From positions 1-64,000 of the forward strand of contig VBEO01000138.1 of assembly GCA_005881825.1 (NCBI GenBank): DNA of 64,000 bases, written 5' to 3'. Both the position numbers and the translations under genes were made by a program. The notes below the pieces were generated by a model that was not told the origin of the DNA, did no database searches, and was given only the letters and a program-made list of their open reading frames with translations. The first letter of the stretch is position 1. Every line of letters starts with the position of its first letter. Shown here in pieces: positions 1 through 64,000 of this stretch. Source of the DNA: Chloroflexota bacterium (GTDB lineage: Bacteria > Chloroflexota > Dormibacteria > Dormibacterales > Dormibacteraceae).

Positions 1-932
1 AGCAGCGAATTGGCGACGCCCAGGGCCGAGATCAGGATGGCGATGGCGCCGATGCCGGCGATCACGATGTCGACCACGTGCAGGTAGCGCAGCACGGCTC
101 CCAGCACGTGCTCGGGCGCCGCGCTGGCATAGCCGAGGTCGTAGAGCTCGACGCGCACCTGGTGCACCTGGTCGATGCCGCCCGTGACCACGATCAGCTG
201 CTGGTAGGGCGAGTCGGGATCGAAGCTGCCCTCCTGCTGGACTCCCTGCCAGGCGTGGGCGGCCTGGGTCTGCAGCAACGGAACCACCAGGTCGGCCTGG
301 GCGAACTGCTGGCTGATCACCCCCACCACCGTGGCTTCGAACCAGCGCACCATGGGCGCGCCCGAGGGCGCCCCCACGACCTTGGGCTCGGCCACCGTGA
401 CCCGATCGCCCAGGGCGTCGGCGGCGCTGCCGGCGGGGTGGACGCGAGACACGTAGGACGGCGCCACCGCAACCTCGGTGGTGGACCTCGCGCCCGGGAG
501 ACGTCCGGCCAGCACGGTCAGCGGCAGGTCGCCGGCGGTCAGGTCGGTGCCCAGCATCACGGCCGGGTAGGAGCCGCCGCTGGGAGGCACCGCGATCACC
601 GGGGCGGCCTGCACCGGCAGCACGCCGCTCACTCCCGGCAGCGCCTTGACCCGGCTGATGGTGGCGTCGTCGATGGGGTGGGCGCCGCGGCTCTCGAACT
701 CGTCGCTGCTCAGCTGCAGGAAGGCCGGCCGCCCGGGCGCGACCTTGACGGCTCCCACCGGCAGGCCCTGGCCGAGGTGCTCGACGGCCTTGCTTTCGGC
801 GGCGCTGCCCACGCTGCCCAGCGCTACCAGGAGCGCGCTGCCCAGCGCCACGCCTAACGCCGTGAGCGCGGTGCGCGCCCGCCGCCGGCGCATGCTGATC
901 AACGCCAGGCTCAGCGCGTCCAGCCAGCTCAT
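1..932 (-). CDS. ABC transporter permease, MacB/FtsX type (partial, 3' end off the window)
   Basis: I translated the reverse strand from the ATG at 932 to the window edge without a stop; about 310 N-terminal residues are present. The start overlaps the stop of the upstream ATPase gene as ATGA, so the two are translationally coupled. Residues 10-40 form a basic stretch followed by a membrane helix (ARTALTALGVALGSALLVAL), then a long extracytoplasmic MacB-like periplasmic core domain. A second hydrophobic helix (VIAGIGAIAILISALGVANS) begins just at the edge, as expected for the FtsX domain. The family forms homodimers that use ATP-driven conformational change to move lipoproteins, peptides or drugs, or to signal to cell wall hydrolases. 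The substrate cannot be read from this part. Confidence 0.85.
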   Translation of the reverse strand, partial: MSWLDALSLALISMRRRRARTALTALGVALGSALLVALGSVGSAAESKAVEHLGQGLPVGAVKVAPGRPAFLQLSSDEFESRGAHPIDDATISRVKALPGVSGVLPVQAAPVIAVPPSGGSYPAVMLGTDLTAGDLPLTVLAGRLPGARSTTEVAVAPSYVSRVHPAGSAADALGDRVTVAEPKVVGAPSGAPMVRWFEATVVGVISQQFAQADLVVPLLQTQAAHAWQGVQQEGSFDPDSPYQQLIVVTGGIDQVHQVRVELYDLGYASAAPEHVLGAVLRYLHVVDIVIAGIGAIAILISALGVANSL

Positions 933-1609
933 GCCGCGCGGAGCCGGCCTCCCTCCAGCAGCAGCACACGGTCGGCGCGAGCCGCGGCCCGCTCCTCGTG
1001 CGTCACCAGCAGCACCGCGCAGCCTTGCTCTCGGCGGGCGGACTCCAGTAGCTGCAGAACCTGCTCGCCGCTGCGCATATCCAGGTTGCCGGTGGGCTCG
1101 TCGGCCAGCAGCACCGGTGGCCGGTTGGCGAGTGCGCGGGCGATGCCCACGCGCTGCTGCTCGCCGCCGCTGAGCCGGCCTGGCAGGTGCTCGGCGCGGC
1201 CGCTCAAACCCACCTGGTCCAGCAGCTCCAGCGCCCGCGGCCGGCGGGCGCGGGATGCCATGCCTGCGAAGGTGAGGGCGAGCTCGATGTTCTCGCGGGC
1301 GGTCAGCGCCTCCATCAGCCCGAAGTGCTGGAAGACGAATCCCACCGTCCGCCGGCGGTGCTCGGCCAGGCCGCCCGGTCCCAGGCCGGCCAGATCCCGG
1401 CCGCCGATGCGCACGCTGCCCGCGTGCGGCCGCTCCAGCCCGCCCAGGATCGCCAGCAGCGTGGTCTTGCCGGCCCCGGACGGTCCCACCAGGGCCACGA
1501 AGCTGCCCGGTTCGACTTCCAGGTCCAGCCCGGAAAGCACCGGGATCTCGCCGGCCGGCCCCTGGTAGCGGTGGCTGAGCCCGCGGACCTCGACGAGCGG
1601 TGCGCTCAC
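929..1609 (-). CDS. ABC transporter ATP-binding protein, LolD/MacB family
   Basis: A 226-residue ABC ATPase with all catalytic motifs: Walker A GPSGAGKTT at residues 42-50, Q-loop glutamine near 94, signature LSGGEQQR at 146-153, Walker B VLLADEP at 166-172 and the H-loop histidine near 204. The length and the ENIELAL/DEPTGNLD motifs are those of the LolD/MacB/FtsE subfamily, which pairs with the FtsX-type permease encoded directly downstream with an ATGA overlap. It energises that exporter from the cytoplasmic face. The start ATG gives a conventional N-terminus (APLVEVRGLSHRY). Nothing in the gene is truncated. The transported substrate is not evident. Confidence 0.95.
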   Translation of the reverse strand: MSAPLVEVRGLSHRYQGPAGEIPVLSGLDLEVEPGSFVALVGPSGAGKTTLLAILGGLERPHAGSVRIGGRDLAGLGPGGLAEHRRRTVGFVFQHFGLMEALTARENIELALTFAGMASRARRPRALELLDQVGLSGRAEHLPGRLSGGEQQRVGIARALANRPPVLLADEPTGNLDMRSGEQVLQLLESARREQGCAVLLVTHEERAAARADRVLLLEGGRLRAA

Positions 1610-1646
1610 GTCCTCAACAGGGTGCCATCCCGGGTTGGACTCCCGG

Positions 1647-2501
1647 CTAAAACGCTCTTATGAACCGCCCGGCGATCTCGGCGATCGCCTCCGGCACCTG
1701 CCCCGGCGACGCCACGAACCGCCGCAGCGGCACCCGAGCGATGTCGAAGCCGGCTTCCGCCACGGCCGGCAGCGCGTCGAGGTCGGTTGTGGTCTCGGTC
1801 ATCGTCAGCGGCCGCGGCGCCGCCGCCCGCAGTTCCCGGATCGCTGCCGCCTTCTCGGCCAGGGTCATGCCGTAGGCGGTGTACGGCATCCAGCCGTCGC
1901 CCAGGGCCGCCACCCGGCGCACCAGCCGGCGCGTGAACTTGCCGGTGAACCAGACCGGAATGCGCTCGCCGGCCGCCGGTCGGGGGGAGCAGCGCATCGC
2001 GTCGAAGTTCACGGTGCGCGAGTGAAATGAGGCGGGCGCGCCGGCCCAGAGCGCGCGGCAGGCGCCGATCGCATCCTCCATCAGCTGGCCGCGGTCGGCG
2101 AAGGAGATGCCGAGCGCGTCGTACTCGTCGCGGTGCCAGCTCGGCGAGACGCCCATGACAAAGCGCCCGCCGGAAAGCGCGTGCAGGGTGGCGCCCAGCT
2201 TGGCCAGCAGCCCGGCCGGGCGCAGCGGCGCGATCACCACCGCCGAGACCAGACCGATCCGGGAGGTGACCGCGCTCATGGCCGCCAGAGTCAGCAGCGG
2301 CTCCGGCCAGGGCATCTCCAGGTGCTGCGGCTCCCAGTCGCTCCAGGGATCCTGCTCACTGGCGTTGGGGCCCATCAGCACGTGCTCGGGAACCGTGAGG
2401 TAGTCGACGCCGGCGGCCTCGGCAAGCCTTGCGACCTCGACCAACCGCTGCTGCTCGGAGGCGGGGAAGATGCTCCCCTCGACCGCCAGCGCGAGCTTCA
2501 C
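1647..2501 (-). CDS. LLM-class oxidoreductase, probably F420-dependent
   Basis: A 284-residue single-domain TIM-barrel protein of the luciferase-like monooxygenase superfamily. Typical family segments are visible: an N-terminal ARLAEAAGVDYLTVPEHV strand-helix, SRIGLVSAVVIAPLRPAGLLAK around residues 80-102, the GGRFVMGVSPSWHRDEYDA flavin/deazaflavin-site segment at about 112-130, and a C-terminal ALGDGWMPY loop. Such proteins in F420-producing lineages usually reduce or oxidise small organic substrates with coenzyme F420, but substrate and cofactor cannot be proved from sequence. It is divergent from the SDR-hyuAB operon with only 23 bases between start codons, so the two promoters must overlap. 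A second, different LLM protein lies at 44946-45710. Confidence 0.85.
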   Translation of the reverse strand: MKLALAVEGSIFPASEQQRLVEVARLAEAAGVDYLTVPEHVLMGPNASEQDPWSDWEPQHLEMPWPEPLLTLAAMSAVTSRIGLVSAVVIAPLRPAGLLAKLGATLHALSGGRFVMGVSPSWHRDEYDALGISFADRGQLMEDAIGACRALWAGAPASFHSRTVNFDAMRCSPRPAAGERIPVWFTGKFTRRLVRRVAALGDGWMPYTAYGMTLAEKAAAIRELRAAAPRPLTMTETTTDLDALPAVAEAGFDIARVPLRRFVASPGQVPEAIAEIAGRFIRAF

Positions 2502-2512
2502 CGGGCGGAGGC

Positions 2513-2518
2513 TACGCT
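2513..2518 (+). promoter_or_regulatory. Candidate -10 box for a leaderless SDR-hyuAB transcript
   Basis: TACGCT lies six bases before the GTG at 2525, with no Shine-Dalgarno sequence between them. The same hexamer stands in the same place before the genes at 10267 and 23294. No convincing -35 was found. Confidence 0.4.
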
Positions 2519-2524
2519 TGCAGC

Positions 2525-3322
2525 GTGTCGCAGGCCCACCTCGCCGGCAAGGTCGCCATCGTCACTGGTGGCGGGGCCGGCATCGGGCGCGCGATCGCGC
2601 TCCGCTTCGCCGAACAAGGCGCGCGCCTGGTGGTGGCCGACGTCAATGCGGAGACCGCCCGGGCCGTAGCGGAGGCGGCCGGCCACGACGCGCTGGCCGT
2701 GCCCTGCGACGTCTCCGCGCCGGCCGATGTGGACCGCCTCTTCGAAACGACCCTCCAGCGATTCGGGTCGCTGGACGTGCTGGTCAACAACGCCGGGTTG
2801 GTCAACACCGAGCGCCATTTCCTGGAGGCGGACGAGGCCTGGTGGCGCCGGATCCAGGAGGTCAACCTGTGGGGCGTCTTCCACTGCAGCCTGCGCGCGG
2901 CCCGGATCATGGCCGAGCAGCGGCACGGGGTCATCCTGGCGGTCTCCTCGGGCGGCGCCACCAAGGCGCACCGCGGCAACGTCGCCTATGACGCGGCCAA
3001 GGGCGGCATCGAAGCCATGGTGCGCGGCATGGCGCTCGACCTCGGTCCCTACGGCGTGCGCGTCTGCGGCCTGGTGCCGGGCTCCATCGACACCCAGGGC
3101 ATGGACCCCGAGACCAAGGCCAGCCGGGGCGAGACCGTGCCCCTCCGCCGGGTCGGAGAGGCCGAGGACCTGGCCGGACCGGCGGTCTTCCTGGTTAGCG
3201 ACGACGCCGCCTACATCAGCGGCACCATGCTGGTGGTGGACGGCGGCCTGCTGGCGCAGCAGCGCTCGCCGCAGGTCGACATCTTCCCGCTGAGCAAGTA
3301 CCCCAACCTGCCTCCGAGGTAG
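2525..3322 (+). CDS. SDR-family NAD(P)-dependent oxidoreductase
   Basis: A 265-residue classical short-chain dehydrogenase/reductase. The Rossmann dinucleotide motif TGGGAGIG is at residues 14-21, NNAG follows near residue 90, and the catalytic Tyr-x-x-x-Lys is Y155-K159 (AYDAAKGG) preceded by a serine in VSSGG. The C-terminus carries the usual SGTMLVVDGG. I chose the GTG at 2525 because it gives the standard short N-terminus before KVAIVTGG and sits six bases after a TACGCT box; in-frame codons upstream run into the divergent LLM gene. It is the first gene of a run that continues directly into hyuA (stop TAG is followed immediately by the TTG start), so it probably acts on a substrate or product of the hydantoinase-type pathway. 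Confidence 0.9.
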   Translation: MSQAHLAGKVAIVTGGGAGIGRAIALRFAEQGARLVVADVNAETARAVAEAAGHDALAVPCDVSAPADVDRLFETTLQRFGSLDVLVNNAGLVNTERHFLEADEAWWRRIQEVNLWGVFHCSLRAARIMAEQRHGVILAVSSGGATKAHRGNVAYDAAKGGIEAMVRGMALDLGPYGVRVCGLVPGSIDTQGMDPETKASRGETVPLRRVGEAEDLAGPAVFLVSDDAAYISGTMLVVDGGLLAQQRSPQVDIFPLSKYPNLPPR

Positions 3323-5365
3323 TTGGCCTACCGAGTCGGCGTCGACATCGGCGGCACCTTCACGGACCTGATCCTGGTCCGCGATGCGACCGGCGACTTC
3401 ACGGTCGCCAAGGCCCTGACCACCCCCGACGACCCGGCCCGCGCCGTGGCCGCCGCGCTGGAGGACGCGCTGAGCCGGGCCGGCGTCGCCGCGGATGAGG
3501 TGGCGCAGATCATCCACGGCACCACGCTGGTTACCAACGCCATCATCGAGCGCAAGGGCGCGCGCACTGCGCTGCTCACCACGGCCGGTTTTCGGGATGC
3601 GCTGGAGATCGGCAAGGAAGCGCGCTTCGAGCTCTACGACATCGAGCTGGAGCTGCCGGAACCCCTCGTTCCGCGCTATCTCCGCTTCGACGTCCCCCAG
3701 CGCACGCTGGCCGACGGCAGCACCGCCCAGGAGCTGGACGTGGAGTTCGTCGAGCGCCTGGCGCGCGAGTTGGCGGCCGCCGGCGTGGACGCGGTCGCCA
3801 TCTCCTTCCTGCACAGCTATGCCAATCCCGAACCGGAGCACAGGGCACGAGACGCGGTGCTGCGGGTGGCGCCGGAGGCCCGGGTCTCCATCTCGTCGGA
3901 GGTCGTGCCGGAGATCCGCGAGTACGAGCGGACCTCGACCACCGTCGCCAACGTCTACGTCCAGCGCCGCACCGAGCGCTACCTGGCGGACATGCAGGCG
4001 CGCCTGTCGGGGCTGGGCTTCGAGGGCGCGCTGCGGATGATGCTGTCCGGGGGCGGCATCGCGACCCCGGAAACCGCGGCCCGTTTCCCGATCCGCCTCC
4101 TGGAGTCCGGGCCGGCCGGTGGCGCGCTGGCCGCCGCCCACTACGGTCGGGCGGCGGGTATCCGGGACCTCCTCTCCTTCGACCTCGGCGGCACTACTGC
4201 CAAGTTCGCGGTGATCGCGGGCGGGGAGCCGCTGCTGGCGGCGGAGTTCGAGGTCGACCGCCGCTACCGCTTCAAGAAGGGCTCCGGGCTGCCCATCAAG
4301 ACGCAGGTCATCGAGATGATCGAGATCGGCGCGGGCGGCGGCTCCATCGCCCGCGTCGACTCGCTGGGCCTGCTCCGGGTGGGGCCCGACTCGTCGGGCG
4401 CCGACCCCGGGCCCGCCGCCTACGGACAGGGCGGCACCGAGCCCACGGTCACCGACGCCGACCTGGTTCTGGGCTATCTCGACCCGGGCTTCTTCCTGGG
4501 TGGGGCGATGCCGCTGGACGTCGACGCCGCGCAGCAGGCCATCGAAGCCAAGGTCGCGCGGCCGCTGGGCCTGAGCCTGGAGGAGGCGGCGTGGGGCATC
4601 CACCAGGCCGTCAACGAGGGCATGGCGGGAGCCTCTCGAGTGCACGTGATCGAGCGCGGCCAGGACCCAAGGGCGCTGCCCGTGTTCGCCTTCGGCGGAG
4701 CCGGCCCCGTTCACGGCTACAGGGTGGCCCGGGCGCTGGGCTCGCCGGGCCTGCTAGCGCCGCAGGGAGCCGGTGTGCTGAGCACCGTCGGGTTTCTGGC
4801 CGCGCCGCCGGCCTTCGATTTCGTGCGCACGTGGTCGACGCCGCTGGAAGGCCTCGACAGCGCTCGCGCCGAACGCCTCCTCCGGGAGATGGAAGCGGAG
4901 GGCGCCGGCCTGCTGGGTGAGCCGGTCACCCACCGGCGTGAGGTGGACATGCGCTACGTCGGCCAGGGCCACGAGATCCGCGTCCCGGTCCCCGACGGGG
5001 AGAGTTGGGGTGGGGGACTGCGCGCAGCTTTCGAATCCGAGTACAGCCGGCTCTACAACCGTCTAGGCCCGGCCGGCGTGCCTCTGGAGATCACAGCCTG
5101 GCGCGTGCGCTCCAGCGGCCCGCGGCCGGAGCTCAGCCTGAACGTGCGCGGCGGCGCCGGGGAGGCGCGCAAGGGCACCCGCCAGGCCTGGATGCCGGAA
5201 GCCGGCGGCATGACCGAGGTGCCCGTCTACGACCGCTACCGGCTGGCCCCCGGCCACCGCTTCGAGGGTCCGGCGATCATCGAGGAGCGGGAGTCGACGC
5301 TGGTGGTCGGCCCTGACGCTCATTGCGTCATGGACGAGCAGTGGAACCTGGTGGCGCGCTGGTGA
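3323..5365 (+). CDS. hyuA: Hydantoinase/oxoprolinase alpha subunit (HyuA family)
   Basis: A 680-residue protein starting at a TTG placed directly after the SDR stop. The N-terminal VGVDIGGTFTDL at residues 5-16 is the HyuA signature (ASKHA-like nucleotide-binding fold), followed by HGTTLVTNAIIERKGA and a central DLGGTTAKFAVI repeat of the phosphate-binding loop near residue 290. The C-terminal region has the GPAIIEERESTLVVGP segment of the family. With HyuB it forms ATP-dependent ring-opening enzymes (N-methylhydantoinase, 5-oxoprolinase) or, in related families, acetone/acetophenone carboxylases. Full length for the family, no damage seen. Substrate is inferred only from the neighbours: a sarcosine-oxidase-like flavoprotein follows, which points toward N-methylhydantoin or another N-methyl compound. 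Confidence 0.93.
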   Translation: MAYRVGVDIGGTFTDLILVRDATGDFTVAKALTTPDDPARAVAAALEDALSRAGVAADEVAQIIHGTTLVTNAIIERKGARTALLTTAGFRDALEIGKEARFELYDIELELPEPLVPRYLRFDVPQRTLADGSTAQELDVEFVERLARELAAAGVDAVAISFLHSYANPEPEHRARDAVLRVAPEARVSISSEVVPEIREYERTSTTVANVYVQRRTERYLADMQARLSGLGFEGALRMMLSGGGIATPETAARFPIRLLESGPAGGALAAAHYGRAAGIRDLLSFDLGGTTAKFAVIAGGEPLLAAEFEVDRRYRFKKGSGLPIKTQVIEMIEIGAGGGSIARVDSLGLLRVGPDSSGADPGPAAYGQGGTEPTVTDADLVLGYLDPGFFLGGAMPLDVDAAQQAIEAKVARPLGLSLEEAAWGIHQAVNEGMAGASRVHVIERGQDPRALPVFAFGGAGPVHGYRVARALGSPGLLAPQGAGVLSTVGFLAAPPAFDFVRTWSTPLEGLDSARAERLLREMEAEGAGLLGEPVTHRREVDMRYVGQGHEIRVPVPDGESWGGGLRAAFESEYSRLYNRLGPAGVPLEITAWRVRSSGPRPELSLNVRGGAGEARKGTRQAWMPEAGGMTEVPVYDRYRLAPGHRFEGPAIIEERESTLVVGPDAHCVMDEQWNLVARW

Positions 5366-7062
5366 ACGTCCTCACTCTGGAAGTGCTCTGGAACCGGCTG
5401 CTTTCGGTCGTCAACGAGCAGCAGGTCACGCTCATGCGCACCGCCTTCTCGACGGTGGTCCGCGAGTCCCAGGACCTGGCCTGCGGGGTCTTCGACTCCC
5501 GCGGCTACATGGTCGCCCAGTCGCTCACCGGCACCCCTGGCCACATCAACGCCATGGCCACCGGTGTGCGTCATTTCCTGAAAGCCATCCCGCCCGCCAC
5601 GCTGGCGCCGGGCGATGTCCTGATCACCAACGACCCCTGGCTCACCGCCGGTCAGATCAACGATATGACCGTGCTCACGCCGGTGTTCTTCGAAGACCGC
5701 GTCATCGGCTACTTCGCGTCCTGCTGCCACTCGCCCGACGTGGGCGGCCGCGTGTACGGCGCCGCCGCCACCGAGGTTTACGAGGAGGGCATTCGGATCC
5801 CGATCATGCATCTCTTCCGGAAGGGCGAGCCCAACGCCGACCTGCTCGCCCTGATCCGCGCCAATGTGCGCGTGCCCGAGGAGACGATCGGCGACCTCTA
5901 CGCCCAGGCGGCCAGCAACGACGTGGGCGCGCGCGACCTCGCGCGCTTCCTGGAGGAGTTCGGCCTACACGAGATCGATGACCTGGGCGACGCCATCATC
6001 GAGCGCTCCGAGCGCGCCATGCGCGATGCCATCGCGGCGCTACCGGACGGCGCCTACCGCGCCGAGAACTGGGCCGACGGTTTCGACGACCAACCTGTGC
6101 ACATCGTGGTCACGGTCACCATCGCCGGCGACGAGGTGACGATGGACTTCGCGGGCTCGTCCGAGCAGATGGCGAACGGGCTCAACGTCGTCCTCAACTA
6201 CACGCACGCGTACGCGTCATTCGCCATGAAGGCGGCGGTGAATCCCGAGGTGCCGCACAACGACGGCGCCTTCCGGCCCGTGCACGTGACCGCCCCCGAA
6301 GGCTCCATCTTCAACTGCCGCGAGCCGGCGGCGGTGGCCGCCCGCCACCTGATGGGGCACATGATCCCCGCCACGGTCTACGCCGCGCTCGTGCAGGCCA
6401 TGCCGGGGCGCCTGATGGCGGGCGGCTCTGACGCGCTCTGGCTGACCGTCTGGCGCGGCACCTGGCCGGGCTCCAACCGGCTCTTCACCTTCAGCAACTT
6501 TCAGTCCGGCGGCGCGGGCGCGCGCGCCGACAAGGATGGCCTGCAGACCAACGGTTATCCCTCCGGCGTGGCCGGGGTGCCGGCCGAGGTGGTGGAGACC
6601 TGGGCGCCGCTGGTCATGCACCGCAAGGCCCTGGTTACCGATTCCGGCGGGGCGGGACGCGCGCGCGGCGGGCTCAGCCAGGAGGCGGAGATCAGCTACC
6701 GGGGCGACGGGCGCTGGGGCGTCTCCACGCTGATCGAGCGCACGCGCTTCCCGGGCAACGGGCTGGCCGGGGGCCGGCCGGGATCGCTCGGCCGCTTTCA
6801 GCTGGCAAGCGGCGAGAAGCCGCCGCCCAAGCGCCTGGTGCCCCTGCCGCGCGATGCCCGAGTGCAGCTGGTGCTGCCGGGGGGCGGCGGCTATGGCGAC
6901 CCGCGCGAACGCGCGCCCGACAAGGTGCTGCAGGACGTCGTCAACGGCTATGTGAGCCTGGAGGCCGCCGAGCGCGAGTACGGCGTTCGGGTGCGCTACA
7001 TCGGCGGCCCCGAGCGGTTGGTCCGGCTGCCCGAGCACTACGTCATCGAGCCCGATGGCTGA
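5362..7062 (+). CDS. hyuB: Hydantoinase/oxoprolinase beta subunit (HyuB family)
   Basis: A 566-residue HyuB protein. The start is taken as the GTG at 5362, which overlaps the hyuA stop as GTGA and gives the usual N-terminus (LEVLWNRLLSVVNEQQVTLMRTAFSTVVRES); an in-frame ATG at 5323 would add 13 unmatched residues inside hyuA. Recognisable blocks are SLTGTPGHINAMATGVRHF, GDVLITNDPW, HSPDVGG and the C-terminal LPGGGGYGDPRER glycine-rich segment that HyuB proteins share. HyuA and HyuB act as a complex, with HyuB carrying metal-binding residues of the hydrolase half. The gene is translationally coupled on both sides: its stop overlaps the next start by eight bases. Confidence 0.93.
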   Translation: MNVLTLEVLWNRLLSVVNEQQVTLMRTAFSTVVRESQDLACGVFDSRGYMVAQSLTGTPGHINAMATGVRHFLKAIPPATLAPGDVLITNDPWLTAGQINDMTVLTPVFFEDRVIGYFASCCHSPDVGGRVYGAAATEVYEEGIRIPIMHLFRKGEPNADLLALIRANVRVPEETIGDLYAQAASNDVGARDLARFLEEFGLHEIDDLGDAIIERSERAMRDAIAALPDGAYRAENWADGFDDQPVHIVVTVTIAGDEVTMDFAGSSEQMANGLNVVLNYTHAYASFAMKAAVNPEVPHNDGAFRPVHVTAPEGSIFNCREPAAVAARHLMGHMIPATVYAALVQAMPGRLMAGGSDALWLTVWRGTWPGSNRLFTFSNFQSGGAGARADKDGLQTNGYPSGVAGVPAEVVETWAPLVMHRKALVTDSGGAGRARGGLSQEAEISYRGDGRWGVSTLIERTRFPGNGLAGGRPGSLGRFQLASGEKPPPKRLVPLPRDARVQLVLPGGGGYGDPRERAPDKVLQDVVNGYVSLEAAEREYGVRVRYIGGPERLVRLPEHYVIEPDG

Positions 7063-8173
7063 GCCGGAAGTCACCGTCGTGGGGTTGGGGATCATGGGCA
7101 GCTGCACGCTCTGGCAACTGGCCGCGCGGGGCGTGCGCGCGGTAGGTTACGACCGCTTCGTGCCGCCGCACGACCAGGGCGCGTCCCACGGGCACTCCCG
7201 GATGCTGCGCCGCCTGCAGTTCGAAGGCGACCAGTACGTCGCCCTCGCCGACCGGGCCTACGAGCTGTGGCGGCAGCTCGAGCGGGAGACAGGTCGCCCG
7301 CTCTTCACACGCACCGGGCTGCTGATCATCGGTCCCGGCGACTCCCAGCTCATCCGGGGCGCCCGTGAGTCGGCCGAACGCTGCGGGCAGCGCCACGAGG
7401 TCCTGGATACAGCAGAACTGCGCGAGCGCTACCCGCAGCACCGGGTGGCCGAGGGCGAGATCGGCCTCCTCGACCCCGAGGCCGGCTTCGTGAGCCCGGA
7501 GGAGGCCATAACAGCAGCGCTGGACCGGGCGTGCGCTTTGGGTGCCGAAGTGCGCATCGGGAAGGCGCTGGAGAAGCTCGAGGGGCGGACCGTGGCAGCG
7601 CCCGGGACGTGGCTGGGCGCGCTGGTGCCCGAGCTGGCTCAGCACATCTCGATCGAGCGTCATTTCTTCGCCTGGCTGCCGGTGCGGGACCCCGCCGCCT
7701 ACGCGCCCGAGCGCTTCCCCATGTGGATTCGGGAGAGCTCCGCGGCGACTGGCCGGCCGATCGAGGAGTCGCACCAGCACAGCGTGCGCATCCGGGCCTT
7801 CGGCTTCCCGACCACCGACGGCAGCCGGGTCAAGGTGGGCTTCCCGGTGACCGGCGTGCGCGTCGACACTCCAGAGGTCGATCGGCGGCCGCGTCCCCAA
7901 GAGCTGGCGATGCTTGCGCAGGAGAACATCGACGCGATCCTGAGCGGCGTGCTGGCCGAGCCCAGCGACTTCAGCGTCTGCCTCTACGACAACAGCCCGG
8001 ACGGCGACTTCATCATCGGCTCCCCGCCTGGACGGCCGGAGCTGACCGTGCTGGGCGGGTTCTCAGGGCATGGCTTCAAGCACGCGCCCGCGGTGGGCGA
8101 GATCGCGGCGGCGCTGGCGACCGGCACCCAGCCGCCGCTCGACGTCAGCCCCTGGTCACCCCTCCGGTTGTGA
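7055..8173 (+). CDS. FAD-dependent oxidoreductase of the sarcosine oxidase / MTOX family, with an apparent internal deletion
   Basis: A 372-residue flavoprotein. The N-terminal VVGLGIMGSCTLWQLAARG is the FAD GxGxxG fold, ASHGHSRM is the family arginine motif, and C309 in SVCLYDNSPDGDF aligns with the cysteine that covalently binds FAD in monomeric sarcosine oxidase and N-methyltryptophan oxidase. The C-terminal GFSGHGFKHAPAVGEIAA is also typical. The family oxidatively demethylates N-methyl amino acids to the amine, formaldehyde and H2O2. Around residues 170-185 (ALEKLEGRTVAAPGTW) the strand-turn-strand block that normally precedes the second FAD motif (V.T..G.....VV.AAG.W) is missing, about 20-25 residues, with the frame kept. 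The start overlaps hyuB by eight bases. Whether the product folds is uncertain. Confidence 0.85.
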   Translation: MAEPEVTVVGLGIMGSCTLWQLAARGVRAVGYDRFVPPHDQGASHGHSRMLRRLQFEGDQYVALADRAYELWRQLERETGRPLFTRTGLLIIGPGDSQLIRGARESAERCGQRHEVLDTAELRERYPQHRVAEGEIGLLDPEAGFVSPEEAITAALDRACALGAEVRIGKALEKLEGRTVAAPGTWLGALVPELAQHISIERHFFAWLPVRDPAAYAPERFPMWIRESSAATGRPIEESHQHSVRIRAFGFPTTDGSRVKVGFPVTGVRVDTPEVDRRPRPQELAMLAQENIDAILSGVLAEPSDFSVCLYDNSPDGDFIIGSPPGRPELTVLGGFSGHGFKHAPAVGEIAAALATGTQPPLDVSPWSPLRL

Positions 8174-8174
8174 G

Positions 8175-8753
8175 CTAAGCGGCCCACAGCTCGGCCAACG
8201 AGGGAACCTCCTGGATGAGCATCTCGACCAGGTGCGGGTCCCACTGCGAGCCCTTGCCGCTCTTGAGGATGGCCAGCGCGGTGGAGAGGGGCCGCCCGGG
8301 TCGGTAGGGCCGATCGGTGACCATGGAGTCGTAGGCGTCGCAGGTGGCCACGATGCGCGCCAGCAGCGGTATCTGCTCACCTTTCAGGCCATCGGGATAG
8401 CCGGTGCCGTCCCAGCGCTCGTGGTGGTGGCGGATGATCGGCAGCAGCGTCCCGGCCGTCTTCAGCGGCCGCACCATGTTCTCCCCGATGAGCGGGTGCT
8501 GCCGGATCACCGCCCATTCGTCTGCGGCCAGAGGCCCTCGTTTCTCGAGGATGGTGTGGGGAATGCCCAGCTTGCCGATGTCGTGCATCTTGCCGCCGCG
8601 CCAGGCGACCTCCTGGTCCTCCGGTCGCAGCCTCAGCAGTCGGGCCAGGTGCCGGGCCACCAGCGCCACCCGGTCGGTGTGGGCCGTGGTGTGCGAATCC
8701 TCGTTCTCCACCTCCGCCGCCAGGGTGCGGAGCACGCCCTCGGCGGAATGCAT
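8175..8753 (-). CDS. HD-GYP domain protein (cyclic-di-GMP phosphodiesterase-like)
   Basis: A compact single-domain HD-GYP protein, 192 residues from the ATG at 8753. The metal-binding HD pair is in HDIGKLGIP and the GYP region reads HHHERWDGTGYPDGLKG; further conserved pieces are HTDRVALVARHLA and VATCDAYDSMVTDRPYRP. Such domains hydrolyse cyclic-di-GMP. No receiver or sensor domain is attached. An alternative GTG at 8843 would add 30 Pro/Arg-rich residues without domain similarity, so I prefer 8753. It is convergent with the MTOX gene (one base between stops). Upstream lie a short leader-type ORF (8830-8901), a hairpin (8784-8805) and a sigma-70-like promoter, so expression may be attenuated. 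A GGDEF gene lies just upstream on the same strand. Confidence 0.88.
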   Translation of the reverse strand: MHSAEGVLRTLAAEVENEDSHTTAHTDRVALVARHLARLLRLRPEDQEVAWRGGKMHDIGKLGIPHTILEKRGPLAADEWAVIRQHPLIGENMVRPLKTAGTLLPIIRHHHERWDGTGYPDGLKGEQIPLLARIVATCDAYDSMVTDRPYRPGRPLSTALAILKSGKGSQWDPHLVEMLIQEVPSLAELWAA

Positions 8754-8783
8754 CCAGAGCTCGGCGGAGAAGAAGGGATGTGA

Positions 8784-8805
8784 CGGCCGGTGGGGTGGCC
8801 GGCCG
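8784..8805 (-). promoter_or_regulatory. Hairpin between leader ORF and HD-GYP gene
   Basis: On the minus strand CGGCCGG and CCGGCCG form a perfect 7-bp stem around an 8-base loop (8791-8798). It lies after the stop of the 23-codon ORF and about 30 bases before the HD-GYP ATG, where an attenuator or start-masking structure would sit. No U tract follows directly, only a pyrimidine-rich stretch. Confidence 0.4.
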
Positions 8806-8829
8806 CCACGTTGTGGAGGGGGAGATGGC

Positions 8830-8901
8830 CTAGCTGACAACACGTCCGCGGCGCTGGAGGGTCAGGATGCCGATGGGAATCGAGAGAACCGTTCGCGCCA
8901 C
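8830..8901 (-). CDS. Short ORF, 23 codons, possible leader peptide
   Basis: On the minus strand an AGGAGG Shine-Dalgarno (8914-8909) is followed after seven bases by GTG at 8901 and 23 codons ending in TAG at 8832-8830. The product would read MARTVLSIPIGILTLQR and then RGRVVS. It is a hydrophobic stretch with a basic tail. This is one of the best ribosome binding sites in the window, which is why I list so short an ORF. It lies between a TTGACA promoter and the HD-GYP gene, so a leader peptide controlling that gene, or a small membrane-active peptide, are both possible. No homolog is known to me. Confidence 0.5.
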   Translation of the reverse strand: MARTVLSIPIGILTLQRRGRVVS

Positions 8902-8936
8902 GTCCCAGCCTCCTAGTTTGTCGGGTATTAACCCGC

Positions 8937-8965
8937 AGTATTGACTAGGACAGTGTCGCTGTCAA
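8937..8965 (-). promoter_or_regulatory. Sigma-70-like promoter for leader ORF and HD-GYP gene
   Basis: On the minus strand a consensus TTGACA (8965-8960) and AATACT (8942-8937) are separated by exactly 17 bases. Nested dyads span it: GACAG/CTGTC with a 5-base centre and an outer TTGAC/GTCAA pair, which look like an operator over the promoter. Confidence 0.6.
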
Positions 8966-8985
8966 GTTTTCGTCTCTGAAGCGGT

Positions 8986-10134
8986 TTAGGTGGCGCGCCG
9001 GGGCTGCCGGCGCCCGCGGGCCCGGTCGTCCGGCTGCCGGAGCGGCACGACCGCGGCCCGGTTCGTGCCTCCTGCGCGCTCCGCGCGGGCGTCGTAGAGC
9101 CGCTGGTCGGCACGGCCGAGGAAGCTGACCAGGTCGTCCTCATCCCGCAGTTCGGCGATGCCGTAGCTGAAGCCGAGCTCGGATTCCAGAGCGCGGGCGC
9201 GGAGCCCGCGCAGCTTCTCCTCGGCGCCCTCCAGCCCGATCCCCGGCAGCAGGCAGACGAACTCGTCGCCGCCGTACCGGAAGACCAGGTCCTGCTTGCG
9301 CACGCCGGCCGACAGAAGCTCGGCCACCCCTCGCAGCAGGCGGTCGCCGGCGCCATGCCCCTTGGCGTCGTTAACGCGCTTGAGGCCGTCCACGTCGGCG
9401 AAGGCGGCGACCAGCGGCGTATGGGCGCGTCGTGCGCGCGCGATCTCGCGCTCCACGGACGCGATACCGGCCGCCCGGCGGAGCACACCCGTCAGGTCGT
9501 CGAAGGCCACCTGGTCGCGGAGCTTGAGCAAGCCGCCAGGGGAGAGCTGCGCCAGTTCCCGCGGCTTCAGATCGAGCTCGGCGGCGAGCGCCAATCGCAG
9601 CCGCGCGCTGCGCAGCCGGCGGGCTTCACCCCAGAGCCGCCCGAGCAGGAGCAGCCCGACTGCCAGCAGCAGGGGCAGGGCCGCCAGCGCCACCGCCAGC
9701 GCCACGCCCAGCGGGCCAGGCGGCAGCCTCAGGGACGGCACCAGGACTATGCCCTGAGGTGAGCCGGCGCCGGAGCGGCCGCCTCTCGGCGCCTGGGTCT
9801 GGTAGCTGCGAGGCGCGGTCTGCACGACCGGCGGCGCCGAGGGGGAGGGGTAGGGGACGGCGCTCGGGCTGGGGGGCACCGGCACGCCGCCCACCGGCGG
9901 CGTGGGCGTCGGATTCAGGAGCGGCAGTGGCGGCAGCGAAGGGCTCGGGGTGCTGGCTGGGAGCGCCGGCAGCGTGGGGAGCGGCGTGGGCAGGGCCGCC
10001 GGCAAGGGTGGCAGGGTCGGGGTCGGCAGAGCCACCGGCAGCGCCGGCGCGGCCGCAGAGGCGGGGACCGACAGCAGCCCGCCCGCGCAGGCCAAAGCAA
10101 AACCCAGCAGCATGGCCCGCGAGATCTTGGACAT
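8986..10134 (-). CDS. Membrane-anchored GGDEF diguanylate cyclase-like protein
   Basis: A 382-residue protein. Residues 1-28 are a signal-peptide-like segment (AMLLGFALACAGGLLSVPASA), 30-110 an extracytoplasmic Pro/Thr/Leu-rich low-complexity region, 142-165 a membrane helix, and about 210-360 a GGDEF domain. The active-site motif RYGGDEF near residue 287 is intact, as are FADVDGLKRVNDAKGHGAGDRLL and the C-terminal FSYGIAELRDEDD segment. It should synthesise cyclic-di-GMP in the cytoplasm. No separate sensory domain is evident apart from the proline-rich exterior, which may touch cell wall. The HD-GYP gene 230 bases downstream supplies the opposing activity, and the Tad pilus operon at 50-62 kb is a plausible but unproved target of this messenger. 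Confidence 0.88.
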   Translation of the reverse strand: MSKISRAMLLGFALACAGGLLSVPASAAAPALPVALPTPTLPPLPAALPTPLPTLPALPASTPSPSLPPLPLLNPTPTPPVGGVPVPPSPSAVPYPSPSAPPVVQTAPRSYQTQAPRGGRSGAGSPQGIVLVPSLRLPPGPLGVALAVALAALPLLLAVGLLLLGRLWGEARRLRSARLRLALAAELDLKPRELAQLSPGGLLKLRDQVAFDDLTGVLRRAAGIASVEREIARARRAHTPLVAAFADVDGLKRVNDAKGHGAGDRLLRGVAELLSAGVRKQDLVFRYGGDEFVCLLPGIGLEGAEEKLRGLRARALESELGFSYGIAELRDEDDLVSFLGRADQRLYDARAERAGGTNRAAVVPLRQPDDRARGRRQPRRAT

Positions 10135-10251
10135 CGGGAGACTGACCTGATCCGAGTCTCAGCAGACCACGACCGGGACGCGCCGTCAAACCTGCGACAA
10201 GTCGCCGACGATCCGTCCCCGGTTTGTTGGTTCTGCCTACGACATACCTGA

Positions 10252-10257
10252 TACGCT
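10252..10257 (+). promoter_or_regulatory. Candidate -10 box (TACGCT) before the HTH regulator
   Basis: TACGCT is nine bases before the ATG at 10267 with no Shine-Dalgarno sequence in the gap; part of the leaderless pattern described in the findings. The 132 bases between the GGDEF gene and this start hold nothing else I can name. Confidence 0.4.
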
Positions 10258-10266
10258 GCAGGCCGG

Positions 10267-10959
10267 ATGGAGACCCCGATGGAGCGGGCGGTGTCCGCTC
10301 TCCAGGACCTCACGCGGCGCGACATCCTCTACCGCTTCTATGCCAACCCGGCGGCGCGTACCGCGGCCGAGGTCGCCGAGTCCGCGGGTATCCATCGTTC
10401 GGTGGCCTTCGACCACCTGGAGCGGCTGGTCGCCCTGGGCTATCTGCAGACCGAACGCCGGCGCGGCTTCCCCGGCAAGCCGGCCAAGCTGTACCGGCTG
10501 GCGCAGGGCCCGATCACGGTCAGCCACCCGCCGCGCCAGTTCGGACTCCTGGCCCAGCACCTCGCCACCGCCGTCGAGGAGTTCGGCCCGGCCGGTAGGG
10601 CGGCCTCGCGGCGCGCCGGGAAGGCGCTGGCCCGCAGCCTCGACCCGGCGCCGGTGCCGGACATGAGACCGGCCGCCTGTCTGCGTCCTCTGGAGGCCCT
10701 GGGCGGGCGCTACGAGCTTGGGCGCGGCGGCGAGCTGAGCGCCGGCAACTGCCTCTTCCGCGAGGCCTGCGATGCGGCCCAGGTCGTTTGCGAGTTCCAC
10801 GCCGGTCTCCTGGAGGGCCTCCTGGAGCCGGCGGGTCTAACGCAGCCGAAAGGTGGTGCCGTGTCCTTCGCGCCCGGACGTCCGATGCGGACGCCCGCTT
10901 CTGCGGTGCTCGGTCACGCAGCTGCCGCTGCGCTCCTTCCGCTCCTCGGCGCCGGCTGA
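10267..10959 (+). CDS. Winged-helix transcriptional regulator with C-terminal cysteine cluster
   Basis: A 230-residue protein. Residues 10-80 form an ArsR/MarR-like winged helix: TAAEVAESAGIHRSVAFDHL as the recognition helix region and LQTERRRGFPGKPAKLYRL as the wing. The C-terminal half contains NCLFREACDAAQVVCEFH with three cysteines spaced like the iron-sulfur or metal site of SufR-like regulators, followed by GLLEGLLEP. I therefore infer a DNA-binding sensor of metal, iron-sulfur status or redox, but ligand and target are unknown. The last 35 residues (from TQPKGG) are Ala/Pro rich and look like read-through of an older stop. The stop codon is inside a perfect hairpin (10956-10975). Confidence 0.75.
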   Translation: METPMERAVSALQDLTRRDILYRFYANPAARTAAEVAESAGIHRSVAFDHLERLVALGYLQTERRRGFPGKPAKLYRLAQGPITVSHPPRQFGLLAQHLATAVEEFGPAGRAASRRAGKALARSLDPAPVPDMRPAACLRPLEALGGRYELGRGGELSAGNCLFREACDAAQVVCEFHAGLLEGLLEPAGLTQPKGGAVSFAPGRPMRTPASAVLGHAAAAALLPLLGAG

Positions 10960-10975
10960 CGCCTCGAAGCGTCAG
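10956..10975 (+). terminator. Hairpin over the regulator stop codon
   Basis: CTGACGC and GCGTCAG form a perfect 7-bp stem with a 6-base loop; the TGA stop at 10957-10959 is in the left arm. No T run follows, so it is only a possible terminator. Confidence 0.3.
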
Positions 10976-11015
10976 GATCGCGAAATCCAGCAGCCCACCT
11001 TTCGTCCGCGCCCCT

Positions 11016-11021
11016 TAAAGT
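11016..11021 (+). promoter_or_regulatory. Candidate -10 box (TAAAGT) before the cNMP-binding gene
   Basis: TAAAGT stands seven bases before the ATG at 11029 with no ribosome binding site between, again suggesting a leaderless message. Confidence 0.4.
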
Positions 11022-11028
11022 CCCGCGC

Positions 11029-11460
11029 ATGAAAGGTCGGTTTCGGCTTCGGCATCCCAATCCCAAGGTGGAGGAGCTCGGGCGGGTGGCCCTCTTCGAT
11101 CACGTGCCCCGCCGGGTCCTGGAGGTGGTGGCGGCCAACGTCGACGAGGTCCGCGTGCCGGCCGGCGAGACGTTGATCCGCGAAGGTCATCGCAACGACG
11201 CGTTCTGGATCGTGATGGAGGGCGAGGCCGAGATGAGCCTCGGCCACCGCAAGCGACACATCGGGCCCGGCGAGTTCTTCGGCGCCACCAGCATGCTCGA
11301 CGGCCGGCCGGCCATCGGCACCGTGGTCTCCCAGACGCCGATCCGCGCCTACGTCGCGAGCGCGGACCAGTTCAGAGCGCTGGAAAGCGACGAGACGGTG
11401 GCGCTGCGCCTCTTCCACTACGCGCTGGAACGTTTGCGCGAGGACCTCGAATCGACCTGA
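11029..11460 (+). CDS. Stand-alone cyclic-nucleotide-binding (cNMP) domain protein
   Basis: A 143-residue protein made almost entirely of one Crp-type beta-roll. The segments RVALFDHVPRRVLEVVA, GETLIREGHRNDAFWIVMEGEAEM, IGPGEFFGATSMLDGRPAIGTVV and the final helix FHYALERLREDL follow the family order. There is no DNA-binding helix-turn-helix, so it is not a CRP-like transcription factor; it may be a ligand sensor or regulatory partner. The phosphate-binding cassette is degenerate at the Arg position, so actual cyclic nucleotide binding is doubtful. The following gene begins inside its stop codon if the CTG at 11457 is used, which suggests cotranscription with threonine ammonia-lyase. Confidence 0.8.
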   Translation: MKGRFRLRHPNPKVEELGRVALFDHVPRRVLEVVAANVDEVRVPAGETLIREGHRNDAFWIVMEGEAEMSLGHRKRHIGPGEFFGATSMLDGRPAIGTVVSQTPIRAYVASADQFRALESDETVALRLFHYALERLREDLEST

Positions 11461-12713
11461 AGACCGGCGCGCTCGATTGGCGGCGCGCCATCGACGACGC
11501 CGCCGAGCGCCTGGCTCCGGTGCTGGCGCGCACGCCTCTGCAGCCCAGCAAGCGGCTCTCGGACCTCTATGGCGCTCGGGTCCTGCTGAAGCGCGAAGAC
11601 CTCCAGGAAGTGCGCTCCTTCAAGATCCGCGGGGCCTACAACAAGATCGCGCGGCTGACGCCGGAGGAGGCGGCGCGCGGCGTGGTCTGCGCCAGCGCCG
11701 GCAATCATGCCCAGGGCGTGGCCTTCGCCTGCGCCGCGCTGGGCATCCGGGCCACCGTCTTCATGCCCGCTGTCACCCCGCTTCAGAAGATCGAGCGCGT
11801 CCAGCATTTCGGCAAGGCGGGCGTCGCGGTGCATCTGGTCGGGGACACGTACGACGACGCGAGCCAGGCCGCCCGTGAGCACTGCCGCGTTCAGGGGGCG
11901 GTTTTCGTGCACCCCTTCGACGATCCGCTCACCATCGCGGGCCAGGGCACCATCGCGCGCGAGCTGGTGGAAGAGCTGGGCGCGGCCCCGGACGTGGTCG
12001 TGGCCGCGGTCGGAGGCGGCGGCCTGATCTCAGGGCTGGCCAGCTACCTCAAAGCCGGCGGCGGAGCCACCCGGCTGGTCGGCGCCGAACCGGCCGGGGC
12101 TCCCTCGCTGACGGCCGCTCTGCGCGCGGGCGAGGTCGTTTACCTGGAGAAGATCGACACCTTCGTCGACGGCGCGGCGGTGAAGCGGGTGGGTGAGCTC
12201 ACCTTCGAGGTCTGCCGCCGGCACGTCGACCAGGTGCTGCTGGTTCCCGAAGGACAGGTCTGCACCACCCTGATCGACCTCTACCAGAACGAGGGCATCA
12301 TCGCCGAGCCCGCAGGTGCGCTCTCGGTGGCCGCACTGGATGCGCTGGGCGAGGACCTGCGCGGACGAACCGTGGTCTGCGTCCTCAGCGGAGGCAACAA
12401 CGACATCCTCCGCTACCCGGAGATCATGGAGCGCAGCCTGGTCCACCAGGGCCGCAAGCACTACTTCATCGTCGAGTTCGCGCAGAAGCCCGGGCAGCTG
12501 CGCAAGTTCGTCGACCGCGCGCTGGGCCCGACCGACGACATCGTTCGCTTCGAGTACATGAAGAAAACGAACAAGGAGCGCGGCGCGGCCCTGGTGGGGG
12601 TCGAGCTGCGCGACAAGGCCGACCTGGCGCCACTGCTGGAGCGGATGCGCGAGGCCCAGCTCAACTGCCGGCAGCTGAGCAGCGAGGAGCTGCTCTACGA
12701 CTATCTGATCTGA
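11457..12713 (+). CDS. ilvA: Threonine ammonia-lyase (threonine dehydratase), regulatory-domain form
   Basis: A PLP enzyme that converts threonine to 2-oxobutanoate for isoleucine synthesis. The PLP lysine motif SFKIRGAYNK, the phosphate-binding GGGGLISGLA region and SAGNHAQGVA are present, and an ACT-like domain (HYFIVEFAQKPGQLRKFVDR) lies at the C-terminus, as in the short Bacillus-type enzyme. The first canonical start is GTG at 11520, but codons back to 11457 encode LDWRRAIDDAAERLAPVLART, which is the normal N-terminal helix of the family. The only in-frame candidate there is CTG at 11457, overlapping the upstream stop as CTGA; I therefore propose a CTG start (418 residues). If that is wrong, the protein starts at 11520 with 397 residues. 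Confidence 0.85.
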   Translation: MKTGALDWRRAIDDAAERLAPVLARTPLQPSKRLSDLYGARVLLKREDLQEVRSFKIRGAYNKIARLTPEEAARGVVCASAGNHAQGVAFACAALGIRATVFMPAVTPLQKIERVQHFGKAGVAVHLVGDTYDDASQAAREHCRVQGAVFVHPFDDPLTIAGQGTIARELVEELGAAPDVVVAAVGGGGLISGLASYLKAGGGATRLVGAEPAGAPSLTAALRAGEVVYLEKIDTFVDGAAVKRVGELTFEVCRRHVDQVLLVPEGQVCTTLIDLYQNEGIIAEPAGALSVAALDALGEDLRGRTVVCVLSGGNNDILRYPEIMERSLVHQGRKHYFIVEFAQKPGQLRKFVDRALGPTDDIVRFEYMKKTNKERGAALVGVELRDKADLAPLLERMREAQLNCRQLSSEELLYDYLI

Positions 12714-12733
12714 GGGCCAGGTCGCGCCCTGCG

Positions 12734-12762
12734 GCCCGGCCGCTCGAGTCCTCAGGCCGGGC
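12734..12762 (+). terminator. Possible terminator hairpin after ilvA
   Basis: GCCCGGCC and GGCCGGGC pair perfectly over 8 bp around a 13-base loop containing CTCGAG; CTCAGCTTTGTCT follows, a weak T-rich tail. Confidence 0.4.
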
Positions 12763-12802
12763 TCAGCTTTGTCTCAGGATTTCCTGAAGGTTGTTAAGAG
12801 CG

Positions 12803-13483
12803 GTGAGACCTCGGGCCGTCATCTGGGGGGCGGCCGCGGTTCTGGGGGTCGTGATCCTGGCCCTGATCCTGGTGCAGGCCGACGTCTTCGACTGGGTCGG
12901 CCAGCAGGTGCAGGGCCGGGGCTACCTCAGCTCCTACCTGCTGCTCTACATCGAGGAGACCGGCATCCCGCTGCCCGCTCCCGGCGACCTCTTCATGCTT
13001 TACACCGGTGCCCACACGCCGCATACGCTGCCCTGGCTGCTCGCCGCCTGGGCGGGGTTCGTGGTGGTGGTGGTGGCCGGCTCCAGCAACCTCTACTGGA
13101 TCTCGCGGCGGCTCGGCCGCGACGTCGCCCACACTCGCCTGGCGCGCATCGTCCATCTCACACCCGAACGCCTGGAGAAGGGCGAGGCCTGGTTCCGGCG
13201 CTATGGGCTGCTGGCGATCATCTTCGGCCGGCACGTGGTCGGCTTCCGGATACCGATCACGGTTGCCTGCGGCGTCCTGCACGTGCCCTACCCGGTCTTC
13301 GTTTTCGGGGTGGCGATCTCGACCGCAGTCTGGGCCGGCTTCTGGGTCTCGATCGGGGCGGTGTACGGCCTGCGCGCCGAGGACACCCTCAACGCGCATC
13401 GCTGGGTTTACTGGACCGTCGGGGGCGCCCTGGTCGTGGGCTTCGCCGCCTACATCGGCCGCCGCTGGTGGGTGACGCGATGA
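12803..13483 (+). CDS. DedA family (VTT domain) membrane protein
   Basis: About 226 residues from the GTG at 12803 (a TTG at 12791 would add four). A first membrane helix (AVIWGAAAVLGVVILALILV) is followed by the family region IEETGIPLPAPGDLFMLYTG, which is the re-entrant loop with the conserved E..G.P.P.E/D pattern, then further helices and RYGLLAIIFGRHVVGFRIPI, the second hallmark with its conserved arginines. DedA proteins act in membrane homeostasis; recent work on the family links them to lipid carrier recycling or scrambling. The stop overlaps the next gene as ATGA, so it is coupled to the GH13 gene, though the two functions show no obvious link. Confidence 0.88.
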   Translation: MRPRAVIWGAAAVLGVVILALILVQADVFDWVGQQVQGRGYLSSYLLLYIEETGIPLPAPGDLFMLYTGAHTPHTLPWLLAAWAGFVVVVVAGSSNLYWISRRLGRDVAHTRLARIVHLTPERLEKGEAWFRRYGLLAIIFGRHVVGFRIPITVACGVLHVPYPVFVFGVAISTAVWAGFWVSIGAVYGLRAEDTLNAHRWVYWTVGGALVVGFAAYIGRRWWVTR

Positions 13484-14946
13484 GCGAGCGGTGGTGGGAG
13501 TCCGCGGTGTTCTACCAGGTGTATCCGCGCTCCTTCCAGGACAGCAACGGCGACGGCATCGGCGACCTGGAGGGCGTGCGCCAGCGGCTCGACCATCTGC
13601 AGTGGCTGGGCGTGGATGCGATCTGGCTGACGCCGATCATGCCCTCGCCGGACGACGACTGCGGCTACGACGTCTCCGACTACCGGGACGTGCACCCGGA
13701 GCTGGGAACGCTGGACGACCTCGACCGTCTGCTGCATGATGCGGAGGCGCGTGGCATCCGGGTGCTGCTGGACGTGGTGCCCAACCACACCTCCGACCGC
13801 CATCCCTGGTTTCGAGATCCGGCGCGCGAGGACTGGTACGTCTGGACCGACCGGCCCAACAACTGGGTGAGCGTCTTCGGAGGTCCGGCCTGGGACTTCG
13901 ACCAGCAGCGCGGCCGCTACTACCTGCACCAGTACCTGCCCTCGCAGCCGGACCTGGACTGGTGGAACCCCGCCGTGCGGCGCGAGTTCCTCGAGATCCT
14001 GCGCTTCTGGTTCGACCGCGGCGTTGCCGGCTTCCGGATCGACACCGCCAACCGGATCATCAAGGACCGCGAGCTGCGCGACAACCCCCCGGTGACGCCC
14101 GACATGCACCCGGTCGCGGCGCGGCTGGGCCAGCGCCCGCTGTACACCACGGACCGGCCGGAGGTGCACGACATCTATCGCGAGTGGCGCCGGCTGTGCC
14201 AGACGTACACACCGGAGCGGGCGCTGGTGGGCGAAACCTGGTTTTTCGACCTGCAGCGCCTGGCCGCGTACTACGGCGATGACGACGAGCTGCAGCTGTG
14301 CTTCAACTTCCTGCTCACGCACTCGGCGTTTCAGGCCGACGTGATGCGCGGCGTGGTGGAGTCGACCGAACTGGCGCTGCCGGCGTTCGCCTGGCCCTGC
14401 TGGGCCTTGAGCAACCACGACGTCTCCCGGTTCGTCACGCGCTGGTGCGGCGGTGACGAGCGGCGCGCGCGGGTGGCCATGACCATGCTGCTCACGCTGC
14501 GGGGCGCGCCCTTCCTCTACCAGGGCGACGAGATCGCGCTGACCGACCAGCCCGTCCCGCCCGAGCGCAAGCGCGACCCGCTGGACCTGCGCATGCCGGG
14601 ACGCGGGCGCGGGCGCGATCCCGAGCGTACGCCGATGCCCTGGGCAGCCGGGCCCGGGGCGGGGTTCACCGAGCCGGGGGTCGAGCCCTGGCTGCCGATC
14701 GGATCCGACTGGCGCTCGGTGGCGGACCAGCGCGCGGATCCAGGCTCGTTCCTCAACTTCACGCGCGGCCTGCTCGCGCAGCGCCGCGCCAACCCCGACC
14801 TGCGCTCGGGCGCCTATCAGACTTTGGAATCGCCCCCCGGCGTCTGGCGCTACCAGCGCGGTGCGGGCACCGTCGTGACCCTGGACTTCGAGCGCTGGGA
14901 GGCGCGGATCGAAAGTTCGAGCGCCGGCGCCGGAACGGATTCCTAG
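13480..14946 (+). CDS. Glycoside hydrolase family 13 enzyme, alpha-glucosidase-like
   Basis: A 488-residue GH13 protein. The N-terminus WWESAVFYQVYPRSFQDSNG is that of oligo-1,6-glucosidase/alpha-glucosidase enzymes. The four conserved regions are visible: DVVPNHT (I), GFRIDTAN with the aspartate nucleophile (II), GETWFFD with the general acid glutamate (III) and LSNHDVSR (IV). QPDLDWWNPAVR is also typical of this subgroup. It should hydrolyse or transfer alpha-glucosyl residues from maltooligosaccharides, sucrose or trehalose-like sugars in the cytoplasm, since no signal peptide is seen. The segment between HPWF and DWYVW is shorter than in homologs I know. The last codons lie within a 19-bp perfect inverted repeat. 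The start ATG overlaps the dedA stop. Confidence 0.9.
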   Translation: MSERWWESAVFYQVYPRSFQDSNGDGIGDLEGVRQRLDHLQWLGVDAIWLTPIMPSPDDDCGYDVSDYRDVHPELGTLDDLDRLLHDAEARGIRVLLDVVPNHTSDRHPWFRDPAREDWYVWTDRPNNWVSVFGGPAWDFDQQRGRYYLHQYLPSQPDLDWWNPAVRREFLEILRFWFDRGVAGFRIDTANRIIKDRELRDNPPVTPDMHPVAARLGQRPLYTTDRPEVHDIYREWRRLCQTYTPERALVGETWFFDLQRLAAYYGDDDELQLCFNFLLTHSAFQADVMRGVVESTELALPAFAWPCWALSNHDVSRFVTRWCGGDERRARVAMTMLLTLRGAPFLYQGDEIALTDQPVPPERKRDPLDLRMPGRGRGRDPERTPMPWAAGPGAGFTEPGVEPWLPIGSDWRSVADQRADPGSFLNFTRGLLAQRRANPDLRSGAYQTLESPPGVWRYQRGAGTVVTLDFERWEARIESSSAGAGTDS

Positions 14947-14976
14947 TCCAAAAAGCATTCCGGCGCCGGCGCTCGA
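14917..14976 (+). repeat. 19-bp perfect inverted repeat at the 3' end of the GH13 gene
   Basis: Arms 14917-14935 and 14958-14976 (TCGAGCGCCGGCGCCGGAA and its reverse complement) enclose a 22-base loop with the stop codon. No T run follows on either strand. A second small dyad, GCTCGA/TCGAGC at 14971-14976 and 14985-14990, shares the right arm and could compete. It may be a terminator, an RNA-stabilising hairpin or a mobile palindromic element. Confidence 0.7.
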
Positions 14977-15009
14977 GTGCTCAGTCGAGCGCCCGCCAAA
15001 CACCCCGGA

Positions 15010-15026
15010 GCATCCTTGACGGATGC
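15010..15026 (+). promoter_or_regulatory. Hairpin covering the first ATG of the ABM-like gene
   Basis: GCATCC, TTGAC, GGATGC: a 6-bp stem whose right arm contains the ATG at 15023. A second in-frame ATG at 15029 lies just outside, after GGAG at 15007-15010. Confidence 0.3.
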
Positions 15027-15316
15027 ACATGACCATCCGTCGCTACACCGTTGCCCCGGCGCAGGCCGACGAGGTCATCAGGCGGGTCGACGACGACTGG
15101 CTGGAGCGCGTTCACAAGCTGCCCGGCTTCGTCAGCTACCACGTGGTGCGGCCGGCGCCCGACCGCCTGGTCTCGGTGACCGCCTACCTTGATGCGGATG
15201 CGGCCCACAGGGGCGCCGAGGCGAGCGCCGAGTGGGTGGGCGAGCGGCTGGGCGATCTCGACGTCAAGTTCGAGGACATGGCCGAGGGCGAGGTCGTCGT
15301 GCACGGCGGCGCCTGA
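15023..15316 (+). CDS. Small ABM-like (antibiotic biosynthesis monooxygenase fold) protein
   Basis: A 97-residue protein with the dimeric alpha/beta barrel pattern: TIRRYTVAPAQADEVIRRVD, LPGFVSYHVVRPAPDRLVSVTAYLD, DAAHRGAEASAEWVGERLGD. The strand GFVSYHVV followed by LVSVTAYLD is typical of ABM/Dabb domains. Catalytic residues cannot be assigned, and such proteins range from heme-degrading or quinol monooxygenases to simple stress proteins. The start is either ATG 15023 or ATG 15029. It is followed after 15 bases by tam, and may be cotranscribed with it. Confidence 0.65.
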   Translation: MHMTIRRYTVAPAQADEVIRRVDDDWLERVHKLPGFVSYHVVRPAPDRLVSVTAYLDADAAHRGAEASAEWVGERLGDLDVKFEDMAEGEVVVHGGA

Positions 15317-15331
15317 CGCCCGAGCCAGCCC

Positions 15332-16105
15332 TTGCCCTGGGATCCCGCCCAATACCTGCGCTTCGCCGGCCACCGGCTGCGCGCCGCCGTAGACCTGCTC
15401 AACCGCATCGACGCCGATGCGCCCGAGCACGTCTACGACCTGGGCTCAGGCGCCGGCAATGTGACCGCGCTGCTCAAGCAGCGCTGGCCCAAAGCCGAAG
15501 TCACCGGGGTCGAGAACTCGGGACCCATGTTGGAGCGGGCCGCCGCCAGCCATCCCGAGATCGACTGGCAGAGGGCAGACCTGGCGACCTGGACGCCGCC
15601 TCAGCCCGCGGACGTCATCTACTCCAACGCCGCCCTGCACTGGCTGGGCGACCACAGCCGTCTCTTCCCGCGGCTGCTCGCCCAGCTCCGGCCCGGCGGC
15701 ACGCTGGCCGTCCAGATGCCGCGGAATTTCGATGCACCCTCCCATACAAAGATCGCCGAAGCCGTCCGCTCCGGGCCCTGGCGCATCCGGCTGGAGCCGC
15801 TACTCAGGCCGCCGCCGGTCCGCGAGCCCGCCTACTACCTGGACCTGCTGCGCCCTGAAGCGGACGAAGACCTGGACATCTGGGAAACCGCGTACCTGCA
15901 CGTCCTGCAGGGGCCGGCGCCGGTCAAGGAATGGACCAAAGGCACGTCCTTGGTCCCGCTTCTGGAAGCGCTCGAGGAACCGGAGCGAACGCAGTTCGAG
16001 GAGCGCTATTCCGACCTCCTCGAGGAGGCATACCCACGGCGCCCCGACGGGTCCACGCTCTTCCCCTTCCGACGCCTCTTCATCGTCGCCCGGCGCAGGA
16101 TTTAG
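15332..16105 (+). CDS. tam: Trans-aconitate 2-methyltransferase
   Basis: A 257-residue class I SAM-dependent methyltransferase starting at TTG. SAM motif I is YDLGSGAGNVTALL; the next segments RWPKAEVTGVENSGPML, ADVIYSNAALHWLGDHSRLFP and GGTLAVQMPRNFDAPSH match, block by block, the E. coli Tam protein as I remember it, including the C-terminal end FRRLFIVARR and similar overall length (252 in E. coli). Tam methylates trans-aconitate, a spontaneous isomerisation product that inhibits aconitase. The gene ends in a 3-base convergent overlap with the ribbon-helix-helix gene. Confidence 0.88.
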   Translation: MPWDPAQYLRFAGHRLRAAVDLLNRIDADAPEHVYDLGSGAGNVTALLKQRWPKAEVTGVENSGPMLERAAASHPEIDWQRADLATWTPPQPADVIYSNAALHWLGDHSRLFPRLLAQLRPGGTLAVQMPRNFDAPSHTKIAEAVRSGPWRIRLEPLLRPPPVREPAYYLDLLRPEADEDLDIWETAYLHVLQGPAPVKEWTKGTSLVPLLEALEEPERTQFEERYSDLLEEAYPRRPDGSTLFPFRRLFIVARRRI

Positions 16106-16353
16106 CCGATCGGGCGGCCGGCGCGGACCTCTTCGGTGCGGGCGGGAAATTGGCGATGCCTGAGCCGCCCGACGCGCTCCGCCCGCAGCCGGTCCAGTTC
16201 GGCGCGCAGCGCAGTCTCGACCAGCTTGGCCAGGGTCAGCCGGCGGGGCGGGCCCGCCAGCGCCACGACCGTGTCCCGCGCCTCCTCGATCAAGTCGTAG
16301 GGCAGGTTGAAAGTCGCACGCACCTTGGTGCGCTTCGGAGCGCCACTCAGCAT
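16102..16353 (-). CDS. Ribbon-helix-helix-like small protein
   Basis: An 83-residue protein. The central part KVRATFNLPYDLIEEARDTV followed by RRLTLAKLVETALRAELDRLRAE has the beta strand - helix - helix layout of the RHH (CopG/Arc) fold, with a basic C-terminal tail. Such proteins are DNA-binding antitoxins, plasmid partition proteins or small regulators. No toxin gene lies next to it, so an antitoxin role is not supported. The divergent start region has a short dyad (AGCGT/ACGCT at 16357-16361 and 16369-16373) close to its ATG and 5 bases before the -35 of the next gene, a possible autoregulatory operator. Confidence 0.65.
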   Translation of the reverse strand: MLSGAPKRTKVRATFNLPYDLIEEARDTVVALAGPPRRLTLAKLVETALRAELDRLRAERVGRLRHRQFPARTEEVRAGRPIG

Positions 16354-16377
16354 TCAAGCGTCATCATAACGCTGGTG

Positions 16378-16406
16378 TTGAAATAAAGGGAAGCATTTGT
16401 TACAAA
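16378..16406 (+). promoter_or_regulatory. Promoter of the 72-residue W/F-rich helical protein gene
   Basis: TTGAAA (16378-16383), a 17-base spacer and TACAAA (16401-16406) stand six bases before the ATG at 16413. There is no Shine-Dalgarno, so transcription probably starts at or next to the ATG. The surrounding DNA is AT-rich compared with the rest of the window. Confidence 0.65.
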
Positions 16407-16412
16407 TACAGC

Positions 16413-16631
16413 ATGGCGGAGGAGGAGGTGGTCCTGCTGGACGGCGAGGAAGCGGAGTGGTCGGCCCGCGAGGCCGATCACTGGATCGGCGTCTACACCC
16501 AGCTGATCGATTTCTGCCGGCAGGCCATGCAGGGCGCCGAGGCGGCTAACGTCATCCGGATCCGCCGGCGCATGGCGCGCCTGCAGAAGAGACTCGCCTT
16601 CTGGGGCGGGCCGGACCTTACAAAAGCTTGA
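16413..16631 (+). CDS. Small helical protein, domain shared with the regulator at 39393
   Basis: A 72-residue acidic-then-basic helical protein. The core EADHWIGVYTQLIDFCRQAM, then RRRMARLQKRLAFWGG, repeats the pattern DARHWLNIYAELVAFHEDLL ... IERLRERLRFW found at the N-terminus of the winged-helix regulator encoded at 39393-39920: HW, Y, L, F and the closing R-L-x-FW all align. I know of no named family. It could be a free copy of a dimerisation or sensing domain that modulates the full regulator. It has its own strong promoter and appears leaderless. Nothing else links it to its neighbours, tam/RHH and the protease operon. Confidence 0.65.
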   Translation: MAEEEVVLLDGEEAEWSAREADHWIGVYTQLIDFCRQAMQGAEAANVIRIRRRMARLQKRLAFWGGPDLTKA

Positions 16632-16702
16632 CCTAACCTCCGCCGGCCACCCGAATCTTTCTCAGACATTTCCAAGCCATGCGGCGGAGCATGGCTGTCG
16701 GA

Positions 16703-17803
16703 ATGAAGACTCACCTGCTCCGCACCGCGGGCCTGGCGCTCCTGCTGGTGGCGGCCCTGGCCGCGTGCAGCTCACCTGTACGGCTGGCCACGCCCGCCGA
16801 GATCAAGCAGGCGACCGAGCCCACCGCCTCCCCGGCGGCCGGCAACGCAGCCCCCAACCCCGCCGCCTCCCCCGGCGCCGGCGGCACCGCCACGCCCGCC
16901 ACCGGCGGCCTGGCCGAGCTGCAGGCGGAGTACCACGCCCTGATCGCGGCAGTGCTGCCCTCGATCGTCGAGATCGACACCTCCGGCGGCCTTGGCTCCG
17001 GCATCGTGATCGATGCCCAGGGCGACATCGCCACCAACGCTCATGTCGTGTCGGGGGAGACCCGCTTCACCGTCCGCAGCTCGGACGGCACCCAGTACCA
17101 GGCCACGCTGGTCGCGGCCGCCAACTCCAACGACCTGGCCGTGATCAAGGCCGCCAACCCGGGCGCTTCCTTGAAGCCCGCCACCTTCGGCGACTCCAGC
17201 AAGGTCGCGCTGGGCGACATCGTGGTCGCCGTCGGCAGCCCTCTCGGTCTCAGCGACAGCGTCAGCGAGGGGATCGTCAGCGGCACCGGACGCACGCAGC
17301 CGGAGGGCAACGGTGTCACCCTCACCGACCTCATCCAGACCACGGCCGCCATCAATCCCGGTAACTCGGGCGGAGCCCTGGTCGACATCGCCGGTGAGGT
17401 GATCGGGATGCCGACGCTGGGCGCCAGCAGCACGCCCCGAGGCGGCGCCGCCGGCGGCATCGGCTTCGCCATCTCCAGCAACCAGGTCGTCACCATCACC
17501 CAGCAGCTGGCCTCGGGCGGGACCGTCACCCACACCGGGATCGCCTTCCTGGGCATCAGCACCAGCGACTCGCCCAAGGGCGGCGCCCAGGTCGGATCGG
17601 TTGTGTCCGGCGGCCCGGCCGACAAGGCCGGCATCAAGGCCGGCTGGGTGATCACCGGCATCGGCGGCAAGACCGTGCCCGACGCCAACGGCGTGGGCAC
17701 CGCGCTGTCCAGCTTCAAGCCCGGCCAGAAGGTCGACGTCAAGGCGACGCTGCCCGACGGCTCCACCAAGACCCTGTCGGTCACGCTCGGAGAACGCCCA
17801 TGA
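16703..17803 (+). CDS. HtrA/DegP-like S1C serine protease, lipoprotein with PDZ domain
   Basis: From the ATG at 16703 the protein has 366 residues and a clear lipoprotein signal (HLLRTAGLALLLVAALAAC, lipobox LAAC), then a Pro/Ala/Thr linker, a trypsin-like domain and one PDZ domain at the C-terminus. The catalytic triad is visible as H114 in TNAHVVSG, D144 in NSNDLAVIK and S222 in NPGNSGGAL. Two more ATGs (16679, 16691) are in frame, but only 16703 gives a compact signal peptide. HtrA proteins degrade or refold damaged extracytoplasmic proteins. The stop overlaps the MoxR gene start as ATGA, so this protease is in one operon with the MoxR - DUF58 - VWA module, which is unusual company and suggests a joint envelope role. 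Confidence 0.92.
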   Translation: MKTHLLRTAGLALLLVAALAACSSPVRLATPAEIKQATEPTASPAAGNAAPNPAASPGAGGTATPATGGLAELQAEYHALIAAVLPSIVEIDTSGGLGSGIVIDAQGDIATNAHVVSGETRFTVRSSDGTQYQATLVAAANSNDLAVIKAANPGASLKPATFGDSSKVALGDIVVAVGSPLGLSDSVSEGIVSGTGRTQPEGNGVTLTDLIQTTAAINPGNSGGALVDIAGEVIGMPTLGASSTPRGGAAGGIGFAISSNQVVTITQQLASGGTVTHTGIAFLGISTSDSPKGGAQVGSVVSGGPADKAGIKAGWVITGIGGKTVPDANGVGTALSSFKPGQKVDVKATLPDGSTKTLSVTLGERP

Positions 17804-18810
17804 CGCCCATGACCCCTCAGGACTACGTCGCCCGCGTCCCCGCGCCCGTGGAGCAGGTGCTCTTCGAGGTGCGGCGGCTGATCGTGGGCCAGGACCTGCT
17901 CCTGGAGCGCCTGCTGGTGGCGCTGCTGGCCGGCGGCCACGTGCTCCTGGAGGGAGTGCCCGGGCTGGCCAAGACCGCCACCGTGCGGGCGCTGGCCCAA
18001 GCCGTCGGCGGCAAGTTCGGGCGCATCCAGTTCACGCCCGACCTGGTGCCCGCCGACCTCATCGGCACCCGGGTCTACAACCCCCGCACCGCGGAGTTCT
18101 CGATCGAGCTGGGGCCGGTCTTCTGCAACCTGCTGCTGGCCGACGAGATCAACCGGGCGCCGGCCAAGGTGCAGTCGGCGCTCCTGGAGGTCATGCAGGA
18201 GCACCAGGTCACGATCGGCAAGGAGAGCTTTCGCGTCGAGGAGCCGTTCCTGGTGCTGGCCACCCAGAACCCGATCGAGGCCGACGGCACCTATCCGCTG
18301 CCCGAAGCCCAGATCGACCGCTTCATGCTCAAGGTCCTCGTCGGCTACCCATCATTCCCGGAGGAGGTGGTGGTCGTCGACCGCATCGTCGGACCCGAGA
18401 TCGAGGTCCAGCCGGTGATGGGGGTCGACCAGCTGCTCGACCTCCAGCGGCGGGCGCGGGCGACCTACGTCGACCCGGCGGTCATCAACTACGCCGCCAC
18501 CCTGGTCACCGCCACCCGCTCGCCGGCCACGGCCGGCCTGCCCGAGTTCGCGGCGGCGATCGCCTACGGCGCCAGCCCGCGCGCCTCCATTCACCTGGTG
18601 CAGGCGGCCCGGTCGCTGGCCTTCATCCGCGGGCGCGACCACGTGCTCGCCCACGACGTCTATGACGTGGCGCCCGAGGTCCTGCGCCACCGGCTGGTGC
18701 TCAGCTACGAGGGCATCGCCGACGGGGTCTCGCCGGAGGCGGTCGTGAGCACGCTGCTGCAGCGCTATCCGCCGCCTCGCCTCGACCTCGGCGACCGGCA
18801 TGTCTCGTAG
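17800..18810 (+). CDS. MoxR family AAA+ ATPase
   Basis: A 336-residue AAA+ protein. Walker A GVPGLAKT is at residues 52-59 and Walker B LLLADEINR at 111-119; sensor 1 is in LATQNPIEADGTYPLPEAQ and QIDRFMLK carries the arginine finger region. RASIHLVQAARSLAFIRGRD and the final VAPEVLRHRLVLSYE are the C-terminal lid typical of MoxR. MoxR ATPases act as chaperones with von Willebrand A proteins; both partner genes follow immediately with overlaps. The ATG at 17800 overlaps the protease stop; ATG 17809 is an alternative. Confidence 0.93.
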   Translation: MTPMTPQDYVARVPAPVEQVLFEVRRLIVGQDLLLERLLVALLAGGHVLLEGVPGLAKTATVRALAQAVGGKFGRIQFTPDLVPADLIGTRVYNPRTAEFSIELGPVFCNLLLADEINRAPAKVQSALLEVMQEHQVTIGKESFRVEEPFLVLATQNPIEADGTYPLPEAQIDRFMLKVLVGYPSFPEEVVVVDRIVGPEIEVQPVMGVDQLLDLQRRARATYVDPAVINYAATLVTATRSPATAGLPEFAAAIAYGASPRASIHLVQAARSLAFIRGRDHVLAHDVYDVAPEVLRHRLVLSYEGIADGVSPEAVVSTLLQRYPPPRLDLGDRHVS

Positions 18811-19609
18811 CCACCGCTACTCCGAAGCGGTCCTCCGCCGCCTGCGCTGGCCGGTCGCCCAGAGGCTGGGTGTGCACGCCTGGGGCGACGAGCGCTCCCG
18901 GCTGAGCGGCCCCGGGGTCGAGTACGCGGACGTGCGCGAGTACCAATGGGGCGAGGACGCGCGGCTGATCGATTGGAACCTGACCGCGCGGTCGGACCAG
19001 CCCTACGTTCGACAGTCGCATCCCGACCGCGGGCTGGACGTCTGGCTGATCGTCGACAGCAGCCGCTCCCTGGACTGGGGCACCTCCTACTCCCTCAAGC
19101 GCGACGTGGCCGCCGAGCTGGTGGCGGCGGCCACCCTGCTCCTGAGCCGCCACGGCAACCGCGTGGGAGCGATCCTCTTCGACACCGAGCTGCGCCGCAT
19201 CTTCGCGCCCCGCGCCGGGCGCAGCGGCCGGCTGGGGCTGCTGGCCCGTCTCGAAGCCGAACGCACGCAGCCCGGGCGTCAGGGCAAGCGCACCGACCTG
19301 GCGCAGACCCTGGCCCGGGCCGCGGGGTTGGTCAGCCGCCGGTCGCTCCTGATCGTGGTCAGCGACTTCCTCCTCGAGGATCCCGAAACCGGCGCCCAGC
19401 TGGAGGTCGACACGGCCGATCGCGGCCTGCGCGAGCGCTACCGGCGGGCCGCGGCCGAGCAGCGCCGGCGGCTGCTGGCCGAGCTGCGCCGCGCCGGGGC
19501 GTCGAGCCTGGAGCTGACCACCGCCGGGCCGATGCTGCCGCAGCTGGTCGCCTACCTGCGCCGCCGCCAGGACCACCGAGGCAAGCCCCACAGCGAGGTG
19601 CCGGCTTGA
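18800..19609 (+). CDS. DUF58 family (VWA-like) protein
   Basis: A 269-residue protein overlapping the MoxR gene by 11 bases. The hallmark of DUF58, YADVREYQWGEDARLIDWNL (variation of the YxxGDxxRxIDW motif), is at about residues 47-66, and the degenerate VWA metal-site segment LDVWLIVDSSRSLDWG follows. The second half keeps the Rossmann-like VWA strands (LIVVSDFLLED). The MIDAS serine pattern D-x-S-x-S is present as DSSRS. It is the usual second member of MoxR-DUF58-VWA operons and probably binds the MoxR ATPase. No membrane segment. Confidence 0.9.
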   Translation: MSRSHRYSEAVLRRLRWPVAQRLGVHAWGDERSRLSGPGVEYADVREYQWGEDARLIDWNLTARSDQPYVRQSHPDRGLDVWLIVDSSRSLDWGTSYSLKRDVAAELVAAATLLLSRHGNRVGAILFDTELRRIFAPRAGRSGRLGLLARLEAERTQPGRQGKRTDLAQTLARAAGLVSRRSLLIVVSDFLLEDPETGAQLEVDTADRGLRERYRRAAAEQRRRLLAELRRAGASSLELTTAGPMLPQLVAYLRRRQDHRGKPHSEVPA

Positions 19610-20553
19610 GCTTCCAGCAGCCCTGGCTGCTGCTCGGCCTGCTGCTGGTACCACTCCTGCTGGGGGGCTACCTGGTGGCCCAGCGCCGGCGCCGCCGCTA
19701 CGCCCTGCGTTTCACCGATCTGCCGCTGCTGGCCAGCGTGGCCGGCCGGGGTCCCGGCCTGCGCCGGCACCTGCCGCCGGCCGTCTTCCTGCTCGGCGTG
19801 GGCGGCCTGATGCTCGGACTGGCGGGGCCCGTGCTCAACCTGGAGGTCGCTCGCAGCGACGCCAGCGTGATGCTGGTGATCGACGTCTCCGGCTCCATGG
19901 CCGCCACCGACGTCCAGCCCACCCGCCTCGATGCCGCGCGCACCGCTGCGCGGCAGCTGATCGACAAGCTTCCCGGCAACGACCGCATCGGGTTGATCAG
20001 CTTCAGCGGCAGCGCCACCCTCAACGCGCCGCTCACCCAGGACCGATCCAGCGTTTCCAGCGCCCTGGACGTTCTGCAGCCCGCCGGCGCCACTGCGGTC
20101 GGGGACGCGCTGGCGCTGGCCGTGCGCCAGCTGGCGGCCAAACCGGCGCCCGCGTCAGGCACGCGACGCGCGGCGGCCATGATCGTGCTGCTGACCGACG
20201 GCGCCTCCAACCGGGGGATCGATCCGCTGACCGCCGCCGGCCAGGCCAAGACGGCCGGCATCCCCGTCATGACGATCGGGATCGGCGTCCGCAACGGAAC
20301 CGTGATCGTGCGCGGCCAGGACGTGGGCGGCGTCGACGAGCAGACGCTGCAGGCGATCGCCACCGCCACCGGCGGCAAGTACTTCTACGCCGAGGAGTCG
20401 AGCCGGCTCAACCAGATCTACAACGCGCTGGGCTCGCAGTTCGGCTGGCGGTTCCTGCGCCTGGACATCACGCTGCCCGTGCTCTTGCTAGGCCTACTGG
20501 CCGTGCTGGTCGCGGCGGGGATCAGCCTTGTCTGGTTCCGGGTGCTCCCGTAG
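19606..20553 (+). CDS. VWA-domain membrane protein, BatA-like
   Basis: A 315-residue protein read from the TTG at 19606, which overlaps the DUF58 stop as TTGA. It has an N-terminal membrane helix (WLLLGLLLVPLLLGGYLVAQ), a second helix (VFLLGVGGLMLGLAGPVL), a VWA domain with an intact MIDAS (D93 in DVSGSMAAT, and LTDGASNRG), and a C-terminal membrane helix (LPVLLLGLLAVLVAAGISLV). This is the Bat/aerotolerance layout. It completes the MoxR module. A strong terminator begins directly at its stop codon. Confidence 0.9.
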   Translation: MSFQQPWLLLGLLLVPLLLGGYLVAQRRRRRYALRFTDLPLLASVAGRGPGLRRHLPPAVFLLGVGGLMLGLAGPVLNLEVARSDASVMLVIDVSGSMAATDVQPTRLDAARTAARQLIDKLPGNDRIGLISFSGSATLNAPLTQDRSSVSSALDVLQPAGATAVGDALALAVRQLAAKPAPASGTRRAAAMIVLLTDGASNRGIDPLTAAGQAKTAGIPVMTIGIGVRNGTVIVRGQDVGGVDEQTLQAIATATGGKYFYAEESSRLNQIYNALGSQFGWRFLRLDITLPVLLLGLLAVLVAAGISLVWFRVLP

Positions 20554-22135
20554 GGGCGGGTTCTGACCCGCCCTTTTCCTTCTCCCGTTCCTTCAAGACG
20601 CGGCGCAGGATCTTGCCCGAGGCGGACTTGGGGATCTCGTCGATGACCTCCAGCTGCCGGATCCGCTTGTGCGGCGCCACCTTCGAACCCACGAACTCCA
20701 TAAGCTCCTCGGGGGACGCGGAACCGTCCTTGAGCACCACGAAGCCCTTGGGGATCTCGCCGGCCTCGGCATCGGGGACGCCGATCACCGCGGCGTCGGC
20801 GACCTTGGGATGTGAGAGCAGCAGCGCCTCCAGCTCGGCCGGCGGCACCTGGAAGCCCTTGTACTTGATCAGCTCCTTCAGGCGGTCGACGATGTAGTAC
20901 TCGCCGCGATCGTCGATGTGGCCGATGTCACCGGTGTGGAAGAAACCATCGGCATCGATGGACGCGCGCGTGGCCTGCTCGTTGTTGAGGTAGCCCTTCA
21001 TGACCTGGGGGCCGCGGATCCAGATCTCGCCGTCCTGGTTGGGTCCCAGATCCTCGCCGCTGGCCACGTCGACGACCTTGCATTCCGTGTTAGGGAGCGC
21101 GGGGCCCACGGACCCGGGGATCACCTTGGGGGCGCGGTCGGGCACGGAGTGGCTGACCGGGCTCGTCTCGGTGAGGCCGTAGCCCTGGCTGACCCGGCAG
21201 CCGATGCGCTTGCTGCAGAGCTCCGCAGTCTCCGCGTCCAGCGGCGCCGCCCCTGAGAACACGACCTTGACCGAGGAGAGGTCGTACTTCTCGACCAGCG
21301 GGTGCTTGGCCAGCGCGAGCACGATCGGCGGAGCCAGGAAGAGGCGCGTGATCCGGTACTGCTGCACCGCCTGCAGGAAGGGCTCCAGCTCGAAGCGCGG
21401 CATGCTCACGATGGTGGCGCCGCGGTAGAGGCCCTGGTTCATGATCACGTGCATCCCGTAGATGTGGAAGAAGGGCAGGACCGCCAGGATCTTCTCGTCC
21501 TCGTCGATGTTCTGGACGACCTCGGCCTGGACCAGGTTGGCGACCAGGTTGCGGTGCGTCAGCATCACGCCCTTGGAGAAGCCGGTGGTGCCGCTGGAGT
21601 AGGGCAGCGCGACCAGGTCCTCGGCCGGGTCGATATCGACCGCGGGCGGCTCGCCCGAGCCGAGCAAGGAGGCGAAGGAGGTGACGCCCTCGGCCTCGCC
21701 GAACACCGCGATCTCCTCGACGCCCGCCTTGCCTGCCGCCTCGCGCGCCTTCTCCAGCAGCGGCGGCACCGTCAGCAGCAGCTTGGGCTTCGAGTCCTTG
21801 AGCTGGAACGCGATCTCGTCGGCGGTGTAGAGCGGGTTCAGAGTGGTGTTGACGCCACCGGCCAGGGCAACCCCGTGGAAGGCAACGGGGTACTCGGGCA
21901 GGTTGGGCGACATGATCGCCAGCACATCGCCCTTGCGGAAGCCACGTTCATGCAGGCCCGCGGCGAGCTTGCGCACCGCTTCGTAGAGCTCGGCGTACGT
22001 GTAGCCGCGACCGCTGGCCGCGTCCACGATCGCCTGCTTGGCGCCCATCTCCTGCGCGTGCCGGAACACGAACGGCGTGAGTGGGGTGGAGGGGATGCCC
22101 ACGTCCGGGTGGGGGCTCTTGAAGATCACGGCCAC
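20522..22135 (-). CDS. AMP-dependent acyl-CoA synthetase, 4-coumarate-CoA ligase-like
   Basis: A 537-residue ANL-superfamily enzyme that activates a carboxylic acid as acyl-AMP and transfers it to CoA. The P-loop YSSGTTGFSKGVMLTHRN, the A5 motif YGLTETSPV, the A7/A8 hinge FHTGDIGHIDDRGEYYIVDR and the catalytic lysine region PKSASGKILRR are intact. The order and length match 4-coumarate-CoA ligase and related aryl/medium-chain ligases; the exact acid cannot be told. The last 20 residues (KEKGGSEPAPTGAP) are encoded through the terminator of the convergent VWA operon and overlap that gene by 32 bases. The start ATG is followed by the common N-terminus FKSPHPDVGIPSTPLTPFV. Confidence 0.92.
   Translation of the reverse strand: MAVIFKSPHPDVGIPSTPLTPFVFRHAQEMGAKQAIVDAASGRGYTYAELYEAVRKLAAGLHERGFRKGDVLAIMSPNLPEYPVAFHGVALAGGVNTTLNPLYTADEIAFQLKDSKPKLLLTVPPLLEKAREAAGKAGVEEIAVFGEAEGVTSFASLLGSGEPPAVDIDPAEDLVALPYSSGTTGFSKGVMLTHRNLVANLVQAEVVQNIDEDEKILAVLPFFHIYGMHVIMNQGLYRGATIVSMPRFELEPFLQAVQQYRITRLFLAPPIVLALAKHPLVEKYDLSSVKVVFSGAAPLDAETAELCSKRIGCRVSQGYGLTETSPVSHSVPDRAPKVIPGSVGPALPNTECKVVDVASGEDLGPNQDGEIWIRGPQVMKGYLNNEQATRASIDADGFFHTGDIGHIDDRGEYYIVDRLKELIKYKGFQVPPAELEALLLSHPKVADAAVIGVPDAEAGEIPKGFVVLKDGSASPEELMEFVGSKVAPHKRIRQLEVIDEIPKSASGKILRRVLKEREKEKGGSEPAPTGAPGTRQG
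20554..20577 (+). terminator. Rho-independent terminator of the HtrA-MoxR-DUF58-VWA operon
   Basis: GGGCGGGT (20554-20561), loop TCTG, ACCCGCCC (20566-20573), then TTTT. It starts at the base after the VWA stop codon and lies inside the 3' end of the convergent acyl-CoA ligase gene. Confidence 0.85.
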
Positions 22136-22211
22136 AGGATAGGACGGCGTTCAGCAGTGCACGGTCCGCCGGCTCCCGCAGCCGCAGAGTCCCGGCTGCC
22201 TCGCCGGCGCC

Positions 22212-22217
22212 TACAGT
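22212..22217 (+). promoter_or_regulatory. Candidate -10 box (TACAGT) of the redoxin gene
   Basis: TACAGT is six bases before the GTG at 22224, without a Shine-Dalgarno sequence. Confidence 0.4.
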
Positions 22218-22223
22218 GACGGC

Positions 22224-23270
22224 GTGGTGACCTCGGCGCCGCTGGTGCCGGTGGCGGAGTTCGAGCGCCAGACCGGCTGGGAGCTGAAGCCGGAAGGTGC
22301 CTGCCGCGGCAGCCTGTGCATCCCCCTGCCCGCCCCGGCCGGCGACCAGGTCGACCTGCGTTCGGTAGCCGGCAAGCTGGGCATGCCGCTGCTGCACGAA
22401 CCCGAAGCCGGGCTCTGGTCCATGGGCCCGGCGCCGGGGCCGGTCCTCGAGGGCGCGGTCGCGCCCGACTTCACGCTGCCCGACTGGCGCGGCGGTGACT
22501 TCAGGCTGGCATCGCTGCGGGGGCGCAAGGTGCTGATCCTGGCCTGGGCGCCCTGGTGAGGCTGCCGGTTCGACCTGCCCGTGTGGCGGGAGCTGCGGGA
22601 CGAGCTGAAAGACAGGGGCTTCGAGGTGGTCACGGTGGCGCTGGAGACGCGCGGCTGGAAGGAGGCGCGGCGCTGGATCGACGCCGCTCAGCCTGAACAC
22701 CCGAGCCTGCTCGACGCGACCCACCTGCTGGGCGAGCTCTACGGCATCGTCAACGTTCCGACTGGCGTCTGGATCGACGAGCAGGGCCTGCTGGTGCGCC
22801 CCCCGGAGCCGGCGTTCCCCGGCCGCCCCGCCTTTCTGGACCAGCCCTTGCCGGACACCGTCAACCCGCGCCTGCGCGGGGTGCTGACCGAGGCCCGCAA
22901 GCTGAACATGGAGGGCGACCGATACGCGGCCGCCCTCCGCGATTGGGTGGCGCAGGGCGCGGACAGCCCGTATGCGCTGGGCCCGGAGGAAGTCGCACGC
23001 CGGCTCGGTGAGCGCTCTCCAGAGGCCTGCCGCGCCGCCGCACACTTCGAGCTCGCCCAGAACCTGGAGGGCGAGGCCGCGGTCGTCCATTTCAAGGAGG
23101 CGCACCGGCTGCAGCCACGCAACTGGGCGTACAAGCGGCAGGCGTGGAGCCTGGTCGACCGTACCCAGGCGCCGAATGCCATCTATCCGACCGGCTGGCT
23201 GGAGGAGGTGCGGGCGCTCGGCGCAGAGTTCTACTACCCGCCGTTGGAGTTCGAACCCGAACAGCGGTAA
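22224..23270 (+). CDS. Redoxin / thioredoxin-fold protein with in-frame TGA at the active-site cysteine (candidate selenoprotein)
   Basis: Reading 22224-23270 in one frame gives 348 residues interrupted only by TGA at 22557-22559. The TGA falls exactly in the redox motif: the flanking residues are LILAWAPW, TGA, GCRFDLPVW, where redoxin homologs have a cysteine. The part before it has the AhpC/TSA-like VAPDFTLPDWRGGDFRLASLRGRK, and the part after it continues the thioredoxin fold (GFEVVTVALETRGWKEARRWID, LYGIVNVPTGVWIDEQG) and a helical C-terminal domain. If TGA is read as selenocysteine (residue 112), the protein would have a U-G-C site; otherwise a single TGC-to-TGA change has split the gene. 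A GC hairpin lies 22 bases after the TGA. The frame, codon bias and conservation are undisturbed on both sides. Confidence 0.75.
22578..22590 (+). promoter_or_regulatory. SECIS-like hairpin downstream of the in-frame TGA
   Basis: CCCG (22578-22581), loop TGTGG, CGGG (22587-22590). The loop starts 22 bases after the TGA and has G as its second base, which fits the loose bacterial SECIS rules as I know them, but the stem is short and weakly extended. Confidence 0.35.
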
Positions 23271-23279
23271 CCATTCTGT

Positions 23280-23285
23280 TACGCT
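23280..23285 (+). promoter_or_regulatory. Candidate -10 box (TACGCT)
   Basis: TACGCT is eight bases before the ATG at 23294, with no ribosome binding site in the gap. Confidence 0.4.
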
Positions 23286-23293
23286 CCGGCGCA

Positions 23294-23713
23294 ATGGCTG
23301 GAACGAAGGTCACCGGGTCGGGCACCAAGTCGGATCCCTGGCAGCTGAAGACGCCGAGCGGCACCTCCGAGTACGCGATGTATCGCGACGAGTCGGCCGA
23401 CCCGCCGGCGCTGGTCTGCCAGGTCGGCAGTACCCAGCTGCGCTACCACCTGCGTGCCATCGACGACCTGCACGCCATGCTGAAACAGCACGGCGACTGG
23501 ATGCCGCTGGGCAGCGCCGACGAGCAGAAGCCGGCGGCGCCGGGCACGGTGGAGGCTTGGGGCCGGTCCGGCGACAACCCGGTCGGCGGTTGGTACGGAC
23601 TGCGCAAGGGCTACCGGGGCCGGTTCGGCATGTACCTGCCGCCGCTGCTCGAGGCCCTGGGTCTGGCCGAGGTCGAGCACAACCCCAAGAACAACCGGAT
23701 GCGTGCGCGCTAG
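23294..23713 (+). CDS. Conserved-looking protein of unknown function
   Basis: A 139-residue soluble protein. Visible features are GTKSDPWQLKTPSGTSEYAM near the start, LRYHLRAIDDLHAMLKQHGDW in the middle, and GRSGDNPVGGWYGLRKGYRG and FGMYLPPLLEALGLAEVEHN at the end. The even composition and many aromatic and glycine positions look like a folded globular domain. I do not recognise a named family with certainty, although proteins of this type occur widely in soil Actinobacteria as hypothetical genes. It has its own -10 box and is followed, after 80 bases, by an ArsR-type regulator. No function is proposed. Confidence 0.7.
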   Translation: MAGTKVTGSGTKSDPWQLKTPSGTSEYAMYRDESADPPALVCQVGSTQLRYHLRAIDDLHAMLKQHGDWMPLGSADEQKPAAPGTVEAWGRSGDNPVGGWYGLRKGYRGRFGMYLPPLLEALGLAEVEHNPKNNRMRAR

Positions 23714-23795
23714 CCAAGCCTGATTGGCGCCTTATCGCGAAAACGCACGGCCGTTGGGCGCCGGAGCGCCGCCTTTTCAGGAAAAGCGCCGGACC

Positions 23796-24101
23796 GTGCC
23801 GCCCGGCGACCCCTTCGGTGCTCTCGGCAACCTCCAGCGGCGCGCGATCGTCGAGCTGCTGGCCGCGCGTCCGCGCTCGGTCCAGGAGCTGGCGGACGCG
23901 CTGCCCATCAGCCGGCCTGCGGTTTCACGCCACCTTCGGCTCCTGAGCCGCGCCGGCCTGGTCACCGACGAGCCCGCCGGCGCCCGCCGCTTGTACCGGC
24001 TGCAGGGCCAGGGGGTGGATGAGGTGCGGGACTACCTGGAACGGGTGTGGGGTGAGGCCGCCGCGCGCTTCCGGCTGTTCGCGCAGAACACCCAACCGTG
24101 A
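23796..24101 (+). CDS. ArsR-family transcriptional regulator
   Basis: A 101-residue winged-helix protein read from the GTG at 23796, which gives the usual short N-terminus PPGDPFGALGNLQRRAIVELLA. The recognition helix is PISRPAVSRHLRLLSRAGLV and the wing is TDEPAGARRLYRLQGQGVDEV. There are no cysteines for metal sensing. It belongs to the group paired with AHSA1/SRPBCC proteins: the next gene encodes one and overlaps as GTGA. Such pairs usually regulate themselves. Longer in-frame ORFs upstream to 23724 carry no family similarity. Confidence 0.88.
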   Translation: MPPGDPFGALGNLQRRAIVELLAARPRSVQELADALPISRPAVSRHLRLLSRAGLVTDEPAGARRLYRLQGQGVDEVRDYLERVWGEAAARFRLFAQNTQP

Positions 24102-24547
24102 TCGAACCGCTCCGGCGCACGGTCCGGGTCGCCTGTTCGCCGGAGCACGCCTTCGCGACCTGGACCGCGCGCGCATCGGCCTGGTGGCCGACGGAGCACA
24201 CGATGTCGGGTGAGCGCGGCCTTGAGATCGTCTTCGAGCCGCGCGTCGGGCGGCGCATCTTCGAGCGCACGGCCGACGGCCGCGAGTTCGAGTGGGGCGA
24301 GATAACGGCCTGGGAGCCACCCGCGCGGCTCGGCTATCGCTGGTCGATCGCGACCACACCCGAGGACGCCACCGACGTCGAGATCCGGTTCCATCGCGAC
24401 GGCGAGTCGGCGACCCGGGTTGAGATCGAGCACCGGGGCTGGGATCGCCTGGGCGCCCGCGGCCCATCCTGGCGGGATGTCAACCAGGGCGGCTGGGACG
24501 GTACCCTGCCGGCGTTCCAGCGAGCCTGCCCGGCGACGATCGGCTAG
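24098..24547 (+). CDS. SRPBCC / AHSA1-domain protein
   Basis: A 149-residue helix-grip protein. The family pattern is clear: RRTVRVACSPEHAFATWTARASAWWP, then RIFERTADGREFEWGEITAWEPPARLGYRW, ATRVEIEHRGWDRLG and a final helix with GGWDGTLPAF. SRPBCC folds hold hydrophobic ligands. Cotranscription with the ArsR-type gene, by GTGA overlap, is the standard arrangement for this pair. Ligand and role are unknown. Confidence 0.88.
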   Translation: MIEPLRRTVRVACSPEHAFATWTARASAWWPTEHTMSGERGLEIVFEPRVGRRIFERTADGREFEWGEITAWEPPARLGYRWSIATTPEDATDVEIRFHRDGESATRVEIEHRGWDRLGARGPSWRDVNQGGWDGTLPAFQRACPATIG

Positions 24548-24638
24548 TACTTCCGGGCAGTGGGGTGTTGTTGCGCGGCGGGGTGGCCGCAAGATGATCG
24601 GTAGGAGGCGCCACCGATGAGGCTCGTAACCTGAGCGG

Positions 24639-24794
24639 GTGACCGCAGCCAAGAAGCCGATCCCCGAGGACACCCGCAGCGGCCAGGCGCCCGGCGAAGA
24701 GGCCGTCCAGGTCAACGACCGCTACCAGGGCGGCGGTCCCCCGCCGGACGCCGAACCGTCGGTCGAGGAAGAGCAGCACCCGACGGGCGGCTAG
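24639..24794 (+). CDS. Short hydrophilic ORF, 51 residues
   Basis: GTG at 24639 opens a 51-codon frame ending TAG at 24792-24794, eight bases before the acyl-CoA dehydrogenase ATG. The product is rich in Pro, Gly, Glu and Lys (TAAKKPIPEDTRSGQAPG ... PSVEEEQHPTGG) and looks disordered. It fills the gap between SRPBCC and dehydrogenase genes almost exactly, and a TAACCT box sits six bases before the GTG. I give it moderate weight only; no homolog is known to me. Confidence 0.4.
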   Translation: MTAAKKPIPEDTRSGQAPGEEAVQVNDRYQGGGPPPDAEPSVEEEQHPTGG

Positions 24795-24801
24795 GGTCTA
24801 G

Positions 24802-25851
24802 ATGGATCTCGGGCTGAGCGCCGACCAGCTGGAGATCCAGCGTGCGGTTCGCGAAACCTGCGCCCGCTTCGGCGACACCTACTGGCGCGAGGTCGACGAG
24901 CGGCTCGCCTACCCCGACGAGTTCGTGCGCGCGATGACCGAGCAGGGCTGGCTCGGCATGCTCATACCAGAGCGCTACGGCGGCGGTGGCGAAGACCAGA
25001 AGCAGCGATACCTGCCCGGCATCGCGCGCGGCGAGCTGCGGCTACAAGCGTTTGGCGTCACCGAGCCCGACGCCGGCTCCGACACCACGCGCATCTCCAC
25101 CACCGCGGCGCGCCGCGGCGATGTTTACGTGGTCAACGGTCAGAAGGTGTTCACGTCCCGCGTGGAGAACTCCGACCTGATGCTATTGCTGGCGCGCACT
25201 TCGCCTGTTCCCGAGCGCGTGGAGGACCGCACGCAAGGACTGTCGGTGTTCCTGGTCGACCTGCGCGACGCGCGCGGTCATTTCGAGTACCAGCGCATGG
25301 ACATCATGTTCAACCACCACACCTACCAGTGCTTCTTCAACGAGCTCGAGGTCCCGGCGCAGAACCTGGTGGGGGACGAGGGGCGCGGCTTCCGATACAT
25401 CATCGACGGTTGGAACGCGGAGCGGATACTGATCGCGTCGGAGGCGATCGGTGACGGCCACTGGTTCGTGCAGCGGGCCGCGCGCTACGCGTCCGGCCGC
25501 GAGCTCTTCGGCCGTCAGGTCGGCGCCAACCAGGGCGTGCAGTTCCCGATCGCGCAGGCTTACGCGCAGGTGGAGGCGGCCAGCCTGGTGCGCTACCAGG
25601 CCGCGGCGCTGTTCGACGCCGGCCGGCCCTGCGGCGCCCAGGCCAACATGGCCAAGCTGCTCGCGTCCCAGGCCTCGTGGGCGGCTGCCAACGCCTGCAT
25701 CACCGCGCACGGCGGCTACGGGTTCGCGCGCGAGTACGACGTCGAGCGCAAGTTCCGCGAGACCAAGCTCTTCGAAATCGCGCCGGTCAGCAACAACCTG
25801 GTGCTCGCCTACCTGGGCCAGCGCGTGCTCGACATGCCGCGCAGTTACTGA
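24802..25851 (+). CDS. Acyl-CoA dehydrogenase with an internal deletion of about 40 residues
   Basis: A 349-residue acyl-CoA dehydrogenase of the citronellyl-CoA/short-chain type. FAD and substrate motifs are present: LQAFGVTEPDAGSDTTRI, VVNGQKVFTSR, NAERILIASEAIGDG, YASGRELFGRQVGANQGVQFP and the C-terminal THGGYGF-like ITAHGGYGFAREYDVER. The sequence jumps from LGMLIPERYGGGG (residue about 61) straight to EDQKQRYLPGIARGELR, so the helix block that normally lies between (roughly 40 residues, about 24988-24992) is missing while the frame is kept. That block lines the active site, so activity is questionable. It overlaps no neighbour but is 9 bases before a MaoC gene, a natural beta-oxidation pairing. 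Confidence 0.88.
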   Translation: MDLGLSADQLEIQRAVRETCARFGDTYWREVDERLAYPDEFVRAMTEQGWLGMLIPERYGGGGEDQKQRYLPGIARGELRLQAFGVTEPDAGSDTTRISTTAARRGDVYVVNGQKVFTSRVENSDLMLLLARTSPVPERVEDRTQGLSVFLVDLRDARGHFEYQRMDIMFNHHTYQCFFNELEVPAQNLVGDEGRGFRYIIDGWNAERILIASEAIGDGHWFVQRAARYASGRELFGRQVGANQGVQFPIAQAYAQVEAASLVRYQAAALFDAGRPCGAQANMAKLLASQASWAAANACITAHGGYGFAREYDVERKFRETKLFEIAPVSNNLVLAYLGQRVLDMPRSY

Positions 25852-25860
25852 GGACATGAC

Positions 25861-26364
25861 ATGGGAAACCTGAAGCCCGGTTGGCAGGGCCGCTTTTTCG
25901 AAGACTTCGAAATCGGCGACGTGTACCGCTGCCGCTACGGCCGCACCGTCACTGAAGAGGACAACATCAGCTTCACGCTGCTGACCTGCAACACCAACCA
26001 GATCCACTTCAACCGCGAGTACGGCGCGCGCACGGAGTTCGGGCAGTGCCTGATCAACAGCGCGCTCACACTCGCGATCGTGGTCGGCATGGGTGTGGCC
26101 GACGTCAGCGAGAACGGGTTTGCGCTGGGCTGGGACGAGATCAAGCTCCCACACCCGCTGTTCGCGGGCGACACCCTGTACTCCGAGACCGAGGTCCTGG
26201 ACGCGCGCGAGTCGCGGTCGCGTCCCGAGCAGGGCGTTGTCAAGGTGCTCACGCGCGGTTACAACCAGCATGGCGACGCGGTGATCGAGTTCCGGCGCTC
26301 GGTGATGGTCTGGAAGCGTGCCCATGCGCCCAGCCGCGAGGTTTTCCCGACCCCAAAGCTTTAG
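25861..26364 (+). CDS. MaoC-family dehydratase
   Basis: A 167-residue hot-dog-fold protein. FFEDFEIGDVYRCRYGRTVTEEDNISF is the MaoC start, the hydratase motif region is QIHFNREYGARTEFGQCLIN (Asp/His site in homologs, with N here before the histidine), and GDTLYSETEVLDARESRSRPEQGVVKV the central strand. It likely hydrates an enoyl-CoA made by the acyl-CoA dehydrogenase gene directly upstream. The ATG follows GGACATGAC and gives the conventional N-terminus. Confidence 0.88.
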   Translation: MGNLKPGWQGRFFEDFEIGDVYRCRYGRTVTEEDNISFTLLTCNTNQIHFNREYGARTEFGQCLINSALTLAIVVGMGVADVSENGFALGWDEIKLPHPLFAGDTLYSETEVLDARESRSRPEQGVVKVLTRGYNQHGDAVIEFRRSVMVWKRAHAPSREVFPTPKL

Positions 26365-26404
26365 GGGGCTGACCTGCAGAAAACCTGAGGTAAATTGCAT
26401 GTAA

Positions 26405-28195
26405 GTGCGCCCGTTACCCGTTCTTGCTTTGAAAAACAAAGAGCTGCGGCTGCCGCGGCCGGAGCTCTCCAAGTCGCTGGCCGGCTCGGCGGCGGAGCCT
26501 CTGGTGGCCCTGGCCGCGGCGGCCGCACTGCTGGGCGGCTTTCTGTTCGACCTCCTCACACCCACCACCGTCTCCGTCTCCTCGCTGGCCGTGGTGCCGG
26601 TGCTGCTGGCCGCCTGGCTGCTCTCGGTACGGGCCATCGCCGTGGTGACCGCGGTCGCCATCGCGCTCCAGATCTGGCTGGGACTGGAGAGCGCGCTGGC
26701 CGGGCTTTCGGTGGCCGCCAACATCGGGGCGGTCACGCTGGCTGCGGTGGTCGGCCACCGCGCGGCCGCCAACACTGAAGACGCGCGCGTGGCGCGCGAG
26801 CGTCAGCTGAGCATTCTCCTGGACACCGCCAACCGGCTCAACGCGGCCACCGATCTGCAGGCGGTGCTGGAGCACGTGGCGGATGCAGCGCGGCGGTTCG
26901 TGGCCCACGGCGGCGAGCAGATCGCCGCCCGCGGCACCGTTTGGGCCCTGGCGGACAAGCGTCTGGAGGCCGCCGCCGAAAGCGACGATCTCGGCGTCAG
27001 GCTGCGCGGCCACCGTTTCGAACCCGGCAGCCGGCTGCTCGAGGTCCTGGCCGCGCGGGTCCCGGTTGAGCTGCCTCTCAGCGATCTCTCCGAGGAGCTG
27101 CGCGCGACCCTGGAGCGGGCCGGCGTCAGGTCGATCGCCGTGGCCCCGATCGTGGCCGGCCGAGACACCGCATTCGGCATGCTGACGGCCTCGGCCCGCG
27201 ACGACCAGCCTTTCGCCGCCACCGAGCTCGAGCTCCTCGGTGGGCTCGCGCAGGTGGCCGGTCTGGCCATCGCCCGCACCCGCCAGGTCGAACTGGAGCG
27301 GCGGCGGTTCCAGGTCCTCCAGGTGCTCAACGAGGCGATGCTGGCCGCGGGCTCGGCGGCCAACACCGAAGAGGTGTCGACGCTGGTGGCCGAGAAGGCG
27401 CGAGCCCTGGCCGGAGGGGAGGCGGGCGCGCTGGTTCTTCGCCACGCGCAGCGCGGCTCTTACTGGATCGAGGCCGCCACCGGCCAGGTCGGGCTGGTGG
27501 CCGTGGAAGCGGGCCGGGGCGTGGTGGGCGCCGCCCTGGACGGCCGCGAGGCGATCGGTGCCCCGCCCTGGGAGGAGGCGGCCGACCGCGAGCTGGCGGG
27601 TGCCTCCGCGCAGCTCCTGGCGGCCCCCATCCGCAGTCGCGACCAGGTTCTGGGAGCGCTGGTCGTGGCCGGGGAGTCTTTCGCCGAGCACGAGGTCCGC
27701 CTGCTCACCCTCCTGGGTGCCCAGCTGGGCCCGGTGCTCGATGCCCTGGACCTGCGCGGCGAGGTGGTCGAGTCGGAGCAGCGGCTGCGGGCGCTGTGCA
27801 CCAGCCTGGGCTGCGGCGCGGTCATCCACGACGCCGCGGGCCGCATCATCGACGCCAACTGGGCGGCAGGCGAGCTCACCGGCCGCGCACAAGCAGACCT
27901 GGTCAGCAACGGAATCTTCGGCCGGGACTGGGTGATGGACTCGGAATCCGGCGTGCCCTTGCCCGAGGCGATGCGCCCACCTGGCTATGTCCTCCGTTTC
28001 GACCGGCCCCTGCGCGGGCTCGTGGCGCGCGTGCAGGCGCCCGGCGGCACCTCGCGCTGGCTGCGCATCGACTCCATCGCGTTCAAGCAGCGGGAGCGGG
28101 TGAAGTGGGTGGTCACCACCTTCTTCGAGACTCCACCGCCCAGCTCGCCGGCACCGGCGGCCGATGCCGCTCGGCGCCTGCGCCGCATCTCCTAG
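26405..28195 (+). CDS. Membrane protein with two GAF domains and a C-terminal PAS-like domain
   Basis: A 596-residue protein. Residues 30-120 hold several hydrophobic helices like the DUF4118/KdpD transmembrane region (LGGFLFDLLTPTTVSVSSLA). Two GAF domains follow (about 145-300 and 310-460): ILLDTANRLNAATDLQAVLE, IVAGRDTAFGMLTASARD, then LNEAMLAAGSAANTEEVSTL and APIRSRDQVLGALVVAGESF. A PAS-like domain with VIHDAAGRIIDANWAAGELTGR ends the protein. There is no histidine kinase, GGDEF or phosphatase domain, so the output is unclear; it may work as a sensor partner. The GTG at 26405 is eight bases after a TAAATT box. A hairpin follows the stop (28210-28229). Confidence 0.85.
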   Translation: MRPLPVLALKNKELRLPRPELSKSLAGSAAEPLVALAAAAALLGGFLFDLLTPTTVSVSSLAVVPVLLAAWLLSVRAIAVVTAVAIALQIWLGLESALAGLSVAANIGAVTLAAVVGHRAAANTEDARVARERQLSILLDTANRLNAATDLQAVLEHVADAARRFVAHGGEQIAARGTVWALADKRLEAAAESDDLGVRLRGHRFEPGSRLLEVLAARVPVELPLSDLSEELRATLERAGVRSIAVAPIVAGRDTAFGMLTASARDDQPFAATELELLGGLAQVAGLAIARTRQVELERRRFQVLQVLNEAMLAAGSAANTEEVSTLVAEKARALAGGEAGALVLRHAQRGSYWIEAATGQVGLVAVEAGRGVVGAALDGREAIGAPPWEEAADRELAGASAQLLAAPIRSRDQVLGALVVAGESFAEHEVRLLTLLGAQLGPVLDALDLRGEVVESEQRLRALCTSLGCGAVIHDAAGRIIDANWAAGELTGRAQADLVSNGIFGRDWVMDSESGVPLPEAMRPPGYVLRFDRPLRGLVARVQAPGGTSRWLRIDSIAFKQRERVKWVVTTFFETPPPSSPAPAADAARRLRRIS

Positions 28196-28209
28196 CCGGT
28201 ATTCGGTCG

Positions 28210-28229
28210 CCCGGCTTGACAGAGCCGGG
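28210..28229 (+). promoter_or_regulatory. Compound hairpin with TTGACA in its loop
   Basis: CCCGGCT, loop TGACAG, AGCCGGG, with outer CGGTA/TACCG arms pairing around it. It can end the GAF gene transcript, or regulate the peptidase gene 80 bases later, because its loop carries a -35-like TTGACA (28216-28221); a CATGAT follows only after 19 bases. Confidence 0.4.
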
Positions 28230-28301
28230 TACCGATGCTCCATGATCCTCGCCCACGTCCGGCGTTCTGGCCGCCCGTGAGTCCTAGAGCGGAGAGAACG
28301 C

Positions 28302-30359
28302 GTGAACAAGACGTGCCGTCTACTGCTGGCGCTCGTGTGCGCCCTTTTGGCCATTGCCCTACTGCCCGGTGCGGCACTGGCCGACCAGCCCGTCAACCCC
28401 GGCGTCGGCGAACGGGATCAGCAGGCCTGCGCGCCGGTGGTAACCCACGGCACCGTCCGCTGCTTTGCCCGCGTGCGCACGGACGACCGGGCCCGCTCCG
28501 CCCGGCCGGCGCGCCACGCCGCGCCCACGGCCAGCTCGGTCGGCAACGGCGGCGCCTACGATCCGGCCTACCTGCAGTCCGCTTACGTGACGCCCTCGGC
28601 GACCAAGGGTGCCGGGCAGACCGTGGCCATCGTTGACGCCTACGACGACCCCAGCGCAGAGGCGGACATGGGCTACTACCGCTCCTTCTTCGGCCTGCCC
28701 CCCTGCAGCACCGCGAACGGCTGCTTCCGCAAGGTCAACCAGACCGGCAGCACCACCTACCCGGCCGGTGATTCCGGCTGGGGCCAGGAAATCTCACTGG
28801 ACCTGGACATGGCGAGTGCGATCTGCCCCAACTGCCACGTCCTGCTGGTGGAGGCCAGCAGCAACAAGTTCTCTGACCTCTCCGTCGCGGTGGACGAGGC
28901 GGTGGCGCTGGGCGCAAACGCGGTCAGCAACAGCTACGGCGGCAGCGAGTACGCCGGCGAGACCACCGACGAGTCGCACTACAACCATCCCGGCGTTGCC
29001 ATCACCGTCAGCTCTGGCGACAAGGGCTACGGAGTCGAGTTCCCGGCCGCGTCCCAGTATGTGACTGCGGTGGGCGGCACCACGCTCCACCAGGCCACCA
29101 ACACAGGCACCCGCAGCGCGAGCGAGACGGTCTGGAGCGGCGCCGGCAGCGGCTGCAGCGTCTACGAGCCCAAGCCCGGATTCCAGCACGACACGAGCTG
29201 CGGCAAGCGCAGCGTCGCCGACGTCTCGGCGGTGGCGGATCCCAACACCGGGGTTTGGGTGTACGACACCTATGCCGGCACCGGCTGGTACATCTTCGGC
29301 GGCACGAGCGTGGCCTCGCCGATCGTGGCCTCCGTGTACGCGCTGGCCCAGAACGGCGCCTCCAGCGCCCAGCTCAACAACTACCCGTATGGGCAGGCTT
29401 CGGCACTGAACGACGTCACCTCCGGCAGCAACGGCAGCTGCGGCACCTACCTCTGCAGCGGCGCCGTCGGATACGACGGACCCACCGGTCTGGGCACGCC
29501 CAACGGCGTCGCGGCGTTCTCGCCGCCCGCCCCGCCCGCCTCGCTCTCCTTCACGACCCCGGCACAGACGCTGACTGCCGGCGTGGCCTCCAGCTCGATC
29601 ACGGTCCAGACCTCGGGAGGCGACGCCACCATCAGCCTGACCTCGAATTCCAGCCAGGGCAGCTTCTCCAGCGCCACGCTGGCCACGGTCAACGGCCAGG
29701 CTTCCTTCACCTACACCGACACCCAGGCGGGCTCGCCCGCCCTCACGGCCAGCGCCACCGGCTTCGCGGCCGCGAGCCAGACCGAGAGGGTGGTGGCCGC
29801 CCAGGCCGTCAAGCTGACCGCCATCTCGCCCAGCTCGGCGAGCCTGGCCGTGGGCCGGACCGCGACCTTCACCGCGAGCGCGGCCGACCAGTACGGCAAC
29901 CCGGCTGATGCGTCGGGGACCTCGTGGAGCCTGACCGGCGTGGGATCACTTTCAACCCTGGCCGGAGCCCAGACCACCTACACCGCCGCGGCCGCGGGCG
30001 GCGCCACCGTCTCGGCGACGCTCGGCAACACGCTGCCGGCGACAGTCACCGTCTCCGCGGCACCCGACTTCTCGCTGAGCGTTTCCCCGGTCAGCGCCAC
30101 CGTGAGCGGCGGTGGCAACGCGTACTACACGGTGACTGTGAATCCCAGCAACGGCTTCTCGGGCTCAGTGAACCTGAGCGTGAGCTGCCCGAGCGGCGCC
30201 ACCTGCTCCTGGAGCGTCAACCCGGTCGGCGCCGGGGGCAGCTCCCAGCTGCGGGTGCGGGTGCGCAACTGGGCGGCGCGGGGGACCTACACCCTCACGA
30301 TCACGGGTGCCAGCGGCAGCCTGAGCCACACGACGCCGGCGACGCTGATACTCCAATAG
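28302..30359 (+). CDS. Secreted sedolisin-type (S53) serine-carboxyl peptidase with Ig-like C-terminal domains
   Basis: A 685-residue exported protein. A signal peptide ([21 protein letters not shown]) is followed by a short pro-region and a catalytic domain with the sedolisin signature: E163 and D167 in [10 protein letters not shown], and S336 in [20 protein letters not shown] and [11 protein letters not shown] surround the oxyanion site. From about residue 410 there are two or three Ser/Thr/Ala-rich beta-sandwich repeats ([56 protein letters not shown]). The start GTG follows GGAGAGAACGC, a good ribosome site. Most S53 enzymes are acid proteases; a scavenging role outside the cell is likely. 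It is an isolated transcription unit apart from the SDR gene 10 bases downstream. Confidence 0.92.
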
Positions 30360-30369
30360 CATCGGCCGT

Positions 30370-31116
30370 GTGAAGGTGGCCCTGGTCACCGGAGCGGGGA
30401 GCGGCATCGGGCGGGCCGTCGCGTGCGCGCTCGCGCGCGACGGCTTTGCCCTGGTGCTGGCCGGCCGCCGCGCGGACGCGCTGGAGGCCACCGCGGAGGC
30501 TGTTCGCGGCGAGGGCGGCCAGGCGCTGGCGGTGCCCACCGACGTCACCGACCCCGACTCGGTGAGGGCGCTGTTCGGGCGCGCCAAATCCGAGTTCGGA
30601 CGCCTCGACCTGCTCTTCAACAACGCGGGCATCGGCGCGCCGCCGGTGCCGCTGGAAGAGCTGCCCTTCGAGCAGTGGAAGGCGGTGGTCGACACCAACC
30701 TGACGGGCGCCTTCCTGTGCACGCAGGAGGCGATCCGCCTGATGAAGGCGCAGGAGCCGCGGGGTGGCCGGATCATCAACAACGGCTCCATCTCGGCCCA
30801 CGCGCCCCGGCCCAACTCTGCGCCCTACACGGCGACCAAGCACGCCATCACCGGCCTCACCCGCTCCACCGCCCTGGACGGCCGCAAGCACGACATCGCG
30901 TGCGGTCAGATCGACATCGGCAACGCGGCCACTGAGATGACCGAGCCCATGGCCAAGGGTGTGGCCCAGGCCGACGGCCGCATCGAGGTCGAGCCGCGCA
31001 TGGACGTCGCCCACGTGGCCAGCGCCGTCGCCTACATGGCCGGCCTGCCGCTGGATGCCAACGTGCAGTTCATGACCGTGATGGCGACCAAGATGCCCTT
31101 CATCGGGCGGGGGTGA
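30370..31116 (+). CDS. SDR-family oxidoreductase
   Basis: A 248-residue classical [11 protein letters not shown] at the cofactor loop (residues 6-13), NNAG near 82, serine in [10 protein letters not shown] and catalytic Y-x-x-x-K in PYTATKHAI. The C-terminal part ([15 protein letters not shown]) lacks the usual DGG end but matches SDR subgroups with that ending. Starts at GTG, ten bases after the peptidase stop. The stop overlaps the ppc start as GTGA, so it is probably cotranscribed with ppc; no metabolic reason is visible. Confidence 0.9.
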
Positions 31117-33595
31117 GCCAGCTCCGGACCACCGCGCGCGCGCAGATGCCCGAGGCACTGCGCCGCGACATCAGGCTCCTGGGCGACGCGCTGGGCCAGG
31201 TTCTAAGCGAGTGGGGCGGACCGGAGCTGCTCGCAGACGTGGAGCGCCTGCGGCGAACCGTGATCGCAGCCCGCGAGGACGAGGCTATGCAGGTGGAGGC
31301 GGAGCGGCTGGTCGCTGACTGGCCGCTGGAGCGGGCTGAGCAGGTGGCGCGCGCCTTCGCCTGCTATTTCCACCTCGCCAACCTGGCCGAGGAGCACCAG
31401 CGGGCGCGGGCGCTGCGGGAGCGCGACCGGGGTGGGGCCGTGCTTCCGGACAGCCTGGCAGCGACGGTGGCCGAACTGCGCCGGGCGCTGGGGGAGGAGG
31501 GCCTGCGGCAAGCGCTGGCCGGGCTGGAGGTGCACCCGGTGTTCACCGCCCACCCCACGGAGGCCCGCCGCCGGGCCGTGGTCACGTCCATCCGGCGGGT
31601 GGGCGACCAGCTCGAGCGCCTCGACGATCCCGCGCTCTCGGCCGGCGAGCAGAGCGAGGCCAAGCGCCGCCTGCTGGAGGAGGTTGACCTGCTCTGGCGG
31701 ACCGCGCAGCTCCGGAGCACCCAGGTCCAGCCCCAGGACGAGGTGCGGGCGGTGATGGCCGTTTTCGACGAGAGCCTCTTCCAGGTGGTGCCAGACGTCT
31801 ATCGCGCCCTCGACACTACATCACCGGCGCCGTTACTGCGCAGGCACTGGAGATCCAGGCCGATCACCTGCTGCGCGGGCTGGAGGCGGCGGGCCGCCGG
31901 ATCGGCCGGGCGCTGACGGCCGACGGGGCCACCACGCGGCCGAGCCGCGGCCTGCAGCGGCGCCTGGCCAAAGCCCGGCAGAGAGACCCGGCCCGCCTGG
32001 CGGCGATCAGCGCCCGCTCCCCCAACGAGCCGCACCGCCAGTTCCTGCTCCACGTGACCGACCGCATCAGGGCCACTCGGGCCGGCCCCGCTGAGCTGGC
32101 CTACGGCTCGCCGAGACTCCTGCTGGAGGACCTGCGGACAGTGCAGCGCTCACTGGCCGCGGGCCGGGCCTCCCGTCAGGCGTACGGCGAACTCCAGAAC
32201 CTGATCTGGCAGGTGGAGACCTTCGGCTTCCATCTGGCCGAGCTGGAGGTCCGCCAGCACAGCCGGGTCCACGAGCGTGCGCTGCAGGAGGTGCGGAGCG
32301 GGCGCAAGCTCTCGCCCGAGTCGGAGGAGGTGCTGGTGACGATGCGCGCGATCGCCGGCATCCAGCGCCGCTTCGGCCCGGACGCCTGCCGCCGCTACGT
32401 GGTCAGCTTCGCCCGCAGCGCCGGCGACATCCTGGCCGTGCACCAGCTGGCGGCGGCCAGCGGCGCCCGCCCGCGACTGGACGTCGTGCCTCTCTTCGAG
32501 ACCGCCGACGACCTCGCTCGCTGCGTCGAGATCGTGGACCGGGTCGCCGGCCGCCGGCGGCGGCTGGAGGTCATGCTCGGCTACTCAGACTCGGCCAAGG
32601 AGTCCGGCCCCGTCTCGGCCTCGCTGGCCCTGTACGACGCGCAGGCGCGGCTGGTCGCCTGGGCTCACGAGCGACGGGTGGAGCTCACGCTCTTCCACGG
32701 CCGGGGTGGCGCGTTGGGTCGCGGGGGCGGGCCCGCCAACCGGGCGGTACTGGCTCAGGCGCCCGGCTCGCTGGGCGGCCGCTTCAAGGTCACCGAGCAG
32801 GGCGAGGTGATCTTCGCCCGCTACGCCAACCCCGCCATCGGGCGCCGCCACCTGGAGCAGACGGCGTCGGCCGTGCTGCTGGCCTCCACGCCGGCCGTCG
32901 AGGAGCGCGCCCGCCGCGCCGCCGAGGACTTCGCGGGGCTGGCGAGCACGATCGACGCAGCGGCTCGCGCCGCCTATCGGGGATTGGTCGAGAGTCACGG
33001 CTTTGAAGAGTGGTTCGCCCAGGTGAGCCCGATCGACGAGCTCGGCCGCATGCGGCTGGGCTCGCGGCCCGCGCGGCGCGGCGGCAGTCGCAAGCTGGCG
33101 GACCTGCGGGCGATCCCCTGGGTCTTCGCCTGGTCGCAGATGCGCCTCAACCTGCCGGGCTGGTACGGCCTGGGCAGCGGCCTGGCCGCGGCCCGGCTGG
33201 AAGAGCTGCAGCGAGCCTATCGCGACTGGCCGCTCTTCAACGTGCTGCTGGACAACGCCGAGATGAGCCTGGCCAAGACCGATCGCCGGATCGCGGCCGA
33301 GTACCTGGCCCTGGGCCACCGGCCCGACCTGTCCGAACAGCTGCTGGAGGAGTACGACCGAACCGTGGAGCGCCTCCTGGCGGTGACCGGCCACACCCGG
33401 CTGCTGGAGGAGCGTCGAGTGCTGTCCTGGGCGGTGGAGCTGCGCAATCCCTATGTCGACGCCCTGTCGCACCTCCAGCTGCGGGCGCTCAGGGGGCTGC
33501 GGAGCGGCGCCCGCGGCCGCGAGCGGGGGCGGCTGGAAGGACTGCTGCTGCTTACCGTGAACGGAGTGGCGGCGGGCCTCCAGAACACCGGCTGA
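31113..33595 (+). pseudogene. ppc: Phosphoenolpyruvate carboxylase, broken by a deletion with frameshift
   Basis: Two frames together encode PEP carboxylase. The first (31113 to the junction near 31814) holds the catalytic histidine motif VFTAHPTEARRRAVV. The second resumes with HYITGAVTAQALEIQADHLL at 31814 and continues to 33595 with MLGYSDSAKESGPVSASL, FHGRGGALGRGGGPANRAV and the C-terminal NTG. Between them about 30-35 residues, including the GSWIGGDRDGNP active-site segment, are missing and the frame shifts by one. Left as is, translation stops at 31916. The enzyme would carboxylate PEP to oxaloacetate as anaplerosis. Because everything else is well conserved, the loss is either recent or an assembly error. 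Confidence 0.85.
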
Positions 33596-33600
33596 GCAAT

Positions 33601-33606
33601 TACGCT
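33601..33606 (+). promoter_or_regulatory. Candidate -10 box (TACGCT)
   Basis: TACGCT lies 14 bases before the ATG at 33621, directly behind the ppc stop. Confidence 0.3.
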
Positions 33607-33620
33607 GAGCGCGGTCGCCG

Positions 33621-33854
33621 ATGATGCGCCGCGTACCCACCCCGCCCATCCACTTAAGCCCCGAGCTGACGGCACTCCTCCTGCTGCTGGTCCTCGCCCT
33701 GCTGCTCACGGTCGCCGCCTGGGCGATTCTGGAGATCCTGTTCGGCCCCACCGCCGAGCTCGCGCTGCGCGTCACCGGCCACCAGAAGCCGCGCAAGAGC
33801 GCGGCCCGCACGGCCATCGACCAGCTCGAAGCCCGCCTGCGCGGCCGTCACTAA
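33621..33854 (+). CDS. Small single-pass membrane protein
   Basis: A 77-residue protein with one long hydrophobic helix (LTALLLLLVLALLLTVAAWA, about residues 17-36) and a basic C-terminal tail (HQKPRKSAARTAIDQLEARL). The start is one of two adjacent ATGs. No family recognised. It stands alone between ppc and the convergent ABC importer operon and may use the TACGCT box upstream. Confidence 0.6.
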   Translation: MMRRVPTPPIHLSPELTALLLLLVLALLLTVAAWAILEILFGPTAELALRVTGHQKPRKSAARTAIDQLEARLRGRH

Positions 33855-33870
33855 CAACCGCTCGAGCAAG

Positions 33871-33900
33871 AAAAGGGGCCGGGCTCCAAAGCCCGGCCCC
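33871..33900 (-). terminator. Terminator of the ABC importer operon
   Basis: On the minus strand GGGGCCGGGCT and AGCCCGGCCCC form an 11-bp stem with a four-base loop, followed by TTTT (33874-33871). It lies 23 bases after the substrate-binding protein stop. Confidence 0.9.
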
Positions 33901-33922
33901 ACGGACGGAGTAGAGGTCCTGC

Positions 33923-34855
33923 TCAGCTGGCTTTGTTGGCGAACTCGTTGGTGTAGGTCTTGCTGAGGTCGGCGGTCTTGCCTTTGAAGTTCGCCACGTA
34001 GTTCTGCTCGACCTTGAGGACGGTCTCGGGACCGCCCGACGGCATCTTGCAGTCGGTGCGCGAGCTCATCCACTTGAGCGTCTTGACGTAGGCGTTGACG
34101 AGGCGCTGCGAAACGTCCTTGTGCGCGTTCACCCAGTCGGTGCGGGCCCAGATGCCGATGAACGGGTAGTCCCCGCCCAGGGCGGCGCGGGTGGAGGCGG
34201 GGGTGCGCAGGTCGACGAGCACCTTGCCGTCTCCGCTCTGCACCAGCCGCGAGATGGTGGGCTCGGTGGTCATGCCGGCGTCGATGCGTCCCTGCTTGAT
34301 GGCCGCGATGAAGGTGTCGCCGGCGCCCACGGCGACGAAGTGCGAACTGGCGGAGTCGACGTTGGCCTTGCCCAGCAGCGCCAGGGTCAGGGTGTGCGTA
34401 CCGGACCCGATGTCGGTGACGCCCAGGTTCTTGCCCTTGAGGTCGTTGACCGAGGTGATCGAGCCCGCCTTCTTGGCGTCGACCACCTCCGCCTCTCCGG
34501 GAGCGATCCCGAACTGGCAGATGGTCTCCATGTACTTGCCGGCCGCCTGCAGCTCGATGGTGTGGTTGTAGGACCCGGAGCCGGCGTCCACGTTGCCGGC
34601 GATGACGGCGTCCTCAGAGCCCTGTCCGGAGCCCTCGTCGACCAGGGTCACGTTCAGGTTCTGCTCCCGGAAGTAGCCCAGCTGCTGGGTGAGCATGTTG
34701 GGCAGGTAGATCTGCTTGTTGAGCCCGCCGACCATGATCTTCACGTCGGCCGGCGCCGCCGATGCGCCAGGGCTGGGCGAGGCGGTTCCCCCGCAGGCGG
34801 CCACCGCGAGGATCACCCCCGTGGCCACCATGAGACTGCGTCCGGAAAATGTCAT
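33923..34855 (-). CDS. ABC transporter substrate-binding lipoprotein, SsuA/ThiY/NMT1-like
   Basis: A 310-residue protein from the ATG at 34855, which has the textbook ribosome site GGAGGAG three bases upstream. The signal ends in a lipobox (LAVAACGG, C21) followed by a Ser/Pro/Ala linker. The mature part has the nitrate/sulfonate/thiamine-precursor binder pattern: QIYLPNMLTQQLGYFREQNL, DAVIAGNVDAGSGSYNHTIEL, LKGKNLGVTDIGSGTHTLTL and a C-terminal helical lobe with KTLKWMSS. It captures the ligand outside and delivers it to the permease encoded upstream in the operon. Sulfonates, taurine, nitrate, aromatic acids or pyrimidine precursors are all possible. Confidence 0.9.
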   Translation of the reverse strand: MTFSGRSLMVATGVILAVAACGGTASPSPGASAAPADVKIMVGGLNKQIYLPNMLTQQLGYFREQNLNVTLVDEGSGQGSEDAVIAGNVDAGSGSYNHTIELQAAGKYMETICQFGIAPGEAEVVDAKKAGSITSVNDLKGKNLGVTDIGSGTHTLTLALLGKANVDSASSHFVAVGAGDTFIAAIKQGRIDAGMTTEPTISRLVQSGDGKVLVDLRTPASTRAALGGDYPFIGIWARTDWVNAHKDVSQRLVNAYVKTLKWMSSRTDCKMPSGGPETVLKVEQNYVANFKGKTADLSKTYTNEFANKAS

Positions 34856-34869
34856 GAACTCCTCCTCCG

Positions 34870-35742
34870 TCAGATGGCCACGTCGGTGACCGGATTGGGC
34901 CGCCACTTGATGAGGCGGCTTTCGAGTGCCGTGATCAGGGATTCGGCAACCAGCGCGACCACGGCCAGCAGCGCCATGCCGGCGAAGACGCCATTGGCGT
35001 CGAAGTTGTTCTTGGCGTTGTAGATCAGCTCGCCGACGCCTTCGGTGGCGCCGAAGAGCTCGCCGACGACCGCGCCCACCAGCGCCAGCCCGAAGCTGAT
35101 GTGCAGGCTGGCGGCGATCCAGGAAAGGGCGGACGGGATGATGACCTCGGTGGTCAGCCGGCGGCCGTCGGCGCCCAGGATGCGGGCGTTGGCGACCAGG
35201 TTGCGGTCCACCTCGCGGACGCCCTGGAAGGCGTTGAAGAAGACGACAAAGAAGACCAGGATCGAGGCCGTCGCCACCTTGGACTTGAGGTCGAGGCCGA
35301 GCGAGATCGCGAAGAGCGCGCCCAGCACCACGCGGGGGATCGAGTTGGCCGCCTTGATGTAGGGCGAGAGCACGTCGGCCAGCAGCCGGTTGCGGCCCAG
35401 GGCGATGCCGAGGATGATCCCCAGCACCGAGCCGACCAGGAAGCCGAGCACGGTCTCCTCCATGGTCACCAGCACCTGCTCCCAGAGCGGGCCCAGCGCC
35501 GTGCCCTCAGTGATCCAGGTCCAGAGGCGCTGGACGATGCCTGACGGCATCCCGAAGAAGAACTTGTCGACCAGCCCGATCCGCGTGGTCAGCTCCCAGC
35601 TGCCGATCCAGACGACCAGCACCAACAGGCGCAGCCCATTGACCATCAGCCGGCGCCGGCGCGCCGCCAGTGCCCGCCGGCCGCCGGCCCGCTCGGGCGC
35701 GGCGGCGGCCTCAGGCAGCGCCGATGCGCTTCTGACGCTCAT
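34870..35742 (-). CDS. ABC transporter permease, SsuC/TauC-like
   Basis: A 290-residue membrane protein with a basic N-terminal tail, six predicted helices and the inner-membrane-complex EAA-type loop around NLVANARILGADGRRLTTEVIIPSA (in pieces: NARILGADGRR, then EVIIPSALSWIAASL). FLVGSVLGIILGIALGRNRL and SIPRVVLGALFAISLGL match the family that works with SsuA/TauA binding proteins. It overlaps the ATPase gene by 32 bases, and is followed after 14 bases by the binding-protein gene. Confidence 0.92.
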   Translation of the reverse strand: MSVRSASALPEAAAAPERAGGRRALAARRRRLMVNGLRLLVLVVWIGSWELTTRIGLVDKFFFGMPSGIVQRLWTWITEGTALGPLWEQVLVTMEETVLGFLVGSVLGIILGIALGRNRLLADVLSPYIKAANSIPRVVLGALFAISLGLDLKSKVATASILVFFVVFFNAFQGVREVDRNLVANARILGADGRRLTTEVIIPSALSWIAASLHISFGLALVGAVVGELFGATEGVGELIYNAKNNFDANGVFAGMALLAVVALVAESLITALESRLIKWRPNPVTDVAI

Positions 35743-36517
35743 AGCTCACGAGCACCTCGTCGCGGAGGTCGCTCCAGATCTCCTGGTAGATCTCGTCGAA
35801 CCGGGGCTGGAACCGGATCTCGGCCACGTTCCGCGGTCGCGGTAGATCGACGACGTAGTTGCCCTTGACCGTGGCCGGTCCGGCGGTCAGCACGTACACG
35901 CGGTCGGCCAGGGCGATCGCCTCTTCGAGGTCGTGCGTCACGAACACAACCGAGGCCGACGAGGCCGCCCAGAGCTGCAGCAGCTCGTTCTCCATCAACG
36001 TCCGCGTCTGCACGTCGAGCGCGCTGAAGGGCTCGTCCATCAGCAGCACCTCGGGGCTGTTGATCAGCGTCTGGGCCAGTGCCACGCGCTTGCGCATGCC
36101 GCCCGAGAGCTGGTGCGGGTAACGATCCTCGAAGCCGGCCAGGCCGACCCGCGAGATCCAGTCTTGGGCGCGCTCCCGGGCCTCCCGCTTGGAGGCGCCC
36201 CGGTAGCGCGGACCGGCGGCGACGTTGTCGAGCACGCTCTTCCAGGGGAAGACCGCGTCGGCCTGGAAGACGTAGCCGATGTTGTGGCCGACGCCCGTGA
36301 CCGGCTTGCCGAACACCTCGACCTCGCCCTCGCTGGGCGGCTCCAGGCCGGAGATCAGCGCCAGCGTCGTCGATTTACCGGACCCCGTCGGGCCCACCAG
36401 CGCGCAAAACTCACCGGGTGCGACCTGCAGGCTCAGGTCGCGGATCGCGGTGTAGACGCCGCCCTTGGGGGTCAGGAAGCGCTTTGTGACGCGCCGCAGC
36501 TGAATCGCCGGTGCCAT
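35711..36517 (-). CDS. ABC transporter ATP-binding protein, SsuB/TauB-like
   Basis: A 268-residue ATPase. Walker A GPTGSGKST at residues 42-50, Q-loop in GYVFQADAVFPWKSV, signature LSGGM at 137-141, Walker B EVLLMDEP near 156-163 and the switch histidine in VFVTHDLEEA are all intact. The FPWKSVLDNV and DVQTRTLMENELLQLW segments are typical of the nitrate/sulfonate/taurine importers. It is the first gene of the operon and is divergent from the DcuSR-like two-component genes; the 107-base gap holds a tandem repeat that may be the regulator's site. Confidence 0.95.
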   Translation of the reverse strand: MAPAIQLRRVTKRFLTPKGGVYTAIRDLSLQVAPGEFCALVGPTGSGKSTTLALISGLEPPSEGEVEVFGKPVTGVGHNIGYVFQADAVFPWKSVLDNVAAGPRYRGASKREARERAQDWISRVGLAGFEDRYPHQLSGGMRKRVALAQTLINSPEVLLMDEPFSALDVQTRTLMENELLQLWAASSASVVFVTHDLEEAIALADRVYVLTAGPATVKGNYVVDLPRPRNVAEIRFQPRFDEIYQEIWSDLRDEVLVSYERQKRIGAA

Positions 36518-36576
36518 GCATGACGCACCATGCGGGAGGCTTCGGCGGCCTGTCTCAATTGCGGTCGTTGCGGCCT

Positions 36577-36594
36577 TTTTGGTCGTTTTGGTCG
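36577..36594 (+). repeat. Tandem TTTTGGTCG repeat in the divergent promoter region
   Basis: Two adjacent copies of TTTTGGTCG (36577-36585 and 36586-36594), with further GGTCG-like pentamers at 36563-36567 and 36596-36600. Located between the ABC importer ATPase start and the histidine kinase start, where a response regulator site would be expected. Confidence 0.5.
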
Positions 36595-36624
36595 CGGTCC
36601 GGCGCGCCTTGAGGGCGGGATACG

Positions 36625-38226
36625 ATGGGTCCCGACCTCGTGCTGAAGACGCGCTTTTCCCTCGCTCATCAGATCCTCGCGCTGCAGATCGGCATAGTCG
36701 TGATGGCGGCCGTGGCCGGGACCGCGGCGGCGGCCTGGCAGGCGCATGGCGAACTCGACACGCAGTACGAGCAGCGATCGCTGGCGATCGCCGAGTCGGT
36801 GGCCTCCATGTCCAGCGTCCAGAACGCCCTGATCGACGGCGATCCCGGGGGCACGATCCAGGTCACCGCGGAGGAGGTGCGCAAGGCGACGGGAGCGCTC
36901 TACGTGGTGGTGACCGACCGCAACGGCATCCGTTACTCACACCCCAACCGGGCCTTGATCGGGCAGCGCGTCGACGAAGATCCGAGCCCCGTTCTGGCAG
37001 GGCACACCTGGGTCGGGGTGCAGAGCGGCACCCTGGGAACCTCGGCCCGCGGCAAGGCGCCCATCCTGCAGGGCGGCCTGGTCATCGGCATGGTCTCGGT
37101 CGGCTACCTGGAGTCGGGCGTCTGGACACACCTGCTGCTGGCCGACCTGCCCGGCTACGGGGTCACGATCCTGGTCGCGCTCGCTCTCGGCATCGCGGGC
37201 TCGGTCCTCCTCGCCCGCCGCCTGAAGCGCCAGATCTTCGGGCTGGAGCCGTTCGAGATCGCCGGGCTCCTGGAGGAGCGCGAGGCCAGCCTGCAGGGCA
37301 TCCGCGAGGGAGCGCTGGCCACCGACGCCGGCGGCACGATCACGCTGGCCAACGCCGAGGCGCGGCGGCTTCTCGACCTGCCCGCCGACGCCGTCGGCAA
37401 GAAGGTGGCCGCGGTGCTGCCGGCCGGGCGGCTGGCGAGCTTCCTGTCCGGCGGGCTGAACGACGAGGACGAGGTGGTCCTGGCCGGCGAGCGCGTGCTG
37501 ATCGCCAGCCGGCGCCCGGTGCGGGTACGCGGGCACGAGATCGGGCACGTGGTCACGCTGCGGGACAGCACCGACCTGAAGCGGCTCTCGGGCGGGCTGG
37601 GGGTGGACAGCCTGACCGACGCCCTGCGGGCCCAGGCCCACGAGTTCTCCAACCGGCTGCACACCATCGCCGGTCTTGTCGAGCTGGGCCGGGCCGAAGA
37701 GGCGATGCAGCTGATCACCGCCACCTCGGGCGTCCACCAGGAGCTGACCGAGAGCCTCCTGGAGCGGATCGGCGACCCCGTGCTGGGCGCCCTGCTGCTG
37801 GCCAAGGCCGCGGTGGCGTCGGAGCGCGGGATCGAGCTCCGGGTGTCCGACGACACCGTGCTCTCCGAGCGGCTGCTGGAGGGCCAGGACCTGATCACGC
37901 TGGTGGGGAACCTGATCGACAACGCCCTCGACGCCGCCGCGGCGTCGAAGCCGCCGCGTTGGGTCGCGGTGACCGTGACCCAACAGGAGTCATCCCTTCT
38001 GATCCGCGTGCAGGACTCGGGCCCGGGAGTGCCCGACTCGCTCCGCGAAAAGGTGTTTCAGGAGGGTTACAGCACCAAGTCCCGGGCCGGCGGCCGGCGC
38101 CGCGGCATCGGCTTGGCGCTGGTGCGCGAGGTCGCCCATCGCTATGGGGGCGAGGTCGAGGTCGACAACCAGGGTGGCGCGGTCTTCAGCGTCCGCCTTC
38201 CCGCGCGGGTCATGGCCGCCTCGTGA
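36625..38226 (+). CDS. Sensor histidine kinase, CitA/DcuS type
   Basis: A 533-residue kinase with the CitA/DcuS layout: membrane helix at about 17-38, an extracytoplasmic PAS-like (PDC) domain at 40-170 with LYVVVTDRNGIRYSHPN, a second helix (LPGYGVTILVALALGIAGSV), a cytoplasmic PAS (GALATDAGGTITLANAEARR), the phosphoacceptor region RAQAHEFSNRLHTIAGLVELG, and an HATPase domain with LIDNALDAAAAS and RRRGIGLALVREVAHRYGG. Such sensors detect C4-dicarboxylates, citrate or similar small acids. A TACGAT box overlaps the ATG, so translation might start instead at the GTG at 36640. It may control the divergent ABC importer. The stop overlaps the response regulator start as GTGA. Confidence 0.93.
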   Translation: MGPDLVLKTRFSLAHQILALQIGIVVMAAVAGTAAAAWQAHGELDTQYEQRSLAIAESVASMSSVQNALIDGDPGGTIQVTAEEVRKATGALYVVVTDRNGIRYSHPNRALIGQRVDEDPSPVLAGHTWVGVQSGTLGTSARGKAPILQGGLVIGMVSVGYLESGVWTHLLLADLPGYGVTILVALALGIAGSVLLARRLKRQIFGLEPFEIAGLLEEREASLQGIREGALATDAGGTITLANAEARRLLDLPADAVGKKVAAVLPAGRLASFLSGGLNDEDEVVLAGERVLIASRRPVRVRGHEIGHVVTLRDSTDLKRLSGGLGVDSLTDALRAQAHEFSNRLHTIAGLVELGRAEEAMQLITATSGVHQELTESLLERIGDPVLGALLLAKAAVASERGIELRVSDDTVLSERLLEGQDLITLVGNLIDNALDAAAASKPPRWVAVTVTQQESSLLIRVQDSGPGVPDSLREKVFQEGYSTKSRAGGRRRGIGLALVREVAHRYGGEVEVDNQGGAVFSVRLPARVMAAS

Positions 38227-38933
38227 TCCGCACCCTGATCGTGGAGGACGACTTCCGGGTGGCCGAGCTGCACGAAGCCTTCGTGGGCCGGGTGTCCGGC
38301 TTCAGCGTGGTGGGCACCGCGGGCACGGGTGCCGAGGCCCTGGAGCAGGTCGACCGGCTGCGCCCCGACCTCGCGCTCCTCGACTTCTACCTGCCGGACA
38401 TGTCGGGGCTCGAGCTGCTGCGCCGGCTGCGCGAGGAGAACCATCCCGCGGTGGACGTCATCGCCATCACCGCCGCCCGCGACGTCGACAGCCTGCGCGG
38501 GGCCATGCGGGGCGGCGTCCTCCACTACCTGATCAAGCCCTTCCGGTTTGCCGCCTTCGAGGAGAAGCTCTCCTCTTATGCCAGCGCGCGGGCCCGCATC
38601 GCGCGCATGGGCGAGGCCGACCAGGGCGAGGTCGATCGCATCTTCGGAACCCTGCGCAGCTCGCGCACGGCACGGCTGCCCAAAGGGCTGTCCGATGCCA
38701 CCCTCGAGCTGGTGGTGGCTGCCCTGCGAGGGTCGCGCTCAGGGCTGCCGGCCCACGCGGTGGCCCAGGCGGCCGGACTCAGCCGGGTCACCGCCCGCCG
38801 CTACCTCGACCACCTCTGCCGGCTCGGAACGGCGGAGCTGACGCTTCGGTACGGTGGTCCTGGACGGCCCGAGCACCGCTACCGCTTGCTTGCCCCCGCC
38901 GCCATCGAGGAGGTGAATGCGCGTGGACGCTGA
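38223..38933 (+). CDS. Response regulator, CitB/DcuR type
   Basis: A 236-residue regulator read from the GTG at 38223. The receiver domain has VEDD, the phosphoacceptor D54 in LLDFYLPDMSG, and the lysine in YLIKPFRFAAFEEKL. The C-terminal half has a linker and a helix-turn-helix (LPAHAVAQAAGLSRVTARRYL) as in CitB/DcuR. Partner of the kinase upstream. The 3' end overlaps the next gene by 17 bases. Confidence 0.93.
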   Translation: MIRTLIVEDDFRVAELHEAFVGRVSGFSVVGTAGTGAEALEQVDRLRPDLALLDFYLPDMSGLELLRRLREENHPAVDVIAITAARDVDSLRGAMRGGVLHYLIKPFRFAAFEEKLSSYASARARIARMGEADQGEVDRIFGTLRSSRTARLPKGLSDATLELVVAALRGSRSGLPAHAVAQAAGLSRVTARRYLDHLCRLGTAELTLRYGGPGRPEHRYRLLAPAAIEEVNARGR

Positions 38934-39387
38934 CGGATATGGGTTTCGACCCGACGAGAACGCAGTCGAGCGGCTGCTGGAGGACTTCCGAACGCTGTCG
39001 CCGGCCGGCATCGAACGGGCGGCTTGGGGCTGGCAGCGCCATGTCGGCGCCGCGGATCGGGAGCGTTTCAGCCAGGCCGAAGAGGCGGCGCTGGACGCCA
39101 TCCGGGCGCGCGGCGCCTGGGACCGCTGGGAGGCCATGCGGGCCGCGATCTACGGCCTGACCGAGGGTGATCACCGGGTCATCTCCTGGGAGGCGGAGGA
39201 CGAGGAGCACCACGAGCACAGCCGAGCTGCCGAGCACGCCGCCTACGGCGCCGCGCTGGCCCTGGTCGCCGGTGGGGCGCTGCCGCCCCCCAGCAGCCGG
39301 GTCCTGCTAACGCCCTTGGCGGAGGCGCTCCCGTGGCTGCTGCCCGGCTTCGAGCCGGCCCCGGTTCGCGACCGCGAGGTCCGGTAG
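38917..39387 (+). CDS. Unknown acidic protein
   Basis: A 156-residue protein starting inside the response-regulator gene. It has helical segments (ENAVERLLEDFRTLSPAGIE, AALDAIRARGAWDRWEAMRA) and a histidine/glutamate-rich stretch EAEDEEHHEHSRAAEHAAYG that could bind metal, followed by a small hydrophobic ALALVAGGALPPPS. No family is recognised. Its position as the third gene of the two-component operon is the only hint of a role. It is convergent with the regulator gene at 39393 with five bases between stops. Confidence 0.65.
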   Translation: MRVDADGYGFRPDENAVERLLEDFRTLSPAGIERAAWGWQRHVGAADRERFSQAEEAALDAIRARGAWDRWEAMRAAIYGLTEGDHRVISWEAEDEEHHEHSRAAEHAAYGAALALVAGGALPPPSSRVLLTPLAEALPWLLPGFEPAPVRDREVR

Positions 39388-39392
39388 CCCGA

Positions 39393-39920
39393 TTACTCCA
39401 TGACCAGGGCGTAGCCCTGGCGGGGGTGGGTTTCCAGTGCGGCCGGGACCTCGGCCTCGGCCAGCTTGCGGCGCAGGCGCACGATGTACGTGCGCAGCTG
39501 CTCAGGCGCCAGCCGGTTCTCGCGCCAGGCCAGGCTGAGCAGAGCCTCGGGGCGATAGCGCTTGCCCGGGTTGCGGAGCATCACCGCCAGCAGCTGCATC
39601 TCGCGGCGCGTCAGCCGCACCTCCCGCGTGCCCGAGCGCAGCACCCCAGCGTTCTCATCGAGCTCGAGCCCGGCCAGGTCCAGGCAGCGCTCCTGCCAGA
39701 AACGAAGGCGTTCGCGTAGGCGCTCGATCTCGCGATGGAGTGAGGCCAGATCGGAGTCCTGCAGCCGGTGCTTCATCGACTGCATGTGCGCGGCCTCGGT
39801 GCGCAGGCGCTCGAGCAGGTCCTCATGGAAGGCGACCAGCTCCGCGTAGATGTTGAGCCAGTGACGCGCGTCCTCGGGGTACTGGGTCTGGGGATCCTCG
39901 CCCGCGATCACTTCAAGCAA
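39393..39920 (-). CDS. Winged-helix regulator (OmpR-type DNA-binding domain) with novel N-terminal helical domain
   Basis: A 175-residue protein. Residues 75-175 are an OmpR/PhoB-type DNA-binding domain: LRSGTREVRLTRREMQLLAV, GKRYRPEALLSLAWRENRLA, RTYIVRLRRKLAEAEVPAA and the ending THPRQGYALVME. There is no receiver domain; instead residues 15-65 form helices with DARHWLNIYAELVAFHEDLL and REIERLRERLRFWQE, similar to the whole small protein at 16413-16631. The start is TTG at 39920, five bases after an AAAGG site. It is divergent from the TPP enzyme operon with 22 bases between starts, so that operon is the likely target. Confidence 0.8.
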   Translation of the reverse strand: MLEVIAGEDPQTQYPEDARHWLNIYAELVAFHEDLLERLRTEAAHMQSMKHRLQDSDLASLHREIERLRERLRFWQERCLDLAGLELDENAGVLRSGTREVRLTRREMQLLAVMLRNPGKRYRPEALLSLAWRENRLAPEQLRTYIVRLRRKLAEAEVPAALETHPRQGYALVME

Positions 39921-39942
39921 CGGTACCTTTCATGATTCGAAG

Positions 39943-41477
39943 ATGACAGGGGGTGACCTGCTGGTTGCCGCGCTGGCCGAAGGCGGCGTCGACACCGTTT
40001 TCGGGCTGCCCGGAGTGCAGCTGGACGCCTTCTTCGATGCACTGGCCAGGCGGCCGGAAGTCCGCGTCATCCACACCCGCCACGAGCAGGCCACCTCCTA
40101 CATGGCGGACGGCTACGCGCGGGTGTCGGAGGCCGGCGTCGGCTGCTGCGCCGTGGTGCCTGGACCCGGCGTACTCAACGCCCTGGCCGGCCTGTCCACC
40201 GCCTACGCCTGCAACTCCCGCGTCTTCTGCGTGGCCGGCCAGGTCCGCTCCGACCTCATCGACTCCCGGCTCGGTCTCCTGCACGAGATCCCCAACCAGC
40301 TGGGCGTCCTGCGCTCGGTCTGCAAATGGGCGGAGCGAGCCGACCAGCCCGAGCTGATCACGGCCCTGGCGGGGCGGGCGTCGAGCGGGCGGCGGCCATC
40401 CCGGTCGAGGCGGCCACCGAGCAGCTGGATGAGGACACGCTGGACCGCATGGCCGAGCGCCTGGGCGCCGCGGAGCGGCCGCTCATCACCGCCGGCGGCG
40501 GCGTGCTGCAGGCCCGCGCCGGGGCGCTTCTGCAGGACCTCGCCGAACGTTTGCAGGCGCCTGTCCTGGTCACGCAGAACGGGCGGGGTGCGCTGGCCAC
40601 CGACCACCGGCTGGCCTTCGACACCCTCTCCGCAAGCGCACTTTTCCCCGCCGCCGACGTGGTTCTGGCGGTGGGCACGCGCTTCGCCGGCCCCGGCGGC
40701 CGCCGGCACCGGCTCAACCCCGGCCAGTCGCTGCTTCGCATCGATGCCGATCCCGAAGAGCTGAGGCGCGGCGTCGATCCCGAGCTGGCCATCGCAGCCG
40801 ACGCCACGTCGGGCATGAGCGCCCTGCTGAGCCGCCTCGACGGCCGGCGCTCGGGCAATGGCGGTTGGGAGGCGCTGGACGCGGTGCGGGCGGAGGCGGC
40901 CGAGCGCCGGAGCTCGCTGCAGCCGCAGGCCGCCTTCGGCGCCGCCATTCGCGCCACCGTTCCACCGGAGACGGTGATCGTGAACGGCATGACCCAGGTC
41001 GGCTACTGGGGCCGGATCGGCTTTCCCGTGGTCCGGCCCGGCACCTTCCTTACCGCCGGCTACCAGGGCACGTTGGGATTCGAGCTGCCGCTGGCGCTGG
41101 GCGCCCAGGCCGCGCTCGACGGCGCGCGGGTGGTCGCCATCGTCGGTGACGGCGGCTTTCTCTTCAACGCCCAGGAGCTGGCCACGGCCGTCCAGCACCG
41201 GCTGAACGTGATCGCGGTGGTCTTCAACGACGGCGCCTACGGCAACGTGCGCCGGATGCAGGTCCAGCGCTACGAAGGCCGCTTGATCGCCTCCGACCTC
41301 CACAACCCCGACTTCGTGCGGCTGGCCGAATCTTTCGGTGCCCTGGGTCTGCGGGCCGAAGGTCCGGAGGGACTGCGGGCGGCCCTGGCCGAGGCGCTCG
41401 ATGCGGACCTGCCCGTCGTGATCGAGGTCCCGGTCGGGGAGATGGACGATCCCTGGCCGCTGCTGCTGTCGAGTTGA
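39943..41477 (+). pseudogene. Thiamine pyrophosphate-dependent enzyme (acetolactate synthase / benzoylformate decarboxylase superfamily), frameshifted
   Basis: Two frames make up one TPP enzyme. The first (39943 to about 40370) has the N-terminal domain: VFGLPGVQLDAFFDALARRP, the catalytic glutamate region IHTRHEQATSYMADGYAR and VVPGPGVLNALAG. The second, from about 40395, resumes with AAIPVEAATEQLDEDTLDRM and holds the central domain and the TPP-binding motif GDGGFLFNAQELATAVQHRL near its end. At the junction in the GGGGCGGGCGTCGAGCGGGC stretch roughly 10-15 residues are missing and the frame changes. It heads an operon with a thioesterase, pcaB and pcaC, so a 2-oxo-acid decarboxylase or carboligase in aromatic degradation is plausible. 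The break may be an assembly error. Confidence 0.8.
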
Positions 41478-41884
41478 ACCCCGCCCGGATCAGGATCCGC
41501 CGCTTGGTCGAGTATCCGGACACCGACGCCTCCGGGCACTACCAGCACATGGCCGTGCTGCGCTGGGTGGAAGCGGCCGAGGCGGTGCTGCACGCGCGCC
41601 TCGGCGTTGCCGACCGCACTTTCGGCCACTCCCCACGGCTGCATGTCGAGGTGGACTACCAGCAGCCGCTGTGGTTCCTGGACGAGGTCGAGGTAGAGCT
41701 GGTCGCCGGCCGGGTGGGCCGCAGCTCGGTGCGCTGGGACTTCACTGTGCGCAAGGGCGACACCCAGGCCGCCACCGGCCACGTGGTGGCTGCTCACGTG
41801 CCGGTCGCGGGCACCGGCGCCGAGCCCTGGCCGGAGGACCTGCGGCGCGCCTTCGCCGAGGGCGGCGACCGCACCGATGCCTGA
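41474..41884 (+). CDS. Acyl-CoA thioesterase, 4HBT/YbgC family
   Basis: A 136-residue hot-dog-fold protein. RLVEYPDTDASGHYQHMAVL is the 4-hydroxybenzoyl-CoA thioesterase start, with the catalytic aspartate D18-type position (PDTDASGHY) followed by VEAAEAVL and a central strand LHVEVDYQQPLWFLDEVEVE. The start TTG overlaps the upstream stop as TTGA. In this operon it may release an aromatic or aliphatic acid from CoA. The gene overlaps pcaB by eight bases. Confidence 0.85.
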   Translation: MNPARIRIRRLVEYPDTDASGHYQHMAVLRWVEAAEAVLHARLGVADRTFGHSPRLHVEVDYQQPLWFLDEVEVELVAGRVGRSSVRWDFTVRKGDTQAATGHVVAAHVPVAGTGAEPWPEDLRRAFAEGGDRTDA

Positions 41885-43028
41885 GGACCGTCTCTTCGGA
41901 CCGCTTTCGACCACGCCCGAGATGGCGGCGGCGGTTTCTGACGAGGCCTGGCTGCGGGCGCTGCTGCGCTTCGAAGCCGCCCTGGCCCGGGCCGAGGCCA
42001 AAGCCGGCCTCATCCCCGTGGCGGTGGCCGAGGAGATAGCGGCCGCCACCTCCGCCGGCGGGTTCGATCTGACCGGGATCGGCCAGCGGGCCGCGGCCTC
42101 GGGCACGCCGGTGGTCCCCCTCCTGGAGGCGCTGCGCGGCCGCCTCTCACCGGCCGGCGTCCAGAGCCTGCACCGCGGCGCCACCAGCCAGGATGCCGTG
42201 GATACGGCCCTCATGCTGGTGGCCCGGCACGGCCTGGAGCTGCTGGCGGCCGACCTCGAGGGTCTGGCGGCCGCCGCCGCCGGGCTGGCCCGGACTCACC
42301 GGGCGACCGCGATGGCCGGCCGGACCCTGCTCCAGCAGGCGCTGCCCACCACCTTCGGCCTCAAAGCCGCCGGCTGGCTGGTCGCCGTCCTGGAAGCTGC
42401 GGACCGCCTCGAGTCCTACCGGCGCTCACGCCTGGCGGTCCAGCTCGGCGGTGCGGCGGGCACCCTCGCGGACCTCGGCGGGTCCGCACTTGCCGTGCGC
42501 CAGGCGCTGGCTGAGGATCTCCGGCTGGCCGAGCCCGTGCTGCCCTGGCACACGGCGCGCGCGCGCGTCGGCGAGCTGGGGGCGGCGCTGGCCCTCGCCG
42601 CCGGCACCGCGGCCAAGATCGCGCTGGACGTCATCCTCCTGTCCCAGACCGAGGTCGCCGAGGTGGCCGAACCGGCAGCACCAGGCCGCGGCGTCTCGTC
42701 GGCCCTGCCCCACAAGCGCAACCCGGTCCTGTCGGTGGAGGCGGTGGCCGCAGCCCGGGGAGTGCAGGCGCAGGCGGGCCTGCTGCTGGGCTCCCTGGTG
42801 CAGCCCCACGAGCGCGCGGCCGGCGAATGGCAGGCCGAATGGGCGGCGGTGTCAGAGTCCTTCCGGTTGACCGGGGGCGCGGTGGCCAGGATGCGCGAAG
42901 TCCTGGAGGGACTGGAGGTGGACCCCGAGCGCATGCGCTCCAACCTCGCGGTCACGGGATCCACGGGCTCCGCAGAGGCGTTGGTCGACCTGGCGCTCCA
43001 GACCTATCAGAGGAGGCGGCATGACTGA
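41877..43028 (+). CDS. pcaB: 3-carboxy-cis,cis-muconate cycloisomerase-like lyase
   Basis: A 383-residue member of the fumarase/adenylosuccinate lyase superfamily. The signature loop is SSALPHKRNPV; HRGATSQDAVDTALM and the AGRTLLQQALPTTFGLKAAG segment are those of PcaB, as is the N-terminal RLFGPLSTTPEMAAAVSDEA. It would turn 3-carboxymuconate into 4-carboxymuconolactone in the protocatechuate branch of the beta-ketoadipate pathway. The gene is overlapped on both sides, and pcaC follows, which supports the assignment. Protocatechuate dioxygenase genes (pcaGH) are not in the window. Confidence 0.9.
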   Translation: MPEDRLFGPLSTTPEMAAAVSDEAWLRALLRFEAALARAEAKAGLIPVAVAEEIAAATSAGGFDLTGIGQRAAASGTPVVPLLEALRGRLSPAGVQSLHRGATSQDAVDTALMLVARHGLELLAADLEGLAAAAAGLARTHRATAMAGRTLLQQALPTTFGLKAAGWLVAVLEAADRLESYRRSRLAVQLGGAAGTLADLGGSALAVRQALAEDLRLAEPVLPWHTARARVGELGAALALAAGTAAKIALDVILLSQTEVAEVAEPAAPGRGVSSALPHKRNPVLSVEAVAAARGVQAQAGLLLGSLVQPHERAAGEWQAEWAAVSESFRLTGGAVARMREVLEGLEVDPERMRSNLAVTGSTGSAEALVDLALQTYQRRRHD

Positions 43029-43401
43029 CGAACGGTTCCAGCGCGGCATGGAGATGCGCAGGCGGGTGCTGGGCGACGAGCAGGTCGACCGCGCCGAGGC
43101 GGCGCGCAGTGAGCTCACCGATGACTTCGTGGAGTACTTCGTGAGCGCCGCTTGGGGGGACGTCTGGACGCGGCCGGGCCTCGACCTGCGCACGCGCAGC
43201 TGCATCACGGTCGCCATGCTGGTCGCCCTCAACCGGCCGGCCGAGCTGCGCCTCCACCTTCTTGGCGCGCTGCGCAACGGCGTCACCCGAGCAGAGCTGA
43301 AGGAGATCCTGCTGCAGACCGCCGTCTACTGCGGTGTCCCCGCTGCCAATGACGCCTACCGGGTCGCACAGGAGGTGCTACACCCGGAAAAGATGAGTTA
43401 A
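43021..43401 (+). CDS. pcaC: 4-carboxymuconolactone decarboxylase
   Basis: A 126-residue CMD/AhpD-fold protein: MEMRRRVLGDEQVDRAEA at the start, WGDVWTRPGLDLRTRSCITV, NRPAELRLHLLGALRNGVTR and EILLQTAVYCGVPAANDAYR follow the PcaC pattern, which lacks the CxxC peroxidase motif. It decarboxylates the PcaB product to the enol-lactone. It overlaps pcaB by eight bases and ends the operon. Confidence 0.92.
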   Translation: MTDERFQRGMEMRRRVLGDEQVDRAEAARSELTDDFVEYFVSAAWGDVWTRPGLDLRTRSCITVAMLVALNRPAELRLHLLGALRNGVTRAELKEILLQTAVYCGVPAANDAYRVAQEVLHPEKMS

Positions 43402-43435
43402 GGCGGCTGCAACTGTCAGCTTTCCTTGTAGATTC

Positions 43436-43456
43436 GGCTCAACCGGAGCTTGAGCC
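43436..43456 (+). promoter_or_regulatory. Dyad GGCTCAA-N7-TTGAGCC before the PAS kinase gene
   Basis: A perfect 7-bp inverted repeat with a 7-base centre, 33 bases before the TTG at 43489 and directly after a TAGATT box (43429-43434). It may be an operator or an RNA hairpin. Confidence 0.45.
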
Positions 43457-43488
43457 CGGTGGTGCAGTCGGACCTGGGAGGGAGTTTT

Positions 43489-44586
<1,098 letters not shown>

Positions 44587-44595
44587 CGGCTGACT

Positions 44596-44673
44596 CCTCC
44601 CCAACGGGGAGGGCAGGGGGTGGGGACCCCACCCGGTCCGGCTGCGCCGGACCGACCTCCCCGCCGGGGAGGT
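44596..44673. repeat. Cluster of four adjacent palindromes
   Basis: CCTCCCC-aac-GGGGAGG (44596-44612), GGGTGG-GGACC-CCACCC (44618-44634), GGTCCGGC-tgc-GCCGGACC (44635-44653) and ACCTCCCC-gcc-GGGGAGGT (44655-44673). All four are perfect stems; the first and last share the same arms. They fill the gap between the convergent kinase gene and the gene at 44678 and may stop transcripts from both sides or be a REP-like element. Confidence 0.75.
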
Positions 44674-44677
44674 GGAC

Positions 44678-44944
44678 TTAGAAGCCGGCTTCCAGCCAAT
44701 CGATCAGCGCGGCGACCTTCTTCCAGTCCTCGGCCTGGCGCGCGGCCACCAGCTCCCGCAGGGAGTGGGGCCCCAGCGCGAGCAGCGCCTCGGCGCCGTC
44801 CGACGCGTATCGGACCAAGGCGTGGTGCACGACCTGCTCGACGGGCAGGTCGGTGCTGCGCGCCAATGCCTCCAGCGTCGGCATCGGATCGACCAATAGC
44901 GACAGCGCCACCGCGTCGCGGAAGTTCTGGTCGGGGTGGGTCAT
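44678..44944 (-). CDS. Unknown small helical protein
   Basis: An 88-residue protein with SLLVDPMPTLEALARSTDLP, VEQVVHHALVRYASDGAEAL and AARQAEDWKKVAALIDWLEAG. The middle resembles a helix-turn-helix-like or RHH-type helical bundle (LARSTDLPVEQVVHHALVRY), so DNA binding is possible but unproved. It is 1 base downstream of the LLM gene stop, in the same direction, and is probably the last gene of the SDR-SDR-LLM operon. Confidence 0.65.
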   Translation of the reverse strand: MTHPDQNFRDAVALSLLVDPMPTLEALARSTDLPVEQVVHHALVRYASDGAEALLALGPHSLRELVAARQAEDWKKVAALIDWLEAGF

Positions 44945-44945
44945 G

Positions 44946-45710
44946 TCAGCGTCCCGAGAGCTTGACCAGCTCCTGCAGCGGACGCATGTCGAATGGCTGC
45001 GGGCCGCGCAGGATGAAGTGCTGCACGCCGGCGGCGACGCATTCGTCCAGCTGCCCGAATTGATCGGCGTTGACTGACATCGTGCGTTCGATGGCGGCCG
45101 GGTCGCGGCCCAATTTGGCGCACCACTCGTTCAGCACCTGGTTCTTGTGGCGCCAGCTTTCGAGCGGCGGAAAGGTGTTCCACATGTCGGCATGCTCGGC
45201 GACCAGGCGCAGCGTGACCTTCTCGCCGGCGCCGCCGATCATGATCGGGATGCGGCCCGCCGGCGGCGGCAGCAGCTTAGCCAAGCGCGCCTTGATGCGC
45301 GGCAGCGCTGCGCGCAGCTCGCGCAGGCGGAAGGGCGCGTCACCAAATTCGTAGCCGTACTCGCGGTAGTCGCGCTCGAACCAGCCCGCGCCAATGCCGA
45401 GGATGGCGCGGCCGCTGCTCAGATGGTCCATGGCCGCCACCTCGTAGGCGTAGAACTCGGGGTTGCGGTAGCTGTTGGAGGCTACCAGCGCGCCTAGATG
45501 CGCCGAGCGCGTCTCCACCGCCATGGCCGCCAGGATCGGCGTGCTCGCGTAATGGTTGCCGCCGCCGTCGCCGTACAGCGGATACATGTGGTCCCACACC
45601 CAGATGGTGTCGACGCCGAGCGCGTCCGCAGCACGATAGGCCTCGCGGATCTGGTCGATCGTGCAGTGCTGGGGATGGATCTGATAGCCGACCTTGAAGT
45701 TGCGCGTCAC
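44946..45710 (-). CDS. LLM-class F420-dependent oxidoreductase
   Basis: About 254 residues from the GTG at 45710, one base after the upstream SDR stop; a longer frame back to 45767 adds a cysteine-rich stretch without similarity. The TIM-barrel landmarks are AYRAADALGVDTIWVWDHMY, LGALVASNSYRNPEFYA, MDHLSSGRAILGIGAGWFER and RIPIMIGGAGEKVTLRLVAE. They fit F420-dependent LLM enzymes. It is cotranscribed with two SDR genes, so these three oxidoreductases probably act on related substrates. Confidence 0.88.
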   Translation of the reverse strand: MTRNFKVGYQIHPQHCTIDQIREAYRAADALGVDTIWVWDHMYPLYGDGGGNHYASTPILAAMAVETRSAHLGALVASNSYRNPEFYAYEVAAMDHLSSGRAILGIGAGWFERDYREYGYEFGDAPFRLRELRAALPRIKARLAKLLPPPAGRIPIMIGGAGEKVTLRLVAEHADMWNTFPPLESWRHKNQVLNEWCAKLGRDPAAIERTMSVNADQFGQLDECVAAGVQHFILRGPQPFDMRPLQELVKLSGR

Positions 45711-45711
45711 C

Positions 45712-46446
45712 TCACACCAGGCTCGCACGCAGCCGGCGCATGCCGCGCAGCCAGCGTTCGTTGTCATCGGCGCGGTTCGCCATGTAGCGGGCGACCTCCG
45801 GATGCGGGAGGATCAGGAACCGCTCGTCGCGCATCGCCTGCAATACTTCCTGCGCGACCTGCGCCGGCTCCAGCGCGGTTTCCGCCAGATGTTTGCTCAT
45901 GGAGTCGCCGAAGCCGAGCATGTCCGTCTTCACGCCCTGCGGGCAGAGCACCGAAACCCGCAGGCCCGCGTCGTGGTGATTGATGGACAGCCACTCGAAC
46001 AGGGAAAGCGCGGCTGCCTTGGTGACCGCGTACGGCATGGCGGTGACGTGGTTGAGCAGTCCCGCGGCGGACACGGTGCCGACCAGGTAGCCCTCGCCCT
46101 GCTCGAGCATCCGCGGCACCAGGTGGCGCGCGACGTAGACGTGCGCCAGCGTGTTGATCCGCCAGATCCGGTCCCAGTCCGCATCCGACGCCTCCGGCCC
46201 GCCGCCGACCGCGATCCCGGCGTTGGAGCAGAAGACGTCGATCCGCCCGTGCTCTCCGGCCACCGCTTCGATCAGTGCCTTGATCTCGGCCTCCCGGCTG
46301 ACGTCGCATTGGACGACGTCCGGCCCGGATCGAATGTCGGCGCGCACCACCGTCTTGGCGCCGGCCCGCTGGAAGGCGTCGGCCAGGGCGGCGCCGATGC
46401 CGCGGGCGGCGCCGCTGACCACGCAAACGCGTCCGGCGATCTCCAT
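45712..46446 (-). CDS. SDR-family oxidoreductase
   Basis: A 244-residue SDR from the ATG at 46446, which overlaps the upstream stop by one base (TGATG). Cofactor motif SGAARGIG at residues 10-17, SNAG near 76, serine in GTVSAAGL and active-site YAVTK. The extended C-terminus (ARYMANRADDNERWLRGM) is seen in SDRs related to CsgA/PgpI-type or DHRS subgroups. Middle gene of the SDR-SDR-LLM unit. Confidence 0.9.
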   Translation of the reverse strand: MEIAGRVCVVSGAARGIGAALADAFQRAGAKTVVRADIRSGPDVVQCDVSREAEIKALIEAVAGEHGRIDVFCSNAGIAVGGGPEASDADWDRIWRINTLAHVYVARHLVPRMLEQGEGYLVGTVSAAGLLNHVTAMPYAVTKAAALSLFEWLSINHHDAGLRVSVLCPQGVKTDMLGFGDSMSKHLAETALEPAQVAQEVLQAMRDERFLILPHPEVARYMANRADDNERWLRGMRRLRASLV

Positions 46447-47249
46447 CAGCCCACCTCCACGGCGGCGGTCGCATCGATGGTGGCCAGGCCGCCGCTGACC
46501 GGGATGATCACGCCGGTCAGGTAGGCGCTCGCGCGCGCGGAAAGGTAGATGGCGGTGCCGCCTATGTCCTCGGGCGTGCCCGGGCGGCCCATGGGAATGC
46601 CCTCGACGACCTGCCGCTGGATCTCTGGTGAGTCGAAGGCCCATCGCGTCATGCGTGTGGGAAACAGGCCGGGCGCGATCGCGTTGACGTTGATGTGATC
46701 GCGCACCAGCGCGTGCGCGAGGTGCCGCGTCAGCATGTGCACGGCCGCCTTGCTGGCCGAGTAGGCGTAGTTCTGCGTGATCGGAATGGCCAGGCCGTCG
46801 ATCGAGCCGATGTTGATCACGCGGGCCGGATCGTCGGCGGTCGCCGCCGCGCGCAGCAGCGGCAGCAGCCGCTGGGTCATGTGGAAGACGGCGCGCACGT
46901 TGACCTGAAGCACGCGGTCGACCTGCGGCATGGGATAGCTCTCGACGCTGGCGCCCCAGGCGGTGCCGGCATTGTTGACCAGCAGGTGCAGCTTCGACTC
47001 GCGCTCCTCGATGGCCTGCGCCACCTTCTCCACGCCGTCAAGCTCGCCCACGTCGGCGGGCACCGACACGCAGTCGCCGAGCTGGGAAAGCTCCTTGGCG
47101 GCGGCGTCGCAGGCCTCGGCCTTGCGGGCGCAGATGTAAACGCGCGCCAGGCCGGCTTTCAAGTACTCGCCGGCGATCATGAAGCCGATCCCGCGCGAGC
47201 CGCCGGTCACCAGCGCGGTCTTGCCTTCGACGGAGAAAAGATCGGGCAT
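46446..47249 (-). CDS. SDR-family oxidoreductase, RhlG-like
   Basis: A 267-residue SDR. TGGSRGIG at residues 15-22, NNAG in LHLLVNNAGTAWGAS, serine in INIGSIDGLAIP, and YSASKAA as catalytic Y-x-x-x-K. The FSVEGKTALVTGGSRGIGFM start and GTAWGASVESYP segment resemble RhlG-type 3-oxoacyl reductases. The end YLTGVIIPVSGG is intact. First gene of the minus-strand unit. Confidence 0.9.
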   Translation of the reverse strand: MPDLFSVEGKTALVTGGSRGIGFMIAGEYLKAGLARVYICARKAEACDAAAKELSQLGDCVSVPADVGELDGVEKVAQAIEERESKLHLLVNNAGTAWGASVESYPMPQVDRVLQVNVRAVFHMTQRLLPLLRAAATADDPARVINIGSIDGLAIPITQNYAYSASKAAVHMLTRHLAHALVRDHINVNAIAPGLFPTRMTRWAFDSPEIQRQVVEGIPMGRPGTPEDIGGTAIYLSARASAYLTGVIIPVSGGLATIDATAAVEVG

Positions 47250-47318
47250 CGACTGAGCTTAGAGGGGGTGAAAAGACTGCGTCTTTCCTTAGGATCACCG
47301 CTCGGAGTGAGCACTAAT

Positions 47319-48083
47319 GTGGGCGCGCAGGAGCGCCCTTCCTGGTTGCCTGCCGGCGCGATGGCGCCGGCTGTGACCGCCGCCATCCCACCCCCGCCGG
47401 CGGCCGACCCGCGGCGCATCTATGCCGAGTGGTTCGCCTGGGCCCGGCGCAACACACCCGACGCGGGCCGCTGCCACGCCGCCGCCGGGGCCGCTGTGAG
47501 CGCCCTGGCCGCCGGCCAGGATCATGCCACCGCCGCCCGGGCTGCCCAGGCCGCGGCTCTCGCGCCAGACGCACCGACCCGGCCGGTGACCGCCGACCCG
47601 CAGACCCAGGCCTACGCCGCCTGGTACGCCTACGCCGCCGTCGACCATCGGATTGAGGGTCCCCGCGCCCACGCGTATGCGCAGGCGGCCGTCTCGGCCC
47701 AGGCCCGCGGAGCGGACGTCACGGCAGCCGCGGCCGAGGGCGCCCGGGCGGCGTCCGGCCAGCCGGCCCCCGTCTATGCCGCCGCGCCCCCCGTGGCCGC
47801 CGCACCCGCCCCCGGTCTGGCAACGAGGATGGGCACTGCCGGGCTCGGCTTCTCCTTCGGCGCGATCCTCACCGACCCCGCCGGCCGGGCTTGCCTCTAC
47901 GGCATCCTCTGCCTCGTCGCGCCCTTCGTCGTCCACCTCTACTTTCCGGTCCTGCCCGTGCTCGGGCTGCTGTACGGCCTGCGCGCGATGGGCCGCTCGA
48001 ACCCGGTCCTGGGCATGGCCGCGCTGGTGCTCAACGGGCTGGCGCTGCTGCTGACGGCCTCGATCTTCTTCGGACTGCTTTAA
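47319..48083 (+). CDS. Ala-rich protein with C-terminal membrane helices
   Basis: About 254 residues from the GTG at 47319 (GGAG ten bases upstream); ATG 47361, in the loop of a CCGGCGC/GCGCCGG hairpin, is the alternative. The first two thirds are Ala/Pro-rich with two or three imperfect repeats of a WYAYAAVDHRIEGPRAHAYA-like unit (compare EWFAWARRNTPDAGRCHAAA). The last third has two membrane helices (CLYGILCLVAPFVVHLYFPV and ALVLNGLALLLTASIFFGLL) with LRAMGRSNPVLGMAALVL, the DUF4190-like layout. The N-terminal repeats are probably cytoplasmic. No function is proposed. Confidence 0.65.
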   Translation: MGAQERPSWLPAGAMAPAVTAAIPPPPAADPRRIYAEWFAWARRNTPDAGRCHAAAGAAVSALAAGQDHATAARAAQAAALAPDAPTRPVTADPQTQAYAAWYAYAAVDHRIEGPRAHAYAQAAVSAQARGADVTAAAAEGARAASGQPAPVYAAAPPVAAAPAPGLATRMGTAGLGFSFGAILTDPAGRACLYGILCLVAPFVVHLYFPVLPVLGLLYGLRAMGRSNPVLGMAALVLNGLALLLTASIFFGLL

Positions 48084-48130
48084 CCAGACCCTTCGTCACA
48101 AAGCCCCGGCCGGCGGTGCTCTGAGGACGA

Positions 48131-49038
<908 letters not shown>

Positions 49039-49042
<4 letters not shown>

Positions 49043-49908
49043 GCCGGCGGCCCAGCTTCACGGGCCTGGTGCGCGGTGAGCTGCTGAAGTCGAGCCGCCA
49101 GGCGACCACCTGGCTCTTCCTGTTGGTGATGTTCGGCGGCATCGGCTTCTCGATGCTGGCCATGCTGGGCGCCGGCAACATCAAGACCGAGTGGCAGCAC
49201 GTACCCACCGAAACCGCCTACACCATGCTCGACGTCTTGTCGGTCGTGCTCTCGATCGGCACCGGGATCGTGCTCTTGGGCCTGACCGCCCGGGTGATCG
49301 GGCAGGAGTACCAGAGCGGCACCATCCGGATCCTGCTGGCGCGGGGCGTGGGCCGGCTCCAGCTCCTGTTCGCCAAGCTGGCGGCGGTCTCGATCTGGGC
49401 GCTCCTGATCCTGGCCGCCGGCATCGCCGTCTATCTGGCCTTCCTGCTCCTGACCGTCCAGGCCTGGGATGGCGGAACCGGCCGGCTGAGCGCTCTGCCC
49501 GCCGGCTTCTGGGCCGATCTCCGGCTGCGGGTGCTGGTGCTGCTGCTCAGCGAGGCGTCCTGCATCCTGCTGGCCACCGGGGTTTCGGTGGCGGGGAGGT
49601 CGCTGTCGATCGGGATGGCGGTGGCTTTGGGCTGGTTTCCGGCCGAGAACCTGGCCACCCTGGCCATCATCCTCATCAACCGGGTCACCAACCAGGACTT
49701 CTGGCTGCACATCCCGGACTACCTGCTGGGGCCCAACCTGAACGTGTTGAGCGGCACCTTCCAGCACGACCACGCGGCCCGGCCGGCCTTCGCGACCCCG
49801 CTGACCCACGTTTCGGATGCCCACATCCAGCTCGTGGTGCTGGCCTTCGGGGTGGTGTTCCTGGCCGTGAGCATGGTCCTCACGGCCCGTCGTGACGTAT
49901 TGCAGTAG
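49039..49908 (+). CDS. ABC-2 type exporter permease
   Basis: A 289-residue membrane protein with six predicted helices. The start LVRGELLKSSRQATTWLFLL and ARVIGQEYQSGTIRILLARG are the landmarks of ABC-2 permeases (NatB/BcrB-like). A large loop before the last helix contains FQHDHAARPAFATP. Translationally coupled to the ATPase by ATGA. Confidence 0.9.
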
Positions 49909-49933
49909 CGCCGCTACAATGCGCCGCCAGGTA

Positions 49934-50011
49934 ATGAACTCACCCCGCGAACAGGACGAATGCGCCTGCCCGCAGTGCCTGCAGGAGTCTGAAGAGCCCC
50001 TGACCCGTTAG
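49934..50011 (+). CDS. Cys-rich short ORF, 25 residues
   Basis: ATG at 49934 (or in-frame ATG 49919, five codons longer) opens a frame ending TAG at 50009-50011. The product has CACPQC in the middle, a potential metal or iron-sulfur ligand set, between acidic ends. AGG is close upstream and TACAAT lies in front of the earlier ATG. It ends convergently at the stop of the 50008-50250 gene. Short, so only a candidate. Confidence 0.4.
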   Translation: MNSPREQDECACPQCLQESEEPLTR

Positions 50012-50250
50012 GCTGCTTCGTCGACCGGTCTTTCGACCACGGCGAGCACCCTGGGCGCCATGAAACGCGCCGAACGGACTACGCGGTTGGTCCGCGTCAG
50101 CTCGTTCACCTCCACCGTCGTGCGTGAGGTCTTGACCTCCACCCTGCGACCCGCGCGCATGGCGCGCACCACGTATTCCCGGGCTGTGCCGCCCCCGGAA
50201 TCGACCAGAACCTCGACCGCGTCACCTTTCGCCATTTCACGAACATTCAT
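50008..50250 (-). CDS. Unknown small basic protein
   Basis: An 80-residue protein starting at the ATG at 50250 after a GGGA/GGGGG-rich leader. It is strand-rich: DAVEVLVDSGGGTAREYVVR, RRVEVKTSRTTVEVNELTRT and FMAPRVLAVVERPVD. No family recognised; a small SH3-like or OB-like barrel is possible from the strand pattern. Divergent from the rhodanese gene with 33 bases between starts. Confidence 0.6.
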   Translation of the reverse strand: MNVREMAKGDAVEVLVDSGGGTAREYVVRAMRAGRRVEVKTSRTTVEVNELTRTNRVVRSARFMAPRVLAVVERPVDEAA

Positions 50251-50270
50251 TCCCAATTCGCCCCCTCTCT

Positions 50271-50276
50271 TACACT
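50271..50276 (+). promoter_or_regulatory. Candidate -10 box (TACACT) of the rhodanese gene
   Basis: Seven bases before the ATG at 50284, with no ribosome binding site. Confidence 0.45.
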
Positions 50277-50283
50277 CGATCTG

Positions 50284-50688
50284 ATGGGCGTGAAAGAGAT
50301 GGTGGCGGCCGCGAAGTCCCGGGTACGCGCGGTCACCAAAGAAGAGCTGGAGCAGGAGCTCGAGAAGGGCGACGTGCAGCTCCTGGACGTGCGCGACGTG
50401 CGCGAGCGCTGGCGGCTGGGCAGCATCCCCGGCGCGCGCAGCACGCCGCGAGGGATGCTCGAGTTCTGGGCCGACCCCGACTCTCCGTATTACAAGCCGG
50501 GCCTGGACCCGGCCAAGCGCACGATCGTCTACTGCGCGGGCGGCATGCGTTCGGCGCTGGCCGCCGACGCCCTCCAGCAGCTGGGATACACCGACGTGGC
50601 CCACCTGGAGATCGGCTTCGACGGCTGGAAGCAAGCGGGCGGGGAGATCGAGAAGGTGCCGGTCCCGGCCGAGATCAAGAGCTCCTGA
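50284..50688 (+). CDS. Rhodanese-domain protein
   Basis: A 134-residue single rhodanese domain. The persulfide cysteine is in VYCAGGMRSALAAD, the N-terminal strand is VQLLDVRDVRERWRLGSIPG and the end HLEIGFDGWKQAGGEIEK is typical. It likely carries sulfur or acts in thiol homeostasis. Convergent with the Tad operon end (16 bases to the RDD stop). Confidence 0.92.
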   Translation: MGVKEMVAAAKSRVRAVTKEELEQELEKGDVQLLDVRDVRERWRLGSIPGARSTPRGMLEFWADPDSPYYKPGLDPAKRTIVYCAGGMRSALAADALQQLGYTDVAHLEIGFDGWKQAGGEIEKVPVPAEIKSS

Positions 50689-50704
50689 CTACAGCGCGCC
50701 GCGA

Positions 50705-51256
50705 CTAAAAGGGGGAAGCCTGCTGCGGTCCCTCTGAGGGGCGCAAGCCGAGGGTAGGCCGAACCCACCCCGATCCGTCCCAGTACTCGTCGAACATGGG
50801 GACGGTCGGATCCCAGTGGCCGCTGCGAGCCGGCGCGACGTAGCCGGTACGTACAACGACGCTGCGGGCGACCACGTCGTGGAGCGCCTGGCGCCGCGGC
50901 GTGAAGGCCGCCATCAGCCATCCGATCATCAGCGTGAGGCTCGACAGCCACTTGGCCCAATAGCGCAGGCTCGCTCGCCGGAAGGTGAGAGGTCCGCCGC
51001 GAGCGTCGGCCACCCGAATCCCGATCGCAAGCTTGCCGAGGGTCGCCTGCAGCGGCGAGCTCTCCATGACGGCGAAGTAGGCCCAGGTCGCCGCGGAAGA
51101 CGCGGCAATCGAGGCGGACACCGTCTTGGGGTCGCCACCCAAACGAAGCAGACTGACGGAGTAGAGGCCCAGCTGGACGACTCCGATGACCAGGTAGTCG
51201 ATCAGGAACGCGAGCAGGCGCCTCCAAAAACCGGCATACGTCGGGTTTGGGCTCAC
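50705..51256 (-). CDS. RDD-family membrane protein, last gene of the Tad operon
   Basis: A 183-residue protein read from the GTG at 51256, which overlaps the tadG stop as GTGA. GFWRRLLAFLIDYLVIGVVQ is the RDD signature (R..A.L.D), with further helices at SAATWAYFAVMESSPLQATL and WLSSLTLMIGWLMAAFTPRR, and QALHDVVARSVVV near the end. The C-terminal tail (HWDPTVPMFDEYWDGSGWVR) is a DUF2510-like W-containing motif. The role of RDD proteins is unclear; coupling to tadG suggests it belongs to the pilus locus. Confidence 0.85.
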   Translation of the reverse strand: MSPNPTYAGFWRRLLAFLIDYLVIGVVQLGLYSVSLLRLGGDPKTVSASIAASSAATWAYFAVMESSPLQATLGKLAIGIRVADARGGPLTFRRASLRYWAKWLSSLTLMIGWLMAAFTPRRQALHDVVARSVVVRTGYVAPARSGHWDPTVPMFDEYWDGSGWVRPTLGLRPSEGPQQASPF

Positions 51257-53261
51257 TCGATCAGACCCGCCTCGGAAGGCGCGGTGTTGCCCACTTCCCC
51301 GGTTTCGACGATGCCGAGCGCGGCGGTGCCGGTTCCGCCCTGGACGCTTATGGCGTAGCAGATGACCTGGCCGGTGATCTGGCTGGTCGAGTTGGCTGTG
51401 AACTGGCAGCCCGGATTATTCATGGCCGAGGAGCCGGTCGGCGGCGCGGTGCACGGCGCGTACGAGCTCTGCTGCGGCTGCCCCGCCCAATAGATGGTGC
51501 CGTAGAGGTTGTCCTGGCTCGTCGGACCCTTCACATACATCGTGCCCTGGTTCTGGCACAGCGCGATGCCCCCCGCCGGCGGTTGGTACTGATAAGGCGG
51601 AGCCCAGATCAAGAGACCCTGGCAGGCCGGCTCTGCCGGACGCGGATTGCTCCCCGTGGGAGCGTTGTAAGGACACCATGAGCTGCTCGAGGTGGGCGCG
51701 GACAGGGGCAGCGCCGGCGCCGGATAGGGCGGGCTGGTCTGGCCAAACCCCGGCGCGCTGCTCGTGCTGTTGGGCAGAGAGCTGCAGTCCGACGTGGAGA
51801 AGGACGTTCCATTCACGAACTCGAGGGTCACATCGGTGCCGAGCAGCTTGGCGGCGCTGTTCAGGCAAAGACCACCGGCCCCGTTCGCGACGGGATCACC
51901 TGACTCGGCCGCCCCGTTGAAGAAGTAGAAGCCGGGGTCGAGCATGGCACCGGGGACCGGTGAGGAACCGCCAGGCACGGTGTAGAAGGCGTGGACCTTG
52001 GGGTGGGCGTCACGACCGTGCCCGCCGGGAAGTCGATGACGGGCGTGAAGCTGGTCACTGCGAGCGACGTGTCACCGGCGCTCGCGCTTTGCCGCAGGGT
52101 GACGTTCTGCGTGCTCGTGCCGGAGGTCAAGGTCAGACTGAGGATGTCGTCGGCTCCCGGAGTGCCGTTGCCGTTGTTCTTGTTCAGGGGATCGGGCAGG
52201 GATGAGACCTGCAAGGCATTGGTCGCGGCAGTCCCGGTGTTCTGGCTCAGGGTGAAGGTGTGGCCCTGCGCTCGCAGCGCTTCGTTCGAGGTGTAGGTGG
52301 GAGTCCCGGTGCTGGCGCTGTTCTGGGGCCGGCCCGCCGGGCAGGGCTGGGGGCTGAGCGGTGATATCGACTTCTGGGAGTTGGGGTCGAGGTTGGGCTC
52401 GGGTGGAACGAAGCCCAGCAGATTGGGACCGGGCACGACCGGGGGCGTCACGCCGCCCGCGCAGGGGTTGGGATTGATGAACCCCCGACCCTGGGCCGAG
52501 TCGAGGTAATCCGTCGTGCCGCCGGTCAGCGCCGGCGCGGCGCAGGTGACGTTGGCGGAAAGGTTTCCGGAGATCTCGACGCCGTCCGCACAGATCGCGT
52601 TGCCGGTTACCGATCCCGCCGCACAGCTGCCGCCGCCCTGCGACCAGCCCTGGCCCGACGTGTAGACCAGGACATCCCCATAGTCGGCGTAGTTGCCGCC
52701 GTTCTTGATGGCGTGCGCGTAGACCTGGCACCCGGACGCAATCGGTCCGCCGCTGTAGAGGCTTCCATGCAGGTCGATCAGGGCCCCGCCGCTGCCGCCA
52801 CAGGTGATGCCGTTGGCCGAGTACACGCCGAAGCTGCCCGGCAGGCTGGCGGCGTTGTACTTGGCGACTGCGCGCGCAGTGATCTGGGCCGAAGACATAC
52901 CCAGGAAGCCGGCGAGCTGCAGGGGCATCTGCGCCGAAAGCACGACTTCGACCTTCAGGGAGCTGCCGCCATACGGATAGGTGATCGTGGAGGTCACGGT
53001 GGAGCTGAGCAGGGGATCGCTCTCGCTGTTGGAAGCCACATATGCCGTCGAGCAGGAGCCGGCGATCGTGGGCGGCCCGCTAGCAGCCCCCATCTGGGCG
53101 GTGATCACTGAATCGGCAGCCAGCAGTGGGACCTCCTGCAGGTGGCGGCGCTCCCAATAGCCGGCGCCGCTCATGAGCACCAGCCCAGACATCACCAGCA
53201 GCGCCATCATCGCCACCGCGCCGAGCACGATCGCCTGTCCCGACTGGCCGCCGCGCCTCAC
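51253..53261 (-). pseudogene. tadG: TadG-like secreted pilus-locus protein, one-base frameshift
   Basis: From the GTG at 53261 the protein begins RRGGQSGQAIVLGAVAMMAL, a TadG/TadE N-terminal helix (residues 6-30), and continues as a long Ser/Thr/Gly/Pro-rich extracytoplasmic domain. Near 52000-52003 a run of four G (CCCC on the coding strand) puts the reading into the wrong frame; the correct continuation (KVHAFYTVPGGSSPVPGAML to TAPSEAGLIE) is in the frame that ends at 51253 and overlaps the RDD start. One extra base in the C run would restore about 669 residues. The junction is a homopolymer, so a sequencing error is likely. The protein is probably anchored in the membrane and assists pilus assembly. 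Confidence 0.75.
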
Positions 53262-53878
53262 GAGTACTCCTCCCGCTGCTCGGTCTGCGCGTCGAGGAGG
53301 ACGGATGAGCCCAACCCGAGATAGCCGAGCACGACCGGTTGGAATTTGAACTTGAGGTCGACGACGACCTTGCGATGACCGCCATTCCTGATCGGGGTCG
53401 TCGTGCTGGAGCCGGGCGCGGCCCAGATCGCGTTGCCGGTGGCCGGATCCAGCTCGTAGACGAAGACGTACACGGTATTGACCCTGGCCGCCGGACTCAG
53501 CGTGATCGTGCCGGGCTGGTCGCAGGGGGTGGTGGTGCAGGCGGCGGGGACGTAGGTGGATCCGGACCCCGACGGGTAATCCGGCGGCCTCGAGGTGCTG
53601 GTCGAGTTGGCGTAGACGACCGGATAACCGAATGCGGCCATCCGCTGAACCTGAGGCACGACTCCGGGCACCTGGCACGAAGAGCAGGCCCCGGCCGCCG
53701 TGTTGCTGTCCTGGTTGTACTGGAGCACAGCCTGGCGCGCGGCCTCGCGGGCGCCCTCGGCCAGCTGCGAGTAGTAGAAGATGCCGCGGCCGAGGTCCAG
53801 TCCGCACAGCAGCAGGAGCAGCAGGATGGGTCCGACCAGCGCGAACTCGACCAGCGCCTGGCCTCTGGACGCTCTCAC
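53258..53878 (-). CDS. TadE-like pseudopilin (second copy)
   Basis: A 206-residue protein from the GTG at 53878, coupled by GTGA to the upstream gene and by GTGA to tadG. RASRGQALVEFALVGPILLL is the TadE prepilin-like helix (QALVEFAL), followed by LDLGRGIFYYSQLAEGAREA. The rest is an exported domain with CSSCQVPG and CTTTPCDQPG cysteine pairs that may form disulfides. TadE/TadF pseudopilins support Flp pilus assembly. Confidence 0.88.
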   Translation of the reverse strand: MRASRGQALVEFALVGPILLLLLLCGLDLGRGIFYYSQLAEGAREAARQAVLQYNQDSNTAAGACSSCQVPGVVPQVQRMAAFGYPVVYANSTSTSRPPDYPSGSGSTYVPAACTTTPCDQPGTITLSPAARVNTVYVFVYELDPATGNAIWAAPGSSTTTPIRNGGHRKVVVDLKFKFQPVVLGYLGLGSSVLLDAQTEQREEYS

Positions 53879-54362
53879 CAGCTGGTCACCATCTGGGCGG
53901 AGTTGTGGATCTGGATGACTCCGCCACCGACCAGCTGCGAGATTCCCGGCATCAGCAGCTGAAACCCGTAGTAGACATCGACTCTGACCGTCCCGTTGAG
54001 GGGCGCTGACCCGATGGCGGCAGAGCAGCTGCCGCCGGCGTCGGGGCACTGAACCACCACGATCGCCTGGTTGGCGGCGGCCGGGGGTCCCCCGGCGGTG
54101 CCGCAGGTGACGGACTGGACGTTGGTGAGGTCGGCGGTGGCGGCGCTGCAAATGGCGGCCATGCCTGGTCCCTGCTTTTGACTCTGCGGCTGCCCGATGG
54201 CCTCGCGGGCGGCGACGCGGGCGGTGTCGGTCGTCGCCACCTCGAAATAGAAGGCGCGTCCGAGGTCGACCGCGAGCGCGACCACCAGCACCAGCACGGG
54301 CAGAGCCAGCGCGAACTCGACCAGCGACTGCGCGCGCTGCCGGCGCCTGGCCGGTGTGCGGC

Positions 54363-54381
<19 letters not shown>
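53875..54381 (-). CDS. TadE-like pseudopilin (first copy)
   Basis: A 168-residue protein with RRRQRAQSLVEFALALPVLV as prepilin-like helix, FYFEVATTDTARVAAREAIG, and an exported tail with a Cys-rich core (AICSAATADLTN, VQCPDAGGSCSAAIG). It overlaps the CpaF-like ATPase gene upstream by 19 bases. Paralogous to the next gene, so the pair may act as TadE and TadF. Confidence 0.88.
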
Positions 54382-55570
<1,189 letters not shown>

Positions 55571-55574
<4 letters not shown>

Positions 55575-56509
55575 GTGTGTCCTATGACGTGAATCAGGAT
55601 CAGCAGCGCCGGCCCCAGCAAGACGATCCAGATGGTCGGGAAGATGCAGCCGATCATCGGGATCAGCATCTTGATCGCGGCCTGAGCGCCTCTCTCTTCC
55701 GCGTGCTGCATGCGCTTGCGCCGAATCTCGTCTGATTGGAGCTGGAGGATGCGGGCGATCCCCACCCCCAGCTGCTGCGACTGGATCACGGCCTGCACGA
55801 AGTTCCTGAGCTCTTCGACCTCGACGCGGTTGCCGAGGTCTTCGAGCGCACTCATGTACGGCTTTCCGAGTCGGGCCTCCTGCAGCACGCGGCTGAGCTC
55901 CTCGCCGAGTGCGTTGTCGAACTTCTCCGCGACCCGCGCCAGAGCGGCCTCGAACGTGAGTCCGGCGGCGACCGACACCGTCAGCAGGTCCATGGCATCC
56001 GGCAGGGAGGTGAGCAGCTCGTCCCGGCGCGCGTGGATCCGTCTTGAGACCAGGAATCCGGGACCGACGATCCCCAGGATTGCGCCGCCCACCACCAGCA
56101 GGGCGGTCACGACGCCCTTTCCGATCAACAGCCCGATACCCAGCCCAAGTCCGGCCAGGATCACCGCCGCGATGTACCGCAGCGCCAGGAAATCGACCGG
56201 TGAGAGGCCATAGGGCTTGCCGGCCAGGACCAGCTTGCGATGGGTGTCCTCGATCTGCTTCTCCGGTGTGCTGTGGACCAGAAGACGAGCCAGCCGTCGT
56301 ACCAGCGGGAGCAGAAGCCTTTCGCTGAACGGCGCCTGCAGCTCGACTTCGTCGAGGCTGAGCGGCAAGGCGCCCTCGTATGCGTTGAGCCGCATGTCGA
56401 CGACATCGGCGTTGGTCGGCGCCGCCGGCTGCAGCCCTTGCAGGAGCACCAGGGTGCCCGCGGCCGCGACCACGGCGAGAATGGCGAAGATCGCGATCAG
56501 CGGTATCAC
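55571..56509 (-). CDS. tadC: TadC-like pilus assembly membrane protein
   Basis: A 312-residue T2SF-domain protein, GTG start at 56509 overlapping the tadB stop by one base. Helices at the N-terminus (LIAIFAILAVVAAAGTLVLL), centre (LGIGLLIGKGVVTALLVVGG) and C-terminus (MIGCIFPTIWIVLLGPALLI); LPDAMDLLTVSVAAGLTFEA and VIQSQQLGVGIARILQLQSD are the F-domain hallmarks. It forms the inner-membrane platform with TadB. Confidence 0.92.
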
Positions 56510-57474
56510 TAGACCTTGATCGCCACGATGCGCCGGATGAGCGCGTTGCCGACGAGGATGGAGATGGAGGCGACGACCAGCATTCCCCAGCCCAGCGGGT
56601 CGCGGAGCATGCCCGCGAAGTAGCGCGGCGTGATGACGTAGAGCAGAATGCCCAGCGCCACGGGGAGAAGCGTGATGATCCAGCCCGACATTCGGGCCTG
56701 GGCCGTGAGCGCGGCGATCTTGCCCTTGACCCGGACTCGCTCGCGAATCGTGCCCGACACGTTGTCGAACACACGCGCGAGGTTGCCGCCCACCTGCGCG
56801 TGGATGCTGACGGCCGTGGCGATGAGCTCCAGGTCTTCGCTCGGGATACGGCGCAAGCAGTTGGCGAGGGCCTGCTCGGCCGAGCGCCCGATGTTCATCT
56901 CCTTGACCAGGCGCGCGAACTCATCGGCGATGGGGGCGGACGTATTGCGCGCGACCGTATCGATCGCCTGGGGGAAGGAGTGTCCTGCCTTCATCGCGTT
57001 GGCGAGCAGGGTGAGGGTGTCCGGGAGCTGTTCGTTGAAGCGGCGCAAGCGCCGGCGCTGCCGAAATCGCACGTAGCGCATGGGGAGCAGGTAGGCCCCC
57101 ACCCCCGAGATGATGAACTGGGCCCCGAAGCCGAAGCGCAGCAGGCCGAGGAGTGCGAACGCGGCTCCGAACGCGACCTGAAGCAGGACGAACTCGCCCA
57201 TCCGAAGCTTCAGGTCGGCGCGCAGAAGATGTTCGGCCAGAGTCGGATTGCCCTTCCTCTGGCTTCGCGCACTCAGCTGCACCGCGAAGGATTCGAACGG
57301 CCGCGTGAGCTGCGTGCGGAGCGATGAATCAGCAGGCGGCGCGGCGGGCGCATAGCCGACCGCCATGTCTGCCGCACCGGCGACCGCTGCACGTCCGTGC
57401 AGCCCGAGGGTCGCGACCAGGACACCGCATCCGGCGCACAACGCCAGCACCGCGAAGATCAGGACGATGTTCAC
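56509..57474 (-). CDS. tadB: TadB-like pilus assembly membrane protein
   Basis: A 321-residue T2SF-domain protein. Its ATG overlaps the stop of the first CpaF gene as ATGA. LPDTLTLLANAMKAGHSFPQ, EFARLVKEMNIGRSAEQALA and VFDNVSGTIRERVRVKGKIA are family landmarks; membrane helices at both ends. Partner of TadC. Confidence 0.92.
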   Translation of the reverse strand: MNIVLIFAVLALCAGCGVLVATLGLHGRAAVAGAADMAVGYAPAAPPADSSLRTQLTRPFESFAVQLSARSQRKGNPTLAEHLLRADLKLRMGEFVLLQVAFGAAFALLGLLRFGFGAQFIISGVGAYLLPMRYVRFRQRRRLRRFNEQLPDTLTLLANAMKAGHSFPQAIDTVARNTSAPIADEFARLVKEMNIGRSAEQALANCLRRIPSEDLELIATAVSIHAQVGGNLARVFDNVSGTIRERVRVKGKIAALTAQARMSGWIITLLPVALGILLYVITPRYFAGMLRDPLGWGMLVVASISILVGNALIRRIVAIKV

Positions 57475-58955
57475 GACTCACCTACCGTGGTGGGCAAGAA
57501 CGGTGTGAACAGTGATTCCGGCAGCGGTTCGCCGGCGCTGCGGAACCGCTCGAGGCGGGTCGACGTCATACCTGTGGCCGTGTGATAGCCGACCGCGTCG
57601 CCGCTGTCGTCGATGCCGACCTGCCGGTAGTGGAAGAGCTCCTGGAACTGCACGTCCCCGTCCTCGATGCCCGTGATCTCGGCGATGCTGACGATCTTCC
57701 GGGCGCCGCCGCGCAGGCGCTGCGTCTGGACGATGAGGTCCACGGCCGAAGCGATCTGCTTGAGGATGGCCCTGGCCGGTAGGTCCGTCCCGGCCATCAG
57801 CACCATCGTTTCCAGGCGCGCCAGCGCATCGCGCGGCGAGTTGGCGTGCACAGTGCTCATCGAGCCTTCGTGACCGGTGCTCATCGCCTGCAGCATGTCG
57901 AGCGCTTCGCCACCGCGGCACTCACCGACGACGATCCGGTCGGGGCGCATGCGCAGCGCGTTGCGAACAAGTTCACGGATGGGGATGGCGCCGCCGCCCT
58001 CGATGTTCGGCGGCCGCGATTCCAGACGGATCACGTGCGACTGCTGCAGCTGCAGCTCGGCGGCGTCCTCGATGGTGACGACGCGCTCGTCGGCCGGGAT
58101 GCATCCCGAGAGGATGTTGAGCAGCGTCGTCTTCCCCGACCCGGTTCCGCCCGAGATCAGGATGTTGAGCTTGCTGCGCACGCCGGATCCCAGATACGCG
58201 AGCATCTCGGGCGAGCCGCTTCCGCGTCCGACCAGGTCCTCGGCGCGCAGCTTCTCCCGGGCGAACTTGCGGATGGTCATGCACGGACCGTCGAGAGCCA
58301 GCGGAGGGATGATCACGTTCACGCGAGAGCCGTCCCTGAGGCGCGCGTCGCACATCGGTGAGCTCTCGTCGACACGACGGCCGACGGTGCTGACGATGCG
58401 ATCGATGATGAGGCGCAGCTGCTGCGCGCTCTCGAACACGAGCCCGCTTTCGAGCAGGCGCCCCTGGCGCTCGATGAAGACCTGGTTCTGGTGGTTGATC
58501 ATGATCTCCGAGATGGTCGGGTCATCGATCAGGGGTTGGAGGGGACCCAGCCCGAGAACCTCGTCAAAGAGCGACTCCACGAGCTTTTCGTAGTCCAGCC
58601 GGCTCAGACCGAGCGCATGGGTTCGTATGTACTCGTCGGCGAGCGATGCGATCAGCGAGCGCACGCCTTCGCGGTCGGAGATGTCGATCTCGTCCGCGTG
58701 CCGGCGCACGAGCGTTTCGTGGATCTCGGTGCGAGCCTGGGCAAGGGCCGCGGCGGCCGGTGACCGCGGCACATCGGTCCGCTGCGGAGCGGTTGCTTCG
58801 GCGTCGACCGCACTGGCGGCAGGGGCTGAAGCAAGCTGCTCCGCAGCGGCCACCTCATCGGGCTCCCCCGCCGGATTGGGCGCATCGATGACCGTGAAGG
58901 CAGGCCGGCGCCCGACCGGGGCCTGGCGCTCTGACATCCGCTCGAGCAGGCTCAT
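57471..58955 (-). CDS. cpaF: TadA/CpaF-type secretion ATPase (first copy)
   Basis: A 494-residue hexameric ATPase. Walker A ISGGTGSGKTTLLNILSGCI, Asp box VTIEDAAELQLQQSHVIRLE, PDRIVVGECRGGEALDM and [20 protein letters not shown] are intact. The N-terminal 110 residues include a disordered acidic/Ala-rich stretch and the RSLIASLADEYIRTHALGLS helix of CpaF. It powers pilin assembly. The ATG overlaps the HEAT-repeat gene stop by one base. Confidence 0.94.
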   Translation of the reverse strand: MSLLERMSERQAPVGRRPAFTVIDAPNPAGEPDEVAAAEQLASAPAASAVDAEATAPQRTDVPRSPAAAALAQARTEIHETLVRRHADEIDISDREGVRSLIASLADEYIRTHALGLSRLDYEKLVESLFDEVLGLGPLQPLIDDPTISEIMINHQNQVFIERQGRLLESGLVFESAQQLRLIIDRIVSTVGRRVDESSPMCDARLRDGSRVNVIIPPLALDGPCMTIRKFAREKLRAEDLVGRGSGSPEMLAYLGSGVRSKLNILISGGTGSGKTTLLNILSGCIPADERVVTIEDAAELQLQQSHVIRLESRPPNIEGGGAIPIRELVRNALRMRPDRIVVGECRGGEALDMLQAMSTGHEGSMSTVHANSPRDALARLETMVLMAGTDLPARAILKQIASAVDLIVQTQRLRGGARKIVSIAEITGIEDGDVQFQELFHYRQVGIDDSGDAVGYHTATGMTSTRLERFRSAGEPLPESLFTPFLPTTVGES

Positions 58956-59857
58956 CAGGCGACCTCCGAGCGGCCGTCCGTCCGCGTCGCGAGGCCGGCT
59001 TCGTGAGCGCGCTGCAGACGCCGAAGGGCGACGCCCGCCGCGATCCTGACGTCCGCATTGCGATCGTCCAGCAGTGGCGCCAGCACGCTCAGCAGGGCGG
59101 GCTCATCGAACCGGCCCAGCGCCTTGACGGAGGCCACGCGCACCTGCCACCAGGGATCGTCGAGCACCGCCACCAGCCCGGGCACGCCTCGTCGATCGCC
59201 GACGGCGCCCAGCGCCCGGCAAGCGGCCGCGCGCTCGTTTCGGGCAGTTTCGGCCTGCAGCCGAAGCAGCGCCGCCGTTGATGATTTCCGCCTGCGCAGG
59301 CCGATGGCAAAGGCGACCTGCTGCCTGACATCGACGAGCTCGGGATTGAACAGCGCGGCTTCGAGGTAGTGGTCAGGCGCGCAGCGCGCCAGTTCCAGGA
59401 CGACGCGCATCTTGACGCCGCGCCGCCAGTAGAGCGCGCGGACCAGCGCGTCGGCGCTGCGGGCGCCGCCCAAGCGTCCGAGGGCGCGGGCGGCTGCGTT
59501 CTGCACGTCGTCATTGGGGCGGCCGAGAAGGCTTCCCAACCAGGGCACCGCCTCCTCTATCCGAAGCGCGCCTGCCAGCTGCGCACAACGAATGCGCAAG
59601 CCGTCGTCGCCGGCAGTGAGGCCGTCCATGATCTGCCGGAGAACGCCGCTCTCCGCGATCTCGTAGCGAAGTCTTCGGAGCACCGGGCTGCCGGCAGGCA
59701 CGGGCCGCAGCGCAAGAACGAGCATCTCCGCGGCGCCGTTCTCGTCGCGCTGCAGGGAGATCGTCGGGAGCCGGCCGTGACCCGCGAGCGCGTTCCGGAT
59801 GGAGGCGGCCGCCATCGCCCTGCGGGCGGTTCTTACCAATCCGGACTGCCGCATCAT
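58955..59857 (-). CDS. HEAT-repeat protein inside the Tad operon
   Basis: A 300-residue protein, mostly helix pairs of HEAT/PBS-lyase type: CAQLAGALRIEEAVPWLGSL, VQNAAARALGRLGGARSADA, RAAACRALGAVGDRRGVPGL, VRVASVKALGRFDEPALLSV and VRIAAGVALRRLQRAHEAGL. Repeats run over about residues 90-290. HEAT proteins act as scaffolds. It is coupled to the TadZ-like gene by ATGA and to cpaF by TGATG, so it is a true operon member, not a chance neighbour. It is not a standard Tad gene. Confidence 0.85.
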   Translation of the reverse strand: MMRQSGLVRTARRAMAAASIRNALAGHGRLPTISLQRDENGAAEMLVLALRPVPAGSPVLRRLRYEIAESGVLRQIMDGLTAGDDGLRIRCAQLAGALRIEEAVPWLGSLLGRPNDDVQNAAARALGRLGGARSADALVRALYWRRGVKMRVVLELARCAPDHYLEAALFNPELVDVRQQVAFAIGLRRRKSSTAALLRLQAETARNERAAACRALGAVGDRRGVPGLVAVLDDPWWQVRVASVKALGRFDEPALLSVLAPLLDDRNADVRIAAGVALRRLQRAHEAGLATRTDGRSEVA

Positions 59858-61254
59858 GGCCGTGATCGCTCCACAACCGGGGCTGCGGCGGGCGCCGCGC
59901 CGGCGGGCCCGTCAATCCGAGCCGCCTCCAGCAGGTCTGCGATGCGCGCAGCCCCGCGCGAGATCTCGCTGGTCTTGTCCGACATCGAAAGAATCTGTCC
60001 CGACAGGGCCGCCTCTTCGGGCTTCGAGCCGTCGTAGGCGACCTCGACGGCGATGTGAGCACCCATCCGCCGCTCGACGGCGCTTTTGCTGATGGCCGCA
60101 CGCGGCGAGCGCGCATTGAGGATCACGTCGATCTGCTCGGGTGAGAAGCCGAGAACCCTGGTGAAGATCGAGCGCGAATCCTGCGCGGCCTTGACCGCCG
60201 CCAGCTCGGGCGGGACCACGAGCAAGATGCGGTCGGCGTCGTCGAAGACGGCGAGCCCGACCTCGGTCATCGCCACGCCCAGGTCGATGACCACGTAGCG
60301 GAAGGTGCGCCGGAGGATCTCCATCGTCCGGTTGATCACTTCCGGCGTGATCAGATCGGCCTCCTCCGGGCGGATGCAGCCCAGCAGCACCATCAGGTTG
60401 CCGGGGTGCAAGAGGACCGCGCTCAGGAGCAGCTCGTCCGCCACCTCCGGGGCCGCGTCGGCCATCTTGGCGAGCGAGCTGACGGGAACCAGGTTGGCCA
60501 GGAGCGCGGCTTGGGTGAAGGGAAACGCGAGGTCCAGAAGGAGCACCTGGCCGGGGTATCGCTGTGCCAGGGCGCCGGCGACGTTGAGCGCCAGCGTGGT
60601 CCTTCCGGAACCTCCCTTGGGCGAGTAGAAGGCGGTGACCTGGCAGCTGCCCACGGTCCGGCTCCAACCCACCTGGGCGGCGATCCCTGCGTAGCTGGCG
60701 GCCCTCTGCGCACCAAGGTCCACCAGCTGTGAGAGCACGGGCGCGTCCTGCCCGAACACCGCGTAGAGGGCGGTGCGGTCGATGGCGAGCAGGTGACAGT
60801 CGTCGAGAGCCACCACGGTGTGCTGGGCGGGGACCTCGTCGAGAACCGCCAGCTCGCCGAAGAAGTCAGCGGTCGAAAGCAGAGCGACCGCGACGCTGGA
60901 CGGCTCAGGCCCCTCCAGGCGCACCTGACAGTGCCCGGACAGGATGAACATGATCGAGCTCGTGTCTTCCCCCTGCTGGACCGCGATCTCGCCGGCTGCG
61001 AGTGAGATCGGCCGCATTCGCCTGGCCAGGGCGCGCAGGGTGGGATCGGGCAGCGTGTAGAAGATCGGCGCCTGCTCGAGAAGGGCGAATCGCTCGGCCA
61101 CCTCGCTGGAGGCCGGTTCCTGGATGCGTCGCCGGCGACCCGCTCGGGTCGCGGCGGGCTCCTCGCGAACAACCTCCAGGCGCTGTGCGTCGGGCTGGCC
61201 GGACCAGGATGTCAGCCCTCTCGCCATCGCCATGGTCGTCACCCCAGCTCGCAT
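59854..61254 (-). CDS. TadZ/CpaE-like protein fused to an N-terminal cNMP-binding domain
   Basis: A 466-residue protein. Residues 50-180 are a Crp-type cyclic-nucleotide-binding beta-roll: EQAPIFYTLPDPTLRALARR, AGEIAVQQGEDTSSIMFILS, DFFGELAVLDEVPAQHTVVA. From about 210 a MinD/ParA-like ATPase domain follows with FYSPKGGSGRTTLALNVAGA (deviant Walker A, lysine in KGGSGRT), YVVIDLGVAMTEVGLAVFDD and LLVVPPELAAVKAAQDS. CpaE/TadZ proteins place the Tad machine in the cell; usually they carry a receiver-like domain instead. ATG 61254 is three bases after the cpaB stop; GTG 61242 or ATG 61233 are alternatives. Confidence 0.88.
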   Translation of the reverse strand: MRAGVTTMAMARGLTSWSGQPDAQRLEVVREEPAATRAGRRRRIQEPASSEVAERFALLEQAPIFYTLPDPTLRALARRMRPISLAAGEIAVQQGEDTSSIMFILSGHCQVRLEGPEPSSVAVALLSTADFFGELAVLDEVPAQHTVVALDDCHLLAIDRTALYAVFGQDAPVLSQLVDLGAQRAASYAGIAAQVGWSRTVGSCQVTAFYSPKGGSGRTTLALNVAGALAQRYPGQVLLLDLAFPFTQAALLANLVPVSSLAKMADAAPEVADELLLSAVLLHPGNLMVLLGCIRPEEADLITPEVINRTMEILRRTFRYVVIDLGVAMTEVGLAVFDDADRILLVVPPELAAVKAAQDSRSIFTRVLGFSPEQIDVILNARSPRAAISKSAVERRMGAHIAVEVAYDGSKPEEAALSGQILSMSDKTSEISRGAARIADLLEAARIDGPAGAAPAAAPVVERSRP

Positions 61255-61257
61255 CGG

Positions 61258-62088
61258 CTAGATCTTGGTGAACCCGTAGCGCGCGTCCACCTGACCGGGA
61301 CCGATCCCAGCAGGCGCCGACGTCGCCGGGCATCCGGGGTCGGCCTGCAGAGGCGCCGGCGAGTAGTCCGTGTACGAAAGAAGGACGTACTTGAGCGAGG
61401 CGTTGGAGGTGAGCCAGGAGAGGAACTGCGCGTCGCAATCGGTGGCGACCACCGTGATGCTCGACGAGATGCCCTGCTTCTGAGGCTCCGCCTGGTTGGC
61501 GGCGGTGGGTGCGGGGCCGACCCGGATCACGTGCAGGTTGGTGAACACCGTCTTGGTCACGACGCGCGATGGGTTCTGGCCGAAGGCGCCGGTCGAGACC
61601 GTGGCGAGGACGTTGATGTAATCCCCGGTCGCGATGTAGCCGGCGACGCCCTGCTGCTCACCCGTGGGCAGCGTGACGGCGACGAAGCCTTTGGGAATCG
61701 GCAGGTAGCCGCCCACGCTGCCGTCGAGCGGCTCCGACGCGGACGACAGGAGATTCGACGTGACCGGTTGTCCCTTGAGGATGTTGGCCTGGGCGGCCTG
61801 GCCCTTGGTGGCCGAGATCGTGCTGAATGCGCCCGCCGGCATCTGGCTCGAGGGATAGTGCGCGAGCGTCACCGCGTCGGGGGTGATCTGCTCGCGCGCG
61901 CCGATGTCGCGCGCCGCGACCACGATCACCACCTCTTTGGTGGCGGTCGTAGCTCGAGCGGCCAGGACCAGGCCGATCACGAACACACTCGCAAAGGCCA
62001 GAAGCGCCATGAGCAGCCCCACGAGGAAGAGCCCGCGGCGAGGGGCGCCGTTCGGTCGTGCAATCGGTAGCGCGGACGCAACTGCCAA
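61258..62088 (-). CDS. cpaB: CpaB/RcpC-like Flp pilus assembly protein (SAF domain)
   Basis: A 276-residue protein from the TTG at 62088, chosen because AAAGGAG (62103-62097) lies exactly eight bases upstream; a longer frame to 62193 has no similarity. A membrane helix (RRGLFLVGLLMALLAFASVF) is followed by the SAF domain with AARDIGAREQITPDAVTLAH and the RcpC part GYLPIPKGFVAVTLPTGEQQ, GVAGYIATGDYINVLATVST. It lies in the cell envelope of the pilus machine and heads the operon. Confidence 0.9.
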   Translation of the reverse strand: MAVASALPIARPNGAPRRGLFLVGLLMALLAFASVFVIGLVLAARATTATKEVVIVVAARDIGAREQITPDAVTLAHYPSSQMPAGAFSTISATKGQAAQANILKGQPVTSNLLSSASEPLDGSVGGYLPIPKGFVAVTLPTGEQQGVAGYIATGDYINVLATVSTGAFGQNPSRVVTKTVFTNLHVIRVGPAPTAANQAEPQKQGISSSITVVATDCDAQFLSWLTSNASLKYVLLSYTDYSPAPLQADPGCPATSAPAGIGPGQVDARYGFTKI

Positions 62089-62187
62089 GATCTGATCTCC
62101 TTTCGCCGCCTCTCTTTGGGAGGTTTGGCACGCTCCGGTAAGGGGCGCGCCGGCGGCCATGTCAGCTTGCAATCGAGGGAGATTCAG

Positions 62188-62212
62188 GTCCACCGGCTTT
62201 TAGTCCACCGGC
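62188..62212 (-). repeat. Direct repeat GTCCACCGGC x2, 15-bp spacing
   Basis: Two perfect copies of the 10-mer, at 62188-62197 and 62203-62212, separated by TTTTA, about 100 bases upstream of cpaB. Arrangement typical of tandem regulator sites. Confidence 0.5.
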
Positions 62213-62233
62213 GGATCCTGATGTCCCGGGTCT

Positions 62234-62299
62234 GAGTGGGCCACCGCACCCAGGCTGATGGCCGCCAGGCCTGAACCGCCTGGGACTCTGCACCCACTC
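62234..62299. promoter_or_regulatory. Three-tier nested hairpin
   Basis: GAGTGGG (62234-62240) pairs with CCCACTC (62293-62299); CCCAGGC (62249-62255) with GCCTGGG (62278-62284); GGCC (62260-62263) with GGCC (62268-62271). Three coaxial stems divided by internal loops of 8/8 and 4/6 bases. It would be in the 5' leader of either divergent gene. Confidence 0.55.
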
Positions 62300-62453
62300 G
62301 TTCTGAGACAGCTGCGTATAGGAACTGCGTCCGGCGACCGTGATCATTTGGTGGCGATCGCCGCGGAGATGTCCGGGAGGCCCCCTGAGGGGCACCAGCC
62401 AACGCTTCTCAGATTCGGCGCACCGACACCAACCGCGGCACAAGGAGAGAGGG

Positions 62454-64000
62454 ATGAAATCGAATACTCGGCGCCTGAGACTGGCGCTGATCGGATCGTT
62501 GGTGGCCATGGTCGCCAGCGTCGCGCCGGCCACGTCGACGGCGGCTGCCGGCGGCCCCAGCGCCGTTGACTACGCCCAGTGCTCGAACAGCCAGCCGCCC
62601 AGCTCGGACGCCTTCTGCAGCGGCGGCTGGATCAACGGAATCCTCAACGCCAACAATTCCCATTACCGCGAGGACCAGGTCACCGCGCAGCGGCTCGAGC
62701 TGTTGATCCCGGCGGGTTCTGCGGTCGGCAGTCACAGCGTCCAGATCTCATATCTGGCGCGGAAAGCCGGCCACCACGCGTATGACTCGCTGGCCACCTG
62801 GAATTCAACAGCCACCGCGGCCGATCGCTGTCAGGGGCTGAGCGCCGGCGACTGCGTGCCGGTCCGATCGGGCTCGGTTCTTCCCGGCCAGGCCTGGAGC
62901 CAGCTCGCCATCCCCTACGACTGCACCCCCGTCGCCGCCGGCACACTGCCCGGAGCCAACCAGGGCGGATGCCTGTCGACGAGCGGCGAGGTCACCGCTC
63001 GGCACCAGCTTCCCGGCCAGTACCTGCTCATGTACGGGGGCTACCTGGATGCGATGAGCCTGCCGGCCCACGACGCGGCCGCGACCGCCGGCACCGACGA
63101 CTACGCGACGGTGACGGTCTCTTTCCACCTCGACGGGGCCAACGGAGTCACCACCGCGGACCAGCGGGTCCAGCTCCTCTTCGGCGGCCACCTGGCTCCG
63201 CAGCTCGGCCCTCGGGGCTGGGGCGCGGGCCTGGGCGCCGGCTCCATCAACGGCGGCCCCTACCACATAAAGTGGCTGGCGGTCGACGGCGCCTCGATCG
63301 GCAACCGTGACAACCAGATCATGGCGGGGGCGGTGATAGTGCCTTCGTCGACGGCCACCCAGGCACAGTCGAGTCCCGACGGCGCCATCTGGTCGAGCCT
63401 CGCGGACGGAGGATCGATCCTCGTCGGCAGGCAGGTTCGCGACACCGCCGACGTCGGCGATGCGTCCGCCACCGGAACAGTCGCTTACCAGCTGTACACC
63501 GGCACCGGATGCGTGAACGGCGCCCCGGACGGTTCGCCGGTGGCGGCATTCGGCTCGAGCGGCACCTCGCTGATCACCATCAGCTCCGGCGCCATCCCTG
63601 CATCCGCCGCGTTCACGCCCGGCGTCGGGACCTACCAGTTCATCGCCACCTACAGTGGCGACGCCGTCCATACCGGCTCGACGAGCTCCTGCGGCTCCGA
63701 GCGGTTCACCGTCAACAAGCTGTCGCCGTCTCTGGGCACGCAGATCGTCAATGACAGCAACAGCGGCACTGCACTGGCCAACGGCGCATCCGTCGCCATC
63801 GGGACCACCGTCCACGACACCGCGACTTTCGCCGGCGCCACGGCCGGCGCGGGCGGCACCGTCACCTACAACCTATACAGCGGCTCCGCCTGCAGCAACG
63901 GCACTCCCGGCGGCAGCCTGGTGACCGGCTTCGGTTCCAACGGTTCGGCGGCGGTCACGGTGAGCGGAAGCACGATCCCGGCCTCGCCGGCTTTCAGCCT
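62454..64000 (+). CDS. Secreted protein with tandem Ig-like repeats (partial, runs off the window)
   Basis: Open from the ATG at 62454 (AGGAG six bases upstream) to the window edge, 515 codons with no stop. A signal peptide (RRLRLALIGSLVAMVASVAP, then ATSTAAAGG) is followed by a domain of about 270 residues with several cysteines (SNSQPPSSDAFCSGGWINGI) and then Ig-like repeats of about 85-100 residues. Two copies are visible, each with a segment of the type GTVTYNLYSGSACSNGTPGG, then FGSNGSAAVTVSGSTIPASP; the first reads GTVAYQLYTGTGCVNGAPDG. Such repeats occur in surface-exposed adhesins. It faces the Tad pilus operon across a shared 365-bp regulatory region, so joint control and a surface role are plausible. 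Confidence 0.85.
   Translation, partial: MKSNTRRLRLALIGSLVAMVASVAPATSTAAAGGPSAVDYAQCSNSQPPSSDAFCSGGWINGILNANNSHYREDQVTAQRLELLIPAGSAVGSHSVQISYLARKAGHHAYDSLATWNSTATAADRCQGLSAGDCVPVRSGSVLPGQAWSQLAIPYDCTPVAAGTLPGANQGGCLSTSGEVTARHQLPGQYLLMYGGYLDAMSLPAHDAAATAGTDDYATVTVSFHLDGANGVTTADQRVQLLFGGHLAPQLGPRGWGAGLGAGSINGGPYHIKWLAVDGASIGNRDNQIMAGAVIVPSSTATQAQSSPDGAIWSSLADGGSILVGRQVRDTADVGDASATGTVAYQLYTGTGCVNGAPDGSPVAAFGSSGTSLITISSGAIPASAAFTPGVGTYQFIATYSGDAVHTGSTSSCGSERFTVNKLSPSLGTQIVNDSNSGTALANGASVAIGTTVHDTATFAGATAGAGGTVTYNLYSGSACSNGTPGGSLVTGFGSNGSAAVTVSGSTIPASPAFS

Follow-up and report, generated by a model that had tools for sequence, protein, structure and literature searches.

The window, i.e., the whole stretch of 64,000 nucleotides analysed here, belongs to a Chloroflexota bacterium and represents contig C14 of a 3.09 Mb assembly that is 92% complete. 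An earlier note, made from the sequence alone, had described a redoxin gene at positions 22224-23270 that is open apart from one TGA within the motif WAPW-TGA-GCRFDLP, and both coordinates and motif turned out to be exact: the sole in-frame stop is the TGA at codon 112, flanked by coding sequence on both sides as in a selenoprotein gene, so that the motif would read WAPW-U-GCRFDLP. The start codon was assumed to be a GTG, located at 22224 or 22227. Downstream on the same strand, positions 23294-23713 encode a DUF6855 protein of full length, which scores 248 bits against a cut-off of 27. The features of the gene are collected in Table 1.

Table 1. Coordinates of the predicted selenoprotein gene and of its features in the window.
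Feature	Positions	Strand	Details
Predicted selenoprotein gene	22224..23270	+	348 aa with Sec112; NF041054
Invariant Cys27-x4-Cys32 pair in N-terminal domain without Pfam name	22302..22319	+	21-sequence alignment
Thioredoxin-like domain (AhpC-TSA/Redoxin, ResA/TlpA-like), residues 77-189	22452..22790	+	PF00578, E 1e-14
UGA predicted to encode Sec (U112, U-G-C motif)	22557..22559	+	Same codon is TGA in 33 distinct homologs
Apical hairpin of predicted bacterial SECIS	22574..22590	+	CCUGCC-CGUGU-GGCGGG
C-terminal helices with TPR similarity, about residues 273-312	23040..23159	+	Profile matches, model helices

The Pfam match to AhpC-TSA/Redoxin crosses the TGA, and the codon aligns with the catalytic cysteine of ResA-like proteins, in agreement with the position that the earlier note had assigned to it. 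N-terminal of this domain Pfam gave no match in the window protein. Homologs align with the protein along its entire length. In the 21 long-form sequences of this alignment Cys27, Cys32 and Cys114 never vary, and position 112 is always U or C. The predicted structure, modelled with Cys at position 112, has a mean pLDDT of 92, with values mostly of at least 87 in the N-terminal domain, and the best Foldseek matches of the redox domain are ResA and DsbE-like proteins (rmsd about 1.5 over 115 residues). The C-terminal region is helical in the model; TPR protein profiles match it at profile positions 273-312, and TPR_2 was found in 19 of the 21 members.

These data bear on the possibility that the ribosome mainly terminates at the UGA, leaving a 111-residue N-terminal protein with a use of its own and a minor read-through product. 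Every Sec UGA is subject to competition from release factor 2, and the structural model shows a well-folded region, including the CX4C pair, ahead of the redox domain. However, termination would cut the redox domain in two, and the downstream half is conserved as much as the upstream half: the identity of the window protein before and after the TGA is 55 and 60% with the homolog L060, and 46 and 45% with L049, indicating that the downstream half is under selection. We therefore consider predominant termination very unlikely.

The protein scores 475 bits (curated cut-off 300) against the NCBIfam model NF041054, "ResA-like WAxxUGC motif-containing protein" (WAxxUGC_long), the match covering residues 6-342 and profile positions 6-353 of 354. 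Thus, the gene is a member of an already known, database-listed selenoprotein family, and while the earlier note was right in reading a U-G-C redox enzyme, the novelty that it implied did not hold, the family being already catalogued. Compared with NF041054, length, motif and Sec position of the window member are the same and nothing of substance differs; the window protein has WAPW in place of the commoner WASW, and the 3′ arm of its hairpin carries CGG (Arg) for CAG (Gln), the pair being kept as U-G.

ResA of Bacillus, TlpA and StoA share with the window protein the thioredoxin-like fold and the position of the catalytic residue, but they carry a CxxC motif with Cys only, are membrane-anchored or exported and consist of a single redox domain. 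With the NCBIfam models for these proteins the window protein stayed far below the cut-offs; for ResA (NF002854) it reached 52 bits, the cut-off being 170, and it is thus a non-member, even if it may work like ResA. A short WAxxUGC form (L070-L082) lacks the N-terminal CX4C domain and falls below the NF041054 cut-off; TGA and hairpin are conserved in it, and the two short-form sequences tested stayed below the cut-off of every NCBIfam model. As for the literature, a search on the NCBIfam name WAxxUGC yielded no paper. "Prx-like (UGC-containing)" selenoproteins were tabulated in 2008 from ocean metagenomes (Zhang and Gladyshev, PMC2398784) and a "UGC-containing TlpA disulfide reductase family protein" is listed in a 2026 review (PMC13188914). 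As far as the available portions of these two sources go, the proteins combine a PF00578/cd02966 domain with the Sec motif UGC, as does the window protein, and those portions contain no description of an N-terminal CX4C domain or of a TPR-like end.

The earlier note had proposed to align homologs and see whether they carry TGA or a Cys codon at this position. Homologs were searched in 101 related genomes, in 400 genomes of the phylum and in public genomes. All the close homologs among the 101 related genomes carry exactly one TGA, and in total 33 distinct loci, the window gene among them, have the TGA at the same codon, in phyla including Chloroflexota, Acidobacteriota and Planctomycetota. This is a degree of conservation that chance cannot give. 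Single-base errors are possible in draft contigs, and the note had itself raised the alternative that a TGC was turned into TGA by a nonsense mutation or an assembly error, the gene being broken or misread; against this, the same TGA recurs in 33 distinct homologs, whose sequences come from many assemblies made independently.

Only one true ortholog, L047 from Pirellulales (L047:2926-3984), has TGC at the Sec position (WCQC). Its genome gave no selA or selB match above cut-off, and its apparent tRNA-Sec, the best match with 51 bits, was recognized as tRNA-Ser by ARAGORN. Sec/Cys pairing at this codon is therefore provided by an ortholog in whose genome the Sec machinery was not found. Phylogenetically, L047 sits within the Sec forms and groups with L050 at a strongly supported node; from this placement it likely represents a Sec-to-Cys reversal accompanied by loss of the Sec machinery. 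Among the genomes with TGA orthologs, G455 and G459 gave no selA match, yet selB was above cut-off; the lack of selA may be due to missing sequence.

The genome of the window was inspected for the machinery of selenocysteine incorporation, as the note had suggested, and all four components were present. The assembly contains a gene for tRNA-Sec (selC; 74 bits), which ARAGORN also calls tRNA-SeC with anticodon tca, selB (326 bits, cut-off 242), selA adjoining selB (494 bits, cut-off 268) and selD (368 bits, cut-off 125). Since selA, selB, selD and tRNA-Sec were all found, the Sec trait of the genome is complete. Two further genes of this genome have in-frame TGA codons: selD is itself a selenoprotein gene, with the motif GAGUACK (L054:1501-2412, contig C92), and a formate dehydrogenase with Sec (EQQARVUHGPT; L052:987-5987, minus strand, contig C66) lies no more than about 0.5 kb from the tRNA-Sec gene. 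A changed genetic code of the lineage, with UGA read as tryptophan or another residue, would also leave the frame open, as any TGA-reading code does. Yet the homologs span several phyla with the TGA fixed at the codon that aligns with the ResA-like catalytic Cys, the genome carries selA, selB, selC and selD, and where an ortholog lacks the TGA the residue is Cys and not Trp; the probability that we give to a changed code is negligible.

A selenocysteine codon is expected to be followed by a SECIS element. At gathering scores Rfam gave no match in the whole window, and the segment behind the TGA was therefore studied by sequence comparison. Together the 33 segments give a single consensus hairpin, in which six pairs enclose a loop of 5 nt that begins 20 nt past the UGA. 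Although the loop varies across the genes (CGUGU, CGGGU, AGGUU, AGGCU, GGUCU, UGGAU), all 33 share a G as its second and a U as its fifth nucleotide. The folding energy of the whole 49-nt stretch from the TGA was no better than that of dinucleotide shuffles (z 0.77), so the folding support is limited to the apical hairpin; this comparison being uninformative, we used instead a null model of synonymous recoding, in which each gene was recoded from its own codon usage. The inner five pairs are formed in 33 of 33 genes, vs a mean of 39% and a maximum of 67% in 2000 recoding trials.

The two arms of the hairpin also vary together. Leucine CTG is paired with a Gln or Arg codon ending in G in all 26 genes that have it, while leucine TTG is found with CAA in five of seven genes and with CAG, giving a U-G pair, in the other two (P = 9e-5, Fisher's test; the genes are related and P is a guide). 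In a 29-sequence alignment standard pairs make up 97% of the pair cells, and the covariation score, computed on related sequences, was 0.213, compared to 0.087 for shuffles and at most 0.091 for slid versions. The outer pair varies among C-G, G-C and U-A, and the hairpin is not kept in the Cys ortholog L047. The bacterial SECIS model, as set out in PMC13188914, has an apical loop of 3-9 nt, an upper stem of 4-16 bp, a G within the first two loop positions, a distance of 16-37 nt from the UGA and an MFE of -7.5 kcal/mol or lower; the window hairpin agrees with every one of these constraints (a loop of 5 nt on a stem of 6 bp, G as the second loop nucleotide, a distance of 20 nt, and -8.6 kcal/mol when folded alone).

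The covarying hairpin behind the TGA and a genome with the full Sec machinery add to the recurrence of the codon in homologs, and, on these comparative grounds, a nonsense mutation or base error is extremely improbable and can in practice be excluded. These three lines of evidence, together with the Cys ortholog in a genome where no Sec machinery was found, bear out the selenocysteine reading of the note. That the in-frame stop is a genuine selenocysteine codon of a thioredoxin-like redox enzyme is well supported, and the gene almost certainly encodes a predicted ResA/TlpA-like thiol-disulfide oxidoreductase whose UGA is decoded as selenocysteine.

The NF041054 cut-off was passed in 11 of the 400 genomes of the phylum sample and in 5 of 110 of the class. 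In the tree, the copies of three genomes of the same taxonomic family as the window genome (G010, G036 and G041; loci L019, L018 and L020, respectively) sit in a branch apart from the window gene, which suggests transfer or differential loss in its history. No conserved gene neighbours were observed beyond an acyl-CoA synthetase-like cluster at 4 of 16 loci, which we discarded as an informative neighbour, this enzyme being too common to mean much, and the neighbouring genes gave no hint of a client or substrate.

With regard to the mechanism, SelB with Sec-tRNA-Sec would read the UGA with the help of the hairpin, which lies at the right distance; the hairpin itself emerges from the sequence comparison, and we infer from it a function in guiding UGA decoding. 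By analogy with ResA and TlpA, residue 112 would be the attacking nucleophile, and Sec there would speed the attack on disulfides or peroxides. The motif suggests that Cys114 would then resolve the intermediate to a selenenylsulfide; this resolving step is a guess, because the U-x-C spacing differs from the usual CxxC. The Cys27/Cys32 pair of the N-terminal domain might conceivably pass electrons to or from the U-G-C centre. The window copy shows by eye no visible signal peptide and is, for this reason, most likely cytoplasmic, where it would reduce disulfides or peroxides. By contrast, L046, L049 and L050 begin, again by eye, with hydrophobic or Tat-like segments ahead of the N-terminal domain; some copies in Acidobacteriota and Planctomycetota thus seem to have signal peptides, and different lineages may keep the protein in different compartments. 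More tentatively, the long WAxxUGC protein could be a three-part relay, in which electrons are exchanged between U-G-C and a CX4C pair that is itself redox-active, and a specific client binds at the TPR-like end, combined with an evolutionary move between outside and inside of the cell, a proposal that we hold to be possible but rather doubtful.

Overall, the result is a confirmation of a known selenoprotein family and otherwise no surprise; what is added consists only of details, namely the N-terminal CX4C domain, the TPR-like C-terminal region, the apparent signal-peptide contrast and the likely Sec-to-Cys reversal. For the organism, at least three genes very probably have a UGA that means selenocysteine; a standard gene caller would end the window enzyme at residue 111 and split the formate dehydrogenase gene at its TGA. 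For the family, the invariant second cysteine pair offers a concrete, testable mechanism.
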